Part shown: positions 1 to 64,000 of the stretch, piece after piece
Position numbering within the stretch: position 1 is the first letter of the stretch
How the letters are laid out: each line of letters begins with the position of its first letter
NCBI RefSeq assembly: GCF_007748195.1
Contig: NZ_CP037920.1
Location: forward strand, 5,919,800-5,983,799
From: Gimesia aquarii
GTDB lineage: Bacteria; Planctomycetota; Planctomycetia; Planctomycetales; Planctomycetaceae
Length of the DNA: 64,000 bases
Direction: 5' to 3'
Program-made: the position numbers and the translations under genes
Notes under the pieces: model-generated
The model's database searches: none
What the model was told of the DNA's origin: nothing
What the model saw: the letters and a program-made list of their open reading frames with translations, nothing else

Positions 1-1
1 C

Positions 2-565
2 CCCATCCCTCAGCCTAAGCTGAATCTAAAAGATTCAGAGTTGTCTAATGCGCTGGATGAATTAGCGTCAATCGGTACTAACGTCACGCTTGACAAGCAA
101 GTAAATTCCGATCTCGACCACGATCTTCAGATTCCTAATTCAACAGCCCCTGAACCTCAAGTCAAAGAGCCAGATTCAGCAGAGGCATTCAAAGCTATCC
201 CAGTCAGAGAAATTAATCATAGTGCCCTGGTTCAACAAGTTGAAGAAATCAACCCGACTCCGATGCCGGCAACACCAGTAGCTCCCGTCAACCAGTCAGC
301 AGCAATAGATCAAATCAACCCGACTGATTTAGACCATGAACACGAATTGACCAACCTGGCCAGCCTCGCACAAAAACGTGCCGCCGATATGCTGGTAGAA
401 AAAAAGAAAGCGCGGTTGAAACGTTCTGCAAAGTATGAACTACCCACGGGAACCTGGGTGATTATTCTAATCACATTTGCTGCATTGACTTTTTCAATCG
501 GTTTACTTGTAGGCAGAAATATGTCCAATGTGCTACCTGCCTCTCCAAACGCAACTCAGAATTAA
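2..565 (+). CDS. C-terminal part of a single-pass membrane protein (5' end outside the window)
   Basis: The reading frame is already open at base 2, so the gene very likely begins upstream of the window; a TTG at 41 is the only start-like codon near the edge and I do not trust it. The visible part is a Pro/Ala/Glu-rich, low-complexity segment, then a basic stretch rich in Lys and Arg, then one hydrophobic helix near the C-terminus (from GTWVIILITF to GLLVGRNM) and a short polar tail. This suggests a cytoplasmic region anchored by a C-terminal membrane segment, but no family is recognisable. It converges on the arsC-like gene with only 4 bases between the stop codons. Confidence 0.6.
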   Translation, partial: PIPQPKLNLKDSELSNALDELASIGTNVTLDKQVNSDLDHDLQIPNSTAPEPQVKEPDSAEAFKAIPVREINHSALVQQVEEINPTPMPATPVAPVNQSAAIDQINPTDLDHEHELTNLASLAQKRAADMLVEKKKARLKRSAKYELPTGTWVIILITFAALTFSIGLLVGRNMSNVLPASPNATQN

Positions 566-569
566 TACT

Positions 570-914
570 TTATAAGAGTTCGTTGACATTCTCTGGAGGC
601 CGTCCCAGTACAGCTTTTCGTCCCTTGACCACGATGGGTCGTTCAATCAATGTGGGATGCTCTACCATAACGGCAATCGCTTCTTCGCGAGACATCTCCT
701 GTTCAGCAAGATTCAGTTCGCGATAAATTTTTTCTCCTTTACGCATTAATTCTTGCGGCTCTCGATTTAACTTTTTCAATATGGAATCCAACTCTTCAGC
801 AGTCGGAGGTGATTTTAAATATTCGATGACTTGTAGTTGATTACCCGACTCTTCAATCAGAGCCAGTGCTTGACGACTCTTACTACAACGTGGGTTATGA
901 TAAATTTTGATCAT
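570..914 (-). CDS. ArsC/YfgD-family arsenate reductase-like protein
   Basis: A thioredoxin-fold protein of about 114 residues, the usual length for ArsC/YfgD proteins, which reduce arsenate using a cysteine and glutathione/glutaredoxin. The N-terminus MIKIYHNPRCSKSR carries the single catalytic Cys followed by SKSR. The C-terminal RPIVVKGRKAVLGRP matches the family's conserved arginine block. I chose the ATG at 914 because it gives the canonical N-terminus; an upstream TTG at 932 would add six residues. The start lies 20 bases inside the end of the preceding gene, suggesting translational coupling. YfgD-type relatives are not always true arsenate reductases, and no arsR or arsenite efflux gene is nearby, so the substrate is uncertain. 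Confidence 0.85.
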   Translation of the reverse strand: MIKIYHNPRCSKSRQALALIEESGNQLQVIEYLKSPPTAEELDSILKKLNREPQELMRKGEKIYRELNLAEQEMSREEAIAVMVEHPTLIERPIVVKGRKAVLGRPPENVNELL

Positions 915-2283
915 GTTTTTTGCTCTGCTCAAGTCGAGAGGAAAACTGTGCTACGACTTCAGGTAGTTGTGCATGCAACTCGTAGACATCCCATCGGTCC
1001 ATCGGCTTTTGATAAAGTTGCGTTGTCAGGTTATCACTCAACATTTCAGTCTCTCCAGAATCGAAAGACTCCCGATTAATTGCTAGTCGCAGATAATAAA
1101 AATCTGTCGAACGTAATGCAATAGCCTGATCACTGGCGGCATAAATTAAGGGCTCAGAAAAAGCCTTTCGATCAAGAATCACATCGAATAAATTATTTCC
1201 AAGGTTGGAATCTATCTCGAGTGGTTTTCCGAACCAGGATGATATTGAGACTGGAAGATCTGCTGGCTGCGAGAGAAATTGCCGTCTGTTACCTTGCTGT
1301 TCATTCTTAGAATCGTAAATAAACAAAGGTACGTGGCTTATTTCTTCAAACAGCCCCCAGTCCTCTGCTTGCCGAACTGGTCCTAGAAGTGCGTTTCCGC
1401 CCTTCGCTGCTGTCACTATCAATAGAAATGAATGTGTTTCTGCATAATCTAACATTTGATCGAGGAAACGTCCAAACCATTGATCGAGCAATGTTACATA
1501 ACCTGCATAGATGGCCCGTGCCATCTGTCGTTCATGGTCATCGAGTTCAGACCACTCTTCAGGATTGGTAAATAACTCAGCGACAACCGTGATCAATTCC
1601 AGCCAGTCCTCTGGATCAAGATCTGGTTCTGAATAATCCGACGGTTCATCTTCCTCTGATAAGCTTTGCTCAGCATGATCTCCTACAAGATTAACTTCAT
1701 CAAAATTCTCTTCTTCCGTATCTCCCTGATCGAGTACTTCATCAAGATACAACGTAGAGAAAAACTCCGGAGCTAACGGAGATAAGGGAACCCCTGTGGA
1801 CCGAATCCAAATTAATCGCTCTTGAGAATCTTCCATCCACTCTGGCAGTCGTTCGATTGCAGCTTGCATCAACTGCGCTATGGGAGTTTTGTCTTCGCTG
1901 ACTTTGAATCCATTTTTCCCAACTATTGTCTCGACTTGATCGAATTCTACAAAATAATTCTCTTGAGATCGATCAGTTGCATTGCGCCCCGTTTGACTAT
2001 CTGATTCCACTAGCAAGCTTGACTTCACACCTTTTGTCTTAAGATGTGAAACGAAAGAAGCTCTGTTTTGTTCGCCTGCTTCAAACACATCTGGAATGGT
2101 TTTCCCGGTCCACCAGGGAAACGAGTTTTGGGTGGTGCGCAAATCATTGGCAAAATGTTGATCAAAAAGAATGGAAAGTGAAGCCAACCGGTCAAAGTTT
2201 GGTGTTTCGATCCACTGATGGCCGTAGCAGCCCAGCATACAAGCTGGCAATTGTTCAAAGCTGACGATAAACGCTTTTTTCAT
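895..2283 (-). CDS. Sulfatase-fold protein, probably without sulfatase activity
   Basis: The N-terminus has the alkaline-phosphatase/sulfatase superfamily beginning, with LGCYGHQWIETPNFDRLA matching the usual GYG-x-TPNLDRLA region. Where active sulfatases carry C/S-x-P-x-R, the formylglycine site, this protein reads NDLRTTQNSFPWWTGK with no such motif. The usual leading Asp pair of the metal site is also not evident (IVSFEQLPA). The middle holds a long Glu/Asp-rich insertion around residues 190-230. No signal peptide is visible, unlike most planctomycete sulfatases. The start at 2283 (MKKAFIVSF) fits the family; an ATG at 2304 overlapping the upstream stop as ATGA is an alternative. Most likely a degenerate, cytoplasmic member with a binding or regulatory role, or a different hydrolase of the superfamily. 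Confidence 0.7.
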   Translation of the reverse strand: MKKAFIVSFEQLPACMLGCYGHQWIETPNFDRLASLSILFDQHFANDLRTTQNSFPWWTGKTIPDVFEAGEQNRASFVSHLKTKGVKSSLLVESDSQTGRNATDRSQENYFVEFDQVETIVGKNGFKVSEDKTPIAQLMQAAIERLPEWMEDSQERLIWIRSTGVPLSPLAPEFFSTLYLDEVLDQGDTEEENFDEVNLVGDHAEQSLSEEDEPSDYSEPDLDPEDWLELITVVAELFTNPEEWSELDDHERQMARAIYAGYVTLLDQWFGRFLDQMLDYAETHSFLLIVTAAKGGNALLGPVRQAEDWGLFEEISHVPLFIYDSKNEQQGNRRQFLSQPADLPVSISSWFGKPLEIDSNLGNNLFDVILDRKAFSEPLIYAASDQAIALRSTDFYYLRLAINRESFDSGETEMLSDNLTTQLYQKPMDRWDVYELHAQLPEVVAQFSSRLEQSKKHDQNLS

Positions 2284-2303
2284 ATCACTATATGTACCTG
2301 TCA

Positions 2304-3134
2304 TCAACTCAGGGAGTCAAACCAAGCCTTACACCGCACAGCATATGCACGTGCGTCGGCGGCGGTCACAATGCCCTCTGCCTGATGAACTGTAAAAAAG
2401 CGATGATAGTCGACTGCTTTTAATCCGGACATCATGTACTTGAAGTCAATTCCTCGCCCGCTTTCATCCCAATAAGGTAATAATTGAAAAGGGCGATCCC
2501 CCAGACACCAGGTTTCAAGATGATCAGGACCATCCGTTGTGATCACTAAGTTCTGAACATAAACATTCATGAGCCAGGGCAGAATTTTTTTGAGTGTTGT
2601 CTCCCCGTACTCTTGACCACACATCAGTAAACTTGCCGGTTCATAAATCAGACCAAAATTGGGACGATCAATTTGATTCAGAATGACAACAGACTTTTCT
2701 ACTTCCTCAAAGAGACAAGCTGGGTGGAACTGATGTACCAGTTGCATACCTCGTTCCGCAGCAAGATCGGCAGCTCGTTGTGCATGGAGAATGTCTGCTT
2801 CAGATTTCAAACAGACTCGAATCATTTTACATCCCAGCGTCTCGGCCACATTCAAACTGGGTTCGATATCTTTTAGTGCTTCAGGTGCCTGATCGTTATT
2901 TTGTGGAATATTAAAATCAGCTGTAACCATTGAAACGACTAGACCTACCCGATCCACTATGGACCGAATCTGATCCAGCTCTGACTGCGAACTCTGAGTA
3001 CCTACCACACTGGCACGCATACAGAGTGCAGAATAACCAGACTCAACAGCGATATCCGCTAATTCTGTAAATGAAATATTTAACTTTGTCTTGCAAGCAG
3101 CTTCAGCAATTCTCACTGAAAGTGAAAGCTTCAT
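2304..3134 (-). CDS. Sugar phosphate isomerase/epimerase-like TIM-barrel protein
   Basis: A 276-residue protein of the xylose-isomerase-like/AP-endonuclease-2 TIM-barrel superfamily. Supporting features are the strand-like segments MVTADFNIP, MIRVCLKSE, MQLVHQFHP and NFGLIYEPAS, whose acidic and His residues are those that bind a divalent metal in this fold. Such proteins isomerise, epimerise or dehydrate sugars and inositols; the substrate cannot be read from sequence. The ATG at 3134 is preceded by AAAGG at a suitable distance. It is followed by the sulfatase-fold gene and the ArsC-like gene in what looks like one leftward operon. Confidence 0.75.
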   Translation of the reverse strand: MKLSLSVRIAEAACKTKLNISFTELADIAVESGYSALCMRASVVGTQSSQSELDQIRSIVDRVGLVVSMVTADFNIPQNNDQAPEALKDIEPSLNVAETLGCKMIRVCLKSEADILHAQRAADLAAERGMQLVHQFHPACLFEEVEKSVVILNQIDRPNFGLIYEPASLLMCGQEYGETTLKKILPWLMNVYVQNLVITTDGPDHLETWCLGDRPFQLLPYWDESGRGIDFKYMMSGLKAVDYHRFFTVHQAEGIVTAADARAYAVRCKAWFDSLS

Positions 3135-3174
3135 CTTTTACCTTTCAACCAACCATAGAGTGCAATCTCAAACA

Positions 3175-4710
3175 TTAATTTGAGGGAGTTATCGTTCTGC
3201 GATAAAAAACAGGAACCGGTAAGTTACCCTCGGCCCATTCTTTTGCAGTTTTACTGTTCGTATAAGCAGATTCCACCTCAACATGGTATGTTTTCCAATT
3301 GCCTCCTAAACCGCCCTGCATCAATTGCTTAGCATTCTGTGGCTTCAGCTTAATTTTCTTACGAATTCCGACATTAGGCAAGTACCACTCAGCATAAGTA
3401 CCAGCATTTGTCTGCACTGTGACATGAAAGGTCATGGGACGAAAGGGAGAAATGTTCTGCAGCCAACCTTCTATTCGCGGAGGAGCAAGCCGAGAGTATG
3501 ATGTCGCCTTCATTTTCACGATGGCCATCTCCTGCTTATGTTTTTCCAGATGAACGGTTCTGTCGTCTAAGGGAGGGAGCTTCAGCTTCTGCTTTAGAAT
3601 CGATTGCACTAATTCGACTTTAAATTTAAGTTGCAAAGACTCCGGGCGGACTTTCATAATTTCAACAAACTCTTCGTATTGTTGCTTTGGCGATGACACT
3701 TCGAAAGGTTCTTTCGCTGAAAGATTCTGCACGTAAGTGAGATACTCCTTCGGATACTGGTTGACCAACATCCAATGCAGACCCCAGGCATGCACATAAG
3801 CATCGCCTGATAAAATGCTACCGCGAAATACTCCATTGAGGGCAACCACTTCTCCCCAATTCAACAATTTTGCGACGCCTGACATCAGAGCATAATGTGA
3901 ATTAATTCGCTCGGGACTTACATTGATTCGATCCCCTTTACCTTCAAATCCGGTTGCAATCCCCTCCATAAACCAGGTTGGAATCGGCGCAAATCGCTTC
4001 ACAACACCTCGATTGGATGTCTGTAAATGAATGGCTTCATGTAAAGGAGTTTCAAAAGAACTACATTCACTCATTCGAAGAATCAAATTGTTAGAAACGC
4101 TTGAATAATAGGCTAATACATTCTTGACACCAGCCCCAAGTGAAGTTGTTTCTTTAGCATAAGCTTCAAAATCATCATCTGATTCGAAGATGAGCATTGC
4201 CATTGGAAATTCATAATCAGTTAATTCGATGCCCATTTTTTTACTATAAGTTTCGAAGATGACTTCCACATTTTTTAAGAATCGCCCTGCTTTCTCCAGA
4301 AACGTTTTTACGCGGAGTTCTGTCCTGTCAGACCCATCCAATGGTGCAGCCAGTACAACCCCCACAAGGAATGGGCTCTGCAAATGAAATCGAAATTTTT
4401 CAGTACCAAATTTCTTTGATAACTCCTCAGACATCTCTTTCACTGTCAGAGGCCTGGGGGCTTCTTTCAGCATGCGTTTTTTGATTTTTCCCTGTGGAAC
4501 AAGACGGATAGACCCATCGGGTAGTATTAAAGCATGCAGCATCTCTCCCCGTCTCTTTCCAGATCCATAGAGCATTGCCTCAACGGTGACTGACTGGCCA
4601 GATTCATCTACATAGGTAAAGAGATCTGCCTGAAGATTCTGACTATAGAGATTGTACGAAGACACAAAAATGAAGAGGCTCAGGATATGTTTGAAAACAC
4701 GATTCAACAT
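3175..4710 (-). CDS. Secreted DUF1570-like protein with an HExxH metallopeptidase motif
   Basis: A 511-residue protein with an N-terminal signal peptide (hydrophobic ILSLFIFVSSYNLYSQ). In the middle, FETPLHEAIHLQ provides an HExxH zinc motif. About 27 residues later WFMEGIATGFE gives the downstream acidic residue expected in gluzincin peptidases. This arrangement is typical of DUF1570 proteins, which are frequent in planctomycetes. The C-terminal third has a beta-rich look. It is probably an exported metallopeptidase, or a peptidase-like protein whose activity has not been shown. The gene is 40 bases upstream of the isomerase gene on the same strand and may share its transcript. Confidence 0.7.
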   Translation of the reverse strand: MLNRVFKHILSLFIFVSSYNLYSQNLQADLFTYVDESGQSVTVEAMLYGSGKRRGEMLHALILPDGSIRLVPQGKIKKRMLKEAPRPLTVKEMSEELSKKFGTEKFRFHLQSPFLVGVVLAAPLDGSDRTELRVKTFLEKAGRFLKNVEVIFETYSKKMGIELTDYEFPMAMLIFESDDDFEAYAKETTSLGAGVKNVLAYYSSVSNNLILRMSECSSFETPLHEAIHLQTSNRGVVKRFAPIPTWFMEGIATGFEGKGDRINVSPERINSHYALMSGVAKLLNWGEVVALNGVFRGSILSGDAYVHAWGLHWMLVNQYPKEYLTYVQNLSAKEPFEVSSPKQQYEEFVEIMKVRPESLQLKFKVELVQSILKQKLKLPPLDDRTVHLEKHKQEMAIVKMKATSYSRLAPPRIEGWLQNISPFRPMTFHVTVQTNAGTYAEWYLPNVGIRKKIKLKPQNAKQLMQGGLGGNWKTYHVEVESAYTNSKTAKEWAEGNLPVPVFYRRTITPSN

Positions 4711-5174
4711 GTATTTACCTTATCGCGTCAGGAACGCTTTGACCGTTTTTATATGATTGAATATTTAAGCTGGGGATTTAGATCGAAGATTTAACGTTCA
4801 ATCTGAGCTGTTCAGCACTTAAACATTTCCTACTTACTATGTTGAAAGAGACGATAAACAGAATCATTACTAACAAAGACCGGCTCAATTTCGTATTAGC
4901 TATGACTATGGATTTAAGTTCATCAAATCATTTCGTGTTTTTTAGTAGAAAATAAAAAAACACTTCACATGCTTACATGAACTCGTTCAGTCCATCATAA
5001 TCAATCATTCGTCAATTCCAAACCTTCCGCCGCAAATCTGTTTTTATCTCCGACTTAGAGTGTTAATTATGTAAGCAATACCATTTACGACGATTTCAAC
5101 ATATAATTATATACGAACCAGATTTTAAACGATTCCCATGCAAACTCTTCATCTCGCACATAGTTTCAGCGATA
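4711..5174. other. Intergenic region between divergent operons
   Basis: A 464-base AT-rich gap between the leftward DUF1570-like gene and the rightward BatA operon. It must contain promoters for both, but I see no convincing -35/-10 pair, no strong palindrome and no plausible small gene. Confidence 0.5.
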
Positions 5175-7445
5175 ATGACATTTGATTTCCTCAATCCGAT
5201 GATGCTGCTAGGCCTGTTGGGCATTGCGTTACCCATCTTAGTACATTTACTAAGCCGTAAACGCTATGACGTTGTTCAGTGGGGCGCTATGCAATTTCTG
5301 CAATTGGGACGGCGCACCAGACGTAAAATCCGGCTGGAAGGTTGGCTGCTACTAGCAATTCGCATGCTGCTCATTGCACTCATCGCATTGGCATTGGCCC
5401 GTCCCTGGGTTTCTGGCGGCTTTTTATCAAAATATATTTCGACACAATCTCGCGATGTCGTCTTCATCATTGACGGCTCTTACAGCATGGGGTGGGAGGG
5501 TGAGGCAACAACTCCTCATTCTGCTGCAATACAGTGGGTTCACCGCTTTATGGAAGAATTGAATCCTGGCGATACGGTTTCCATCATCGATGCCCGCAAT
5601 CAACCACGGCTGGTAACGGAGTCACCTACACATCAGTTTGCAGCAGTACGAGAAAAATTAAATCATCTCCCCCCGCCTTCCGGCGCATCGAATCTGGCAA
5701 ATTCGATTTCCAAAGCCATTCAAACTCTAAGTACAACAACTAACCTGGAACGGGAAATCATCATTCTGACGGATGATCAAGCACTATGCTGGACTCCAGA
5801 AGATCCGATCCTCTGGGAACAGGTGCAGGATCTACTGCAGCAATCAGCAATTCCGATTGACCTGTGGGCCACAAATGTTTCCGGGGAAAGAAATCAGGGA
5901 TTACAATCAAATTTACGAGTAGGACAACTGGCTGTCTCACGCGAAGTCTGTGTCAAAAACCTCCCTGTAAAAATTTCGACGACCATTCGTTATGATGGGC
6001 CGGAGCCTACTCTGATCTGTCCGGTGTATTTCGAGGTAAATGGACAGCGTATCAAAGAAAAAACCCAATCTGTGAAAATCGAAAATCACGGAGAAGCAGC
6101 TATTGAATTCCAACATCGATTCGAGAATGAAGGTACTCATGTGGTAAGCGTCGTACTCGATTCGGATCAGCTACCGGGTGATGATCGATCTGATGCCGCA
6201 TTACACGTCACTAGCGCGCTACCTGTTCTGCTGGTTGATGGGACCCCCAACTTTGATGCAACAAGAAGCGAAGTTTTTTTCGCCAATTTAGCATTAATGG
6301 CTCCCACTAATCGTACCCCCTGGATCCAGACAACCATTATCGAAAAAGAACAGCTAACAAGCGAGATCCTAAAAAACCAGGCTGTTGTCATTCTGGCAAA
6401 TGTTGATGCACTCACGGAAGTCCAAGCAGGAGCGTTGATTGATTTTGTCAATCACCAAGGTGGGGGAGTGATGATCACGTTGGGCGATCAAATTGATGTT
6501 GAACAATATCAGAAGTTATTGTTCCATCCTGAGGGCTTAATCCCTCTCAAATTAAAGACCCGTGAAACGAGTAGCGGTGTCGAATTCGGAAATCTGACCC
6601 AAATTAAGTCAAATAGTTTACAGACACCCTGGTTGACACGATTTCGTGGAGAATATGCAAACGGACTCACCTCAGCCCGCTATAATCAGTGGTGGGATGT
6701 TTCGATTGCAAATAAAAAACCTCTGCCAGATGATAAGACAGAATCAGAGACGAAACTTCAAACGGCTCCCATTGAAATTGCCCAGCTCTCTAATGACAAA
6801 CCACTGATGCTCTTGATGAATCATCAACGCGGCCGCGTGCTCTTAATGACATCATCGCTCGATGCAGATTGGAATAATTTACCTGCCAAACCTGATTACG
6901 TCCCCTTCTTACATGAAGCAGTTTTTGAACTTTCATCCGGCCGTGTGTTTCGCAATATCAATACTGACGAACCGATTGTCGTAGGAGTGCCAGCCAAAAC
7001 AACCATTGATGAATTAGAATTCCTGGATCCCAATAGTGAACCTGCGACAGGAACGATCGACGAATCTACTAATGGCTCAACCTTTCATTGTTCACAAACA
7101 TCGTTGCCCGGCATTTATGCTTTGAATCCGAAACCTGGTTTTAAGACAGAACTCAAGCCAGACCGCTTTGTCGTCAATTTTGACCGCAGTGAATCAAATT
7201 TGACTCCGCTCTCTGAAGAACAACAGAAAACCCTGACTGATGAATACAAACTAACATTTTTTAAAACACTGGATGAACTGAAACAGGCTATGTTTTCCGA
7301 CGTCTCGGAAACGGAGTTCTGGAGAGTTCTCTTATTGTTCTTTCTGCTTTTAATGATCGGAGAGTTATTTCTCACCCGGCGACTTGTACAAGGTGGCCAT
7401 AGTGCGCTCCCTGATGGTTTAGAACAATCAAACAATACACTGTAG
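5175..7445 (+). CDS. BatA/VWA-domain membrane protein
   Basis: A 756-residue inner-membrane protein. The N-terminus (FLNPMMLLGLLGIALPILVHLLSRKR) is the BatA signature, a first membrane helix followed by the basic VVQWGAMQFL segment. A second helix lies near residues 58-78. A von Willebrand A domain starts near residue 95, with the metal-binding DGSYSM as the DxSxS MIDAS motif. A long extracytoplasmic region follows, and the last helix is near residue 720 (VLLLFFLLLMIGELFLTRR). In other bacteria Bat proteins sit with MoxR ATPases and DUF58 proteins; neither is in the window. First gene of a rightward operon, 16 bases before the next. Its role is probably cell-envelope maintenance, but its partner is unknown. 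Confidence 0.82.
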   Translation: MTFDFLNPMMLLGLLGIALPILVHLLSRKRYDVVQWGAMQFLQLGRRTRRKIRLEGWLLLAIRMLLIALIALALARPWVSGGFLSKYISTQSRDVVFIIDGSYSMGWEGEATTPHSAAIQWVHRFMEELNPGDTVSIIDARNQPRLVTESPTHQFAAVREKLNHLPPPSGASNLANSISKAIQTLSTTTNLEREIIILTDDQALCWTPEDPILWEQVQDLLQQSAIPIDLWATNVSGERNQGLQSNLRVGQLAVSREVCVKNLPVKISTTIRYDGPEPTLICPVYFEVNGQRIKEKTQSVKIENHGEAAIEFQHRFENEGTHVVSVVLDSDQLPGDDRSDAALHVTSALPVLLVDGTPNFDATRSEVFFANLALMAPTNRTPWIQTTIIEKEQLTSEILKNQAVVILANVDALTEVQAGALIDFVNHQGGGVMITLGDQIDVEQYQKLLFHPEGLIPLKLKTRETSSGVEFGNLTQIKSNSLQTPWLTRFRGEYANGLTSARYNQWWDVSIANKKPLPDDKTESETKLQTAPIEIAQLSNDKPLMLLMNHQRGRVLLMTSSLDADWNNLPAKPDYVPFLHEAVFELSSGRVFRNINTDEPIVVGVPAKTTIDELEFLDPNSEPATGTIDESTNGSTFHCSQTSLPGIYALNPKPGFKTELKPDRFVVNFDRSESNLTPLSEEQQKTLTDEYKLTFFKTLDELKQAMFSDVSETEFWRVLLLFFLLLMIGELFLTRRLVQGGHSALPDGLEQSNNTL

Positions 7446-7461
7446 TAAGACCTCTACTAAT

Positions 7462-10011
7462 ATGAGTGAACGGCACTTTCAGTTTAATGGATTTGAATTA
7501 AGCGGGTGGACTATCGTCGGAGTCTGCGCTGTAATTCTGGCGATCTTCACCATCGTTCTGCTGTTTCGTTATGAGCGTCGTTTAGTCTCCCACTCAGTTG
7601 GAAATACGCTTATCGCTCTCAGAGTGGTCGCACTTGTATTAATCTTGTTCACGTTTCTGGAGCCCGTTCTTACCTGGTCTTTCAATACCGAAAAGACGGG
7701 ACGGCTCATCGTAGCCCTTGATGTCTCTGACAGTATGAATACCCAGGATCGACACGCTACTGATCTGGAAAAACTGCGATTGGCGCGTGCTCTGAAAATG
7801 ATCGGCAACAAAAAAGTTGATAGTCGGCTTGATCGCTGGGAAGCCGCTTACGCTGCGAATAAGGAACCAGAATGGGTTGACGAAAATGAAACCGCCAATC
7901 CCGAAAAGAAGGCGCAATTAGCCAGTAGTCGCAAAAGCAACCTTCAATCCATTTTTGAAGAACTTGATCAACTCTCCCGTAAGGAAGTTGCGCAAAAATT
8001 GCTCTTGAATCCCGCGAATCCCATTCTGGAGAAATTGCAAGAGCGAGGACAAGTTGATCTGGTCCTCTTTGCAGGTGATGCCATTTCTACAGAAAAGGAA
8101 ATCTTGAATACCACACTGACTGATGTGCCTGACCAGGTCCACATGGAACTATCGAATCTCTCGCAAGCGCTCAAATCTGCCCCGAGTAATTCAGATACAG
8201 GTGCTGCCCCCATCTCCAGTTATATTCTGCTGACCGATGGACGAGATAACAGCCAGCTTGATCCTGTTTCTACGGCAGAACAACTGGGGCAGATGCAGAT
8301 CCCCGTTTATCCGGTTGTACTCGGGTCAGCATATCAACCAAAAGATATTTCTGTTTCCGCACTCGATTTTCCTCAGACTGCGTTTAAAGATGATCGACCA
8401 TTATTAAAAGCTCGTATTGGCACAAATGGGTACGAAGGCAAAGACGTCCGTGTCATCTTGAAACAAAATGATCGTGAGCTTGACGTAAGAAATTTCACCG
8501 CTCGGGGCAAGAGCAAAACTCTTGAATTTGAATTGAAGGCAGACAAACTTGGAAGACAGGAATTTACGCTGCAAACAGATATCTTGCCGGGAGAAACTCG
8601 TGACGATAATAATGAAAAAAACTTTGCCATTAATATCGTTGATGATAAGTCCCATGTCTTGCTGGTTGATGAGACGGCTCGCTGGGAATTTCGTTTCTTG
8701 CATAATGCTTTGCAGCGTGATAAGCGAATCGATCTGGAACAGGTTCTATTCGAGCAACCTTATCTAGGACTCTTACCAAAACCGTTCTTTCCAAATCAAT
8801 TATCAACAAAAAAACCTCCTGAAAACGAACCACCAAACCAGGATAAAAGTTCAAATCCGTTTGGTGAAAAGGATTTGATTATCATTGGAGATGTTTCACC
8901 CAATCATCTCAAAGAGGAGAATTGGAATCATATCAAAAAATTTGTCGCAGAACAGGGAGGCACTCTGGTGCTACTGGCAGGGAAAAAATATCTTCCCTTA
9001 GCACATCGCTCTGAAATTCTGGAAGAATTACTACCACTCGATAAAATGAAAATGGTGAACTGGAATCAGGCGAATTTCAAAGTACCTCCTGCGGAACGAG
9101 GTATGCGTCTCAGACTCACTCCAGAAGGAGAAAAAGAGTCACTGTTCCAGTTTGATGTGACTCCGGAATTCAACCGTGAGATCTGGGATCAACTACCAGG
9201 ACACCTCTGGTTCATCCAGGGAGATCAAAAACCAGGAACAACAGTCTTAGCCTACGGCGTCTCTCCATTCAACGCTCCCCTGGACGAAAGCAAAGATGGC
9301 GTCATCATTCATCGTCATTATGGAGCCGGTCAAGTGATCTGGATTGGCATCGATAGTACTTGGCGCTGGCGGTTTCGTGTAGGCGACCGCTATCACCATC
9401 GCTTCTGGGGACAATTAGCACGCTGGGCTGCGCGTAACAAAGCAGCCGCAGGTAATGAATTTGTCAAATTCAGTTTGAGTAAAACAGATATCTATGCCGG
9501 CGAAATCTCGACCGCCACCGCGCGTTGGACGCAGGCGTATCTTGATCAATTCCCGGATGTGAAATCTACCGTTGCGATTTACAAAACCACAAACCCGGAA
9601 AAAGTCATTAATTCATTCGAATTAATCAGACAAAAGAACCAGCCACTCATTCATGAAGCCAACATTCCACCGCTTCCGGCGGGTGAATATGAACTCAAAC
9701 TAATGACCTCCACTGAAGTAACCCAAGGAAAGGAAATCACAACTCCTTTGTTTGTTCATGAAATTAAAACGATTGAGTTGGGTAATTTGACTTCGAACCC
9801 GCAATTACTTACAGAAATCGCTGAGTCCAGTGGAGGGCAATTACTGACTCCCCAGACCATGGACCAACTCTTGGAATTATTGCCCTCATTAAGCCAGGAA
9901 ACGACGAATCAGGACGAAATATCGCTTTGGGATCACTGGTTTATTCTCGTTTTGATCATGGGTATTCTCACCGTGGAATGGGCCATTCGCAAATTGAATG
10001 GTTTGCCTTGA
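7462..10011 (+). CDS. Large membrane protein with VWA-like and GATase-like regions
   Basis: An 849-residue protein with two N-terminal membrane helices (about residues 14-36 and 47-68), then a VWA-type segment with DVSDSM (DxSxS metal site) and YILLTDGRDN. The C-terminal half has the layout of the glutamine-amidotransferase-like domain found in planctomycete VWA proteins (HVLLVDETARWEFRFLHNAL, LIIIGDVSPN). A final membrane helix is WFILVLIMGILTVEWAI. It lies 16 bases after the BatA gene and shares its architecture, so the two probably form one membrane complex. The amidotransferase-like part shows no clear catalytic Cys-His-Glu triad, so enzymatic activity is not supported. Confidence 0.75.
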   Translation: MSERHFQFNGFELSGWTIVGVCAVILAIFTIVLLFRYERRLVSHSVGNTLIALRVVALVLILFTFLEPVLTWSFNTEKTGRLIVALDVSDSMNTQDRHATDLEKLRLARALKMIGNKKVDSRLDRWEAAYAANKEPEWVDENETANPEKKAQLASSRKSNLQSIFEELDQLSRKEVAQKLLLNPANPILEKLQERGQVDLVLFAGDAISTEKEILNTTLTDVPDQVHMELSNLSQALKSAPSNSDTGAAPISSYILLTDGRDNSQLDPVSTAEQLGQMQIPVYPVVLGSAYQPKDISVSALDFPQTAFKDDRPLLKARIGTNGYEGKDVRVILKQNDRELDVRNFTARGKSKTLEFELKADKLGRQEFTLQTDILPGETRDDNNEKNFAINIVDDKSHVLLVDETARWEFRFLHNALQRDKRIDLEQVLFEQPYLGLLPKPFFPNQLSTKKPPENEPPNQDKSSNPFGEKDLIIIGDVSPNHLKEENWNHIKKFVAEQGGTLVLLAGKKYLPLAHRSEILEELLPLDKMKMVNWNQANFKVPPAERGMRLRLTPEGEKESLFQFDVTPEFNREIWDQLPGHLWFIQGDQKPGTTVLAYGVSPFNAPLDESKDGVIIHRHYGAGQVIWIGIDSTWRWRFRVGDRYHHRFWGQLARWAARNKAAAGNEFVKFSLSKTDIYAGEISTATARWTQAYLDQFPDVKSTVAIYKTTNPEKVINSFELIRQKNQPLIHEANIPPLPAGEYELKLMTSTEVTQGKEITTPLFVHEIKTIELGNLTSNPQLLTEIAESSGGQLLTPQTMDQLLELLPSLSQETTNQDEISLWDHWFILVLIMGILTVEWAIRKLNGLP

Positions 10012-10180
10012 AAAGATTTTGGGCTGTAAACCATTTTTTCATCACTATTTACCACCAAATTTTGTTACAATATCGGGGTATCTGGTCTGCGAAGTCATTC
10101 TGATGATACAATAGCTAGAGGTACAGGCTCAATAATTTGCAGCTTTCAATTTGAATAACCACTTCCCGCAGAGATCAACT

Positions 10181-13100
10181 ATGGATGGGCAGTTAACTCT
10201 TTTTGTGAACGAACTGAAACGACAGTTAAATCAGCTTGACCGCAGAATCCGTTCGTTGGCTCTGTTACGCGGACTCGGTTTGGTAATTCTCGTTCTGATT
10301 TGTTTGATCACGTTACAAATCAGTCTGGATTTTCTGTTCTCATTAGACACAACCGCACGCGTTGTCTTGAGTTCTCTCTCTCTAACGGTTTTGGTCGGCT
10401 GTATTTGGTTTGCGATGCTACGCAGGGTATTTCATAAAAGGACGCCTGTCGAATTGGCTGCGATTGTGGAAGAATCGCAATCGACGCTCAACGAGCGACT
10501 GACATCTGTACTGGAATTGTCATCGGTTCAAAATGAATCCAGCTCGATTTTAATGCGGGAGCATTTAGCAAAAGAAACGATTGCTTCGCTTACAACATTC
10601 AATATCACAGATTCTGTCCCCTCTGATCGTGCCATGCGGTTTATCATGAGTGCGGGAATCGCCATCCTCCTGTTTTTAACTCCCTTACTCGTCTGGCCTG
10701 ATGCGTACAAACTGTTACTTTCGCGAAGTGTGATTCCCTGGGGTAATTTTGCAACCGTCAGTTCGCTTTACTTTGAAGTTCAACCGGGAGACGAAACAGT
10801 TGCGCGCGGCAAAGATTTGCAAATATTAGCAACTCCTCGCTGGCACACAAAACAGCCTGAAACAATCAAAGAAGTGTGGATTGAATGGGAAGACTCACAA
10901 GGCGAACCCTTTTCCAGACGTATGGATCTAAACGAGACAACAGGGCAATACACTACTCAGTTTCCGCGCCTGCTGAGTGGATTCCAATATATTATCACTA
11001 CTGAACGCAGCCGGAGTAAGCGATATACAATTCAGATTTCTGAGCCTCCTTCGATCACTGATACTCTTTTGACGATCACGCCACCTGGATATACGCACGA
11101 AAAACTACAAGAGTTCACAGTGCTACCCAGCGAAATCAGCGTTCCTGAACAGAGTCAATTTAAAATCAATCTCACCTTTGACCGCGCTGTTAAAGATGCG
11201 ACGCTTCAATACCAGCATTATTTAGCTGGCTCCGATAACCAACAGCGCCCCCCAGTTGAACACCAAAAATTTGTATTGAGTGAAGACCGGTTATCAGCAC
11301 AACTCGAACTTCCTGTCCATAAAAAAAGTTTTGTGTTCCATATTGAATTCATAAGTGAAAAGGGAAATTTGACGACGAAAACATCGGAACATCTTGTAAA
11401 AGTGATTCCAGACCGCGCCCCTGAAATTGAAATTTCTCTTTATAACCAGTCAGAATTCTTTAAGCCTGACCAAACACTCTCTGTTCCCGTCAAAGTCATC
11501 GATGATTATTCTGTCAAAGAACTGGAAGTCCATGTTCAAAAATTGGATGAGAAACCGATCCTGATCAAAGTTCCTGCGGAACAGTTGGAAACAAAATCGG
11601 TCAGTCATGAGTTTAAAATTGACCTCAAGGAAATCAAAGCGAAACAAGCTGATATCTTTACTTATCGAGTCCGTGCTGCTGATAATCGAGAAGTCCCCTC
11701 ACCAAATGTTGTCTGGTCAACTCCACGTGTTTTCGGAATTGATAAAAATGCCGAAGAGCAACTTTCAGCAGGAGTGATCTCTCGCCAACAGAAACTGCGA
11801 GATGAACTTAGAAAAATTCAAGAGGATTTTAAGAAACATCAGAAAGCCGTTGATCAAAAAATTGCAAATTTAAAGCAGCCAACGGAAAAAGGAAAACTAA
11901 AAGGAGAGGATCAACAAGAATTACAAGAGTTGAGCAAAGAAGAACGCAAAATCGCGCAACGCCTGGAAACCTTAGCCAATGATTTTCTACAGCTGCCCCT
12001 CTATCAGAAACTGGCAGAACAAACGCAAGAGGTTGCACGTCATGATTTCGTCAAACATCATGACACACTGAAATCAGCGGCTGATAAAGAAACTGTTGAA
12101 CAGGCTCGAAAAGAATTGAGTTCAACTCCTAAGGCGATGTCTGCAACAGACAAGAAACTCGATGATCTTGCTCAGCAGTACGAGAAACTGGTTGAGTTAG
12201 AGAATGATTTACTCAATCTGAATCGGCTAGCCGAAGAGACAGACCATCTTGCGAATGATTTGCTTGCCTTTAACAACAAAGTAGAGTCTGCGACTCAACA
12301 GCCAGATACAAAAGCAAATGAAAATCAAAATAATCCGAATTCACAAAAAAAACAGCATGCGGAAAAGCAAAAGTTGTCGCCCGAAATCGAACAGGATCTG
12401 GCTAATTTTCAAAACGAACTGAAACACCGCCAGTCGCGACTTTCCGAGGATTTAAACAACTTACTGAAACGCAGGCCGGAGTTGGTAGATGCGGCTCGTA
12501 ATTTCCAATTAAAGCAGCTCGATTCGCTGGTAAATCAAACTTCTCAGCTTGTCGAGCCACAAAGACAGCTTGCTCAGGCAATGCAACAGCAGGCACCTTT
12601 AGCGGCCAGTAAACCTGCTACGAATGAACCTCAAACTGTTTCTACCCCTGGAAATGAAACCGCTAAAGGTCCTGAGATCCAAACGGCAGCAGCCGGTCCT
12701 GGGGATTCTGAACCGGTGAAAACAGCACAAGCAACCGAACCCCAAATGAGTCCCAATAATCCCCCTGCAGCTCAGAATCAGTCAGAATCTGTTCTGGATT
12801 TACAAAAACAACAACAAGATCTAGCCGCAGCTGCAACAAATTTTGTGTTGGAAGCAGCACAAGAATTTGGCCCCCAATCTGAACCGACTCGCAAAGCGAC
12901 TCAATTAGCCGAAGAGTCAATCAAGGCGCAAAAAGAAGCCAATGCCGGTCGCTTACATGAAGCTAGCCAGGCTGCCAATCGTGCCGCCAAAATCGCCGAA
13001 GAAATCATGAGTGCACACGAGGCGCAAAATAAAGATCAGACAGAACGAGACGCCTTTAAAGAACAAACTGAGAAGCTTGCGAATATGCAGCAAGAGCTCG

Positions 13101-14137
13101 CAGGAAAACTGGAAGAAGCTTCCACATCAGAAGCTTTGCGTCAGGAGGCACTTAAAAATTCACAGCAAGCCTTGGCACAACAAACGAAGGCATTGTCGGA
13201 ACAACTGGCAGAAACTTCACAAAAGCTAAACACGAATCCGATTGGATTGAAAAAAGAGGGAAAACAAGCGGAACGCACCCAACAGAAAACTGCAAAAGCC
13301 GAACAGCAAATGCAGAAAGCAGTAGAAGATCTCTCGAAAGAAGACCTCAAACGCGCGTCGCAACAAGCCCAACAAGCAGCCAGGACCCTGCAAGAAGCGG
13401 CACAACAGGCTCAAAAATCGAGGCCACAGCAACCGACAGAGACTCCCGTTCCTGAAAAGGTCGGTAATCAGGTTACCGATGCCGCGATGCAACTACGTAA
13501 CGCACAAAAACAACTTGAACAAACCCCTGAGTTTAAAGCTGGTGACCAAACACTGGCTCAAAAGAGCCAGGCGAAATCCGGAGAATCGAACTCAAAATCA
13601 AATCAAACTCAGTCATCACAACAAGAAGACTCTCAAGCCAGAGATCAAAACAAATTGGAGGACACAAAGCGCGGGAATGACGCACAATCCTCGAAAGAAC
13701 AGGTCGCCCAGAATTCAAAAAGTCAGAGTCAACAATCGAAATCCGGAAAACCTTCTCAGTCCTCGTCATCTAAAAAAGCGGCAGAAGCGCTGAAACGTGC
13801 AGCAGAGTCGCTTTCACAGGCAGCGACAGAACTGAAATCAAAAGCTCAACAAGGCTCGAATCCCGGAAAAGGACAGGAATCACAGACCGCATCCAAAAAT
13901 ATGGCTTCTGGAAAGGGGCAAGGCCGAAGTGAAGGCGGTGGCGCCAGAAATAGTGTCGATTTTTCGCAACTCAAAACGAAGTTAAAAGCAATGTCCAGTC
14001 GAAACTGGGGAGAACTCCCGGGCAACCTGGATACGGAAATTTTGCAAGGCTCGCGAAGCAAAACGGATCCGGAATACGCGCGTTTGATCAAACACTATTT
14101 TGAAGCAATTGCCAAATCGAAACCTGATAACAACTAA
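10181..14137 (+). CDS. Giant membrane-anchored coiled-coil protein (DUF4175-like)
   Basis: About 1319 residues. The N-terminal 190 residues carry three hydrophobic helices (LGLVILVLICLITLQISL; VVLSSLSLTVLVGCIWF; MSAGIAILLFLTPLLVWP), resembling the start of DUF4175 proteins. A beta-rich Ig-like stretch follows to roughly residue 540. After that, more than 700 residues are dominated by Gln, Glu, Lys, Ala and Ser with heptad character, so a long coiled coil is likely. The short C-terminal domain (VDFSQLKTKLKAMSSRNWGELPG, then PEYARLIKHYFEAIAK) looks folded. I used the ATG at 10181; a TTG at 10151 in frame would add ten residues. Function unknown; the neighbours suggest an envelope structure shared with the two VWA proteins. 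Confidence 0.72.
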   Translation: MDGQLTLFVNELKRQLNQLDRRIRSLALLRGLGLVILVLICLITLQISLDFLFSLDTTARVVLSSLSLTVLVGCIWFAMLRRVFHKRTPVELAAIVEESQSTLNERLTSVLELSSVQNESSSILMREHLAKETIASLTTFNITDSVPSDRAMRFIMSAGIAILLFLTPLLVWPDAYKLLLSRSVIPWGNFATVSSLYFEVQPGDETVARGKDLQILATPRWHTKQPETIKEVWIEWEDSQGEPFSRRMDLNETTGQYTTQFPRLLSGFQYIITTERSRSKRYTIQISEPPSITDTLLTITPPGYTHEKLQEFTVLPSEISVPEQSQFKINLTFDRAVKDATLQYQHYLAGSDNQQRPPVEHQKFVLSEDRLSAQLELPVHKKSFVFHIEFISEKGNLTTKTSEHLVKVIPDRAPEIEISLYNQSEFFKPDQTLSVPVKVIDDYSVKELEVHVQKLDEKPILIKVPAEQLETKSVSHEFKIDLKEIKAKQADIFTYRVRAADNREVPSPNVVWSTPRVFGIDKNAEEQLSAGVISRQQKLRDELRKIQEDFKKHQKAVDQKIANLKQPTEKGKLKGEDQQELQELSKEERKIAQRLETLANDFLQLPLYQKLAEQTQEVARHDFVKHHDTLKSAADKETVEQARKELSSTPKAMSATDKKLDDLAQQYEKLVELENDLLNLNRLAEETDHLANDLLAFNNKVESATQQPDTKANENQNNPNSQKKQHAEKQKLSPEIEQDLANFQNELKHRQSRLSEDLNNLLKRRPELVDAARNFQLKQLDSLVNQTSQLVEPQRQLAQAMQQQAPLAASKPATNEPQTVSTPGNETAKGPEIQTAAAGPGDSEPVKTAQATEPQMSPNNPPAAQNQSESVLDLQKQQQDLAAAATNFVLEAAQEFGPQSEPTRKATQLAEESIKAQKEANAGRLHEASQAANRAAKIAEEIMSAHEAQNKDQTERDAFKEQTEKLANMQQELAGKLEEASTSEALRQEALKNSQQALAQQTKALSEQLAETSQKLNTNPIGLKKEGKQAERTQQKTAKAEQQMQKAVEDLSKEDLKRASQQAQQAARTLQEAAQQAQKSRPQQPTETPVPEKVGNQVTDAAMQLRNAQKQLEQTPEFKAGDQTLAQKSQAKSGESNSKSNQTQSSQQEDSQARDQNKLEDTKRGNDAQSSKEQVAQNSKSQSQQSKSGKPSQSSSSKKAAEALKRAAESLSQAATELKSKAQQGSNPGKGQESQTASKNMASGKGQGRSEGGGARNSVDFSQLKTKLKAMSSRNWGELPGNLDTEILQGSRSKTDPEYARLIKHYFEAIAKSKPDNN

Positions 14138-14173
14138 GCCTTAGATTCAAAGCTCAATAACAGGAAATTTTCT

Positions 14174-15214
14174 ATGATGCGCTGGTTGATAGTATGCATT
14201 GTTCTTGTTTTTTCTGTATCTACGCAAACTCGTTGCTGGGCTCAAGAACTCGATCAACAAAAAAAACAACTTGATGAAGGTATTCAACGGGCAATTCAGT
14301 TTTTATCAATCTCACAACAGCCTTCAGGAGCTTGGTCCTTCAATTCCTATGGTGAATCAACGGCTGCGACTTCGTTGGCAATCATGGCGTTTATGGCCGC
14401 AGGCTATGTTCCAGAAGAAGGCCCCTACGGCGAGCAGATGAATAAAGGAATCGACTGGGTCCTGTCTCATCAGGCAGCGAACGGCCTGGTCGTACATCAT
14501 AAAAGTCACGGCCCGATGTACAGCCACGGCATCAGCACACTGATGCTGGCAGAAGTAGCGGGAATGCTAAAAGGAGAACGAGAGAAAAAATGCCGTCAGG
14601 TATTGGAACGCGCCGTGAAAGTGATCATCTCTGCGCAGGATGTTGCCAAAGATAAAAGGAACGCGGGTGGCTGGCGTTATTCTCAAACGAGTAAAGATAG
14701 CGACCTGAGTGTCACAGGGTGGCAACTATTAGCACTACGCGCCGCAAAAAATATTGGATGTGATATTTCTGCTGACCATATCGACCGGGCAGTCGCCTAT
14801 GTGCGTCATTGTCGGGGACGAAATAATGTTGGCTTTGCATACCAACCCGGCGGAGCTCCTAGCGCAACAAGAACGGGTACAGGAATTCTGGCTCTGGAAA
14901 TCTGTGGAAAACATCACACAAGAGACGCACTGGAAGCAGGCGATTACCTGGTCCAGCATCCTTTGAGACCGGACGAATTTTATTACTACTACGGTGCCTA
15001 TTACTGCAGTGTGGGCATGTTTAAAATGGGGGGAGAGTACTGGAAAAAGACACGAGCAGCAATCATTCCGCAATTACTGGAAATGCAGAAACATGATGGA
15101 AGCTGGCTCGCCACGAAAGGCAGCGAAAAGGGAGCGGGCAAGGTTTATTCCACATCTCTCGCGGTCCTGGCTCTCGCCGTCGAATATCAGTACCTGCCGA
15201 TCTACCAACGTTAA
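14174..15214 (+). CDS. Secreted prenyltransferase/squalene-cyclase repeat protein
   Basis: A 346-residue protein with a signal peptide (LIVCIVLVFSVSTQTRCWAQ) and several repeats of the alpha/alpha toroid type found in prenyltransferases and squalene-hopene cyclases: QQPSGAWSF, RNAGGWRYSQTSKDSDLSVTGWQLLALRAA, GVGF-like NNVGFAYQPGG and QKHDGSWLA. The acid motif DxDD of hopene cyclases is not present as such (SKDSDLSVTG instead), and the protein is half the length of a cyclase. It is therefore more likely a binding or scaffold protein than a cyclase. It follows the coiled-coil gene by 36 bases as the last gene of the BatA operon, an association I recall as common in planctomycetes. Confidence 0.75.
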   Translation: MMRWLIVCIVLVFSVSTQTRCWAQELDQQKKQLDEGIQRAIQFLSISQQPSGAWSFNSYGESTAATSLAIMAFMAAGYVPEEGPYGEQMNKGIDWVLSHQAANGLVVHHKSHGPMYSHGISTLMLAEVAGMLKGEREKKCRQVLERAVKVIISAQDVAKDKRNAGGWRYSQTSKDSDLSVTGWQLLALRAAKNIGCDISADHIDRAVAYVRHCRGRNNVGFAYQPGGAPSATRTGTGILALEICGKHHTRDALEAGDYLVQHPLRPDEFYYYYGAYYCSVGMFKMGGEYWKKTRAAIIPQLLEMQKHDGSWLATKGSEKGAGKVYSTSLAVLALAVEYQYLPIYQR

Positions 15215-15487
15215 ATTGAGCCTGATTCCCATGCTCGAGACCCTTAACGTGTTTTGGTTCAAACGTAGATCAAGTGATTTCACTCAGCCTAAAAGCAATG
15301 AAAACTGCCCTCTTTCTTTAACTACTATCTCCTGCTCTCTAGCATCTGTTTGATATCATTAGAGTTAGCGTATTCTACCAAATCCGACTGGCTTCGAATT
15401 GACCTTGGAGAACCAGCGGATTACTCTTAGAATTCGTTTTCGAAATTTTCCAGATCCCCCAAATATTAACACGCTTGGATACTGACT

Positions 15488-16783
<1,296 letters not shown>

Positions 16784-16878
16784 AAGTCTCTTTAAAGATG
16801 ATCAGGAAGATCATCAAGAGATCACTTTTGGATCAGCACGTCTGATCTTGTTTGGAAGTAAAGGATGACTTACCAATC

Positions 16879-17412
16879 ATGTTTAATTTAAGTGACCCCA
16901 ATGTCATACTGACAGGTATATTATTGATTGCAATTGCATGGTCATTAAAGAAGAATTTTCGCATGCAAAAGCGCGTACGCGATCGTGATCCGTTACAAGA
17001 AGCAAAACACGAAATTGCCCAAACCGAGCAAAAGCAAGTCAACCGGCTCAACCAACTCGAAGTCAAGCTCTTTGATTACGGTCGAGAAGTAGAAGCGCGT
17101 TCCGATGACCGCCTGCGAGTCCTTGATGAATTATTGCAGGATGCAGACCGAGAGATTAATCGACTACGTCAGCAACTGACTCTCACCCAACAGAATTCCA
17201 GCGAACCTACCAATCAACCGGGACCTGATATTTCAATGTATGAGAGCTCTCGAAAAATCAGTGCATCACTTGAACAGAGATCAATGATCGTTTTCCTCAG
17301 CCAGGCAGGATTTTCAGTACAGGAAATCAGTAACTGTTTTCAACACAGTGTGTCTGAAATAGAAACCATCCTGACTGAAGAAAATGAACAACACAATACA
17401 GATGTTGCATGA
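16879..17412 (+). CDS. Small membrane-anchored coiled-coil protein, unknown function
   Basis: A 177-residue protein that starts with one membrane helix (NVILTGILLIAIAWSL), continues with a basic patch and a long charged helix rich in Glu, Gln, Arg and Leu (coiled coil), and ends with a small domain, VFLSQAGFSVQEISNCFQHS, that reads like a helix-turn-helix of the DUF6115/DUF2802 kind. Such proteins sit on the cytoplasmic face of the membrane; their function is not established. I used the ATG at 16879; a TTG at 16852 in frame is an alternative. It lies about 95 bases after larC and may share its transcript. Confidence 0.6.
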   Translation: MFNLSDPNVILTGILLIAIAWSLKKNFRMQKRVRDRDPLQEAKHEIAQTEQKQVNRLNQLEVKLFDYGREVEARSDDRLRVLDELLQDADREINRLRQQLTLTQQNSSEPTNQPGPDISMYESSRKISASLEQRSMIVFLSQAGFSVQEISNCFQHSVSEIETILTEENEQHNTDVA

Positions 17413-17431
17413 GTCGCTATTGACTCAAATT
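17410..17431 (+). terminator. Weak hairpin terminator candidate
   Basis: TGAGTC (overlapping the stop codon) pairs with GACTCA at 17422-17427 across a 6-base loop, followed by AATTTT. It lies between two convergent genes, so a terminator is expected, but the T-tract is poor. Confidence 0.4.
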
Positions 17432-17442
17432 TTGAATTCTGG

Positions 17443-18621
17443 TCACGCGGTTACTAATTCCTGAACCGGTGCTGCTTCTATCAGTTTGATTTCCTGATCA
17501 TCCGTGTGGGCAAGCAGGCTCTCAGGATTTAAACCCAAATGATGATAAATCGTTGCCGTCAATTCAGACGCATGAACGGGACGATCCACGGGAGCACTGC
17601 CCCGCGCATCACTTGCCCCCACAACCTGTCCTCCAGGTGTGCTGCCGCCAGCAATCAATGCCGACCATACATGAGGCCAATGATCCCGACCGCCATAAGC
17701 ATTGAGTTGTGGGGTGCGGCCAAACTCTCCTGTCGCAACCACAAGCGTATCATCAAGCAACCCTTTTGAAGAAAGATCATCAAGTAATGTTGATAATGCT
17801 TTATCAAAGGCGGGCCCCAGTGAATCCCGATAATCATAAACTTTTCCGGATGTTCCCGCTCCCGTGCCATGACAGTCCCAGGACAATTGCTGATGCAGAT
17901 TATCAAACAAATTGACAATCACACACCGCGTCCCCCGTTCGACTAGCTGCCGAGCCTGAAGCAGTAACCTGCCGAATCGCTGTTTTCCGTATTGTTGCTG
18001 GATCGCCATCGATTCTCCGGCGACTTCAATTTCATGTTCGCTCGTAGCCGATAAGTCTCCCATTGATGTTGCAGGCTCGAATTCTTCGCCTAAAAATGTT
18101 GCCTGCTGTCCACGATAGGTATTCACTCCTAATGAACCAACCAAACGTGGTAAAACAACAAAGGGAGGCGCATCACCACGTGGCCCCCATTGCCTGGATA
18201 CGACTGAACCAAAACAAGGATAATTGATTGCCCCTCGCGACAATCTTCCTGTCTGAATGAGTTGATGCCCCGTCTCGTGAATGGGAGCAGCATCGTGATA
18301 CATTGATCTTATTATCGAGAACTGTCCAGCTCGCTGGGCCAATTGAGGAAAGCACTCGCTAAGAAAAACACCAGGAACAGACGTCGAAATTGCTTTTAGT
18401 GGACCACGAATTTCAGAAGGCGCTTCAGGCTTAGGATCAAATGTTTCCAGTTGGCTGACGCCACCTGTCATCATGATCAAGATACAGTTTTTCTGTGAAC
18501 GATCTCTCTTCGAAGCTGATAAGGCAGCTCGCTCAGACATTGACAATCCGGCGAAGCTCAGGCTTCCGACACGCAGGAAATCTCGCCGCGATACCTCGGA
18601 GTGATTTTGCTTGGAACGCAT
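17443..18621 (-). CDS. DUF1501 (sulfatase-like) protein with Tat signal
   Basis: A 392-residue DUF1501 protein, a family distantly related to sulfatases and strongly expanded in planctomycetes. The N-terminus has a twin-arginine signal (SRRDFLRVGSLSFAGLS), so export in folded form is expected. Typical family features are MMTGGVSQLETFDPKPEAP near the start, VVATGEFGRTPQLN and GRDHWPHVWSALIAGG towards the end. It is somewhat shorter than the usual 430-480 residues. In most planctomycete loci DUF1501 genes pair with DUF1549/DUF1553 cytochrome-like genes; none is adjacent here. Biochemical function is not established. Confidence 0.88.
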   Translation of the reverse strand: MRSKQNHSEVSRRDFLRVGSLSFAGLSMSERAALSASKRDRSQKNCILIMMTGGVSQLETFDPKPEAPSEIRGPLKAISTSVPGVFLSECFPQLAQRAGQFSIIRSMYHDAAPIHETGHQLIQTGRLSRGAINYPCFGSVVSRQWGPRGDAPPFVVLPRLVGSLGVNTYRGQQATFLGEEFEPATSMGDLSATSEHEIEVAGESMAIQQQYGKQRFGRLLLQARQLVERGTRCVIVNLFDNLHQQLSWDCHGTGAGTSGKVYDYRDSLGPAFDKALSTLLDDLSSKGLLDDTLVVATGEFGRTPQLNAYGGRDHWPHVWSALIAGGSTPGGQVVGASDARGSAPVDRPVHASELTATIYHHLGLNPESLLAHTDDQEIKLIEAAPVQELVTA

Positions 18622-18715
18622 AAAAGACAGTTCTCACTACTTTATGGATTACTTTGTTTTATTTCGGGATGGTAGCATTATAACAAGGTTCGACTATTGG
18701 CGAAGATTTCCTCTA

Positions 18716-18752
18716 TTAGATTTCAAAATGTTTCAAGATCTTAGAAATCTAA
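18716..18752. repeat. Inverted repeat between beta-RFAP synthase and DUF1501 genes
   Basis: TTAGATTTC at 18716-18724 is matched by GAAATCTAA at 18744-18752, a perfect 9-bp inverted repeat with a 19-base spacer that itself contains AAGATCTT. There is no T-run after it on the minus strand, so it is not a classical terminator. It may be an RNA hairpin or a regulator site upstream of the DUF1501 gene. Confidence 0.45.
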
Positions 18753-18761
18753 ATCTAATGT

Positions 18762-19793
18762 TCATGCAATGTTTCTCAACTGAGTATAAGCACCACGGTT
18801 TAAAGGCTTTACAATTTTAATCGAACAAAATTCTCCGTAACCATTTTCAAATATTATACTTGAAACATATTCAGCGTGTGTTGAATCCCGGCAAACGACC
18901 GATAAAGTCGGCCCCCAGGAGGTCTGGGTAATTCCCAGAATTCCTTTTAAACTCAGTAAATTTTCTAGCTCGGCCATCTGGGGATGAGCAAAGATTCCCC
19001 CTTGAGCAGGCTGAAAAAACTCACCTACAGCGTGTCCATACTCTGTCAAACCCGCACTAAAACCTTCAAAATCCTGTACCCTTATTGACGGAATAAGCTG
19101 CATCAGAACAAGGCGACAAAGCTTGTCGGTAAGAGAAACAGGCATAGAGCCTAACTTCTGAATGGCTTTCGCTTCTAGGTTACCGGAAATGCCTGCCCGA
19201 TCGGTGGGCGTGATCAACAAAACTTTCCAGTCTACGGGAAAATCAACGCTCAGAACCAAGGGGCTGATTTCACTTGAATCGATTTTGCCTCCTTCTACAA
19301 TAAATCCACCCGATTCAAAACCATGTATCCCGAGGGCAGAGCGTGCCCCACGTTGAACGCGCTGTGCCAACTCCATAGAAGAAAACTGGTCTTCATCATT
19401 TAACATCAAAATGGCGCGCGCGACTGCCAAACTCAATTGAGTTCCCGAGCCAAAACCACAATGCTGGGGAATTTCAGATTGTACTTCTACAGAATAATAA
19501 CACTCACGTGATGGACCAGTCAGATTTCGGCGAGTCATGTTGATCACATTTTCAATTTTTGAAATGTAATTCTCACTACACACAACATTATCTTTTTCTT
19601 CAGATAATACCTTGACTGAGAGTGTCAATCGCGGTTCATCTACCATTAAACCAATGCCACCAAATTCCCGCCCTGCTAACGGGGCAATCGACAGCAATCC
19701 CCAATGTAATCGGCTTCCCGTTGTTACGATGACTTCGCGTGACATGACAGATAAGTGCTTCTGAGAGTTGTTGAGTTTTTGGTTCACGATCAT
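18762..19793 (-). CDS. Beta-ribofuranosylaminobenzene 5'-phosphate synthase-like protein (GHMP fold)
   Basis: The protein begins the conserved part with TTGSRLHWGLLSIAPLAGREFGGIGLMV, the signature region of beta-RFAP synthase, the first committed enzyme of methanopterin biosynthesis (p-aminobenzoate plus PRPP). HCGFGSGTQLSLAVARA is the glycine-rich GHMP motif. It is 343 residues from the ATG at 19793, which directly follows the stop of the DUF447 gene; an internal ATG at 19745 gives a start closer to homologues. The context supports the call: DUF447 is adjacent and mtdB/fae lie 5 kb away. Together they show that this organism makes and uses tetrahydromethanopterin for C1 transfer. Confidence 0.86.
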   Translation of the reverse strand: MIVNQKLNNSQKHLSVMSREVIVTTGSRLHWGLLSIAPLAGREFGGIGLMVDEPRLTLSVKVLSEEKDNVVCSENYISKIENVINMTRRNLTGPSRECYYSVEVQSEIPQHCGFGSGTQLSLAVARAILMLNDEDQFSSMELAQRVQRGARSALGIHGFESGGFIVEGGKIDSSEISPLVLSVDFPVDWKVLLITPTDRAGISGNLEAKAIQKLGSMPVSLTDKLCRLVLMQLIPSIRVQDFEGFSAGLTEYGHAVGEFFQPAQGGIFAHPQMAELENLLSLKGILGITQTSWGPTLSVVCRDSTHAEYVSSIIFENGYGEFCSIKIVKPLNRGAYTQLRNIA

Positions 19794-20357
19794 CTAAGCA
19801 TACGCTTTGGAAATATACTCTTCCAGTAAGTGGAAAGCCGTGTGTTCTTCCGGACCGGCAGTTTTTTTCACAATCTCTGCCAAAGCACGATACTGTGTCT
19901 GCAAATCATGTTTCTCTATTATATGAATGCGTGTTGCCAGAATCGCTGCTTCCAGCACAGCATGCTTAGCCCGGTTAAGGCCAAAATAATCCCGAATTCT
20001 ACCATGATGGACTACTGAAGCCTGCATCACAGTGCGATCGGCAGATTCATCAATCGTATCGATTTGAAATTCATACCAGCGACAAGCTGAGGATATCACA
20101 TCACCTTCAATTTGCTCCGCAGGAAATGTGTTTGGGGTCTCATCCAACTGACTGATAGCCGCTTTTGCCAGCAATAACACATCATCAACAACGTGGAATA
20201 CTCCGCAACGGGTCTCCTTCAGATTATGGAAGGTTCGAGACGTCTGAAATGGTCGTAACACAAACTGGCTCATCTCAGGATTGACCAGTGGTCCCATCGG
20301 GGCAATATTCAATTCTCCCTGTCGATTTCTACTGCTGACAATGCCTTCCAAAATCAT
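19794..20357 (-). CDS. DUF447 family protein of H4MPT gene clusters
   Basis: A 187-residue protein with the DUF447 opening MILEGIVSSRNRQGELNIAPMG, which resembles an FMN-binding split-barrel, and LRPFQTSRTFHNL further on. DUF447 genes recur beside methanopterin genes in methanogens, methylotrophs and planctomycetes, and a role in H4MPT biosynthesis is inferred from that association; the exact reaction is not known to me. Its TAG stop touches the ATG of the beta-RFAP synthase gene, so the two are probably translated in coupled fashion. Confidence 0.82.
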   Translation of the reverse strand: MILEGIVSSRNRQGELNIAPMGPLVNPEMSQFVLRPFQTSRTFHNLKETRCGVFHVVDDVLLLAKAAISQLDETPNTFPAEQIEGDVISSACRWYEFQIDTIDESADRTVMQASVVHHGRIRDYFGLNRAKHAVLEAAILATRIHIIEKHDLQTQYRALAEIVKKTAGPEEHTAFHLLEEYISKAYA

Positions 20358-20506
20358 CTAAGCTGCTCTCTGAACGAACAATCTGCCACATAACAAACCA
20401 CTATCATAGCCCAGAAGAAAGCCCGATGAAACTGGTGGCGACGTAGAAATTCCGTCCTGTCAGCAGTTATATTCACACAAAAGCATTATCGGGAAACATT
20501 GATCAA

Positions 20507-23206
20507 TTAACGGGTGAACCCAACGTAGAAGCTGAAGACCTGTGTTTCGTCGAATGTCTCTTTTGCCAATGGAACAGCAAAATCCAAAGCTACTGGAACA
20601 GGTCCCATTGCAGGAACTGTTAAACGAAGACCGGCACCCACAGAAACACGGAACTGATCGAGAGAAACACTTTCTTCAACGGTACCAAAATCACTGAAGA
20701 ACACCATTTGGATCATCTCATCGGCAGTAATCGGAACCATATACTGTGCACTACCGAGGAAGCTCCATCGACCACCTACAGCAATTCCATTTTCCCGTGG
20801 TGTGACTCCACGGAATTCAAAACCACGGAAGGTCTGGAAACCACCGGCATAGTATCGTTCAAATACGGGAGTATCTGAATCGGTCCAACCCAGCGAGGCA
20901 CTGATAGAGAGGATATGACGTCCGCCACCATCGGGGCGACTGAAAAGAGTAAAATATTGACTGGCATTGGTTTCCAGGCGACTATAATCAAAATCTCCAA
21001 CAGCTTGCTCGACTGCAGCTTCGAAAATATGTCCTTCTGCCGGTAGAAACGCTGCATCACGTGTATCATGTGTGGCAGCAATTCGGAATGTATTCAGCAA
21101 ATTATTACCCACAGACTGTTGAACGATGGGAGGAGTAGGTGTGCGCGGGTTTCGCAGGTCGACATTTTCCAGTCGGAACTGTCCGTTAATTGACCACTCT
21201 TGAGTCAATTGACGCCCCAGAGTCAAACGTGTACCTACGCGTTCTTCATCCCAATCTTCATAGAATCGTGTGAAGTAAAAACCACTGACTCCCAAACTGA
21301 AATTGGTATCCAGGAAATAAGGATCGGTCCAGTTGAGTAAATACCGGCTGACCTGATCACCGGGAACTGCTTCCGCACGGAAACGTTGTCCGCCACCACG
21401 CCAAGCAGTACCGTCCAGCAGATCTTCTATGCTACGGGGAGGTCTTAGAATATCAAAGTTTTCTTCCTGCAGAACGATTGAACCAACAACCCCAGCATCA
21501 CTGTTGACGCCGACTCCAAACATCAAACGGCCAGTACGGCTTTCGGAAGCATAAACATCCAAATCCACCCAACCCGGTTGTTGCTGGGGAAATTCGGTTC
21601 CCATTGGGTCGCCGAGTGGGCTGTTGCCAAATAAAGGATTCAGAGGTTCTGGAATGCCATTATCGTAATTTTGTCCGCGAAATATTTTGTTTTGTCCACG
21701 AAATATTTTCTGGGTTCGATTTTGTTCGTTTAAAATACCGTCATCGTAAATTTGCCCACGTTCATAATCTTGGTCAAGTTCGTTGTATCGAGTACGTTTT
21801 ATATTTTGGTCACGTTCATTATTTTGACCTCGCAAAACATCGTTTTTGCGACTGCTAATCACTTCGCGTTGCGGGTCGACTTTTGTTACGTTAATCCGTG
21901 GCCCATTTTGACCTTTTTCAAAAACATGTCCCCCTTCGATACGACGTTTACTCTTTTGAATCAAACGTTGATTCGCCAGATCACCGGGTGCGACAAGCAG
22001 AGGATTTGTCAAAACAGAACTCTTAGTACGCGGATTATCACCAGCGATATGTGGTGTAATACGTCGAATTCGATACGGTTTATCTTCATTGATCTGATAG
22101 ACCAAATCGACTTGGCCTGGTGCTTCCAAAAATCGGGGAACCGGATTCACTTTTGCAAATAAATGCCCTATTTCTCCATATCTTGTGGTTAGTTTATCAA
22201 CATCCTTTGAAAGAGTACGACTGTTGAAAAACTCTCCCGAGACTAATTTAAAATCGTCGCGAATTTCTTCTTCCGAGAAAATCCGATTTCCCTGAATCAG
22301 AATTTCACGAATTTTGTAGCGTTTACCCTCGTTAACCGTATATTCAATTTGAACGCGAGAACGATCTTTGTTATAGCCTACCTTTTCCTTAATTTTCACA
22401 TCGAAAAAACCCAGACCGTTGTAGTATTGCTTCAGAGAAATTAGATCATCTTCGACTGTGGAAGGATCATATTTTCCTCCCAGAATACTCAGACCAAGAG
22501 GCGCTTTTTTGGTTTGCAGTTTTGTTTTAAGCACACCTGAGCTGACAAATTTGTTACCTCGGAATTTGATTCCCGAAACAACAACCTTGGGGCCTTCTTT
22601 GATCTCGAAAATCACTTCACGATCATCGGCAAGACCTCCTTTGACGAGTGTAATCTCGGCAAAACGATATCCGCGTTCTACATAAAGCTGCTTAATCCGA
22701 TGTACTGATTCCTGATTTGCAGAAACATCAAACGGGGAACCGACTTTTAAACCGGTTGTCGCTTCCAGGCGTTTGGTTTTGACTTTCTTATTACCACGAA
22801 ATTCGACCTTCTCAACAATGGGACGTTCTTTGACCTTGAAGATCAACACCAAACCTTGTTCCGTTTTTCGATAAACGGGCTCCACGCTGGAAAACCAACG
22901 GGTCGCAAAGAGGAGTCGCATATCTTCAAGAACTTGTGTGCGTGAGGCAGGTCGGCCGCGTTGGCTTTTGGTCTTTTGTAAAATCGAGAGTGCTGGAATG
23001 GACTCATTTCCTTCCACGCGGATGTCGAAAAGAGGTTCATCCAAGGATATGGTGCTCTTTTTTCCTTCCTGCGCAGAGGCTGACTTCATCACAGGAATAT
23101 TCCCGTTGATGCAGACTCCGAACAAAATAATCTGTACCAGGATCAGGCTTGATGCCCATCGCAATGCGTTACCGCATCTGGTGTCAGATAAGACACCTCT
23201 TATCAT
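20507..23206 (-). CDS. bamA: BamA/Omp85 outer-membrane assembly protein
   Basis: An 899-residue protein with signal peptide (LILVQIILFGVCINGN, ending near SASAQ), a series of POTRA domains (for example RPIVEKVEFRGNKKVKTKRL, KVVVSGIKFRGNKFVS, YKIREILIQGNRIFSEEEI) and a C-terminal beta barrel of the surface antigen/Omp85 type, ending in FSFYVGFTR with the terminal aromatic residue typical of outer-membrane proteins. It folds barrel proteins into the outer membrane, so it argues for a true outer membrane in this planctomycete. I chose the ATG at 23206 because it gives a proper signal peptide; the frame is open up to 23461. Between POTRA and barrel sits an unusual Asn/Asp/Arg/Gln-rich insertion. 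Confidence 0.9.
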   Translation of the reverse strand: MIRGVLSDTRCGNALRWASSLILVQIILFGVCINGNIPVMKSASAQEGKKSTISLDEPLFDIRVEGNESIPALSILQKTKSQRGRPASRTQVLEDMRLLFATRWFSSVEPVYRKTEQGLVLIFKVKERPIVEKVEFRGNKKVKTKRLEATTGLKVGSPFDVSANQESVHRIKQLYVERGYRFAEITLVKGGLADDREVIFEIKEGPKVVVSGIKFRGNKFVSSGVLKTKLQTKKAPLGLSILGGKYDPSTVEDDLISLKQYYNGLGFFDVKIKEKVGYNKDRSRVQIEYTVNEGKRYKIREILIQGNRIFSEEEIRDDFKLVSGEFFNSRTLSKDVDKLTTRYGEIGHLFAKVNPVPRFLEAPGQVDLVYQINEDKPYRIRRITPHIAGDNPRTKSSVLTNPLLVAPGDLANQRLIQKSKRRIEGGHVFEKGQNGPRINVTKVDPQREVISSRKNDVLRGQNNERDQNIKRTRYNELDQDYERGQIYDDGILNEQNRTQKIFRGQNKIFRGQNYDNGIPEPLNPLFGNSPLGDPMGTEFPQQQPGWVDLDVYASESRTGRLMFGVGVNSDAGVVGSIVLQEENFDILRPPRSIEDLLDGTAWRGGGQRFRAEAVPGDQVSRYLLNWTDPYFLDTNFSLGVSGFYFTRFYEDWDEERVGTRLTLGRQLTQEWSINGQFRLENVDLRNPRTPTPPIVQQSVGNNLLNTFRIAATHDTRDAAFLPAEGHIFEAAVEQAVGDFDYSRLETNASQYFTLFSRPDGGGRHILSISASLGWTDSDTPVFERYYAGGFQTFRGFEFRGVTPRENGIAVGGRWSFLGSAQYMVPITADEMIQMVFFSDFGTVEESVSLDQFRVSVGAGLRLTVPAMGPVPVALDFAVPLAKETFDETQVFSFYVGFTR
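21669..21710 (-). repeat. Two tandem 21-bp repeats inside the bamA insertion
   Basis: Two adjacent 21-base copies (21669-21689 and 21690-21710) differ at two positions. They encode the heptapeptide KIFRGQN twice. Further RGQN/RGQI/RDQN variants flank them, so the insertion seems to have grown by repeat duplication. Confidence 0.85.
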
Positions 23207-23572
23207 GTCGAATCCAATTGTAATTTTTGCGAGAAAAGATACGAGGTTCACTTCTGTGTGACAGGTTGAAAATCTCTTTTTCAATGGCCCTGTGATCTCA
23301 GGGAGGAAATGAGAAAAGGGAGTGTTAGACAGGAAATGTTCCCTCCGGTTAACAGTGGGTTGCGTACAAATAACGAAAATTGAAAACAGCCGCAAGATGA
23401 GTTTCTCAATGACGATCAGAATTGATGACATCAATTGAAAAAAGTACCTTTTGAGGCGCAATTACTTGTAAGACTTACAAATTTTGTTGCGCTTAGAGCA
23501 CGAGAAATGGAGACCGAAAAGGCGAAGTGAAGTGAATTGACTGAATTGATTGACGATAATCAGATCCACTTG
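23207..23572. other. Leader region of bamA with a 17-bp palindrome
   Basis: A 366-base gap between the anti-sigma gene and bamA. AATTGATG (23420-23427) and CATCAATT (23429-23436) form a perfect palindrome around one central base, a possible regulator site about 215 bases upstream of the bamA start. The bamA frame remains open through much of the gap, but the peptide there has no resemblance to BamA. Confidence 0.4.
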
Positions 23573-24181
23573 CTAGTCAGTGTTTGAACTTAAGTGACAG
23601 GCAACACAGGACAAAACCACATTGCTGGCTGATATTTTATCCATTTCTGTCCGGAAAGTTCGATTCGCTTTCTCTTCACGCTGGGTGATCCAGAGGCAAG
23701 ACTGTTGTTTCTGTAAATTATTTGCTCCTATGGGGATGTGATTTTCGGGAGCAAATGTAGAAACTCCCCACCCCATTAGAATTCCAGCAAATAGAATCAA
23801 TGCTGCGTTCATAAGCCGTCTTTGATAAAGCTTTGATTTTGCAGACCGTTTTGTAAGTTGAGGCGATTCTGCTTCTGCCCTTAAACGTGTTGCCGCTTGA
23901 TCCGCCATCCGTACAGATTCTGCAGACAAAAATGGATGCCCAGCTTGTGGGAAAAGATCGGACGAATTCTGATCCTGAGTCTGATGAAGATCAGTACCGT
24001 ACTCGTTAAAATCATCGACTGCCATATCAGCATCTAGAATCTGATGAAATGTATCCAATGCTGGCGCAAGAGTTTCTTTCATCTGCCGACAGCGAGAGCA
24101 CAATTGAAGATGCCATTGCAACTCTTCGCAATTGTGATCAGTGGGATGAGTAATTAGATCAAACGCTTCGTCACAGTTCAT
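23573..24181 (-). CDS. Anti-sigma factor with zinc-finger (ZAS-like) domain
   Basis: A 202-residue protein. The N-terminal HLQLCSRCRQ provides the HxxxCxxC motif of zinc-binding anti-sigma domains, preceded by the typical MNCDEAFDLI opening. A membrane helix lies near residues 128-146 (LMNAALILFAGILMGWGVS). The periplasmic tail contains a CVACHL motif near the C-terminus; CxxCH is the haem-attachment signature of c-type cytochromes, here with only one copy and no obvious axial Met. Its start overlaps the stop of the sigma factor gene as ATGA, the usual arrangement for a sigma/anti-sigma pair. Confidence 0.8.
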   Translation of the reverse strand: MNCDEAFDLITHPTDHNCEELQWHLQLCSRCRQMKETLAPALDTFHQILDADMAVDDFNEYGTDLHQTQDQNSSDLFPQAGHPFLSAESVRMADQAATRLRAEAESPQLTKRSAKSKLYQRRLMNAALILFAGILMGWGVSTFAPENHIPIGANNLQKQQSCLWITQREEKANRTFRTEMDKISASNVVLSCVACHLSSNTD

Positions 24182-24756
24182 GATGCATCTCCTTCCGAAG
24201 TCGAAGCTTCAGAAAAACGATGAGCCAGTTGAAGCAATCCGTTTTTCACACGTATTTTTGCTGCAGACAAACTACAATCCATGGTTAAAGCAATCTCAGT
24301 AAATTTCATTCCGCCGAAAAAACGCAATCGCAACGCATCGGCTTGCACTTCCGGCAATTCATGCAGGTATCGCGCCAATAGCGCAAATTGTTCCGTTTTC
24401 AAGGCAATTTGTAAGGGAGTCTCTGACGAACTGGGTTCTGGTATCACAACATCATCAGTCATTGACGAATGACTAATTTCACGCGGCGAACGCTGTTCTC
24501 GCTTATAATGACGACGACACAAGTTTAAAAAAATAGTCCAGAGCCACGTCGAAAATGCAAATGAAGGGTTATAGGTCTCACGGGCAGCGAATGCAGACAA
24601 AAATGCTTCCTGCACCAAATCTTCAGCCGCTGAAAATTTTCCGAATTTACTCCAGGCAAATCGTAACAGACGCTTACGATAACGTATCACCAACTCATCG
24701 AACAGAAGATACTCTCCTGCACAGACGCGTTTCATAATGGTGGCATCGTCATACAT
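24178..24756 (-). CDS. ECF-family RNA polymerase sigma factor
   Basis: A 192-residue sigma factor. Region 2 is seen in FDELVIRYRKRLLRFAWSKFG and AAEDLVQEAFLSAFAARETY. Region 4 is seen in LPEVQADALRLRFFGGMKFTEIALTM followed by SLSAAKIRVKNGLLQLA, the helix-turn-helix that reads the -35 element. Overlap with the anti-sigma gene shows they form one regulatory unit. It directly follows no H4MPT gene on the same strand without a gap (152 bases to mtdB), so whether it controls C1 genes or bamA is open. Confidence 0.9.
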   Translation of the reverse strand: MYDDATIMKRVCAGEYLLFDELVIRYRKRLLRFAWSKFGKFSAAEDLVQEAFLSAFAARETYNPSFAFSTWLWTIFLNLCRRHYKREQRSPREISHSSMTDDVVIPEPSSSETPLQIALKTEQFALLARYLHELPEVQADALRLRFFGGMKFTEIALTMDCSLSAAKIRVKNGLLQLAHRFSEASTSEGDAS

Positions 24757-24908
24757 GAAAATGATCCGGAAGTTAAACTGCTATAGCTCCAAGAGCTTAC
24801 AAAACGCATTTCCCTTATTTGGAAGTGTATTCTCAACTCACCAATTCTATCGAGACTCAGAGAGTCGATGCAACCTGAATCGTTCATTCTCCAGTTCTTA
24901 AGTAGCAT

Positions 24909-25772
24909 TTATTCTTTGAGATCAACGCCAATCTGGTAAATTTCTTCGGTGTCAAGCAGGAGATCATTCGATTCAAATAGCTTTTGGATGGCCGCTTTAT
25001 GAATCTTCATCTTTGTACCTCCTGCTCCAATCGCTCCGTAACAGAGAACCCCTTCCCGATCTGTAGCCTTATCCATCACGTCAACTTCCTCTATCCCCGC
25101 TGGTGGAACCGCATTCAAATCAATGATAACTTTAAGCTGCTTCATCGGCTTCCAACAGGCTGCCGGGAGCAGTTTCACCCCCGCTGCACCAGCGGAAATA
25201 ATGAGGTTTGTATCCTGATTGACTGCTTCAATCTGCTTGTGGTCTTTTAAAGAGAGGGCTTTTAATTGTGCTCCTTCCACAACAGTCGTAATTGCATCAC
25301 AGGTAGCCTGAGCGCGCTCTTCAGAACGGGAAGCCACAATCACATTTGCCCCGCGTTTTGCCAGCAATTGTGCTGCACGCTGACCAACTGGACCGGTTCC
25401 TCCCAAAATCAATGCAGTCGTTTCAGAAAAGTTGAGATGCTTCCCCGCCGCCAAGACTGCAGCGGCCGCTGTCGTATTGGAGCCATTGGAATCAATCATT
25501 ACGGAGACACGAACCGGGCTGAAAAACAACTCTTGAACTCTTTGAAAGAGTGTCTCCCCTTCCTGAATCTGGCTCCCCCCCACAAACAACGCCGTGTGAT
25601 GCAGGTCTTTAGCCCCGCGAGTAAACATCGCTCCATGTACCAACGGTGTCACATTTTCAGGCGTGATATTACCGTAACTCATCAACTCATCAACACCAGC
25701 GTCGATGGCGACAACACGATCAAATGTGCTGGGCTGCGCATCAGTATCCAGTTGAATCAAAATCTTTTTCAT
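24909..25772 (-). CDS. mtdB: Methylene-tetrahydromethanopterin dehydrogenase
   Basis: A 287-residue NAD(P)-dependent methylene-H4MPT dehydrogenase, oxidising methylene-H4MPT to methenyl-H4MPT in the formaldehyde oxidation route. The opening MKKILIQLDTDAQPSTFDRVVAID and the segment VSVMIDSNGSNTTAAAAVLA are family signatures. ALILGGTGPVGQRAAQLLAKRG is the Rossmann dinucleotide-binding loop, followed by VIVASRSEER, where Ser/Arg after the second strand is compatible with NADP use. The ATG at 25772 gives the canonical N-terminus; the open frame upstream overlaps a terminator hairpin and is not coding. It lies just downstream of fae. MtdB versus MtdC-type naming is uncertain. Confidence 0.9.
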   Translation of the reverse strand: MKKILIQLDTDAQPSTFDRVVAIDAGVDELMSYGNITPENVTPLVHGAMFTRGAKDLHHTALFVGGSQIQEGETLFQRVQELFFSPVRVSVMIDSNGSNTTAAAAVLAAGKHLNFSETTALILGGTGPVGQRAAQLLAKRGANVIVASRSEERAQATCDAITTVVEGAQLKALSLKDHKQIEAVNQDTNLIISAGAAGVKLLPAACWKPMKQLKVIIDLNAVPPAGIEEVDVMDKATDREGVLCYGAIGAGGTKMKIHKAAIQKLFESNDLLLDTEEIYQIGVDLKE

Positions 25773-25819
25773 GTTAGTTCTGAAACTCATCAAAGCCAGG
25801 AAATTGTAATAGACAGAAC

Positions 25820-25851
25820 GAAAAACCCCTGCTCTAAATGAACAGGGGTCT
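25820..25851 (-). terminator. Intrinsic terminator between fae and mtdB
   Basis: Read on the minus strand, GACCCCTG and CAGGGGT form a stem over a loop of about 11 bases, followed directly by TTTTT. It lies 30-60 bases after the fae stop and 48 bases before the mtdB start, so it should end or attenuate the fae transcript before mtdB. Confidence 0.8.
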
Positions 25852-25880
25852 GAATTCGATCTTTCCACCTCATCAGAAAT

Positions 25881-26378
25881 TTATCCAGCGTAGAAGGGAT
25901 GCGAGGCTTCACTCTTCTTGGCTAGCATTTCGTCAGCAGAAGGCTCGCTTTTCATGGCGCGAGCAATTGCTTCCTTGGTGGCTTCATAATTGTAATCAAA
26001 GATCTTCTTGTCATCATCTGCTTCCCAGTGAATGAATACACCACAGACAATCACGAGATCTTCACACTGGTCTTTGGGAATGACACCTGCTTCAACACTG
26101 TCTGCAACAGCTTTTGCAACAGCGTACTGAGCGGGTCCAAACATTTGAACTGCTTGCTTAGCCCCTTTAATAGTTACCTTTGTCACCATAACTGTAGCAG
26201 GTTTCACAGCCAAGTTAGGTGAGAGTACCGCAAGCAGATTGCTATGTCCCATTTTCTGGCTGGAGAGAGCATTTGCAAAAGCCACTCCGACAGGACCATT
26301 TTTGTCACCAATCAATAAATCGATATGAGAAACTTCATTACCTTCACCAACAAGTGACTCACCGACAAACATTGACAT
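25881..26378 (-). CDS. fae: Formaldehyde-activating enzyme
   Basis: A 165-residue Fae protein, which condenses formaldehyde with tetrahydromethanopterin to methylene-H4MPT. Near-invariant segments are SMFVGESLVGEGNEVSHIDL (His at position 18 corresponds to the catalytic His17 of the Methylobacterium enzyme), GPVGVAFANAL, LLAVLSPNLAVKPATVMV and GPAQYAVAKAVADSV. The ATG at 26378 is preceded by GGAG at a good distance, one of the clearest ribosome-binding sites in the window. It supplies the substrate for the mtdB product encoded next. A strong hairpin terminator follows, so fae can be expressed more highly than mtdB. Confidence 0.96.
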   Translation of the reverse strand: MSMFVGESLVGEGNEVSHIDLLIGDKNGPVGVAFANALSSQKMGHSNLLAVLSPNLAVKPATVMVTKVTIKGAKQAVQMFGPAQYAVAKAVADSVEAGVIPKDQCEDLVIVCGVFIHWEADDDKKIFDYNYEATKEAIARAMKSEPSADEMLAKKSEASHPFYAG

Positions 26379-26619
26379 TCTTCGTTCTCCATTTCGTATT
26401 AGGTTCTTACAATTATGTGCAGTGCACAAATTAAAACGGATCACGAATACCGCAGTCCTGGAGGGACGACGAAGCAAACTCTCGTTTTGATTCGCCTTGG
26501 ATCATTCGTAGCCTGTCCTATTTAATAACAATTTAAGAACAGAATTGCCAGTAATCCGCTAGAATTCACACTAAATCCTCATAAAATTATTATCTCCTAC
26601 TCCCCCAAATCACAATTTG

Positions 26620-27957
26620 ATGAATAAACAAGAACAAATAGAAATTCCAAAGAACCCTGAGCTACTCATTGTTGGAGCGAGCACACGAGCTGCCGCATGT
26701 TCTGCCCTGCGTGCCCAATTCCAACCGCTCTGTGTAGATCAATATGCCGACCAGGACCTTCGTGAAATTGCGCAAGTACTCCCCAAAACAAGCGATGACT
26801 CAAATTGGTTGCAGGCCCTTGACGAACATACTTCAATGGAGTGGATCTATACTGGGGGAATGGAAAATCATCCGAACTTCATCGAGCAAATCAGTCGAAA
26901 ACATCATCTGCGAGGCTGTGATCCAGAAAGTCTATCTTATGCCCGAGATCCTTTTTTTCTGGAAGAAATCCTGGCGCGAGCAAAAGTCCAAACCCCCACC
27001 TGCTTTAAGGCTGATTCCAAGCCAGATGGTAATTTGAAATGGTTGAGTAAACCAATACATGGTTCAGGAGGCCACGGAATCCATTTTGTGGACGCTAACT
27101 CTTCAAAGTCTCTTAGAAACAAAGCTTGCTATGTACAGCGCTACCAACCTGGAATTCCACTTTCGGCCCTGTTTATAGCATTTCACCACATCTCTGTTTT
27201 AGTGGGTATTTCCATGCAATTTATTGGAAATGCCGCTCTCAATGCGAAACCATTTCAATTTTGTGGCGGAATGACTCTCAAAACGGTTCCTGCCTCATGG
27301 AATCAAGCAATTGTGGAACTGGGGCAAACGATTGCACAGAAGTGTCACATACAGGGCATTTTTGGCTGCGATCTGATCCTGGATCCAATGCAAGAAAATC
27401 GGATCTGGTTGAATGAAGTTAACCCGCGCTATACAGCGATAACTGAATTATTTGAACTACAATCTCAGCTTCCAATCCTATATTGGCACATGGCCGCCTG
27501 TCGCACCTTTGAAGAGCAAAAGATAAATCTTGAGACACCGTTACAACTACGGAAACTGCTCCTAAAAGCCCAAAACCAACCGCAACCACAAATTGCCAAA
27601 GGGATTCTCTACGCGGCTCAGGATATGACTTGCCCTTACATTGATTGGAACCACAATTTGTCAAAAGACCTTTACCAAATCCCGGAACTCGCTGATATCC
27701 CCCATCCAGGAACAGACATTCAAAACGGTTCTCCTATCTGTTCAGTTTATGGAGTCGGAGAGAACCACCAATCCTGTCTACAGTCACTGGCTGAGAGAAT
27801 CGTCCAGTATTCGCGGCTTTTTCAAGCGGATTCCCGGAGAGAAAACAACGCGAAAGCTGTCTTTAACAAGCTATGGCCTGAAATGAAAACAGAAAACTCC
27901 CTTTTTTCCCGTTTTTTCACAAGCGAGAATGAATCGCATTCGTTTCTTGAAGATTGA
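26620..27957 (+). CDS. ATP-grasp domain protein associated with H4MPT genes
   Basis: A 445-residue protein. The N-terminal PELLIVGASTRAAACSALRAQF is a Rossmann-like pre-ATP-grasp domain. The ATP-grasp part includes KWLSKPIHGSGGHGIHFV (glycine-rich ATP loop), CYVQRYQPGIPLSALFIAF and IFGCDLILD followed by IWLNEVNPRYTA, where the E-x-N motif binds Mg-ATP. ATP-grasp genes occur in bacterial methanopterin clusters and are thought to act in cofactor synthesis, possibly by adding an amino acid. Here it is divergent from fae, with a 241-base shared control region. The ATG at 26620 was chosen over the adjoining TTG at 26617. Exact substrate unknown. Confidence 0.78.
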   Translation: MNKQEQIEIPKNPELLIVGASTRAAACSALRAQFQPLCVDQYADQDLREIAQVLPKTSDDSNWLQALDEHTSMEWIYTGGMENHPNFIEQISRKHHLRGCDPESLSYARDPFFLEEILARAKVQTPTCFKADSKPDGNLKWLSKPIHGSGGHGIHFVDANSSKSLRNKACYVQRYQPGIPLSALFIAFHHISVLVGISMQFIGNAALNAKPFQFCGGMTLKTVPASWNQAIVELGQTIAQKCHIQGIFGCDLILDPMQENRIWLNEVNPRYTAITELFELQSQLPILYWHMAACRTFEEQKINLETPLQLRKLLLKAQNQPQPQIAKGILYAAQDMTCPYIDWNHNLSKDLYQIPELADIPHPGTDIQNGSPICSVYGVGENHQSCLQSLAERIVQYSRLFQADSRRENNAKAVFNKLWPEMKTENSLFSRFFTSENESHSFLED

Positions 27958-28020
27958 ACGAAATGGTTATAAAATCAACTTAGGAATTGACATTTTAGCA
28001 GATGATCTACAAAACAAAAA

Positions 28021-28042
28021 ATAAACCATTGCAATGGTTTAT
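28021..28042. repeat. Perfect 22-bp palindrome upstream of the enolase-family gene
   Basis: ATAAACCATT, then GC, then AATGGTTTAT: every base pairs. It ends 30 bases before the ATG at 28073 and follows an A-rich stretch. There is no T-run on the plus strand, so it is more likely an operator than a terminator. Confidence 0.75.
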
Positions 28043-28072
28043 CACGCAGCATGAAGGATTAATTACAGAGCG

Positions 28073-29425
28073 ATGTCCAAGTCAACTGATATCAAAATTG
28101 TTGAGGCGAAATTTTCAACTGAAGAAGTTCCATTTCGTACCCCTCTGAAATTCGGTGGACGAGTAATGGACAGCAGTGTCCTGTTAAATGTGGAAGTCGT
28201 CGTTGAAACACGCAATGGAAAACAGGGTATCGGAATTGGCAGCATGCCTGCTGGAAACATCTGGGCCTGGCCATCAACTGTTGTCAGCCCCGATGACGGC
28301 CTGAAGGCCATGATAGCTTTCCTGGAAGAAGCTGTCGAAATTGCAAATATCTGTCCGGAAATTGCGCACCCGATTGATCTGATGTATCACATTTCGGCTG
28401 AATACCATTTCATGGGAAAAAAACTTTCGAAAAAACTAGGCCTTGAGGAGGAAATTCCTGAGCTGGCCCAGCTTGTCGCATCCAGTCCACTAGATGCAGC
28501 TATTCATGATGGTTTTGGACGCGCGAATCATATCAACAGCTATAATGGCCTCTCCTCGGAATATATGAATTATGATCTGACGGAATACCTGGACGATCAA
28601 TTCCAGGGAGAATACCTGGATCAGTACACACTCCGAGATCCCAAACCAACGCTGCCGCTCTACCATCTTGTGGGAGCGCTAGATCCAATTACTGAAGCCG
28701 ATGTTTCTGAACGCATTGATGATGGTTTACCCGAGACACTGGGAGAGTGGATCAAAGCAGACGGGCTGACCCATCTCAAAATCAAGCTCTCTGGCGATAA
28801 TCTCGACTGGGATATCAGCCGTGTGATTGCTATTGAAAATGAAGCAGTCAAAGCACAAGGAGAACGAGGGCAAGATACCTGGTTTTACTCGCTGGATTTT
28901 AATGAGAAATGTGAAAATGTAGATTATGTTCTCGACTTTTTAAACAAGATACGCGAGCAGACACCGGCTGCCTTTGATCGAGTTCAATATATCGAACAAC
29001 CCACAAATCGGGACCTCAAAGCCAATCCGGAAAATAAAATGCATGAAGCAGCCAAGATCAAACCAGTGGTTATTGATGAATCTCTGGTCGACTATGATTC
29101 GCTGTTACTAAGTCGCGACCTGGGTTATTCAGGTGTCGCTTTAAAAGCCTGCAAAGGTCAAACGGAATCTCTGTTTTTGGGAGCTGCCGCGCAGAAGTTT
29201 GATATGTTTCTCTGTGTGCAGGATTTAACTTGCTGCGGTTATTCTTTCCTGCATTCTGCCAGTTTAGCGGCTCGGATTCCAACCATTGCTGCAATAGAAG
29301 GTAATGGACGCCAATATTGCCCTGGCCCAAACAAAAAGTGGGCACGCTCTTATCCTGGTATGTTTAACATTACTGATGGCACAGTCAAAACAGCCGAACT
29401 CAACGGTGATGGTCTCGGATTCTAA
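28073..29425 (+). CDS. Enolase-superfamily (mandelate racemase/muconate lactonizing) protein
   Basis: A 450-residue protein with the N-terminal capping domain (PFRTPLKFGGRVMDSSVLLNV) and a modified TIM barrel. Catalytic features are the KIK motif in THLKIKLSGD and the metal ligands Asp in SLDFNE, Glu in YIEQP and Asp/Glu in VVIDESL, with Lys in VALKACKGQ on the other face. These enzymes abstract a proton next to a carboxylate: racemases, dehydratases, cycloisomerases. The protein is longer than most members (about 370), with an insertion around residues 110-190. It follows the ATP-grasp gene by 115 bases, but nothing ties it to C1 metabolism. Substrate unknown. Confidence 0.82.
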   Translation: MSKSTDIKIVEAKFSTEEVPFRTPLKFGGRVMDSSVLLNVEVVVETRNGKQGIGIGSMPAGNIWAWPSTVVSPDDGLKAMIAFLEEAVEIANICPEIAHPIDLMYHISAEYHFMGKKLSKKLGLEEEIPELAQLVASSPLDAAIHDGFGRANHINSYNGLSSEYMNYDLTEYLDDQFQGEYLDQYTLRDPKPTLPLYHLVGALDPITEADVSERIDDGLPETLGEWIKADGLTHLKIKLSGDNLDWDISRVIAIENEAVKAQGERGQDTWFYSLDFNEKCENVDYVLDFLNKIREQTPAAFDRVQYIEQPTNRDLKANPENKMHEAAKIKPVVIDESLVDYDSLLLSRDLGYSGVALKACKGQTESLFLGAAAQKFDMFLCVQDLTCCGYSFLHSASLAARIPTIAAIEGNGRQYCPGPNKKWARSYPGMFNITDGTVKTAELNGDGLGF

Positions 29426-29440
29426 GCACAAGAAACACTT

Positions 29441-30136
29441 CTACCAGGGATTGTTCCGCTGTTGGTATGCCTGAAAGTTAAAAAAAGCAAATAAGGCAAA
29501 CATAATGCCTGCAAAGCGGTATTGCTCTTTAAAAAAATAAAAGGCCAGTGCACCTGCAGCAACCATTGAAATCTGTATGGCCAACACATCACCTCGGTAA
29601 CGTTTGACGGCTTTGCAGATATCCTCACAAATGTGCCCCCCATCCAGTGGGAGAACGGGAGCGAGATTAATCAATCCCCAATATAAATTGATGAAATACA
29701 AGTAATGAAATGTAGTACCAACATAGACTGCCCCTTGTTGACCCAAGTTATTCCAAAAACCAAATCTGATGGAAATGTATTTAAAGAACATGACTGCTCC
29801 GAGCAGTCCGAAACCGGCCAATGGCCCTGCTGCTGATACAATGATTGATCGCTGGGTTGTCATTCCCGAATAAGGCTGAAACGTAGCCAGACCACCAAAA
29901 TGATACAACATAATTTCAGGGGGCCAACCAAAGTGTTTTGCCATGACGGCATGACCCAACTCATGAATCAAAATTGATACAAAAACACAGGCAATCCAGA
30001 TCAGCGTCATTTTCGGATCATTGGCGTTCCACCCCATGAACGCTGACACCGCCCAGAATAATGGATGTACGCGGACTGGAATCCCAAACAGAGAGAAACG
30101 TAAATCAAATTCGGTGGGATTAACGTTTCCCAGCAT
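29441..30136 (-). CDS. M50 family membrane metalloprotease (site-2 protease type)
   Basis: A 231-residue multi-pass membrane protein. ILIHELGHAVMAKHFG is the HExxH zinc motif inside a membrane helix, and LINLAPVLPLDGGHI is the second conserved motif (NxxPxxPLDGG) supplying the third metal ligand. There is no PDZ domain, so it belongs to the compact SpoIVFB/rhomboid-like subgroup of site-2 proteases that cut membrane-embedded substrates. It begins RFSLFGIPVRVHPLFWAVSAF, typical for this subgroup. It converges on the enolase-family gene, and its start faces the retron locus across 272 bases. Confidence 0.9.
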   Translation of the reverse strand: MLGNVNPTEFDLRFSLFGIPVRVHPLFWAVSAFMGWNANDPKMTLIWIACVFVSILIHELGHAVMAKHFGWPPEIMLYHFGGLATFQPYSGMTTQRSIIVSAAGPLAGFGLLGAVMFFKYISIRFGFWNNLGQQGAVYVGTTFHYLYFINLYWGLINLAPVLPLDGGHICEDICKAVKRYRGDVLAIQISMVAAGALAFYFFKEQYRFAGIMFALFAFFNFQAYQQRNNPW

Positions 30137-30408
30137 CGTCTTATCTTTCTATTTTTACTTTTGCAAAGCGAACTCGCAGCCAGCAGAGATCAAAGAATTA
30201 TCAGTCAGCGTACTACCGTTCTACTGAAAATGCACATCGCTGGAACCTCTTAATTCTGTTTTAAATGTATCCTAGCCATAAAATCAGGGCAATTGCAGTT
30301 CACGTTGCACTCATAAAGACAATTTTTGTATCAGTTTTATAAAACCAGTTTATAGTACTGAATCGTGTTGGAATATAGGGGCTTTATCCAGATTCACAAG
30401 ACTTAACA
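30137..30408. other. Intergenic region between M50 protease gene and retron promoter
   Basis: AT-rich and non-coding. It should hold the promoter of the leftward protease gene. A TTTTATAAAA self-complementary stretch is present near 30338, but nothing else convincing. Confidence 0.45.
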
Positions 30409-30436
30409 TTGACGCAGTTCACGAAAAGGATACGAT
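30409..30436 (+). promoter_or_regulatory. Sigma70-like promoter of the retron RNA
   Basis: TTGACG (30409-30414) and TACGAT (30431-30436) are separated by 16 bases. A start about 7-10 bases after the -10 box falls at 30443-30447, exactly where the a1 repeat of the retron RNA begins. Confidence 0.65.
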
Positions 30437-30446
30437 TTGCAGTCTT

Positions 30447-30467
30447 GATGGGCAGTGGGTCGCACAA
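30447..30467 (+). repeat. Retron a1 inverted repeat
   Basis: 21 bases pairing with 30608-30628. There are 18 Watson-Crick pairs, two G-U pairs (at 30456 and 30460) and a single G-G mismatch (30452 against 30623). The core GTCGCACAA pairs with TTGTGCGGC. Confidence 0.88.
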
Positions 30468-30473
30468 GTTCTG

Positions 30474-30506
30474 ACTCTAACTGAATCCTGACGGATCACT
30501 TAGAGT
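30474..30506 (+). other. msr hairpin 1
   Basis: ACTCTAA (30474-30480) pairs with TTAGAGT (30500-30506). Inside, TG/CA and ATCC/GGAT stack around a TGAC tetraloop with one bulged A and one C/C mismatch. Confidence 0.8.
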
Positions 30507-30507
30507 A

Positions 30508-30526
30508 CTGCGGGGATACCCCGTGG
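30508..30526 (+). other. msr hairpin 2
   Basis: CGGGG (30511-30515) pairs with CCCCG (30519-30523) over an ATA loop, extended outward by two G-U pairs and one C-G pair. Confidence 0.8.
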
Positions 30527-30552
30527 GAGAAGTATTGACCATTCTACGAAAT

Positions 30553-30596
30553 GTGAAGGGTCGCTACGATAGACTCTTATCGTAGCAACCCTTCGC
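30553..30596 (+). other. msd long hairpin
   Basis: The outer stem GTGAAGGGT (30553-30561) pairs with ACCCTTCGC (30588-30596). The inner stem GCTACGATA (30563-30571) pairs with TATCGTAGC (30578-30586). There is one C/A mismatch between them and a six-base loop GACTCT. It is the strongest hairpin in the window and the expected core of the msDNA. Confidence 0.85.
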
Positions 30597-30607
30597 CACA
30601 GGATCGG

Positions 30608-30628
30608 TTGTGCGGCCCGCTGGCCATC
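30608..30628 (+). repeat. Retron a2 inverted repeat
   Basis: The partner of a1 at 30447-30467, followed by a T-rich run (CTTTTTATTATTTTTAT) and then, 72 bases later, the reverse transcriptase start codon. Confidence 0.88.
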
Positions 30629-30699
30629 TTTTTATTATTTTTATAAAGCCATATTCCTGCTGATAATCGCAGTAAACAGAATGACCACGGGATTTTTGA

Positions 30700-31968
30700 A
30701 TGGGCTTATTTCAATTCATACGCCGGCTCCTGTTTGGTTCATCATCAGGCCGACCTGTCACTCCCACTGATTCCTATTCGAAACAGAACAAGACTCAACG
30801 TGCGTACCGAAAACCTCGATTGAAACCTTTTCGATATCGTCAAAACAGACGAACAGATACAACCGAACTCGAAGAAGTTTCATCTCCTCCTTACGAACTC
30901 GCTCGCTATGCATCTCGCACTGGTCATTATTTTGATATGGCTCAGGATACTGATTTTGAAAAACTCGATCAGTACAACTTACCTCGGTTTTGCACACCAC
31001 TGGAACTTTCCCAATGGTTGGAGTTCCCTCTCGGAAAGCTTGCATGGCTGACACACCGGTTTAATCAATTCGATCGCCCTGATGATGTCAAAGAGTCGCA
31101 CTACGTTTATCACTGGTTACCCAAACGAAATGGTTTTCGGTTGATTGAAGCACCAAGACCATTCATAAAAATAGCTCAGGAACAAATTCTAAAGGACTTA
31201 CTAAATAGAATCCCCGTTCATCCGGCTGCACACGGATTTGTTGCCGGCCATTCTTCCGTGACCAATGCATTACCTCATACCGGTAAACGCGTGGTTGTCA
31301 AATTTGATCTGGAAAATTTTTATACAAGCGTCAAATTTTCAAGGGTTGTTTCTATTTACCGTAGTATTGGCTATTGCCGCGAAGTCTCACTTTGGCTCGC
31401 ACGTTTAACAACTTCTGCCATTCCCATGAGCATGCCTTTTCCTGATGGGAGTCTGAGACCACTTTATCCTTATCTCTCTCGCCATCTTCCACAAGGAGCA
31501 CCAACATCCCCTGCACTGGCGAATCTGTCTGCATTTTCCCTGGACGTCAGGCTCTCAGGTTTAGCGCGATCGTTTGATGCAGAATACACACGCTATGCCG
31601 ACGATTTAACCTTTTCCGGTTCCGATCAATTTTTGCGTGCTCTGCGTGTCTTTATCCCACTGGTGGAGCAAATCATTCGGTCGGAACGATTTCAGGTCAA
31701 TCAATCGAAACGACGCGTATTACGAAATAACCAACAACAAAAAGTGACTGGCGTTGTTGTGAATGAACACACGAATGTGCCGCGCAAAGAATTCGATCTG
31801 TTGAAAGCGATCCTCACAAATTGCATTCGAAAGGGGCCTGCAAGCCAAAACCGGAAAGGTCACCCCGATTTCGCCAGTCATCTTCGCGGTCGCGTGGCCT
31901 ATGTTCAACAACTGAACCCAAATCGTGGCCAACGTTTACTCCAGCTTTATCAGCAAATCCGCTGGTAG
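30700..31968 (+). CDS. Retron-type reverse transcriptase
   Basis: A 422-residue RNA-directed DNA polymerase. Catalytic motifs: FDLENFY (residues 202-208, first Asp), LPQGAPTSP (263-271) and YADD (299-302). Retron-specific marks: NALPH at 189-193 fits NAxxH of region X, and VTG at 349-351 is the region Y motif used for msr RNA recognition. Segments such as HPAAHGFVAGHSSVTNA and YTRYADDLTFS look closest, from memory, to myxobacterial (Mx162-type) retron enzymes. There is no group II intron maturase or endonuclease domain. The first 130 residues are an extension: a basic, low-complexity part, then a helical domain (TPLELSQWLEFPLGKLAWLTH) common in long retron enzymes. Start ATG at 30700, weak GGGA upstream. 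No effector is fused recognisably. Confidence 0.95.
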   Translation: MGLFQFIRRLLFGSSSGRPVTPTDSYSKQNKTQRAYRKPRLKPFRYRQNRRTDTTELEEVSSPPYELARYASRTGHYFDMAQDTDFEKLDQYNLPRFCTPLELSQWLEFPLGKLAWLTHRFNQFDRPDDVKESHYVYHWLPKRNGFRLIEAPRPFIKIAQEQILKDLLNRIPVHPAAHGFVAGHSSVTNALPHTGKRVVVKFDLENFYTSVKFSRVVSIYRSIGYCREVSLWLARLTTSAIPMSMPFPDGSLRPLYPYLSRHLPQGAPTSPALANLSAFSLDVRLSGLARSFDAEYTRYADDLTFSGSDQFLRALRVFIPLVEQIIRSERFQVNQSKRRVLRNNQQQKVTGVVVNEHTNVPRKEFDLLKAILTNCIRKGPASQNRKGHPDFASHLRGRVAYVQQLNPNRGQRLLQLYQQIRW

Positions 31969-32038
31969 ACTAAACCACTGAGAAGTACCTTGTCTTACTG
32001 ATAGTTTTTGATACATAATAGATCATCAAATACCCCAT

Positions 32039-32064
32039 AGACTTGGAAAAGTGAAGTCTTTTTT
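32039..32064 (+). terminator. Possible terminator after the reverse transcriptase gene
   Basis: AGACTT (32039-32044) pairs with AAGTCT (32054-32059) across a nine-base loop, followed by TTTTT. The stem is short, so termination may be partial. Confidence 0.5.
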
Positions 32065-32066
32065 GA

Positions 32067-32103
32067 TCCCTGATTGAGGTGTTTTCGTTTCATCAGTCAG
32101 GGA
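32067..32103 (+). promoter_or_regulatory. Hairpin that could mask the ribosome-binding site of the next gene
   Basis: TCCCTGA (32067-32073) is the exact complement of TCAGGGA (32097-32103). The right arm contains the GGGAG-type Shine-Dalgarno sequence lying eight bases before the GTG start at 32113. Pairing would hide the site. Confidence 0.45.
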
Positions 32104-32112
32104 GTAAAACTC

Positions 32113-32907
32113 GTGCTATTACCATTCGATCAGTTAGGAACTATTGTGGGTGGATTTTTTCGTATCCTGTTTGCAAATCCCTACTTTAGAAACCTGTTAA
32201 AACCATTAACACGTTTCTTTATCGGGTTGATTGCGATCCCCATTTTCCATCTGATTCTCAGTAAAGTCATCCGCGTTCAAGAAATTGACGAAGAACTGGA
32301 AAAAGACCTCGAACAGTGGTTTCGTGGTTCCTTGCTCCTGCTGGCTGCGACAGCCAACATGGAAGCCGCCTTGTTTGGGTGGGTTCCTATGAGTCTCCAG
32401 GGAACTGAAGGCTGGATCTTAATGGGTTTCCGCATCATGTTGGCCATTGGTGTGATTGAAGCCATGCCCGATCAGGAACTGTTTTCGATCATTCATCCTG
32501 GTCCACCCACTTTAAAATTATCAAAAGAATACGGAATCTTTCGGGAGCTGAAAGAACAATGGCGCGCTATCCTGAAAGGGCTTGTGTGCCAACATATTAA
32601 CCGTTCCTCTCCCGTATTTGCGATCCTCTCTGCCATTGCCATTGATGCGGTAGGTTGGGTCTGTTATGGAATTGCGATTACACAGTATTTGATAATCGGC
32701 CTGGTGACTTCGCGTGATCGTGCGCTGGATGTACTCTCAGAGTTTGACCGTCAGGTGACAATTCGGCGTCGCGAACTGATTGAGGAATTTGATCTGAGCG
32801 ATAAAGAAGTCAATGCAGCAAACCGAGAGAAGTGCAAAGAAGAAGACCAGCAAGAGATAAACAACCCAACCACAGACGACCTGGATCAGTCTAAGGCGTC
32901 TGCCTGA
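32113..32907 (+). CDS. Multi-pass membrane protein of unknown function downstream of the retron
   Basis: About 264 residues. Hydrophobic helices include LTRFFIGLIAIPIFHLIL, WFRGSLLLLAATANM, ILMGFRIMLAIGVIEAM, FAILSAIAIDAVGWVCYGIA and the adjoining ITQYLIIGLV. The C-terminal 60 residues are charged and cytoplasmic in character. I recognise no family. The GTG at 32113 has a good ribosome-binding site; a TTG at 32074 would extend it by 13 residues. It lies 145 bases after the reverse transcriptase, with a possible terminator and a site-masking hairpin between. Some retrons use membrane effectors with a few helices, so it is a candidate effector, but it could equally be an unrelated chromosomal gene beside topA. 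Confidence 0.7.
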   Translation: MLLPFDQLGTIVGGFFRILFANPYFRNLLKPLTRFFIGLIAIPIFHLILSKVIRVQEIDEELEKDLEQWFRGSLLLLAATANMEAALFGWVPMSLQGTEGWILMGFRIMLAIGVIEAMPDQELFSIIHPGPPTLKLSKEYGIFRELKEQWRAILKGLVCQHINRSSPVFAILSAIAIDAVGWVCYGIAITQYLIIGLVTSRDRALDVLSEFDRQVTIRRRELIEEFDLSDKEVNAANREKCKEEDQQEINNPTTDDLDQSKASA

Positions 32908-32925
32908 ATTTGATCTATTCCGTTA

Positions 32926-35667
32926 TTATTCAGCAGTTTTTTTCTTGGCGGATTTCTTCTTAGCTGCTTTTTTCGTTGTCTTCTTTTTGGCTGCCGCTTT
33001 TTTTGTGGTTTTCTTCGCAGCTGCTTTCGCTTTCTTGGCAGGTGTTTTCTTTGCGGCTGTTTTTTTCGCCTTGGTCCCCGCTGATTTCTTAGTTGTCTTT
33101 TTCTTGGCGGCCTTCTTCTTTGTACCTTTTTTAGCTGCTTTCGCTTCCAACCATTCGAGCGCCTGTTCTAGCACCACATTTTCAACTTCGTACCCCTTGG
33201 GAATGGTCGCATTGATTTTGCCATGTTTCACATAAGGCCCATAGCGACCATCAAAAATGGCAACCGTTTCTTCGTCTTCCGGATGTTTTCCTAATTCACG
33301 AATGGGTGTCGGTGCACTTCGTTGACGCGCCTGCTTTAAGAGTTCCACAGCGCGAGGTAACTCAATCGTCAGAATGTCATCATCCTTCGTCAGAGATTTG
33401 TAGACCTTGTCGTGCAAGACATAGGGACCGAAGCGACCAATGCCCGCGTTGACTTTCTTTCCTGTTTCGGGATGCTCACCTAAAAAACGCGGCAGGCTCA
33501 AGTATTTGAGCGCCTCTTCCAGACCGATCGTGTCCGGGTCGACCGTCTTAGGGATACTGACGCGTTTTGGTTTTGGTCCATCCTCAATCACATCTCCCAA
33601 TTGCAGGTAGGGACCAAAAGGACCAAATAACTTGTAAATGGGCGTGTTTTCTTCAGGATGCATCCCGAGTGACTTCGGCCCTTCGCTTTTCTGACGAATC
33701 AATTTTTCTGCAAGTTCATTGGTGAGATCTGCTGGTGCGATATTGTCGGGAATCGAAGCGGAAACAGGTTCTTCTTCTGCGCCATCGGTGACATACGGTC
33801 CATAACGACCGACACGCACTGCCGACTCAATCCCTTCCAAATTAAGCGTACAGATTTCCCGCGCATCGATTGTTTCTTCCTTGGATTTGACCTGTTCATC
33901 GAGGCCTTCTTTTCCGCGGTAGAATTGGTTCAAATACGGTAAACGATCCCCTTCGCCGACGGCGATATCGTCTAATTCCTGTTCCATGGCGGCCGTAAAT
34001 TGTAGATCCACCAGATTGGGGAAAAACTGTTCCAGTAAGCGAGTGACTGCCAGTGCGGTAAACGTAGGCACAAGTTGGCTACCTGACTTTTTCACATAGC
34101 CGCGATCCTGAATGGTTCCGATGATGGAAGCGTACGTACTCGGTCGACCCACTCCTTCACTCTCCAATTTCCGCACGATGGTCGCTTCTGTATAACGCGC
34201 GGGGGGTTTTGTTTCGTGCTTGAGGGGATCAACCTGGTTGGCTTCGAGGGCCTGATTTTCCTCCAGCGGTGGCAGCATCGATTCACTGTCGTCTAAAGCG
34301 GCTTCCGGATCGTCAACCCCTTCAACGTAGGCACGGAAGAAGCCAGGAAATTCCACATGGCGTCCTGTGGCACGAAACTCAGCATTATCGGCTGTGATGG
34401 TCACTGTTTGAAAACGCAGCTTGGCTTCTTCCATTTGTGTGGCCATCGTCCGTTTCCAGATCATCGCATACAGTTTGGCTTGTTGTCCCTTTAGTCCGAT
34501 TTCTTCGGCCGTTTTCATCGATTTACCGGCGGGGCGAATCGCTTCGTGTGCTTCCTGGGCGCCTTTGGACTTCGTATCAAAACGCCTTATCTCCGGGTTG
34601 AGATAATCTTTACCATATAAATCTTCAATCCGATCTCGCGATGCAGAAATCGCTTCATTCGAGAGATTCACGCTGTCAGTACGCATATAAGTAATGTGGC
34701 CATCTTCGTATAAACGTTGCGCAACCTGCATCGTTTCACGGGCCGACATGTTCAACTTGCGGTTCCCCTCCTGTTGCAACGTGCTGGTAGTAAACGGCGC
34801 AGGGGGCTTGCGTGATTGCAGTCGTTGTTCGACTGAAGTGACAGTCCAATCAGACTTTTTGACACGTTCGAGCAATTCGTCTGCCTGCTGCTCATTCAAC
34901 AACAACACATCCGCATCGGCCTTCAGCTTGCCTGTGGACTCGTCGAAATCTTTACCGCTGGCAACTTTTTTGCCTCCGACCGCTGAGAGCATCGATTCAA
35001 ATTCGGCTCCATCGGAAGTCTTTAATAATGCCTTCAAGTCCCAATAGGTACCACTTCGAAACGCAAGTCGTTCCAGCTCTCGCTGGACCAGAATTCGGAC
35101 CGCGACAGACTGCACACGCCCGGCAGAGAGTCCACGGGCAACCTTTTTCCAAAGTAGGGGGCTTAATGTAAATCCATACAAACGGTCCAGTACACGTCTC
35201 GTCTCCTGGGCAGAGACCAGATTCAAATCAAGTTCACGCGGATTAGCAATCGCTTCCTGAATGGCATCTTCTGTGATTTCAGAGAAAACCATGCGTTTTA
35301 CGGGTACTTTTGGTTTCAATAGCTCAGTCAGATGCCAACCGATACTTTCACCTTCACGGTCTTCGTCAGTCGCAAGAATGAGTTCTTCGGCATCCTTTAG
35401 AGCGTCTTTGAGTTCCTTTACCGTCTTTTTCTTCTCTTTGGGTACCAGATAATAAGGCTCAAATTCTGACTCGGTATTGACCCCCAAGGTGGCCCATTTG
35501 TGCTTTTTCTTGAATTCGGAAGGAACATCAGAAGCCTTTGCAGGCAAATCACGTACGTGCCCCATACTGGCCAGGACCCGATATTTACTGCCTAAATAGC
35601 CACCGATTTTCTTGGCTTTGGCCGGTGATTCAACGATCACCAATGCTTTCAGCTTTTTCTTTGCCAC
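32926..35667 (-). CDS. topA: DNA topoisomerase I with lysine/alanine-rich tail
   Basis: A 913-residue type IA topoisomerase that relaxes negative supercoils. LVIVESPAKAKKIGGYLG and LATDEDREGESIGWHL are the Toprim domain with its acidic metal ligands. GHITYMRTDSVNLS contains the catalytic Tyr. The usual four-Cys zinc fingers are absent; instead there are several C-terminal repeats of the LGxHPE...GRFGPYV type (for example LGKHPEDEETVAIFDGRYGPYV). The last 70 residues are almost only Lys, Ala and Thr, like histone H1 tails, and probably bind DNA non-specifically. Leftward, convergent with the membrane protein gene (18 bases apart). Confidence 0.96.
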   Translation of the reverse strand: MAKKKLKALVIVESPAKAKKIGGYLGSKYRVLASMGHVRDLPAKASDVPSEFKKKHKWATLGVNTESEFEPYYLVPKEKKKTVKELKDALKDAEELILATDEDREGESIGWHLTELLKPKVPVKRMVFSEITEDAIQEAIANPRELDLNLVSAQETRRVLDRLYGFTLSPLLWKKVARGLSAGRVQSVAVRILVQRELERLAFRSGTYWDLKALLKTSDGAEFESMLSAVGGKKVASGKDFDESTGKLKADADVLLLNEQQADELLERVKKSDWTVTSVEQRLQSRKPPAPFTTSTLQQEGNRKLNMSARETMQVAQRLYEDGHITYMRTDSVNLSNEAISASRDRIEDLYGKDYLNPEIRRFDTKSKGAQEAHEAIRPAGKSMKTAEEIGLKGQQAKLYAMIWKRTMATQMEEAKLRFQTVTITADNAEFRATGRHVEFPGFFRAYVEGVDDPEAALDDSESMLPPLEENQALEANQVDPLKHETKPPARYTEATIVRKLESEGVGRPSTYASIIGTIQDRGYVKKSGSQLVPTFTALAVTRLLEQFFPNLVDLQFTAAMEQELDDIAVGEGDRLPYLNQFYRGKEGLDEQVKSKEETIDAREICTLNLEGIESAVRVGRYGPYVTDGAEEEPVSASIPDNIAPADLTNELAEKLIRQKSEGPKSLGMHPEENTPIYKLFGPFGPYLQLGDVIEDGPKPKRVSIPKTVDPDTIGLEEALKYLSLPRFLGEHPETGKKVNAGIGRFGPYVLHDKVYKSLTKDDDILTIELPRAVELLKQARQRSAPTPIRELGKHPEDEETVAIFDGRYGPYVKHGKINATIPKGYEVENVVLEQALEWLEAKAAKKGTKKKAAKKKTTKKSAGTKAKKTAAKKTPAKKAKAAAKKTTKKAAAKKKTTKKAAKKKSAKKKTAE

Positions 35668-36098
35668 CAGACCTGCCCTTCCTGAGAAACCGACGTAAAC
35701 CTTGTCACCAATGTAATCTTGGATACAATACGCGGCTTAATTTCTGCCATTATTTTCGTACTTTGAGAACTTTAGCCGGATCAGTTTGAAACTTTATCTC
35801 GGCAATCCATAACCGCCACAAAACTCTCTGTCAAGCCTGTATTTATTTTTTCATTCCTAATGTGCGCTCAGAATGAGGTACTTTTTGCCTTAAGATCAGC
35901 CAGGAAACAACAGGATTCTTTGAGAGAAGACTTTCACGAATGGCCCGAATAAATTACAACACATAAAATAAACAGAAAACTCTTTTCCAATTTGAAGATA
36001 CGAAAAGTAGTGATCTCGTCAATCAGACATGGTTGCAGTCAAATTTTCACTACCAAAATTCGATTTCATTCGACTTGCAGACTGAAGAAGGAAACAGA
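35668..36098. other. Divergent intergenic region between topA and the PpiD-like gene
   Basis: 431 bases, AT-rich in the right half. It must carry both promoters. I see no convincing promoter boxes or strong hairpins. The open frame extending upstream of 36099 is not supported because the strong ribosome-binding site belongs to the ATG at 36099. Confidence 0.45.
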
Positions 36099-38495
36099 AT
36101 GGCCTCGCCACTGGAATTGTTTCGTAAAAAACAAAAAGTGTTAATGGTTCCGCTCACCATCCTGGCAATGTTCGCATTTATCGTCATGGACCAGTTGAAA
36201 CCTGAGCAATTTCCACCGATTTTAGGAATGCTGGTCTTTGGCGCCCTATTCTGGTACCTGGGAAAAGATCGCGGCAAGGGAACGTTATTCGCTGTCATCG
36301 GTATCATTATCGGCTTCTTTTTGGGCTATGCATATATGCCCCGACCTGGTGCTGCGATGGTTGTGACCACTACGGCAGGTGACATCGACCAACGGGAATT
36401 TCAGGAACTCATCAGGAATCGGCAAATTGCGAATCAGTTCATTGTCAGGACTTACTTTGAGTCATTGACCGAAGAAGAACGACAGCGTGCTCAACCGCCA
36501 CGTGGATATATGTTTGGTTTTGGTCGGGATACAGAAGATGACATCATTCTGGAATTCCTGTTCCGCAAAGAAGCTGACAAAATGAATCTCATCGTTTCTG
36601 ACGATGCAGTGACTCAATATATTTCACGCTATACCAATAATAAACTCAGCAGTGAATCCTTTCAAAAAACCTGCCTAAGCATGGGGATAACGGAAGGGCA
36701 GATCTATACGATTTTCAAAGATCAACTCAAAGCACGTCTCGTATTTCGATTACTCATGCCTGAAGTTTCACTGACTCCCGATCAATACTGGAACTTCTAC
36801 AAAAAGTTCAACGTGCGCGAAGAATTAGAAGTGGTCGCGTTACCAGTCAAAGACTTTGAAGATCAGGTCCCTGCCCCTACGGAAGCAGAAAAACAAGCAT
36901 TCTTTGAGAAATACAAGGCGGTCTTCCCTAATGAAACAGGCCCCGGATCTCCAGGATTACGTCAACCACAAAAAGTGGAAGTAGAATATTTAATGGCCGA
37001 CTATGAAGAGACTGAAAAGTTGGTCCCCCCTGTGACTGAAGAGGAAATCACCGCATTTTATGAAGTGAATAAAGAGCGGCTGTATAAGAACAATCCGATT
37101 CCGGATATGCCTGACATGGAGGCGCCCTCTGCACCAGACCAACCGATCGAAGCAGTGAAACCAGTCAACGATGATCAGAAATCAACGAAAGAAACGACTC
37201 CCTCATCTAAAGCAGATAAAGAACCCTCAAAAGAAACCAAACCCAAAGACCCCACGCCCCAAAATGCGACAGAAAAGAAAGCGGAATCGAGCGCTCTTGA
37301 TTCCGATCTCACCACATTTGTTTCTCTATTAGATGAAAAGCCCTTAGAAAAACCTACGGTCGCAACGAAACCTAATACACCGCCTGTTGAGGATAAGAAA
37401 GAAAATCCTACGACAGCACCAGCACCACTCGAACCTTATCGTCCACTAGACGACGATTTAAAAAGTGAAATTCGTGATCAATTATTAAGAGAACGTACTC
37501 TCGCTCTGATGAAGGAAAAAATTGCGGCTGCTGTGATCTTCATGAACGATCTTAGCTACCTCATTAATAGCCCTGCGGAAGGTACAACACCGCCCACACC
37601 AAAAGAAATCACAGAAAAATTGAAGGCCTATGCGGCCAAACACCAGTTGATCTACAACATTACTCCTCTGATGTCGGCTCAGCAAATTGAAGAGTCTGAA
37701 AAATATCCACTGGGAACAGCAAAAGAACCCAGCCTCAATCAATTTACTGCGCAACCCAGAACCGTCATTGAACAATTGTTTGAGACACCCCTTGAGTTGC
37801 TTTACACGACCTATGAAGCAGAAGACTCATTTTCAAGTGCGTTAATTGCTTACTGGAAAGTGAAACATGTTGATGCCACGATTCCAAAATTTTCCGACCC
37901 GGAAACTCAGGAATCGATTACTCAGCTATTAAAAATGGAAGGTGCCCGCCCTATTGCCACAAAACGGGCAGAAGAACTGAAAAAGTTAATTACCGATGCC
38001 GGTGATAAAGAAATGGCCGAAGCGCTCAAAGGTCAAACGATAACTGGTCAAAAGGAAGGAGAAGAACTCTTAACTCAAACGACTGAGTCATTCAGCTGGA
38101 TGCGAACTTCCACTGCTGGAGCCAGTAATCCGTTTTCAATGCCTCGTCCCGAGTTATCCAGTATTAGCGCCATTGATGGTGCCGGGAATGAATTTATGGA
38201 ACAGGTATTCGATAACATGGACAACGGTGATGTAGCGGTTGTCATGAATGCAGATAAATCAATCTGCTACGTGGTAAAAGTAATGAATCGTATCCCTTCG
38301 ACTTCGGGCGGGCTCACTGCCATGTACCAGGAATTTCTAAAAACAGACTTATTCTTCTTTTTCTCTCCTTATCTCCCGCTAGCTCAGATGGAACAACAGC
38401 AGACGAACTACGAATGGAGCCGTGGCATTGAAGAAAAATATCAGGTTCAGAAATTCTTTGAGCAGGTGGAAGGACCTGAAGAAAACGTCGAATAA
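36099..38495 (+). CDS. PpiD/SurA-like membrane-anchored chaperone
   Basis: A 798-residue protein. The start ATG at 36099 has AAGGA seven bases upstream. The N-terminus has membrane helices (LMVPLTILAMFAFIVM; ILGMLVFGALFWYLG; LFAVIGIIIGFFLGYAYM), followed by an extracytoplasmic SurA_N-like region with pairs of helices such as FLFRKEADKMNLIVSDDAVTQYI. The middle holds a Pro/Lys/Glu/Thr-rich low-complexity linker (around residues 345-450). The C-terminal part has a weak parvulin-like layout (SAIDGAGNEFMEQVFDNMDNGDVAVVM). The layout resembles PpiD, a periplasmic folding helper for outer-membrane proteins, which fits a cell with BamA. Prolyl isomerase activity is uncertain. Confidence 0.65.
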   Translation: MASPLELFRKKQKVLMVPLTILAMFAFIVMDQLKPEQFPPILGMLVFGALFWYLGKDRGKGTLFAVIGIIIGFFLGYAYMPRPGAAMVVTTTAGDIDQREFQELIRNRQIANQFIVRTYFESLTEEERQRAQPPRGYMFGFGRDTEDDIILEFLFRKEADKMNLIVSDDAVTQYISRYTNNKLSSESFQKTCLSMGITEGQIYTIFKDQLKARLVFRLLMPEVSLTPDQYWNFYKKFNVREELEVVALPVKDFEDQVPAPTEAEKQAFFEKYKAVFPNETGPGSPGLRQPQKVEVEYLMADYEETEKLVPPVTEEEITAFYEVNKERLYKNNPIPDMPDMEAPSAPDQPIEAVKPVNDDQKSTKETTPSSKADKEPSKETKPKDPTPQNATEKKAESSALDSDLTTFVSLLDEKPLEKPTVATKPNTPPVEDKKENPTTAPAPLEPYRPLDDDLKSEIRDQLLRERTLALMKEKIAAAVIFMNDLSYLINSPAEGTTPPTPKEITEKLKAYAAKHQLIYNITPLMSAQQIEESEKYPLGTAKEPSLNQFTAQPRTVIEQLFETPLELLYTTYEAEDSFSSALIAYWKVKHVDATIPKFSDPETQESITQLLKMEGARPIATKRAEELKKLITDAGDKEMAEALKGQTITGQKEGEELLTQTTESFSWMRTSTAGASNPFSMPRPELSSISAIDGAGNEFMEQVFDNMDNGDVAVVMNADKSICYVVKVMNRIPSTSGGLTAMYQEFLKTDLFFFFSPYLPLAQMEQQQTNYEWSRGIEEKYQVQKFFEQVEGPEENVE

Positions 38496-38945
38496 ATTCT
38501 AATTTTTTGCTAACAGAAAAAGGTTTGCCTCCGTATTAATAGGCATATGCCCTTAATTTCTGATGTTTTGATTTTTAGATTTATGAGAAACTATTTTTCA
38601 AAAATCACCAGCGAAAAGACTGGACATCATGAAATTTGTATATTAATCATATAGGAAACCGCTGGTCGTATTTCATTGAAAATAGACCATAGGTAGTCAA
38701 AGAGACTTATCAGTTTTTTTGATTTATGATTTTTTACACAAAAGAAATTCAGTTAAGTCAAAACGTAGACTCCCTCTTACGTTGTGTTTTTAACGCTATC
38801 AAGTTAAAAATGGACAAGTTCGGTAAATTTGCCATGCCATCCTCACTGGCTACGAATCGAAGACTTTTGAGTTTCAACGAAACCCTAAACATAGACTTAT
38901 TCTGTTGAATCAACCCACAAGACAATCATCGGGAGTATTATTGCA
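38496..38945. other. Intergenic region before the Gld-like ABC operon
   Basis: 450 AT-rich bases with no credible gene; the 60-codon frame at 38726-38908 has no protein-like features. A small GGCATATGCC palindrome is present near 38550. It probably holds the promoter of the ABC operon. Confidence 0.45.
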
Positions 38946-39713
38946 ATGTCGGAACAGGTTCAGCAATCTCCTGCAGAACAGTCAAACAGTTCAGCTCAGG
39001 AGATGATGATCGAATCCATTGGATTGAGCAAATTCTATGGTCAGTTCACTGCAACAAAAGATGTCACATTTTCTGTCCCCCGCGGTCAGGTGGCCGCCTT
39101 CCTCGGTCCCAATGGCGCGGGCAAATCAACCACAATGAAACTGCTCTCGGGCTTTCTTTCTCCCAGTGAAGGTCACGCGCGCGTGGGTGGTTTTGACGTG
39201 AGTACGCATCGGATTGAGGCTAGTCAGAAACTGGGCTACCTTCCAGAAAATGGACCACTTTATGAAGAAATGACACCTCGAGGCTTTTTGAAGTATGCCG
39301 GAGGTGTACGAGGAATGTCAAAAGCGGAACTCAGTAACAGGCTAGAGTTCGTGATGGATAAATGCGACTTGAGCAGTGTCTGGAAGAAACCCATTCGGAA
39401 ATTGTCACGTGGTTTTCGACAACGTGTAGGCATGGCACAAGCATTACTGCATGACCCGGATATCTTAATATTGGATGAACCAACGAGTGGACTCGATCCG
39501 AACCAGAATCAGTCAGTGCGCGATTTGATTCGCAGCCTGGGAAAAACAAAAACGATTCTGCTTTCCACGCATATTCTCCAGGAAGTGAAAGCTGTCTGTA
39601 GTCGTGTGATTCTGATTAATCAGGGCTCCATTGTTTTTGATGGATCTGTATCAGACCTCGGTGGCAGTCAGGATGATATGGAAACCAGCTTCCACAAATT
39701 GACACACGCGTAA
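38946..39713 (+). CDS. ABC transporter ATPase (GldA/ABC-2 type)
   Basis: A 255-residue ATPase. Walker A is GPNGAGKST, the signature is LSRGFRQRVG, Walker B is ILILDEPTSGLD, and the switch His is in LLSTHIL. The protein resembles GldA and other ABC-2 ATPases (YLPENGPLYEEMT is characteristic). The next gene supplies permease and accessory parts, so the three genes 38946-44384 encode one exporter-like complex. In Bacteroidetes GldAFG is linked to gliding. In planctomycetes the substrate is unknown. Confidence 0.92.
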   Translation: MSEQVQQSPAEQSNSSAQEMMIESIGLSKFYGQFTATKDVTFSVPRGQVAAFLGPNGAGKSTTMKLLSGFLSPSEGHARVGGFDVSTHRIEASQKLGYLPENGPLYEEMTPRGFLKYAGGVRGMSKAELSNRLEFVMDKCDLSSVWKKPIRKLSRGFRQRVGMAQALLHDPDILILDEPTSGLDPNQNQSVRDLIRSLGKTKTILLSTHILQEVKAVCSRVILINQGSIVFDGSVSDLGGSQDDMETSFHKLTHA

Positions 39714-39769
39714 ACTCTAAACCGATTCATTCTAATTCATGATAAAGCTGACGTAAGGACCCTTCTATT

Positions 39770-42418
39770 ATGTTGCGGAACAACGTTGTACTGGCCATCT
39801 TCAAGCGAAACGTACAAAGTTACTTTTCTGGAGTGCTGGGTTATCTGTTTATTGTCGTCTTCGTAGTTGCTGGTGCTTTTGCCGCCTTCAATCAACAATT
39901 TTTCGCGAACAACCAGGCAAATCTGGACCAACTGACTCTCTGGTACCCCTTATTGCTGCTATTCATTATCCCGGCAATTACGATGAGCGTCTGGGCTGAT
40001 GAAAAGAAAATGGGCACCGATGAGTTGCTGTTTACACTCCCTGCTTCCGATGTCGAAGTCTTACTTGGCAAGTTCTTTGCAGTGCTGGCAGTCTATACGA
40101 TCGCGCTCCTGTTTTCCGTCACACACATCATGGTATTATTGAGAATTGGTAATCCGGATATCGGTTTAATGTTTACCACGTACTTTGGATACTGGCTCGC
40201 CGGCGCGTCTTTACTGGCGGCAGGGATGTTTGCTTCAGCATTAACCAGTAGCACCACCGTTGCCTTTGTTCTGGGAACCGCCATCTGTGCGATCCCCATT
40301 TTTATCGGTCAGGTCGCCCCCAGTAATAATCTGATTCAGGGTTTGAGCCTTGTCACACAATTTCAAGATTTTGGTACAGGGGTCCTGCCATTAGGCTCGA
40401 TCCTGTATTTCATCTCGCTGGCTGTGATGATGCTTTATTTGAACCGAGTGCTGATTACCCGCAGACACTGGAGTTCTCAAGAACAAAATTCCATGGGATT
40501 GCAATTTTTGGCTCGCACGGTTTCTCTGGCAGTCATCTTGATCAGTGTGAACGTCATCGTCTCTTATGGCAGCAGCCGTATCGACATGACCAATGAAAAA
40601 GTATTCAGTCTGTCACAAACAACCAAGGATCTGATCTCGAAAATCGATGATAAGAATCCCGTCACAATTGAAGCATTTATCAGCCCCGATGTTGCACGAG
40701 AGTATGTCCCCATTCGCAAACGCTTAATTGGCCTGTTGCGTGAATACAATCAGATCGGTGGGAAAAAATTACAGGTCCGGTTTGTTGATGTCGTACCTTT
40801 CAGTAAAGAAGAGGAAGAAGCCAGACTGCTCAATATTACTCCACAACAAGTACAAACAGAACGCGGCGGTCGTGCTTATGTCGATACGATCTTCATGGGA
40901 GCTGTCGTTAAAAGTGGTACCGATGAAGTTGTCATTCCATTCTTTAACGTGGGAACTCCCATTGAATATGAATTAACGCGTTCGATTCGTACCGTCTCCA
41001 AAGATGATCGGCTGACAGTAGGAATCCTGAATACCGATGCCAACATCTTTGGTGGATTTAATATGGCAGCAGGCGGTAACCAGCCCCCCTGGCTCATTGT
41101 CAGTGAGCTCAAGAAACAGTACCGCGTACAACAGGTTTCTCCCGACTCGCCCATTAGTGATACGGAATATGATGTATTGATTGCTGTTCTGCCTTCCTCG
41201 TTGACACAACCACAATTAAAGAATCTGGTCGACTACGTGAAAAAAGGAAAACCAACGCTGATTTGTGATGACCCACTGCCTGTCTTTGGCGGTGGTCGAG
41301 GTATTCAAGCCGCTCCACGTATGCCCAAACCCAGCCCGGGCGGAGGTATGATGGGAATGCGGCAACCTCCTCCAACCCCTAAAGCAGATGAAGGCAGATT
41401 GACCTCGCTGCTCAACGTATTACAGATTGCGTGGAATAATGGTGAAGTTGTATTCGATTATTTCAATCCTCATCCTGAATTTTCTGAAGTCGTTCGTCCT
41501 GAGTTGATTTTCATTACCCCGAAAAGTGGTACAAGGGGTGCCTTTAATTTAGACAGTAACATTACCAGTGGGTTACAGGAAATCTTGACGTTCTTCCCCG
41601 GTAGCATTCGTCCTCGTAAAGGCAGAGACCTCAATTTTGAACCGCTACTGAGAACGGGGCCGAACTCGGGACTTTTAGATTGGGGAGAAATCACCAGCCC
41701 CTTCTTCAACTCGATTAGGATTGCTCAAGATCCACCGCGGCAGATTGATTCTGACGCCCATGTGCTGGCAGCCCATATCACTTCAACACCGAAGTCAAAA
41801 GAGAAGAACATTAATGTCATCTTTGTCGCTGATGCCGACTTGATTTCTAATGAGTTATTCAATATTCGTGAACGACAGGCATTCGGCTTAAAGATTGATA
41901 ATGTGACATTTTTACTTAATTGCGTCGATCAATTAGCGGGCGATGATTCCTATATTGCACTACGAAAACGTCGTTCGAAGCATCGCACACTGACGCTTGT
42001 GGAACGGGAAACCTCGGTCTTTGTTAAAGAACGTAACGAGGAACGCGAAAAAGCGACGAAAGATGCAGAAGCAAAACTGCAAGATGCCCGTGATCGTTTG
42101 AAAGCCGAGCGTGACAAAATTGAGCAGGATAAATCTCTAGACAATCGTACAAAGCAGATCATGTTACGTATGGCTGAAGAAAATGAAAATCGACGCCTGG
42201 AAGTTGATGAAGCAAAGATTGAACGGGAAAAACAGCAACAAGTTGAGAAAATCAAAGCCAGGACAGAGCGTCAGATACGTGAAATTGAGGATCGTATCCG
42301 CTGGTATGCGATTCTTGTGCCTCCCTTCCCGGCAATTCTGTTAGGAATCTGCTTTCTGTTTTTCAGAATGAGCAATGAAAACCAGAACATTTCTCCTGAT
42401 CGAAGATTAAAGAAATAA
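39770..42418 (+). CDS. Fused ABC-2 permease and GldG-type accessory protein
   Basis: An 882-residue fusion. Residues 1-240 form a six-helix ABC-2 permease like GldF (YFSGVLGYLFIVVFVVAGAF; LLLFIIPAITMSVWADEKKMGTDELLFTLP; TVAFVLGTAICAIPIFIG). From about residue 245 comes a GldG-like accessory domain (ILISVNVIVSYGSSRIDMTNEKVFSLSQ, then ITIEAF-like strands and VRFVDVVPF). Near the C-terminus lies a long charged coiled coil (residues about 755-850) and a final membrane helix (AILVPPFPAILLGICFLFF). It works with the ATPase encoded 56 bases upstream. The fusion reduces two genes of Bacteroidetes to one. Confidence 0.85.
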   Translation: MLRNNVVLAIFKRNVQSYFSGVLGYLFIVVFVVAGAFAAFNQQFFANNQANLDQLTLWYPLLLLFIIPAITMSVWADEKKMGTDELLFTLPASDVEVLLGKFFAVLAVYTIALLFSVTHIMVLLRIGNPDIGLMFTTYFGYWLAGASLLAAGMFASALTSSTTVAFVLGTAICAIPIFIGQVAPSNNLIQGLSLVTQFQDFGTGVLPLGSILYFISLAVMMLYLNRVLITRRHWSSQEQNSMGLQFLARTVSLAVILISVNVIVSYGSSRIDMTNEKVFSLSQTTKDLISKIDDKNPVTIEAFISPDVAREYVPIRKRLIGLLREYNQIGGKKLQVRFVDVVPFSKEEEEARLLNITPQQVQTERGGRAYVDTIFMGAVVKSGTDEVVIPFFNVGTPIEYELTRSIRTVSKDDRLTVGILNTDANIFGGFNMAAGGNQPPWLIVSELKKQYRVQQVSPDSPISDTEYDVLIAVLPSSLTQPQLKNLVDYVKKGKPTLICDDPLPVFGGGRGIQAAPRMPKPSPGGGMMGMRQPPPTPKADEGRLTSLLNVLQIAWNNGEVVFDYFNPHPEFSEVVRPELIFITPKSGTRGAFNLDSNITSGLQEILTFFPGSIRPRKGRDLNFEPLLRTGPNSGLLDWGEITSPFFNSIRIAQDPPRQIDSDAHVLAAHITSTPKSKEKNINVIFVADADLISNELFNIRERQAFGLKIDNVTFLLNCVDQLAGDDSYIALRKRRSKHRTLTLVERETSVFVKERNEEREKATKDAEAKLQDARDRLKAERDKIEQDKSLDNRTKQIMLRMAEENENRRLEVDEAKIEREKQQQVEKIKARTERQIREIEDRIRWYAILVPPFPAILLGICFLFFRMSNENQNISPDRRLKK

Positions 42419-42521
42419 TCACAGGTAAATTGAAGAAATAAGCCTGTAATTGGAAATAGAAGTTAAACTGTGTCCTATTGAATTCAATTGAAACCACCGT
42501 TTTTAAGTAAAATCGTTTACC

Positions 42522-44384
42522 ATGAATGAAACGACCAAAACACTGACCTTTGTAGGGATTGCTGCCGTTGCTTTAGTAGCGGCTTTCATAACTGATCGCG
42601 CATCTCAACCGGCTCAATTAACTGGCTATGAAAATGTGGGAGAGGAATTCTATCCTGATTTTTCTGATCCAACACAGGCAAAATCGTTGCGTGTTGTGAG
42701 CTACAATGAAGATTCTGCTACCCTGAAAGTCTTCAATGTCGAATTCAAAGACGGCGTTTGGAAAATCCCCTCGCATCACGATTATCCAGCTGACGCGGAA
42801 GACGAATTGGCTGAAACCGCAGCGTCACTGGTAGGCGTTGTGCGGGGTGCTTTGGAAAGCAGACGAAAAAGTGACCACGAACGCTTTGGTGTGATTGACC
42901 CGCTGGACGAATCGAATACGAATCTCAAAGGTCGCGGGCAAAGGCTGACGCTCGCAAAAGAAGGCGGAGCACCACTGGTCGATTTTATTATTGGTAAGGA
43001 AGTTCCTGAACAGCCAAACGAGTATTACGTCCGCAAAGTGGACGAAGACTCCGTGTATCGGACCAAACTCAATGTGGATCTCTCCTCAGAATTTTCTGAC
43101 TGGATTGAACCTGATTTGCTGAAAGTGGAACGAGACCGGCTGGTTGAAATCATTGTCAATAAATATTCAATTGACGAACGACAACGGCGGATTGTGAACC
43201 GGGAACTGGCCACACTGAAACGTAAAAAATCGACTGATCCCTGGGAGTTGGAAGGTTTGAATAAAGAAACCGAAAAGCTCAATACCAGTGATGTCAACCA
43301 GATGATCAATACGTTAAGCGATTTAAAAATCCAGGGTATTCGTCCCAAACCTCCTGGCATTGCCAAGGAATTGAAAACGTCTGGAAACCTGAGACTTGAT
43401 CCTCTCGATTTTGTAGATCTGCAAAGTAAGGGTTTTATCCTGGCCAGTGACCCCCAGGGAAATCAACAGCTGGTCTCTAATGAAGGCGAAGTGATTGTCG
43501 CCACAAATCAAGGCGTCTTGTATTCACTCTACTTCGGAGAAATATTTACTGGTAGTACTCTGGATATTGAAGCAGGAAACAGCGCTAAAAAGAAAGAAGA
43601 AAAACCAAAAGAAAAAGCAGACGCTTCTGATTCAGAGGAAAAAAAAGACTCGGAGGAAAAAGAAGACGAAAAGACGGATGATGGTGCCTTAAAAACCAGT
43701 CGCTATTTATTCGTGACTGTTTCGTTTGATCCTTCCTTTGTTGGTGATCCTCCACAAAAACCAGAAGAGCCCCAAAAATCTGCGGGGCTCAAAGAAAAAA
43801 AGGCGGAAGATAAAAAGAAAGTCGATACCAAACCTGCTGACAAAAAAGAAGACACCCCTAAAGAGAACACAAAGAAAGAAGAAGAAAAACCGACACCTGA
43901 AGAAGAATACGAAATCGCGATGAAAAAGTATCAGTCAGAACTCAAGACTTATGAAAAGAAGTTGAAAGAGTATGACGAGAAAGTGGTGAAGGGTAATGAA
44001 ATCGTACAAAAACTGAATGAACGTTTTGCAGACTGGTATTATGTGATTTCTGCTAAGAGCTTTGAAACTCTGAGAATGTCACGCAAAGCACTAATTGAAC
44101 CCATTGAGAAACCCAAGGAGGAAAGCAGCAAAACAACTCCTCCAGCGGGTGCTGGCAAACCAGCAGCCAAGAATGGTAAACCAGCCCCAAAACCAAATGC
44201 TGGTTCTAGGAAACCCAAACCATCACCCAACAAGAAACCAGGTCCTTCGAAGAAGGAATCTGACCCCCAACCGAAAAAGAAGCCAGCCAAACAGCCCACG
44301 GAGACAAAAGAGTCTGGCACAGCAAAAGATCCCAAAGCAAAACCAAAAGGACCGTCTCAACCCAAAACGCCTCAAAAAAACTGA
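42522..44384 (+). CDS. DUF4340 domain membrane protein
   Basis: A 620-residue protein with an N-terminal membrane helix (LTFVGIAAVALVAAFITDR), then a DUF4340-type beta-rich extracytoplasmic region in several units, with segments such as VFNVEFKDGVWKIPSHHDYPADA and LAKEGGAPLVDFIIGKEV. Two low-complexity blocks rich in Lys, Glu and Pro interrupt and end the protein; the last 90 residues are nearly all Lys, Pro, Ala, Thr and Ser. DUF4340 genes commonly follow Gld-type ABC genes, as here, and the product is probably an accessory subunit of the same complex. It is the last gene of the operon, followed by a strong terminator. Confidence 0.82.
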   Translation: MNETTKTLTFVGIAAVALVAAFITDRASQPAQLTGYENVGEEFYPDFSDPTQAKSLRVVSYNEDSATLKVFNVEFKDGVWKIPSHHDYPADAEDELAETAASLVGVVRGALESRRKSDHERFGVIDPLDESNTNLKGRGQRLTLAKEGGAPLVDFIIGKEVPEQPNEYYVRKVDEDSVYRTKLNVDLSSEFSDWIEPDLLKVERDRLVEIIVNKYSIDERQRRIVNRELATLKRKKSTDPWELEGLNKETEKLNTSDVNQMINTLSDLKIQGIRPKPPGIAKELKTSGNLRLDPLDFVDLQSKGFILASDPQGNQQLVSNEGEVIVATNQGVLYSLYFGEIFTGSTLDIEAGNSAKKKEEKPKEKADASDSEEKKDSEEKEDEKTDDGALKTSRYLFVTVSFDPSFVGDPPQKPEEPQKSAGLKEKKAEDKKKVDTKPADKKEDTPKENTKKEEEKPTPEEEYEIAMKKYQSELKTYEKKLKEYDEKVVKGNEIVQKLNERFADWYYVISAKSFETLRMSRKALIEPIEKPKEESSKTTPPAGAGKPAAKNGKPAPKPNAGSRKPKPSPNKKPGPSKKESDPQPKKKPAKQPTETKESGTAKDPKAKPKGPSQPKTPQKN

Positions 44385-44405
44385 TCTTATATTCAGTATT
44401 TTTGT

Positions 44406-44465
44406 AAAGCCGAATCGATGGTGCACTTCCGTCTGCAAGTGTTTCCCTCAGATACGGCTTTTTTT
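44406..44465 (+). terminator. Terminator of the ABC/DUF4340 operon
   Basis: AAAGCCG (44406-44412) pairs with CGGCTTT (44455-44461). The 42-base interval folds into its own CACTT/AAGTG hairpin, and the sequence continues as a T-run to 44465. The remaining bases up to 44702 hold nothing I can identify. Confidence 0.7.
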
Positions 44466-44702
44466 ATAGGCGTTTGAGCCCGCGCTCTACCGGTTAGATA
44501 AACTTTACTGGCCACGTCCATATTATGCGGAAATTTCGGATCGAATCGTTCATGAAAGATCCTCATCTCCTACCGATAAAGCTTAATGGATGAGTTATAA
44601 CGATTTTGTAAGTTCAGCTCTCTTAACCGGGTCATCAAATTATCACTCATATGAGTCAGTTGCAAAGGAATTGCAGCTTGTACTTGTGAAGGAGTCACAG
44701 AA

Positions 44703-45206
44703 ATGCAAAGACTTCAAACTAAAAATCAATGGATCCTGACTTGCTTATTGACTGTCCTGTTAGTGGGATTGTTTTTCGATCTCTCTCAGGCAGAAACGAA
44801 AACGCGTTCAGCAAGTCAGACGGAAGATCCTATTAACTGGCATACGGATCTGGAAACAGCACATCAAGCTTCATTAAAAAGCAATAAGCCAATTTTTATT
44901 GTCTTTGATGCCAGTTGGTGTACTTACTGCCGAAAGCTGGAAAAAGATACACTTTCTGACCCCAGAATGGCTAAATACCTCAATCAAGCCTTCGAGCCAG
45001 TTCATCTGGATTTTGATAAAGATCGAGAAATTGCCAACGTTCTGAAGGTAAAATCGATACCCTGTACTGTCATTCTCAGCTCAGAGGCAGATCTCTTGGC
45101 ACGGCAGATCGGTTATTCGAAAGTCCCTCGATATCACGCGATGCTGGAAAAAGCCCGTAAATTACAGGCCGTTATTCGACACATCGAATACTCAAAAGGA
45201 CGCTAA
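44703..45206 (+). CDS. Exported thioredoxin-like protein
   Basis: A 167-residue protein with a signal peptide or anchor (CLLTVLLVGLFFDLSQAE) and a thioredoxin_7-type fold: IFIVFDASWCTYCRKLEKDTL carries the CxxC redox pair (CTYC), and VKSIPCTVILSSEADLLARQIGY contains the cis-Pro preceded by Ile. It probably acts outside the cytoplasm as a thiol reductase or oxidase, as with DsbD- or TlpA-linked proteins, though no partner is adjacent. AAGGAG eight bases before the ATG is an excellent ribosome-binding site. Confidence 0.88.
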   Translation: MQRLQTKNQWILTCLLTVLLVGLFFDLSQAETKTRSASQTEDPINWHTDLETAHQASLKSNKPIFIVFDASWCTYCRKLEKDTLSDPRMAKYLNQAFEPVHLDFDKDREIANVLKVKSIPCTVILSSEADLLARQIGYSKVPRYHAMLEKARKLQAVIRHIEYSKGR

Positions 45207-45277
45207 TTTCGCTGAGAAGCTTGATTCACCCCGGGGCAAATCTTGAAAAATCCTCGGGGAACGTGTACTTTGCGCAT

Positions 45278-46630
45278 ATGAATAAAAGCAAAGAGCCTTT
45301 TGGCATCAATCCGTCAGGCGAAGGTGACTCTTGGGAGTCTCTCGCCGGTGATCTGTTTGGAATCGATTTCAACCAAGAAGTTGAGCCTGTACCTACGAAT
45401 ATCGAAGAGGAACTGACGGATGAGGGCGAAGAAGCATCCTCTGAAGAACAGACTCCAGCAGAAGAACCTCCGGTTGAGCAACCGGTATCAGAGACTTCAT
45501 CAGAAGCATATATAGATGACAATCATTTCGGTTCATCCATATTTGAAGAAGATGAGGAATTCAGTCCCTCAGTTCCTGAAACAGCCGACAGCACAGAACA
45601 AGATCTTGATTCCGAGGCTGACTTCGAAATTGAAGAGGAAGAGCTGGAAGAAGAGTTCATCGAGGTTTTTGAAGCCGAAGAGGAATTAGAAGAAAGCGAG
45701 GTTGAGTTCTCCCCTGTTTCAAATATGACTGAAATAGAAGAGGAAGATGACGCCGAAGAAGAAGAAAAAGATACGTACTGGGACGCGCTTGATGGCTGGA
45801 ATTGGGATGAAGATGATTCTGCTATTGTAAGTACTGACGTAAAAGCAACCGAAGAAGATGATGAGGCCATAGACGAAACTGTTGAATCTAAGCAACCTGC
45901 TCAGAAGAAACCTGCGAAGCCTCGAGCGAAAAAGTCTCGTCCTAAACCAGCAAAAAATAATCAAACACGAGCAGATGAGCGCCTAGACGATGACGATTCC
46001 TTCGGTTTTGGGCTCATTTCTCAAGAAGTCGAATTTGAGGAAGTTGCCTTTGATTCTGATGAAGACGAACTCGAATCAGAAGAAGAAGCTGTCGCTGAGG
46101 AACGTGAAGAAGAAGCAGAATCAACGGAAACAAAACGTCCTCGCAGGCGTCGACGACGCAGGCGTTCCCGTTCTCGTAAAAATCAGGAGACCATCGAGGG
46201 TGCTGAAGACGAACAAGGTGAAGAAGACGAAGATGTCGAACTCCAGACTGATAGTGAAGATGAAGAGTTAGAGGAATCTGAAGAACACAAATCGAAGAGA
46301 CCTTCACGAAGACGCTCCCGTAGACGTAAAAAAGTGTCCCGTTCGGATTCAACTGACTTGGAAGAACTTTCTGAAGACGAGTCCACTTCACACCCAAATA
46401 AAAGTGAAGCAAAAAATAAATATCCCAACGTTCCAAGTTGGGAAGAAGCAATTTCCTATCTTCTGAATCCTAAACTTGTTGATAGTAAATCAGGTAAAGA
46501 GGACGAGGGGGAAAAACAATCTTCATCGAAGTCCGATAGTCCCAATCGAAGACACCCTAAACGATCACGACGCTCGTCTAATAAGCGTGGTGGAAATCGT
46601 TCACGGTCTTCTAAAAAGTCTTCGACATAA
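45278..46630 (+). CDS. Highly charged acidic/basic low-complexity protein
   Basis: About 450 residues with no recognisable folded domain. The first 180 residues are dominated by Glu and Asp. After that come acidic stretches alternating with Arg/Lys/Ser-rich blocks (for example RPRRRRRRRRSRSRKN and RPSRRRSRRRKK). A short ordered-looking segment, YPNVPSWEEAISYLLNPKLV, appears at about residue 390 and is followed by a basic Ser/Arg-rich tail. I used the ATG at 45278; a TTG at 45221 would add 19 residues. Alternating charge blocks with Arg-Ser motifs suggest nucleic-acid or ribosome binding, but this is only inference. Confidence 0.7.
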   Translation: MNKSKEPFGINPSGEGDSWESLAGDLFGIDFNQEVEPVPTNIEEELTDEGEEASSEEQTPAEEPPVEQPVSETSSEAYIDDNHFGSSIFEEDEEFSPSVPETADSTEQDLDSEADFEIEEEELEEEFIEVFEAEEELEESEVEFSPVSNMTEIEEEDDAEEEEKDTYWDALDGWNWDEDDSAIVSTDVKATEEDDEAIDETVESKQPAQKKPAKPRAKKSRPKPAKNNQTRADERLDDDDSFGFGLISQEVEFEEVAFDSDEDELESEEEAVAEEREEEAESTETKRPRRRRRRRRSRSRKNQETIEGAEDEQGEEDEDVELQTDSEDEELEESEEHKSKRPSRRRSRRRKKVSRSDSTDLEELSEDESTSHPNKSEAKNKYPNVPSWEEAISYLLNPKLVDSKSGKEDEGEKQSSSKSDSPNRRHPKRSRRSSNKRGGNRSRSSKKSST

Positions 46631-46736
46631 CGGTTCTTTTAAGATGGCTGAGTTGTCTCAGTCACTTGAAATAGGCTAATGACTTGACACTCCGGTTTAA
46701 TCAGGACATCTAGCACATCCTGAAAGTTTTGATCTC

Positions 46737-47603
46737 ATGTCGGAACCATTCACCTCACCTATCAAAACTGTCCAGGAAATTCCCGAACTACGAACGTTAA
46801 TCCAGTCACAACGTAAACAGGACGCTTCGATTGGTTTTGTTCCTACAATGGGAGCACTTCATGCCGGTCATGTCAGCTTGATTGAAGCAGCACGTCAAGA
46901 TTGTGATTTTGTCGTTGTTTCCATTTTTGTGAACCCGACTCAATTCGGACCAAATGAAGACTTTGACAGCTATCCTCGATTGTTAGCACAAGATCTGGAG
47001 AAATGCCAGACAGCAGGAGCAGATCTGGTCTGGGTACCAACGACCGATATTATGTATCCGCCTCATTTCTCGACATATGTTGAAGTGAAAACACTTTCTG
47101 AAATTCTCGAAGGGGCAACACGCACAAATCATTTTCAGGGTGTCACGACGATCGTTACCAAACTCCTCCTGAGTTGTCTGCCTGACAAAGCGTTTTTCGG
47201 AGCGAAAGACTATCAACAGCAGGCAATCATTCGACAGATGTGTCTCGACTTGAATATCCCTGTCGAAATTAAAACCTGTCCCACTGTTCGAGATGCGAAT
47301 GGCTTAGCTCTGAGCAGTCGAAACGCATACCTCTCTGAGGCAGAACGTGAGTCAGCCTTATCGCTCTCACATGCTCTGAATCTGGCGAAAGAAAGAATAC
47401 AAGCTGGTGAAACTAACCTGAACCACATTAAAACCGAAATGCAACGACTTTTAAAAACAACCCCGTTGGTAAAACTAGACTACGCCACCATCGTGGATGC
47501 ACAGACTCTGGAAGAGCTTGAAACTCCTCAACCCCAAATGGTCGCTTTGGTGGCTGCTTTTGTAGGAACCACCCGTTTGATCGACAACTGCACCTTAAAT
47601 TGA
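46737..47603 (+). CDS. panC: Pantoate--beta-alanine ligase
   Basis: A 288-residue pantothenate synthetase that joins pantoate and beta-alanine with ATP, the last step of vitamin B5 synthesis in the cytoplasm. FVPTMGALHAGHVSLIEAAR contains the HIGH-like nucleotide motif, and VSIFVNPTQFGPNEDFDSYPR and FFGAKDYQQQAIIRQMC are near-invariant. The length is normal. No other pan genes are adjacent. The preceding charged protein ends 106 bases upstream. Confidence 0.97.
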   Translation: MSEPFTSPIKTVQEIPELRTLIQSQRKQDASIGFVPTMGALHAGHVSLIEAARQDCDFVVVSIFVNPTQFGPNEDFDSYPRLLAQDLEKCQTAGADLVWVPTTDIMYPPHFSTYVEVKTLSEILEGATRTNHFQGVTTIVTKLLLSCLPDKAFFGAKDYQQQAIIRQMCLDLNIPVEIKTCPTVRDANGLALSSRNAYLSEAERESALSLSHALNLAKERIQAGETNLNHIKTEMQRLLKTTPLVKLDYATIVDAQTLEELETPQPQMVALVAAFVGTTRLIDNCTLN

Positions 47604-47734
47604 GCCTCAATAGACTAAAATCGGCTTTCCTGGTCTGTATTTATCATCTGGTATTGACGTAACGTGTTAAAAAATAAGAAGATACTTACAAATCTCCTAA
47701 AATCCCCGTTTTCTTTTGAGAGCGGGAACTTATT

Positions 47735-48385
47735 TTGTCCCTCATTCGTCAATTAGATACTGTGACCAACAATGATCAACACCTGATTCAAGAATGTTTG
47801 GCAGGTCGTACAGAGGCGTTCGATCAACTGGTTCTGAAATATCAGGATCGCCTGTTTCGAACGTTAGTGCGGATTCTGGGTTCGAATGATGATGCGCGCG
47901 ATGCGGCACAGGAAGGTTTTACACAGGCTTTTTTTAAATTGAACACATTCAGAGGAACAGCCGCATTTTATTCCTGGTTATTTCGCATCGCCTTCAATGC
48001 CGCGATTACTCAGAAAAGAAAAATTAAACGAACTTCCACCACACTGGATACACAAGACAACCCGGCTGGCAATTGGCTGGTTGATACACACCCTGAAAAC
48101 CGCCCCTCCGATGTTGCCGAACTCTCCGAACGAAAAAAAATGGTCCATCAGGCCTTAAATGAATTACAAGAGGAATATCGTACCCCTCTGATACTGCGAG
48201 AACTGGAGGGGATGTCATACGGGGAAATTGCAGAGATCACGGAAATTCCATTAGGAACTGTAAGGAGCCGCATATTTAGAGGAAGGAACGAATTAAAACA
48301 GAAATTGAACACGCTTTTCCAGACCGAACCAGTCTCGCGTGCTTTCAAATCTGACCACGAGTCATCGGTAAGTGAATCAAAATGA
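47735..48385 (+). CDS. ECF-family RNA polymerase sigma factor
   Basis: A 216-residue sigma factor of the RpoE/SigW type. Region 2: AFDQLVLKYQDRLFRTLVRIL and DARDAAQEGFTQAFFKL. Region 4: LQEEYRTPLILRELEGMSYGEIAEI, then IPLGTVRSRIFRGRNEL. The start codon appears to be TTG at 47735; GTG at 47762 is the alternative, as no ATG is near. The gene ends inside the start of the next (ATGA overlap at 48382-48385), an arrangement typical of sigma/anti-sigma pairs. Confidence 0.92.
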   Translation: MSLIRQLDTVTNNDQHLIQECLAGRTEAFDQLVLKYQDRLFRTLVRILGSNDDARDAAQEGFTQAFFKLNTFRGTAAFYSWLFRIAFNAAITQKRKIKRTSTTLDTQDNPAGNWLVDTHPENRPSDVAELSERKKMVHQALNELQEEYRTPLILRELEGMSYGEIAEITEIPLGTVRSRIFRGRNELKQKLNTLFQTEPVSRAFKSDHESSVSESK

Positions 48386-50079
48386 GTAGTCAACAACCAT
48401 CAAACGAAGATCTTTCTGCTTACTTCGATCATGAAGTCTCACCTGAGGAGCGCAGACAATTAGAGTCGCTTTTAGAGAATTCAGCTGAAGCACGGCAGGA
48501 ACTACACGAAATCGGAGAACTTTCCCGACTTCTTCAGGAAACTGCTACGGAATCTGCGCCACCTGAACTGGCACCTTCCATTCGTAAACGAATTGAGCAG
48601 GAAACTCTGCTGACTCAAACAACTCACGCTGCAGTAAAACATACTCCCTCTGTATTTCGTTATCGTCTTGCTGTTGCAGTTAGTACCTGTTCTTCACTGG
48701 CGGCACTCGTTTTATTCGTATTGTTGATGAACTCTTACGTAACTCCTACCCAACCAGAATTCAGCCAAGGTTTTGCTATATCACAACCGTCTACTCCGCG
48801 CTCCAGCATGGAAACTGCAGTTAAAACAACAGAACTCGTTCGAGAAGAAAACGCCAGTGCCGATGTGAGTGCAGACGGCGTTAGTGCAGACTTAGAAGCC
48901 CACCAAAATGAGAAGGTCACAGCATTACTTGATGTTCTGATGGCCGACAATCAGACTAATCGTCTTGGTCTTAGAGGAAATGTCTCGTCTGGTAAAAAGG
49001 AAATGGTCGTCGAAAGTTTGAATGCACCAACGGCAGCTAAATCATTGGGTAAATTCTCGGTCATGAATAAACTTCCTGAGGGTGTTAATTTTAGTGACCA
49101 TTCTAGCAATAGACTCAGGACTTCTATGGTCCCTCCTTCACAAGGGATTCCCGCTCATATTCCTCTCGACACCATTCGTATTGGAGACGTTTTACCTTAC
49201 ATTGGTGATATTGATGGAAAAGTGGCAGTGATTGAAGTTCGTGTTGTCGATGTTCAACAGGCTCTGGGAACGATGGAATTGCTTCTGGCGCGCAACAATA
49301 TTCCCATTAATCAAAAGAAACAGTCTGAGGTGGAACGCCAGCTTCAGAATCCTCAATCCAGTTCTAAAAGTGAACTCAAAGCCAAAGGGCAATCACTGGC
49401 TCAGAGAAGTGACGAATCTGAAAATGAATTGTTTGCTGTCTACGTGGAAGCCACTGACAATCAATTATCTACGGCACTCCAGGAGTTCCAAAACGATCTC
49501 AAACGAGATCAGCTTGTGAGCCTCTCATTACAGCCTGCGATTAGCGAACGGTCTCTCACTGAGAAGATTGAAGAACTGCCAAAACTTCTGGCATACAAAT
49601 CCAACACGCCACGATCTAATCATGATGCTTATTTTGAAGCCAAAAATGGAGCAAAAAAACCTACTTATACTCCAAAATCCAATGGAGCGGCACAAGAAAA
49701 TCGTTCATCCGCAAAGTTCAAAAAGACGATTGCCGATTCAAAAGTCGATAAGGATTTAAAACGGGATCTTTCGCGTTCATTTCAGACTCGTTATCGCATG
49801 CAACTCCCTGAAGAAACCTTAGTGCGATCTAAAGCCACCAAAGGCAGAAAATCCAAGCTACTGGGGTCATCAGCGGGGGCACTGCCATCACCGGAATCTC
49901 CTCTCGCTGCCTCAAAACCGACTGGAGATGAACAGACTGATAAACTGACTCACCTTGCTCAAAACCGTTCTCTGCCGTTCTCTAAATCGCGGAATCTCAA
50001 TCAAACGAAAACACCAATCAAAGTGCTCTTTGTGTTTAAAAACTCAGCGGGCACTCCTACTCCGGCAGCTCCTCGCTAA
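48382..50079 (+). CDS. Anti-sigma-factor-like membrane protein with large C-terminal region
   Basis: A 565-residue protein. The N-terminus, NEDLSAYFDHEVSPEERRQLESLL, looks like an anti-sigma binding domain of the RseA/RsiW kind but lacks the zinc-binding HxxxCxxC motif. One membrane helix lies near residues 95-117 (AVAVSTCSSLAALVLFVLLMNSY). The 450 residues beyond are extracytoplasmic, with a central folded part (GKVAVIEVRVVDVQQALGTMELLLARNNI, and VYVEATDNQLSTALQEFQNDL) and a disordered Lys/Ser/Pro-rich end. The large outer region is unusual for an anti-sigma factor and may be the stress sensor. Coupled to the sigma gene by a 4-base overlap. Confidence 0.75.
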   Translation: MSSQQPSNEDLSAYFDHEVSPEERRQLESLLENSAEARQELHEIGELSRLLQETATESAPPELAPSIRKRIEQETLLTQTTHAAVKHTPSVFRYRLAVAVSTCSSLAALVLFVLLMNSYVTPTQPEFSQGFAISQPSTPRSSMETAVKTTELVREENASADVSADGVSADLEAHQNEKVTALLDVLMADNQTNRLGLRGNVSSGKKEMVVESLNAPTAAKSLGKFSVMNKLPEGVNFSDHSSNRLRTSMVPPSQGIPAHIPLDTIRIGDVLPYIGDIDGKVAVIEVRVVDVQQALGTMELLLARNNIPINQKKQSEVERQLQNPQSSSKSELKAKGQSLAQRSDESENELFAVYVEATDNQLSTALQEFQNDLKRDQLVSLSLQPAISERSLTEKIEELPKLLAYKSNTPRSNHDAYFEAKNGAKKPTYTPKSNGAAQENRSSAKFKKTIADSKVDKDLKRDLSRSFQTRYRMQLPEETLVRSKATKGRKSKLLGSSAGALPSPESPLAASKPTGDEQTDKLTHLAQNRSLPFSKSRNLNQTKTPIKVLFVFKNSAGTPTPAAPR

Positions 50080-50124
50080 AGGAACTACCTGAGGACAGGA
50101 AATATGATACTTTTGTGAAATCAA

Positions 50125-51165
50125 CTATTGAGCAGCGCCAATACGGCCTTTGGTTTTGGTTGGTATGCGTACCAGATAAGTGTCAGCAGTCAGATAGAGT
50201 GTTGAACCATCACCACCCCAGGCGCAGTTGGCTGTACGCTCACCGGTACTAATTCTGCCCAATAAATCTCCTGACGGGGTGAATACATAACAGCCACCTG
50301 GCCCTGTTGCAAATATGTTGCCTTTAAGATCCGTTTTCATACCATCGGGTAAACCCGGCAGTTTACCAACGGCTGAAGTGGCATCATAAAGCACTTTCCC
50401 TTTTTCCAACGTTCCATCTTCGTTCACAGGGAATGCTTTCCAGATTGCCGCCTTGGGATCTGATTGTGCTACATATAATGTTTTTTCATCGGGGGAAAAG
50501 GTAATCCCATTTGGACGCGTCATTTCCTTCGTTAATAAAGTCAACGTGCCATCCTTTGCCAGTCGATAGACACCACAGAAATCAAGTTCTCTGCGAGGAT
50601 CGTCATAGCGATTCGGCAGACCATAAGGCGGGTCTGTAAAATAGAGATCGCCATTTGACTTATAAACCCCATCGTTGGGACTGTTGAGACGCTTACCCAT
50701 ATAGTTATCGACGAGCGTCCGCTTTCCTCCGTCTTTAGTAAGAACAGATACACGACGATCGCCATGTTCGCAGGAAACAAGACGCCCTTTCTGGTCTAGT
50801 AAAAGACCATTCGATCCGGGTTCTCCCCCATATTTGACTACTCCGGTGTATCCAGAGGGCTTCAGAAACAAAGAGGCACCAACTCCCTCTTTCCATTTCA
50901 TCACGGAGTTCTTAGGAATATCCGAAAATAGCAAATATCCATCTTTAGCACCTCCGATCCAAACAGGACCTTCGCTCCAATCAAATCCAGAGGAGAGAAC
51001 TTGGATCTGTGCATCTTTGTCAATGAGTTCATCCAGCCGCGGGTCAAGTCTGACCACTTCTCCAATGGTTGGAAAATTCACGGAATCCTGAGCCTGAGTT
51101 CTAGATTGAAAGAGGCTCAATACGAAAGTGATTAGAATCATGCAGGTGAGTCTAAGTGTTTTCAT
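50125..51165 (-). CDS. Exported SMP-30/gluconolactonase family protein
   Basis: A 346-residue protein with a signal peptide (LTCMILITFVLSLFQSRTQA) and a six-bladed propeller of the SMP-30/gluconolactonase/LRE kind. Signatures are GFDWSEGPVWIGGAKDGYLLFSD (metal-binding Glu), GSNGLLLDQKGRLVSCEHGDRR, LNSPNDGVYKSNGDLYFTDPPYG (Asn/Asp metal ligands) and LPDGMKTDLKGNIFATGP. It probably hydrolyses a sugar lactone outside the cytoplasm. Such genes are numerous in planctomycetes and usually cannot be assigned a substrate. It stands alone, convergent with the anti-sigma gene. Confidence 0.9.
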   Translation of the reverse strand: MKTLRLTCMILITFVLSLFQSRTQAQDSVNFPTIGEVVRLDPRLDELIDKDAQIQVLSSGFDWSEGPVWIGGAKDGYLLFSDIPKNSVMKWKEGVGASLFLKPSGYTGVVKYGGEPGSNGLLLDQKGRLVSCEHGDRRVSVLTKDGGKRTLVDNYMGKRLNSPNDGVYKSNGDLYFTDPPYGLPNRYDDPRRELDFCGVYRLAKDGTLTLLTKEMTRPNGITFSPDEKTLYVAQSDPKAAIWKAFPVNEDGTLEKGKVLYDATSAVGKLPGLPDGMKTDLKGNIFATGPGGCYVFTPSGDLLGRISTGERTANCAWGGDGSTLYLTADTYLVRIPTKTKGRIGAAQ

Positions 51166-51439
51166 GTTTTTTTCCCTGTTTTCATTGTGTTAGTTCTGGG
51201 ATGATTTCATAGGGAAATCTTGATGCATCAATTCTACAGATTCTTGACAGGAGATGCACGTATAGAGGGAATTTTACTGAATCGAGGCCATAGATTCGTT
51301 GCATCTCTAAATCCGCTTTGATAACGTAAAAATTGAACCTTTTGTCTCAACGGGAGTCTTTTCAGACGTACAATATTTGGTTAGAATCAGATCAATTCTG
51401 ACAGAAACTGGTAAAATCATCAGCCAGTAGACTTCATGT

Positions 51440-51514
51440 GGTGGGTATAGCTCAGTTGGTTAGAGCGCCGGATTGTGATTCCGGAGGTCGCGGGTTCGAC
51501 CCCCGTTACTCACC
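51440..51514 (+). tRNA. tRNA-His (anticodon GTG)
   Basis: A complete cloverleaf. The acceptor stem GTGGGTA (51441-51447) pairs with TACTCAC (51507-51513). The D-arm contains AGCTCAGTTGGTTAGAGC. The anticodon arm CCGGA-TTGTGAT-TCCGG has GTG in the loop, and the T-arm has GGTTCGACCCC. G at 51440 and C at 51514 provide the extra G-1:C73 pair specific to tRNA-His. The terminal CCA is not encoded (CC followed by T). Confidence 0.96.
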
Positions 51515-51917
51515 CCTTTTCCTTCAATCAGAACCATATTTCCTCTTCTCTGACCCCTGTCCTCTTTCTTTCCTGCTTTAAAAACTCAGGCTTTATCAGG
51601 ATAGATCTTATCAATTGACCACCAAGTAGATGGATGGCATTGGATGAATCAGGCCATTTTGATTGTAAGCACATCAAATTTTTGCTTATTCTCATGAAAT
51701 ATTGAATAGCCAATCTTTCTATGACGGGCTTTTGAATCAATGTTGCCAATTTTTTTCTGATTCAACTATACTCCTAGCTCAGATAATCATTTTATGCAAC
51801 CTATTCAAAGTTTGTAGCAATCATAGGAAAATCTCGTCTGGCTCATTTTGCCGATGATCATTTTTCGAGTCTTATCAACTTCGAGAAGTGAGACATAGAG
51901 ATTTCGGAGCGAATCAT
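51515..51917. other. Intergenic region between tRNA-His and gmhA
   Basis: About 400 bases without a credible gene. A T-rich stretch right after the tRNA may end its transcript. I see no integrase gene or tRNA 3'-end repeat that would mark an integration site. Confidence 0.5.
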
Positions 51918-52511
51918 ATGAAAAAGGCAATCAAAATCATCTGCCGCAATTTGGAAAGATCGATTGAAGCCAAAAAGCTGCTTCTGGAAAATCCAGATAT
52001 CCAGAATGAGTTTTCCAAGTCCGTTGATTTAGTTCTCAACAGTTACCAACAGGGAGGCCGAATCTATATTGCAGGAAACGGTGGTTCTGCCGCGGATGCA
52101 CAACATCTGGCCGCTGAATTTGTGAGCCGACTGGCAAAAGACCGAGCTCCACTGGCCGCTGAAGCATTAACGACAGATTCTTCTATTTTAACGGCGATCG
52201 GGAATGATTATGGTTACGATTCTGTGTTCTCTCGCCAGATAACCGGTAAGCTCACACCACAGGATGTTTTTTTGGGAATTACCACATCAGGTAATTCTCC
52301 CAATATTGTAAAAGCTCTACAGGCATGCAAGGAAAAGGGAATTCCCAGCATTGTTTTTACGGGGCACGAGGGCGGCGATGTTCGTAATTGGAGCGACGTC
52401 TGTGTCATTGCTCCAGGAGAACTTACAAGCCAAATCCAGGAAGTACACTTAGTTCTTGAGCACACCCTTTGTGAATGCGTGGAAGCTGAACTGTTTGGCT
52501 TTGATATTTAA
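51918..52511 (+). CDS. gmhA: Phosphoheptose isomerase (sedoheptulose 7-phosphate isomerase)
   Basis: A 197-residue SIS-domain enzyme that converts sedoheptulose 7-phosphate to D-glycero-manno-heptose 7-phosphate for lipopolysaccharide core or S-layer glycan synthesis. IYIAGNGGSAADAQHLAAEFVSR and FLGITTSGNSPNIVKALQACKEKG are the substrate-binding loops. QEVHLVLEHTLCECVEAELF carries the zinc-binding His/Glu. The ATG at 51918 has GGAG upstream; a GTG at 51888 is less likely. gmhB follows by three bases, so the two steps are made together. hldE-type genes are not in the window. Confidence 0.92.
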   Translation: MKKAIKIICRNLERSIEAKKLLLENPDIQNEFSKSVDLVLNSYQQGGRIYIAGNGGSAADAQHLAAEFVSRLAKDRAPLAAEALTTDSSILTAIGNDYGYDSVFSRQITGKLTPQDVFLGITTSGNSPNIVKALQACKEKGIPSIVFTGHEGGDVRNWSDVCVIAPGELTSQIQEVHLVLEHTLCECVEAELFGFDI

Positions 52512-52514
52512 ACC

Positions 52515-53111
52515 TTGAAAGAAAGATTTTTCATTTTGCAAAAAGCGTTTTTTCTTGATCGTGATGGTGTAATCAATATTGAAAAACACTATCTGCATCA
52601 GATCGAAGACTTCGATTTTATCGAAGGAATCTTTGAGTTGTGCCATGTGGCAACATCAGCCGGATATTGTTTAATCATTGTCACAAATCAATCTGGAATT
52701 GCGCGTGGGTACTACACAGAACAACAACTCATTGACTTGATGTCCTGGGTTGTGGATGAGTTTGCCAAACGGAATCTTACGATTTTAGACTTTTTTTATT
52801 GCCCACATCATCCAGTGCATGGAATGGGAAACTATCAAATTGACTGCAATTGCCGAAAGCCTAAGCCAGGAATGTTGCTGGAAGCGGCAAGAAAGCACAA
52901 TCTGAATCTCTCAGAGTCAATCTTAGTGGGAGATAAATTGTCTGATATCAAAGCAGGAAAGGCCGCTCGGCTGAAGACAACGGCGCTCGTAGGAACCGGG
53001 CATCGTGTTAGCGAGCAGGATATCAATACGGCAGATGTCTTTGCACAATCTTTAAAAGAACTTAAAAACCAACTGTTTCCTTTCACAGTCAAAGCCAATC
53101 ATGGAATTTGA
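52515..53111 (+). CDS. gmhB: D-glycero-D-manno-heptose 1,7-bisphosphate 7-phosphatase
   Basis: A HAD-family phosphatase of about 195 residues acting after GmhA in heptose activation. KAFFLDRDGVINIE holds the catalytic DxD pair, IIVTNQSGIARGYYT is motif II, and LVGDKLSDIKAGKAA is motif IV. A zinc site is formed by CPHHP followed by DCNCRKPKPGM, the GmhB-specific insertion. The start is uncertain: TTG at 52515 (three bases after the gmhA stop) or TTG at 52536, which gives the more usual MQKAFFLDRDG. Ends 16 bases before the convergent histidine kinase gene. Confidence 0.92.
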   Translation: MKERFFILQKAFFLDRDGVINIEKHYLHQIEDFDFIEGIFELCHVATSAGYCLIIVTNQSGIARGYYTEQQLIDLMSWVVDEFAKRNLTILDFFYCPHHPVHGMGNYQIDCNCRKPKPGMLLEAARKHNLNLSESILVGDKLSDIKAGKAARLKTTALVGTGHRVSEQDINTADVFAQSLKELKNQLFPFTVKANHGI

Positions 53112-53127
53112 CAAGCTCGGATTCAGA

Positions 53128-56091
53128 TCAGTTCGAAGTTTGTGCCTGTTCTCGCATAGTGTATTTACAAATCAGACTCAGTAACTGTTTACGATTGATC
53201 GGTTTGCTTGTATAGGCATCACAGCCCGCTGCAATACATTCCTGCAATTGGGTATTCATTGCATGGGCCGTGATAGCAATAATTGGTTTCGAATAACCGG
53301 AAGCTCTTAGCGTTTTCGTAGCAGTATAACCATCCATCACCGGCATCTGGATATCCATTAAGATAATATCAAAAGGAGTTCCCTTCTCCTCCGCAGACTG
53401 TGCTGCTTCTACAGCCACTTTTCCATTTTCAGCAAGTTCATATTCGCATTGCCATTTTTTGAGTATGTAAGAAAGTAAATGTTGATTATCAGCCCCATCA
53501 TCTGCTACGAGTACTCGTGGAGAAAAACCAAAGTATTCTTTCAGACTGTCTGGTATAGTGTGTGAGGCGACTTCTTCGGTCACCAGATCCTGCCCTTCAG
53601 AATCATACTGAACCAGATTCACATCTGCTGAGACTCCTGTTGGAAGTTTAATGACAAAAGTAGAACCTACTGCAGAAACACTAGTCACTGAAATTGATCC
53701 ATTCAACATTTCGACCAGTTTTTTGCAAATCGTCAATCCCAGTCCCGTTCCACCAAAACGTCGGGTCATTGAGACATCTGCCTGGATGAAGGGTTGAAAT
53801 AGTTGTTGCATCTGGTTGTCTGTAATACCAACTCCGGTATCAACGACTTCAACTTGTAAGAATGGTACCTGATCTTCAATCAGGTAGCGTGCAATGACAC
53901 TGACCGCCCCCTGGTCTGTAAACTTGATGGCGTTCCCGACCAGATTGACCAGTATTTGTTTGAGTCTGGTAGGATCTGTCTGAATATACTCTGGTATGGC
54001 GCCATCAAATTCTGTCGTGTACCCAATTTTCTTCTTGTCAGCGCGCACTTTAAGCAATGACTCTACATTGAATAAAATTTGTGTGGGAGAACATTGCATC
54101 AATTCCACTGTCATTTTTTGTGAATTGATTTTTGAGAGATCGAGCAAGTCATTGATCAAACAAAGTAAATAATCGCCATTTTGTTTAATGGTCTCGATCA
54201 TTTTCACTTGAGACCTGGACTCCAATTGCTCCGTTAATATTTCTGAATACCCTAAAATAGCAGTCATAGGAGTTCGGATTTCATGGCTGATATTGGCCAG
54301 GAATAAATCCTTGGAGATGTTTGCTTCCACTGCTTGCTGCTGAGCCGCTTTCAGATCTTCAGTCAATCGATCATTAATAATGGCCATACCAATCAAATCA
54401 CCAATGGATTGCAGGAACCGTATCTGGTCAGGATCATCATCCGGAAATGTTTCACTGGATAAAACCATTGCGCCGAGAGACTCTCCCAGATGCGAAATGG
54501 GAACCAGGTAATGGCCATGCGATCCGTCTGATTGACGTTCTTCTTTAGTTTTGGAGTCACAGTGACATTGATTAATGATATGTGTCTGAATCACCGAATG
54601 AGGATATTCTGCATACTCTTCTTTAAACCAATACTCATGATAGGTGAAGGGAGGAGAGACAACAAAATCTCCAAAACGAGAGAGCAGTTCACATTGTTTA
54701 GTCTTTGTATTATTCAGATATAGACACCCCTGCTTCAGATGCTGGAATTCAGGAATGTCAATCAGTGCACTCAATACCTGATCCATTTTTTCTTTCAAAG
54801 ACGTCTGTTGTTGTAAGCTTTTTGCAACTCTGGCTCGAATGACAGCTTGAAGATGTTTCTGAGACTGCTTTTTCTCGCTCAAAACCTTATTCGTAATATC
54901 TCTCTGCACCGCCACGTAGGAGATACATTCTCCCTGTTTATCATAGATCGGGGAAACCGTCATGTGTACCCAACGATATTGTTCCAGCCAGTTTTTCTCC
55001 TGCCGTGAACTCTGACCTAATAAGGGTAAACTTGAAACCGTTTGACCTACCTTGCGGCGATTAATTAACGTTCCCTTCCAGGTCTTTCCTGAAAGTAGTT
55101 GATTCCATATTTCCTGATATGTTTCTTCCGGATTGAGATGACTCTTGAGACAACGCGGAGTCTGCCCGAGAGCGTCTGCAGCCGACCACTCATAAAGTTC
55201 AGAGAAAGCCGGATTGACATATGTAATCATGCCTGTTGTGTCTGTAATAAAGACTGCATCAGCACTTGATTCAATAGCGCGTGCCAACCGCTCGACCTGC
55301 TCTCGTTCCTGTACCAATTTGGTGATATCCATCACCAGAGCCACAATCGCCGGTTTAGAAAAAACGGTAGTTCTCTGAAGATAAACTTCAGCAGGATAAC
55401 AAGTCCCTCCCTTTCTCTTAAATTCTGAATTGAGAAATGTTTGGGAATCTTGGCTCTCTAATAATGAATGAAATACCTCTTCAAGTTGCGCTCTGAAATC
55501 TTCCTTCACTAATTGAAAAGGAGTCATCGAATTGAGTTCCTGCGAAGTATAACCCAGATTTTTTGTGGCACCCCGACTCGCATAAAAAAGCTGCAGAGAT
55601 TCGGCGTCAAAAATATAAATCTCGTTTAATGATTCTTCGAGCACATTGCTCAGTGCCATCTGAATTCGGTCAGACTTCTGATTGGCAATGATCTGGAGTA
55701 TATTTCGAATGCGTTTGTGAACAAGTGCCGGGCAATAAGGTCGCAGCAAAAAATCATCGACGCCATTCGCAAGCGCGATGGTTATTTTCTCCGATTCCTG
55801 GAACTGAGATGTAGCCATAATCGCAGTATTGGCGAGTACTGCGTGTGATTTGTAAAACCCGATCACCTCAATCAAATCCATCTCCTGGATTTCGAGGCTT
55901 AAGATAATAATGTCTGGCTTAAGTTCTAATGCCTTCAACAATGAATTTTTTACATCGAGACAATGATGTATTTCATATCCCTCTTCAGTATTAATTCTCT
56001 CAAATTCAACAAAATGGTTTGCCTGGTCATCCACATACAGAATGCACGGAGACCATTGCCTCTGCTCATCGAGCAAGTTCAAAAGCTGCAT
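53128..56091 (-). CDS. Soluble hybrid sensor histidine kinase
   Basis: A 987-residue protein without membrane helices. Order: a receiver-like N-terminal domain (about 15-130); two PAS domains (VLEESLNEIYIFDAESLQLF; AIESSADAVFITDTTGMITYVNPAFSELY); a GAF-like region (about 430-570); HisKA with the phosphorylated His in NISHEIRTPMTAILGYSEIL; HATPase with NLVGNAIKFTDQG, VDTGVGIT and GTGLGLTICKKL; and a C-terminal receiver with Asp in IILMDIQMPVMDGYTA. In the first receiver the acceptor position reads IIILSLEIQ, Ser instead of Asp, so it is probably a pseudo-receiver. It senses an intracellular cue and must pass phosphate to an unlinked partner. Confidence 0.92.
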   Translation of the reverse strand: MQLLNLLDEQRQWSPCILYVDDQANHFVEFERINTEEGYEIHHCLDVKNSLLKALELKPDIIILSLEIQEMDLIEVIGFYKSHAVLANTAIMATSQFQESEKITIALANGVDDFLLRPYCPALVHKRIRNILQIIANQKSDRIQMALSNVLEESLNEIYIFDAESLQLFYASRGATKNLGYTSQELNSMTPFQLVKEDFRAQLEEVFHSLLESQDSQTFLNSEFKRKGGTCYPAEVYLQRTTVFSKPAIVALVMDITKLVQEREQVERLARAIESSADAVFITDTTGMITYVNPAFSELYEWSAADALGQTPRCLKSHLNPEETYQEIWNQLLSGKTWKGTLINRRKVGQTVSSLPLLGQSSRQEKNWLEQYRWVHMTVSPIYDKQGECISYVAVQRDITNKVLSEKKQSQKHLQAVIRARVAKSLQQQTSLKEKMDQVLSALIDIPEFQHLKQGCLYLNNTKTKQCELLSRFGDFVVSPPFTYHEYWFKEEYAEYPHSVIQTHIINQCHCDSKTKEERQSDGSHGHYLVPISHLGESLGAMVLSSETFPDDDPDQIRFLQSIGDLIGMAIINDRLTEDLKAAQQQAVEANISKDLFLANISHEIRTPMTAILGYSEILTEQLESRSQVKMIETIKQNGDYLLCLINDLLDLSKINSQKMTVELMQCSPTQILFNVESLLKVRADKKKIGYTTEFDGAIPEYIQTDPTRLKQILVNLVGNAIKFTDQGAVSVIARYLIEDQVPFLQVEVVDTGVGITDNQMQQLFQPFIQADVSMTRRFGGTGLGLTICKKLVEMLNGSISVTSVSAVGSTFVIKLPTGVSADVNLVQYDSEGQDLVTEEVASHTIPDSLKEYFGFSPRVLVADDGADNQHLLSYILKKWQCEYELAENGKVAVEAAQSAEEKGTPFDIILMDIQMPVMDGYTATKTLRASGYSKPIIAITAHAMNTQLQECIAAGCDAYTSKPINRKQLLSLICKYTMREQAQTSN

Positions 56092-56514
56092 ACTGAACCT
56101 AAACCTATCTATTCTTCAGTGCCAAAATCATAGATGGACGTATTCACATTTTCAGATATTTTCACACGTTATTGCTTGTTTTTAGCGCGTCTTATAGTAG
56201 TTCTACCTACTCATACTTTTGTTGATCGGACGCTTTTTCGCTATAAATCCAATATTTTGCCATGAAATTGGAACACGAAAGAATCGAAGTAAGAGGTCTC
56301 TCAAGCAAACTATTCCAAACAGAACAAACGGTTTTATCGGTCCTTTTGGATTCATCGCTTTGAGAAGGAGAGAGGCAGGAGGGATAGTGTTGAAACGATA
56401 CAGGATTCAGCTTGATCTTCACCGGTTAAAGGAGCTTGTCTCAGCGAGTCGATCTCAGCCAGGAATTTGTTTTCAGTGTGTGGAGTAGACTTGATATGAT
56501 CTTCAGATCAGATT
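56092..56514. other. Intergenic region between methyltransferase and histidine kinase genes
   Basis: 423 bases. Short open frames on both strands (56207-56422, 56219-56488) have no protein-like composition or start signals, and I do not consider them genes. The right part should hold the kinase promoter. Confidence 0.45.
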
Positions 56515-57318
56515 TTATTTTGCTGCGGTTTTCTCGAAAACCAGAATATGCTGCCGAGGCAGGATCCCGATAGTCTCTTTCCATTTCAAATTCAGCTCTG
56601 GTCGGGAAACTTCTTTCTTCGCTTGTGCCTCAGACATTTTATGTACGAGTTTGATCGGCACAGCGGGGTCTTCTTTGCGATATTCCACCAGCACCACACG
56701 CCCTTTCGGCTTTAATGCTTTTGAAATTTCCTGCATCATTTCAAAGGGAAATTCAAATTCATGATATACATCTACCATAATCGCTAAATCAATTGATTCT
56801 GGCTTGAGTCCAGGTGATTTCTGAGTTCCCAACACGGGATGAATATTCTTGACACCTTGTTTTTCAAGTTTTTTGTTAAGCAGTTCCAGCATCTCTTTTT
56901 GAACATCCACTGCGTAAACTTTACCGTCAGGGCTCACATGATCGGCTAGAATCACGGAAATGACGCCGCTGCCCGCACCGATATCTGCAATCGCCATGCC
57001 GGGCTTCAGCTTCAATGCTTTCGGGAGCAAAGACAGTCGTTCTTCCTGCTCGCGTGCTTTGCGTTCCAGCCAGGGAGCTCCCTGATAACCCATTACACGG
57101 GCGATTTCGCGTCCCCGATAGAATTTACCGATACCATTCGGGTCATGATCCCGCTGATAAGTATAGAGCGTTTTTTTTGAATCCTGCTGGCTCTGCTTCT
57201 GAGTTGCTGTCGCAGGTTCATCTGCGATCAGAGGAAGCGTTAACCAACAACTTACCAGAACATAAAATGAGAATCTGATGAAACAATTCCAAGCTAGAAA
57301 TTTCTGCCATGCATCCAT
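56515..57318 (-). CDS. Exported SAM-dependent methyltransferase-like protein
   Basis: A 267-residue protein that starts with a signal peptide or anchor (FIRFSFYVLVSCWLTLPLIAD), an odd place for an S-adenosylmethionine enzyme. The catalytic domain is a class I methyltransferase: MAIADIGAGSGVISVILADHV is the SAM-binding glycine loop, VYAVDVQKEMLELLNKKL is motif II, and IDLAIMVDVYHEFEFPFEMMQEI motif IV. The upstream part, YRGREIARVMGYQGAPWLERKAREQEE, is typical of a planctomycete/proteobacterial group annotated as class I methyltransferases with signal peptides. Substrate unknown. It follows the Trm112-like gene by 29 bases on the same strand. Confidence 0.82.
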   Translation of the reverse strand: MDAWQKFLAWNCFIRFSFYVLVSCWLTLPLIADEPATATQKQSQQDSKKTLYTYQRDHDPNGIGKFYRGREIARVMGYQGAPWLERKAREQEERLSLLPKALKLKPGMAIADIGAGSGVISVILADHVSPDGKVYAVDVQKEMLELLNKKLEKQGVKNIHPVLGTQKSPGLKPESIDLAIMVDVYHEFEFPFEMMQEISKALKPKGRVVLVEYRKEDPAVPIKLVHKMSEAQAKKEVSRPELNLKWKETIGILPRQHILVFEKTAAK

Positions 57319-57347
57319 CAGTTTCTCTCCTCTGTTAGGAATTTAGT

Positions 57348-57587
57348 TCAGGAAACTAACTCTCCTGAAACAGGATTTCGGTCATTGCGTTTCATGATTT
57401 CAGCCCACTCTTCCTGAGGAACTTGGGTCGCTTCCTCCACCAGCATCACCGGAATCCCATCTTTGATAGGATACCTCAATCGCGATGCTGGATCGATAGA
57501 AACTAGAAAATCACCATCACACACCAGTTTTGCTTTTGTTTTCGGACAGGCGATAATGTCCTGCAAATGCTGAGGATCAAAAGACAT
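57348..57587 (-). CDS. Trm112 family protein
   Basis: A 79-residue protein of the Trm112/YcaR family (LQDIIACPKTKAKLVCDGDFLVS and RYPIKDGIPVMLVEEA). Eukaryotic and archaeal Trm112 activates methyltransferases by direct binding; bacterial homologues are small partner proteins of unclear role. Its location directly upstream of a methyltransferase gene invites the same idea here, although that methyltransferase carries a signal peptide. Only one clear CP motif of the usual zinc cysteines is retained. Confidence 0.9.
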   Translation of the reverse strand: MSFDPQHLQDIIACPKTKAKLVCDGDFLVSIDPASRLRYPIKDGIPVMLVEEATQVPQEEWAEIMKRNDRNPVSGELVS

Positions 57588-57696
57588 TGTTTTTACTCTT
57601 GAACGACTTTAGTGTAATTGTAACAAATACAGCAGGCAACCACGGTTTTCTCTTGAACCAGGAATACCTACCATTCGATACTCATTGAAAGGGGAT

Positions 57697-58716
57697 TTAG
57701 AAACCGCGTAAAATCTGGATATCTTTGAAGGTTCGTAGATCATAATCAATGCCGACATAATCGAGAACCGAACAAAGGGCTCTTACCGCCACTCCAATGC
57801 CGTCGGGTCCACTAAACCCGCCAAATTGTCCTCCACCCTTCAAATGTGGTTCTACTTCCAGGAAGACGCCGGGCGCCCCCAGCTTCTTCATTTTTTTCTC
57901 CATTTTTGGAAGAATCGTACGCAGTTCACGTAACACAAATTCGTGCCCGGCATCACCAACGTTTGCAGGTACAAAGTTTTTCAAGCGTTCTTCATCGACA
58001 ACACCGGTCCATTCCAAATCAGAATCGACGGCATAGTCTTTGATATGCAGCCAACCCATCGATTTGCTCATATCATGAAACTCGCTCAAACACTGCATTG
58101 CGTCTTTATTCTGCGCCGCGATATTCCCGCCGTCATAAATGGTTACCATGTTAGCGCGTTTGACTTTGCGCGCCAGCTCAGCCAGCAATGGTCCGGTTTC
58201 TCCTATTAAGTTCGGCTCGATTTCGAGACCGTAAATCAAACCCTTTTTCGCACAAAGATCGGCAATCTGACCAATCTGGTCGACGGCCTGATTCATGTAG
58301 GGCTTGGGATCTTCTCCTTTGGGAGGATAAAAAGAAAAACCTCGAATCAACTTCGTTCCCAACGTGGTGGCGGCATTAATGGTATTTGCAACTTCTGTTT
58401 TCAAGTACTTTTTGAAAGGTACAAACACATTATGAGAGCCATCATCTTTATCAACCAGTTTGATCTTTCCAACACGGGCTCCAATGCTGGTGACGCTCAT
58501 GCCATACTCATCATGCAGCTTGAGTAGCTGTTTATATTCCGCTTTATTCAAATCCACGACATGTTTGACGTTTCCATCACCTTTCACATCGATAAACCGA
58601 GGACTGTAATATTTCAGCCCTAAAGCAGAGAGTGCCACCATTTGTTCAATTGCTGTTTTATGATTTGCTGCTTCATCTGCAAATGCACTTAAAATCACAC
58701 GTGGGTTGTCTGACAT
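57697..58716 (-). CDS. Sugar phosphate isomerase/epimerase-like TIM-barrel protein
   Basis: A 339-residue xylose-isomerase-like TIM-barrel protein, beginning [54 protein letters not shown] (metal-binding Glu), [27 protein letters not shown] and [14 protein letters not shown] give the metal ligands Glu, Asp, His and Glu on successive strands. It is probably a carbohydrate isomerase or epimerase. It is leftward next to a GntR regulator gene and near the oxidoreductase/aminotransferase pair, so a common sugar-derivative pathway is likely. Confidence 0.85.
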
Positions 58717-58895
58717 GACGAATTTTTGCCTTTTGTTTCAAAATCTAAAGCGGATAATAGAGTAAACCAACGAAACTGTCTTCGTCGGAGCCATTTTTGA
58801 CAGGTTTGGGATAACTTTCAAGAGCCAGGAGAAGATCGCACTCGCTTTTCAACTGCATTTCATCATTTTGATCATCGAACTACCAGTTGCACCTG

Positions 58896-59630
58896 TCAAA
58901 CAATCAAGCGATCGGGTCGCATTCGAGAAGCATTTCGTAAATGCATCTCCATGGCAACAGAAGCGGTTTCAGAGTCGCGATTCTTTAAGGAATCCAGGAG
59001 AACAGTATGATCATATAAGCCCCGCGTCATAATTTCTGGAGTTTCTTCAGCTGCGGAATAGGAAACCCGCTTATAACTCCAGCATTTATGAATGGCTTCA
59101 GAAATTGGTAAATTCCCACAATATTCGGCAATGGCCAGATGTAAAGCGTAGTCAAACGAACGAGATCCAGTACTCCACTTCTGTAAGTGTTCGCTAGAAC
59201 GGTCTCCCGTTTCATACTGCTGCTGACAGGCTTTGACTTCAGCCGCCTGGTTTTCCAAGCGTGACAATTCTGCTTCAGTAATCCTTTGTGCGGCCATCGC
59301 AGCAGCGGAGGGTTCTAATAACAATCGCAGTTCATGGATTTCGACTAGCCAGTTCTCAGCCCCTTCTCTGACAACGGCACGATGGTTCTTTTGCTGAATC
59401 ACAATTCCATCAGCCTGTAAACGGGCTAAAGCTTGTACTACTGGAGTTCGGCTCACACTAAGTTCACGTGCTAATTGCGTACTTTTCAGTTCTGTCCCAC
59501 CGGGAAGTTCACAACGAATGATCCTGAGTAACAGTTTCTGATAAACCTCATCGACAAGAGAAAGACTCTCATCGTCTTCACGAACATTTTGTTCACTCAA
59601 ATCGGATAGTAAAGAAACGTCATTAGTCAC
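58896..59630 (-). CDS. GntR-family transcriptional regulator with FCD domain
   Basis: A 244-residue regulator. The N-terminal winged helix has LKSTQLARELSVSRTPVVQALARLQADGIV, and the C-terminal all-helical FCD domain has ELRLLLEPSAAAMAAQ and LHLAIAEYCGNLPI, whose His, with other conserved residues, often binds a metal and a carboxylate ligand. The start is GTG at 59630 with GAGG five to six bases upstream. It is divergent from the oxidoreductase gene, and the 253-base space contains a good promoter and an inverted repeat that may be its operator. It probably represses the neighbouring catabolic genes until an organic acid effector binds. Confidence 0.92.
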   Translation of the reverse strand: MTNDVSLLSDLSEQNVREDDESLSLVDEVYQKLLLRIIRCELPGGTELKSTQLARELSVSRTPVVQALARLQADGIVIQQKNHRAVVREGAENWLVEIHELRLLLEPSAAAMAAQRITEAELSRLENQAAEVKACQQQYETGDRSSEHLQKWSTGSRSFDYALHLAIAEYCGNLPISEAIHKCWSYKRVSYSAAEETPEIMTRGLYDHTVLLDSLKNRDSETASVAMEMHLRNASRMRPDRLIV

Positions 59631-59736
59631 GCGAACCTCATTTCATCTGAAACGTTCGAAATCGATCGATCACTAAAATAGCCAGAACGGACATTGCGAG
59701 ATCAGCTTCTTTGATTGACAAAGCCCTCTGATTGAC

Positions 59737-59765
59737 TTGACAATCCCTCAGCAAACGCATAAAGT
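59737..59765 (+). promoter_or_regulatory. Sigma70-like promoter for the oxidoreductase-aminotransferase operon
   Basis: A consensus TTGACA at 59737-59742 and TAAAGT at 59760-59765 are separated by 17 bases. The predicted start, near 59772, leaves an untranslated leader of about 110 bases. Confidence 0.6.
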
Positions 59766-59821
59766 GCATTCACTTCAAGAGAATAACATTGAGCGAAAGA
59801 TTCACACAACCCTGATTATAA

Positions 59822-59863
59822 CAGATTATATGAATTTTACAGACTTTAAATCCACATAATCTG
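59822..59863. repeat. Inverted repeat, candidate operator between gntR and oxidoreductase genes
   Basis: CAGATTAT at 59822-59829 and ATAATCTG at 59856-59863 are exact reverse complements separated by 26 bases, lying 21 bases before the oxidoreductase start and downstream of the predicted promoter. Confidence 0.5.
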
Positions 59864-59883
59864 AATTCACTTAGGAATATTTC

Positions 59884-61164
59884 ATGAGTTCAAAAACACA
59901 AGAAAACAAGCTGAAAGCTGGTTTGGTCGGATTTGGGATGATTGTTGATGAGACATATCGCCCCTTCTTTGAAACAGCCCATGAAACGGGCATCTACCAA
60001 CGCACCACAGGTCCCATTGAGATTTCACTGGAGGCGGTCGCTACGCGAACCGGTGCTCGTGCCGAGAAGTATCTGGCTGAACGCGGTGAAAAAGTGGGAG
60101 GATTTCAAAGCTTCTCCGGAAACAATGCGATTGAACAGATGGTTGCTTCAGGACTGGATTTTGCCTGTGTTGCTTCTCCCGATGATCGCCACTTTGATTC
60201 CTGTAAGAAAGTTCTCGAGTCTGGAACACACTTGATCGTTGAAAAACCCTCGGTTCTAAAATTGCAGGAACTGGATGAACTGACTGCACTTGCTCAGGAA
60301 AACAATGTTGCTGCCAAAATTGTTTACCATAAGCTGCTCGATCCCGATCATAAAAAACTGAGAACGCTCGTCCATGACGATGTACTACAACACGTCAATA
60401 ATGGTTATTGCTCTTTACTGGAGCCCAAGTCTATCTCTGGCAGTCAATTTGCACAGTGGATTACCGGCCGTAATCCGGGTACTTATGTTGCCGTTCACTA
60501 TATCAAACTGATTGATTTTACGTTTGGTGGAAAACTCAAGACGATTACCGCATCAGGTCAACGTGGTTTGGTTGGCGAGAAAGATGGTCCTACCTGGGAT
60601 AGTTGCCAGATGCGGATGGTTTACGAATATGACTCCGGACGCGAAGCCGCCTTTGATATTCACACGTCATGGGTCACTCCGGATAATTTTCCCGGTTATG
60701 TCGAACAGGAAGTTCAATTTCGTTTCGACAACGGGTTATGGAACGGCCATTCCCGCAAACGTGGTGTTGAGTGTACGGTAGAAGAGAAAACACCATTCAC
60801 ACTCAAAAACTCGATGAACAACCATTATAACGGCACTTTTGTCGAACCTTGGGGAACCCGTTCACAGCGTGGTTATGGCATTGAGGTCATCGAACGTTTT
60901 GTTCGTGAGGTCGCTTTCATTGAGCATGGCGGTCCCTCAGCGGAACGCCAACAGCGTCTGGAAGAAGTACGAGGATTAAGTTACAACGACTTATCGGCTG
61001 ACCGCCAGACAGTTGCAGCCGTGCAGGCATTGGAAGCGATTCTCGAAAAACACGTTCAAGGTGAACCGGATTGCGTCGTCCGTGTTAACGACAAACGTGG
61101 CGGCCTGGTCCTCTTCAGTCCAGGCTCATCGGAGGCAGAAGTGCTTTACGAAGGTACGGTTTAA
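59884..61164 (+). CDS. Gfo/Idh/MocA family oxidoreductase
   Basis: A 426-residue NAD(P)-dependent oxidoreductase. KAGLVGFGMIVDETYRPFF is the Rossmann nucleotide loop, DFACVASPDDRHFDSC the second strand-loop, and HLIVEKPSVLKLQEL contains the family EKP motif with the catalytic Lys. The C-terminal part forms the substrate sheet domain. Members oxidise or reduce sugars, inositols and amino sugars. It is co-directional with an aminotransferase 73 bases on, which suggests oxidation of a hydroxyl group followed by amination, or the reverse. Confidence 0.92.
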   Translation: MSSKTQENKLKAGLVGFGMIVDETYRPFFETAHETGIYQRTTGPIEISLEAVATRTGARAEKYLAERGEKVGGFQSFSGNNAIEQMVASGLDFACVASPDDRHFDSCKKVLESGTHLIVEKPSVLKLQELDELTALAQENNVAAKIVYHKLLDPDHKKLRTLVHDDVLQHVNNGYCSLLEPKSISGSQFAQWITGRNPGTYVAVHYIKLIDFTFGGKLKTITASGQRGLVGEKDGPTWDSCQMRMVYEYDSGREAAFDIHTSWVTPDNFPGYVEQEVQFRFDNGLWNGHSRKRGVECTVEEKTPFTLKNSMNNHYNGTFVEPWGTRSQRGYGIEVIERFVREVAFIEHGGPSAERQQRLEEVRGLSYNDLSADRQTVAAVQALEAILEKHVQGEPDCVVRVNDKRGGLVLFSPGSSEAEVLYEGTV

Positions 61165-61237
61165 ACTTTATGGAATTTTTCACTCTTTAAAACATTCTTT
61201 AGTGTCCCTTTATCATCCTAAATCAAAAGAGAAAATT

Positions 61238-62644
61238 ATGACCACAGCCATTCAATTTGATAACGAAAATCAATCGAACGCGATTCGTCAGGATTTGTTT
61301 CAGACAGAACCCTTGGCCTTACGGACATTCACTCCCAGTCAAGCGGTGCTCGCAAAATCAGCAGGTTGCTTTCACTGGACGCCTGAAGGACGTCGTCTGT
61401 ATGACTTCACCTCGGGTGTGCTCGTTGCAAATTTAGGGCACAACCCTCGACGCTGGATGAAGCGGTTCAGTGAGTATCTTGGCTGGAAACCCGAACACAT
61501 TACCGGCGAAGGGGAAGGTGATTACTTTGAAGCAGTCACACTCACCGCCTATAACGCCGTCACTGAAATTGAAACGGAAGCCAGCAAACGGCTCATCGCC
61601 AATATTCAATCCTTCAAGGGAGGCAATCGTTGCGACAAGGTCATCTGGGCCGCTTCAGGTTCAGAAGCAGTGCAAAAGGCACTTTGGGCTTGTTTGCACC
61701 GGGATCCCGAGCGAGACATTATCCTGGCAACACGTTATGGATTTCACGGTAAAAAAGGGTTGGCTGGTGCAGTCACCGGATCAGAGACAGATCCAGATCG
61801 AGATCCCCATGTGAAATTTATCAGTTTCCCTCGGACGGAATGTGATGATATCACCAAATGTGATCAACCTCTGGATACAAACAAATATCGGAATGAGCTG
61901 GAAGAACTCTGGAATGCCTATGGCGACCGGATTAACTGTTTGATCACCGAACCTTATCTTGGTGGAGGAGGAAGTTACCATCCACAGGTTGAATACCATC
62001 AAGTATTGCAGGATTTCTGCCGTGAGCATGATATCATGTTAGTTCTGGATGAAGTTCAAGCGAACTTTGGGCGTACCGGATGCATGTATGCCTTCGAAAA
62101 ATACCAGATTGAACCTGACTTCGTAGTACTCGGAAAAGGGCTGGGAAATGGAATTCCTGTCGCTGCGACTGTGGGACGCTCTGATGTTATTTCCTGCCTG
62201 AAGTATGGGGAAGCATCCGACACCTGGAGTGCAAACCCCGTCTCCTCTGCTTCCGTGTTAGCGACACTTGATGAATTCGAAAATACGGATGTAATGGAGA
62301 ATACTCAGAAACTTTCGAAGATCTATATCGAAGGCCTGCAAAGTCTGAAAGAAACAGGGGTCATCGCCAAAGTTCGCGGAGAAGGAATGGTGTTTGGAAT
62401 TGAGTGCGCCGAACTGGGTGGTAAAACCAGCCAGGAAGTCGCTATCGAGTTTGTCAAAGCCTGTTACCTTGGTGAAGAGGGTGGAGACGGCATCCACCTG
62501 CTGGGTGCTTTGGCCGGCAACGTATTACGCGTCAGTCCCCCCATGACGATGACAGAAGAACAGGCGCGAGACTCAATTGCACTTCTACAACGCTTGTGTG
62601 GAAAACTGGCGATAGAACTTCAGGCTGCAACTGCTTCCGCCTAA
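61238..62644 (+). CDS. Class III PLP-dependent aminotransferase
   Basis: A 468-residue aminotransferase of the ornithine/4-aminobutyrate (class III) fold. VIWAASGSEAVQKALW binds the cofactor phosphate, MLVLDEVQANFGRTG holds the Asp that pairs with the pyridine nitrogen, and FVVLGKGLGNGIPVAATVG contains the Schiff-base Lys. The ATG at 61238 begins MTTAIQFDNENQ; the open frame further upstream overlaps the oxidoreductase gene and is not the true start. The substrate is unknown; the oxidoreductase partner suggests a keto-sugar or omega-amino compound. The transcript ends at a strong palindromic terminator. Confidence 0.93.
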   Translation: MTTAIQFDNENQSNAIRQDLFQTEPLALRTFTPSQAVLAKSAGCFHWTPEGRRLYDFTSGVLVANLGHNPRRWMKRFSEYLGWKPEHITGEGEGDYFEAVTLTAYNAVTEIETEASKRLIANIQSFKGGNRCDKVIWAASGSEAVQKALWACLHRDPERDIILATRYGFHGKKGLAGAVTGSETDPDRDPHVKFISFPRTECDDITKCDQPLDTNKYRNELEELWNAYGDRINCLITEPYLGGGGSYHPQVEYHQVLQDFCREHDIMLVLDEVQANFGRTGCMYAFEKYQIEPDFVVLGKGLGNGIPVAATVGRSDVISCLKYGEASDTWSANPVSSASVLATLDEFENTDVMENTQKLSKIYIEGLQSLKETGVIAKVRGEGMVFGIECAELGGKTSQEVAIEFVKACYLGEEGGDGIHLLGALAGNVLRVSPPMTMTEEQARDSIALLQRLCGKLAIELQAATASA

Positions 62645-62670
62645 TTGAAAATCACTGGCCATCAACGCAA

Positions 62671-62704
62671 CAAACCCTGGTAATTACCAGGGTTTGTTTT
62701 TTTT
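62671..62704 (+). terminator. Strong intrinsic terminator after the aminotransferase gene
   Basis: A perfect 26-base palindrome (CAAACCCTGGTAA and its complement, 62671-62696) is followed by eight T residues. It lies 27 bases after the stop codon. Confidence 0.92.
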
Positions 62705-62732
62705 GATACAATTATTATTCGATGTCTCTGAA

Positions 62733-63710
62733 TTAAAACTTTCGTTGATTACGCCACTGTTCCAGTTGTTCAGCAGTCAAATTCGCAGGTGGCGCGGCTG
62801 ATTTCGCATTGGATCCCAATTTATGTTTTTGTGGTGATACGCTTGCTCGGCTCATGCCTTGTACAGCACCCGATTTTTGTTGCCTGACTTGAGCTGACCT
62901 TTGTTTTTTTGCTTGTGAATTGGAATACGAAACCTGTTTGGCTCCCGCATTGAGGCCTTTCGTTTCACCTGATGTCACTCCTGCTAACATCAGACGATTT
63001 TCTTTCTCTCGACGAATTTCGTCGAGCCAATACTGCGCCTCGTTGAATTCCGGTTTCAATAAGACTGCCTGGAGGAACTGCTGCTCACTCGCCTGTAGCT
63101 GTCCTCGATCTCTTAAAATGTAGCCAATGTTATAATGGGCTTCTGCTTCACCCACAGCACGAATCAAATGGGGCATTGCTCCCTGATAGTCACCAGAAGA
63201 GGCCATTGCGATTCCCAGTTGATAACGAATGTTTTTATCTGCTGGAGCAGACTGCACTGCTTCATTTAATAGAGCGACCGCTTGATCCCACTTTTTCTCA
63301 GCCGCATAAAATTGACCGATGCTGGCACGGACATTGGGATCCTTTGGCGCCATCTCGAGCGCTTTTTGAAATCCTTTTTCTGCAGAAGCTTTATCACCGG
63401 CAACCTGATCTAAGCGGGCGAGTCCCAACACAGCTTCTACTGATTTTGGGTTTTGCCCCAAAGCAACTTCATAGGAAGAACGCGCTGTTTTCACATCGCC
63501 CATTTTTTCCTGAAGCTGACCATGCGTAATGTAAAACTTGTCTGGATCTTTCAGTTTTTGTTTCGCAACAAAAATTTTATCTTTCAAACTGGTCGGTGCT
63601 TCATCTGTACTGGCAACTGATCCCTGACGCATCGAAGAACAACCATTACAGAGTAGTAAGGCACAGGCAATTCCAGTAATCCATGTTTGTTTAGTCATCC
63701 GTACTGACAT
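62733..63710 (-). CDS. TPR-repeat lipoprotein
   Basis: A 325-residue protein. The ATG at 63710 follows a very good GGAGG ribosome-binding site. The N-terminus is a signal peptide with a probable lipobox (ACALLLCNGC, then SSMRQGS), so the protein is likely attached to a membrane by a lipid. At least five tetratricopeptide repeats follow: YITHGQLQEKMGDVKTARSSYEVAL, AVLGLARLDQVAGDKASAEKGFQKAL, VRASIGQFYAAEKKWDQAVALLNEAV, IRYQLGIAMASSGDYQGAMPHLIRAV and YNIGYILRDRGQLQASEQQFLQAV. The C-terminal 100 residues are basic and Gln/Ser/Ala-rich. It probably scaffolds an envelope complex, perhaps one for secretion or pili. Confidence 0.85.
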   Translation of the reverse strand: MSVRMTKQTWITGIACALLLCNGCSSMRQGSVASTDEAPTSLKDKIFVAKQKLKDPDKFYITHGQLQEKMGDVKTARSSYEVALGQNPKSVEAVLGLARLDQVAGDKASAEKGFQKALEMAPKDPNVRASIGQFYAAEKKWDQAVALLNEAVQSAPADKNIRYQLGIAMASSGDYQGAMPHLIRAVGEAEAHYNIGYILRDRGQLQASEQQFLQAVLLKPEFNEAQYWLDEIRREKENRLMLAGVTSGETKGLNAGAKQVSYSNSQAKKQRSAQVRQQKSGAVQGMSRASVSPQKHKLGSNAKSAAPPANLTAEQLEQWRNQRKF

Positions 63711-63904
63711 TTCATTACCTCCATGAGGTGCACGTGAAAGACGTGAATTGCGAATCAATCATTTTCTGATGGGGCACTACCCATTCGTATTGTGATTTCC
63801 AATTGATGGAAAAACAGCAATTGGCAGGTACGAATAAAATGAAAGAATCCAGTTGCTTTATGACCTTATCTGAAAGGTTCAATCAAGCGATGTAAGAAAG
63901 GAAC

Positions 63905-64000
63905 TTATATTTGACAGAAGAAACGTTGCGCTGCTTCTGAGATTAGTTGGGTGGAAATGATGGGTTTCTGTCCTTTAAATCGGCAGATTGACTGAATAAT
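63905..64000 (-). CDS. C-terminal end of a protein continuing beyond the window
   Basis: The minus-strand frame is open from the window edge to a TAA at 63905-63907, giving 31 residues: a short stretch ending KGQKPIISTQLISEAAQRFF and a few more. This has the helix-like look of the end of an AAA-type ATPase, but too little is visible for a call. It would lie upstream of, and co-directional with, the TPR lipoprotein gene. Confidence 0.35.
   Translation of the reverse strand: MIQSICRFKGQKPIISTQLISEAAQRFFCQI

Follow-up and report, generated by a model that had tools for sequence, protein, structure and literature searches.

A predicted retron of Gimesia aquarii whose paired RNA ends covary across the Planctomycetaceae

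Described retrons and the Gimesia reverse transcriptase

Retrons are genes that make a small RNA-linked DNA, and the current view of them is mainly that of mobile anti-phage systems of the toxin/antitoxin kind with a patchy distribution. Retrons as such are already known, and we read the locus from Gimesia aquarii as a new variant of them. Those of the Mx162/Sa163 type (Retron-Mxa1, Retron-Sau1) are described as passed on vertically and as common in their hosts: msDNA was seen in 27 of 28 strains of myxobacteria (PMC6868368). The Gimesia retron shares with this type a reverse transcriptase (RT) with an extended N terminus. Its extension, however, consists of an amphipathic helix and a linker, unlike that of Mx162/Sa163, and its priming context is CAAG, whereas that of the Mx162 type is CAGC. 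The RT of a Pyxidicoccus locus is 47% identical to the Gimesia RT. The match of that locus to R1, a covariance model built from the alignment of the Gimesia-type ncRNAs, is weak (E = 0.014), and Mx162 is known here by its published description only.

The closest solved RT is that of Ec86 (Retron-Eco1), with about 25% identity to the Gimesia RT. Ec86 recognizes its RNA via an 8-bp stem with a 3-nt loop (PMC6868368), a hairpin that is matched by stem-loop 2 of the Gimesia ncRNA. On the other hand, the Ec86 structure (7v9x) is that of a complex which includes the effector of this retron, and its RT chain, about 320 residues long, lacks the N-terminal extension of the Gimesia protein. The DRT2 and DRT9 systems also combine an RT with a structured ncRNA, as does the Gimesia locus. 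They were rejected as its identity: the NCBIfam Drt2 model scored 35 bits against a cut-off of 390, a ranking of PDB entries placed retron RTs far above, and the ncRNA has msr-msd anatomy. Searches of the open-access literature found no description of a planctomycete retron of the Gimesia kind, of a family-scale near-core retron outside the myxobacteria, or of a naturally separated retron ncRNA.

The RT gene occupies positions 30700 to 31968 (+ strand) of the window, the 64-kb stretch of the G. aquarii genome that was analysed, and encodes 422 residues. The protein consists of an N-terminal amphipathic helix (residues 3-12), a disordered linker and the RT domain, with RVT_1 as the sole Pfam domain. 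It carries the motifs of a retron-clade RT, namely NALPH in region X (of the NAxPH, NAxxH type), the catalytic YADD and VTG in region Y. Among solved proteins, retron RTs come closest to it, with Ec86 at the top, both by sequence and by the fold of an AlphaFold model (pLDDT 80.8). The top PADLOC profiles were RT_other, RT_outgroup and type XIII (E = 4e-129, 2.8e-122 and 1.3e-103); the first two outscored RT_XIII and all remaining models, so the best score did not fall to a typed retron model (I-XIII). Of the partner genes of typed systems, none was found beside the Gimesia RT. With dN/dS between 0.02 and 0.18, the RT is under purifying selection. The N-terminal helix is conserved while the linker that follows it evolves fast, a combination from which a tether to a membrane or to a partner is predicted.

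The ncRNA and its paired ends

The RT gene lies 67 nt downstream of a predicted msr-msd precursor RNA (30445-30632, + strand; span of the R1 match, 208.8 bits). Rfam searches, both at the gathering threshold and by E-value, returned no family for it. A consensus scan placed a sigma-70-like promoter, TTGACG-N16-TACGAT, at 30409-30436 (+), ending 10 nt 5' of arm a1, and transcription is predicted to start at about 30443. The promoter block is nearly invariant in 13 relatives of the genus, in which the DNA farther upstream has diverged.

The order of the elements (a1, priming guanosine, msr hairpins, a single long msd hairpin, a2) is that of a retron, in which the msr holds one to three short hairpins and the msd one long hairpin. 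All elements lie on the + strand. The first msr stem-loop (30473-30506), drawn from the fold of this sequence, is variable and contributes just three pairs to the consensus model. The second (30508-30526), CUGCGGGG-AUA-CCCCGUGG, has an 8-bp stem and a 3-nt loop, is paired in 98.5% of cells over 73 sequences and is the most conserved element of the ncRNA; it is the likely RT-recognition hairpin. A comparable GGGG-nnA-CCCC hairpin lies upstream of RTs with 43-47% identity in bacteria outside the family. The msd hairpin (30555-30594), with 17-nt arms and a 6-nt loop, is the predicted msDNA template, with compensatory changes at all 17 of its modelled pairs in the fitted alignment of 73 homologues. 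It is followed by a conserved template start of the CACAGGA type (30595-30607), whose last base, the invariant G30607, is predicted to be the first one copied.

The ends of the RNA pair over 21 positions, a1 at 30447-30467 (GATGGGCAGTGGGTCGCACAA) with a2 at 30608-30628 (TTGTGCGGCCCGCTGGCCATC). A scripted re-reading reproduced exactly the 18 Watson-Crick pairs, two G-U pairs and one G-G mismatch counted in the original prediction. The G-U pairs are U30456-G30619 and U30460-G30615, the mismatch is G30452-G30623, and at the inner edge of the helix G30468 faces G30607. The two arms are separated by 140 nt. A scan of the window for 21-nt arms no more than 200 nt apart that form 20 or more pairs, G-U included, found a1/a2 as the sole case. 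The fold of 241 nt around the arms has a z-score of -8.05 and was equalled by no shuffle. The original prediction called the arms longer than the 7-12 nt often given for classical retrons, but 21 nt is not unusual, as the published range for the end pairing of retrons is about 8-30 nt (PMC6868368).

The comparison with relatives that the original prediction had proposed was run on homologous ncRNAs. A first, unfitted alignment of 15 sequences yielded a consensus structure in which 27 of 48 pairs showed a double change in one or more of the sequences. For a1/a2, 97.7% of the cells of this seed alignment were paired, versus 29-46% when the partner was slid by one to three columns. In a model-fitted alignment of 73 homologues, 93.7% of all cells were paired and 39 of the 48 pairs were double-changed, including compensatory changes in 15 of the 20 a1/a2 pairs. 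Because a fitted alignment follows the covariance model, the a1/a2 count was repeated on an unfitted MAFFT alignment of the same 73 homologues, where 93.1% of the cells in the 20 pairs were standard and 15 pairs were again double-changed. The paired ends of the ncRNA are thus, at the level of sequence comparison, real and conserved through matched mutations.

At the two G-U positions the 73 sequences hold UG in 31, CG in 18 and UA in 13 cases at one, and UG in 44, UA in 20 and CG in 6 at the other. This interchange indicates selection on an RNA helix, as had been proposed from the two G-U pairs in the window. A palindrome selected at the DNA level, such as a terminator, a protein site or a cruciform, or pairing by chance, has next to no probability as an explanation. 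The sequence is partly palindromic and R1 also matches its minus strand weakly, but G-U is the commonest state at both positions, three quarters of the pairs covary, the arms lie far apart and the slid controls fail; the covariation rules such readings out. The position of the G-G mismatch is C-G in 42 of the 73 homologues, U-A in 15 and G-G in 12. Since most of the family has C-G or U-A, the mismatch is a local loss peculiar to Gimesia. The outermost pair, 30447-30628, is kept in only 46 of the 73, so that the conserved helix effectively begins at 30448-30449.

G30468, at the 3' edge of a1, and G30607 are both G in 73 of 73 homologues. The former had been placed where a branching guanosine is expected, and its invariance agrees with that predicted role, which is assigned from known retrons. 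Its context, CAAG, differs from all the priming motifs given for validated retrons, namely TAGC, CAGA, CAGC, GAGC and ACGC (PMC6868368), and the flanking motif is in this respect unlike published ones.

By analogy with studied retrons (PMC6868368), a mechanism can be proposed for the locus, from which we infer msDNA synthesis and the position of the branch. The promoter at 30409-30436 would transcribe the ncRNA, and its ends a1 and a2 would form a helix of about 20 bp. Bound to this RNA, probably via the hairpin of 8 bp and 3 nt at 30508-30526, the RT would take the 2'-OH of G30468 as primer to give a 2'-5' linked DNA, and would copy the template from about G30607 onward, across the msd hairpin. 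The product would be an RNA-linked single-stranded DNA (msDNA), probably staying bound to the RT. The a1/a2 helix would hold the primer G30468 beside the template, which would explain the selection at the RNA level. We put the probability that the locus is a functional retron, with a1/a2 as its primer/template helix, at about 0.92, a figure that excludes its physiological role.

Distribution, inheritance and separated ncRNAs

A genome was counted as having the RT if the score reached 410 bits, or if a fragment truncated by a contig end had 50% identity or more; for the ncRNA the cut-off was E < 1e-12. Among 170 genomes of the family, the RT was present in 107, the ncRNA in 105 and both in 104, so that the two coincide in 104 of the 108 genomes having either. 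One of the three RT-only genomes (G007) shows the ncRNA with filters off, and the other two hold RT fragments (query residues 186-422 and 126-422). An R1 match lies upstream of nearly all RTs that have sufficient flanking sequence. Both components occur in 42 of the 58 genera of Planctomycetaceae and, inside positive genera, the retron is found in 88 of 92 good genomes, usually as one copy; the good genomes without it number 42 in all. The RT scores leave a clear gap: no family orthologue scores below 410 bits, and nothing else above about 321. No orthologue was found on plasmids or phages, where the best match had about 46% identity.

The RT tree was compared with that of TopA. The two have 11 of 31 splits in common, with at most 3 in shuffles, and their distances correlate (Mantel r = 0.49, p = 0.0005). 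When each genus is represented by one genome, r falls to 0.28 (p = 0.06), and the congruence beyond the genus is weak. Absences of the retron on the TopA tree fall mostly within two clades. In one genome (G098, locus L206) the RT groups with that of G066, whereas TopA groups with mostly retron-less genera, and this retron was likely acquired by horizontal transfer. In our reading, the retron goes back to near the root of the family and has since descended mostly vertically, with losses and at least one transfer. The helix and its covariation, the class of the RT, the co-occurrence of RT and ncRNA and this pattern of inheritance are all seen in the sequences themselves.

The paired-end ncRNA adjoins the RT gene except in genus g15, where the RT is intact in all three genomes (L114, L115 and L116) and the ncRNA is on another contig. 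No R1 match was found near the three RTs, even with filters off. The separate ncRNAs (L111:2022-2193, +; L112:2054-2229, +; L113:1965-2141, -) match R1 with E of about 1e-20 and sit at an identical site in the three genomes, flanked by sulfotransferase-like and transporter-like genes. The contigs in G050 and G052 measure 48-147 kb, so the separation is not a simple assembly break. Because both parts are kept though unlinked, RT and RNA appear to act together in trans. This arrangement bears on whether the RNA could be a cis-regulatory leader of the RT gene that serves as no template. Such a leader would fit the place of the ncRNA, which most genomes have immediately before the RT gene, yet it is highly improbable given the ncRNA on a different contig in g15, the tandem ncRNA copies of one genome and the retron msr-msd anatomy.

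The tandem copies lie upstream of a single RT at locus L117 (= L073), at 3928-4084 and 4247-4403 (-); their msr parts are near-identical and their msd hairpins different. Between the g15 loci L112 and L113 the flanking DNA is 90% identical, and the msd hairpins, both of which fold long, are very different in sequence. This suggests that the sequence of the copied DNA may turn over fast.

Neighbourhood, possible roles and related elements

The genes around the RT encode a methylene-tetrahydromethanopterin dehydrogenase, a formaldehyde-activating enzyme, an ATP-grasp enzyme, an enolase-like enzyme, an M50 peptidase, topoisomerase I and a SurA-like protein; the neighbourhood is a housekeeping one. 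The commonest neighbour, which follows the RT gene immediately and in the same orientation at 22 of 55 loci, is a conserved gene for a membrane protein of 277 residues with the motif MPDQxLFxxIHPGPP (32074-32907, +), to which Pfam, NCBIfam and PADLOC assign no family. The position of this gene is what speaks for it as the effector of the retron, a role we nevertheless consider improbable. It is present in 147 of the 170 family genomes, including those of the retron-less genera g7 and g50, and it often lies far from the RT, by megabases in genomes such as G005, whereas a dedicated effector ought to track the RT. By its distribution it is a core gene of Planctomycetaceae. Neither clustering of the neighbours at the 55 loci nor Pfam revealed a dedicated effector gene or an effector domain fused to the RT, and in relatives outside the family the RT was the only gene common to more than three loci.

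An old, mostly vertically inherited retron that has no dedicated effector beside it points either to anti-phage surveillance with a distant partner or to housekeeping. In the first case, the toxic effector would be encoded elsewhere in the chromosome, or would be the N-terminal helix of the RT itself, and the RT-msDNA complex would restrain it until phage infection. Where the role of a retron has been tested, it is that of an anti-phage system resembling toxin/antitoxin pairs (PMC12548924). Moreover, the distant g15 ncRNA implies that parts of the system can act in trans, and the RT has its conserved amphipathic helix and fast-evolving linker. Defence genes of that kind, however, are usually patchy and mobile, whereas this retron occupies nearly all good genomes of positive genera, in a housekeeping neighbourhood and without having been found on plasmids or phages, and no partner gene was found. 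We regard a defence role as plausible at somewhat less than even odds. It is compatible with the identity of the locus as a retron and is a rival on the role only.

The second case, which we advance tentatively and with more doubt than confidence, is that of a domesticated, near-core housekeeping retron. Here RT and ncRNA, kept even when unlinked, would produce a structured DNA with a function in the cell that requires no toxin gene nearby, the RT being tethered to a membrane or a partner by its conserved N-terminal helix. Whichever role applies, a retron whose inheritance in 42 genera resembles that of a core gene, with no recognizable adjacent effector, contrasts with the prevailing view of these elements, and g15 adds a case in which the RNA is encoded elsewhere and neither part has been lost. 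What effector-less retrons do is an old question that becomes directly testable in culturable Gimesia or Thalassoglobus, and the Planctomycetaceae set constitutes a large natural collection of matched RT/ncRNA pairs.

Planctomycetes also have another group of retron RTs, patchy in occurrence, with about 40-50% identity and a weakly related ncRNA (L128:2305-2469 and L129:2607-2792). It has many class-level matches and sometimes shares a genome with the first retron. One related RT contains a single in-frame TAG (G443:C180:32503-33510).
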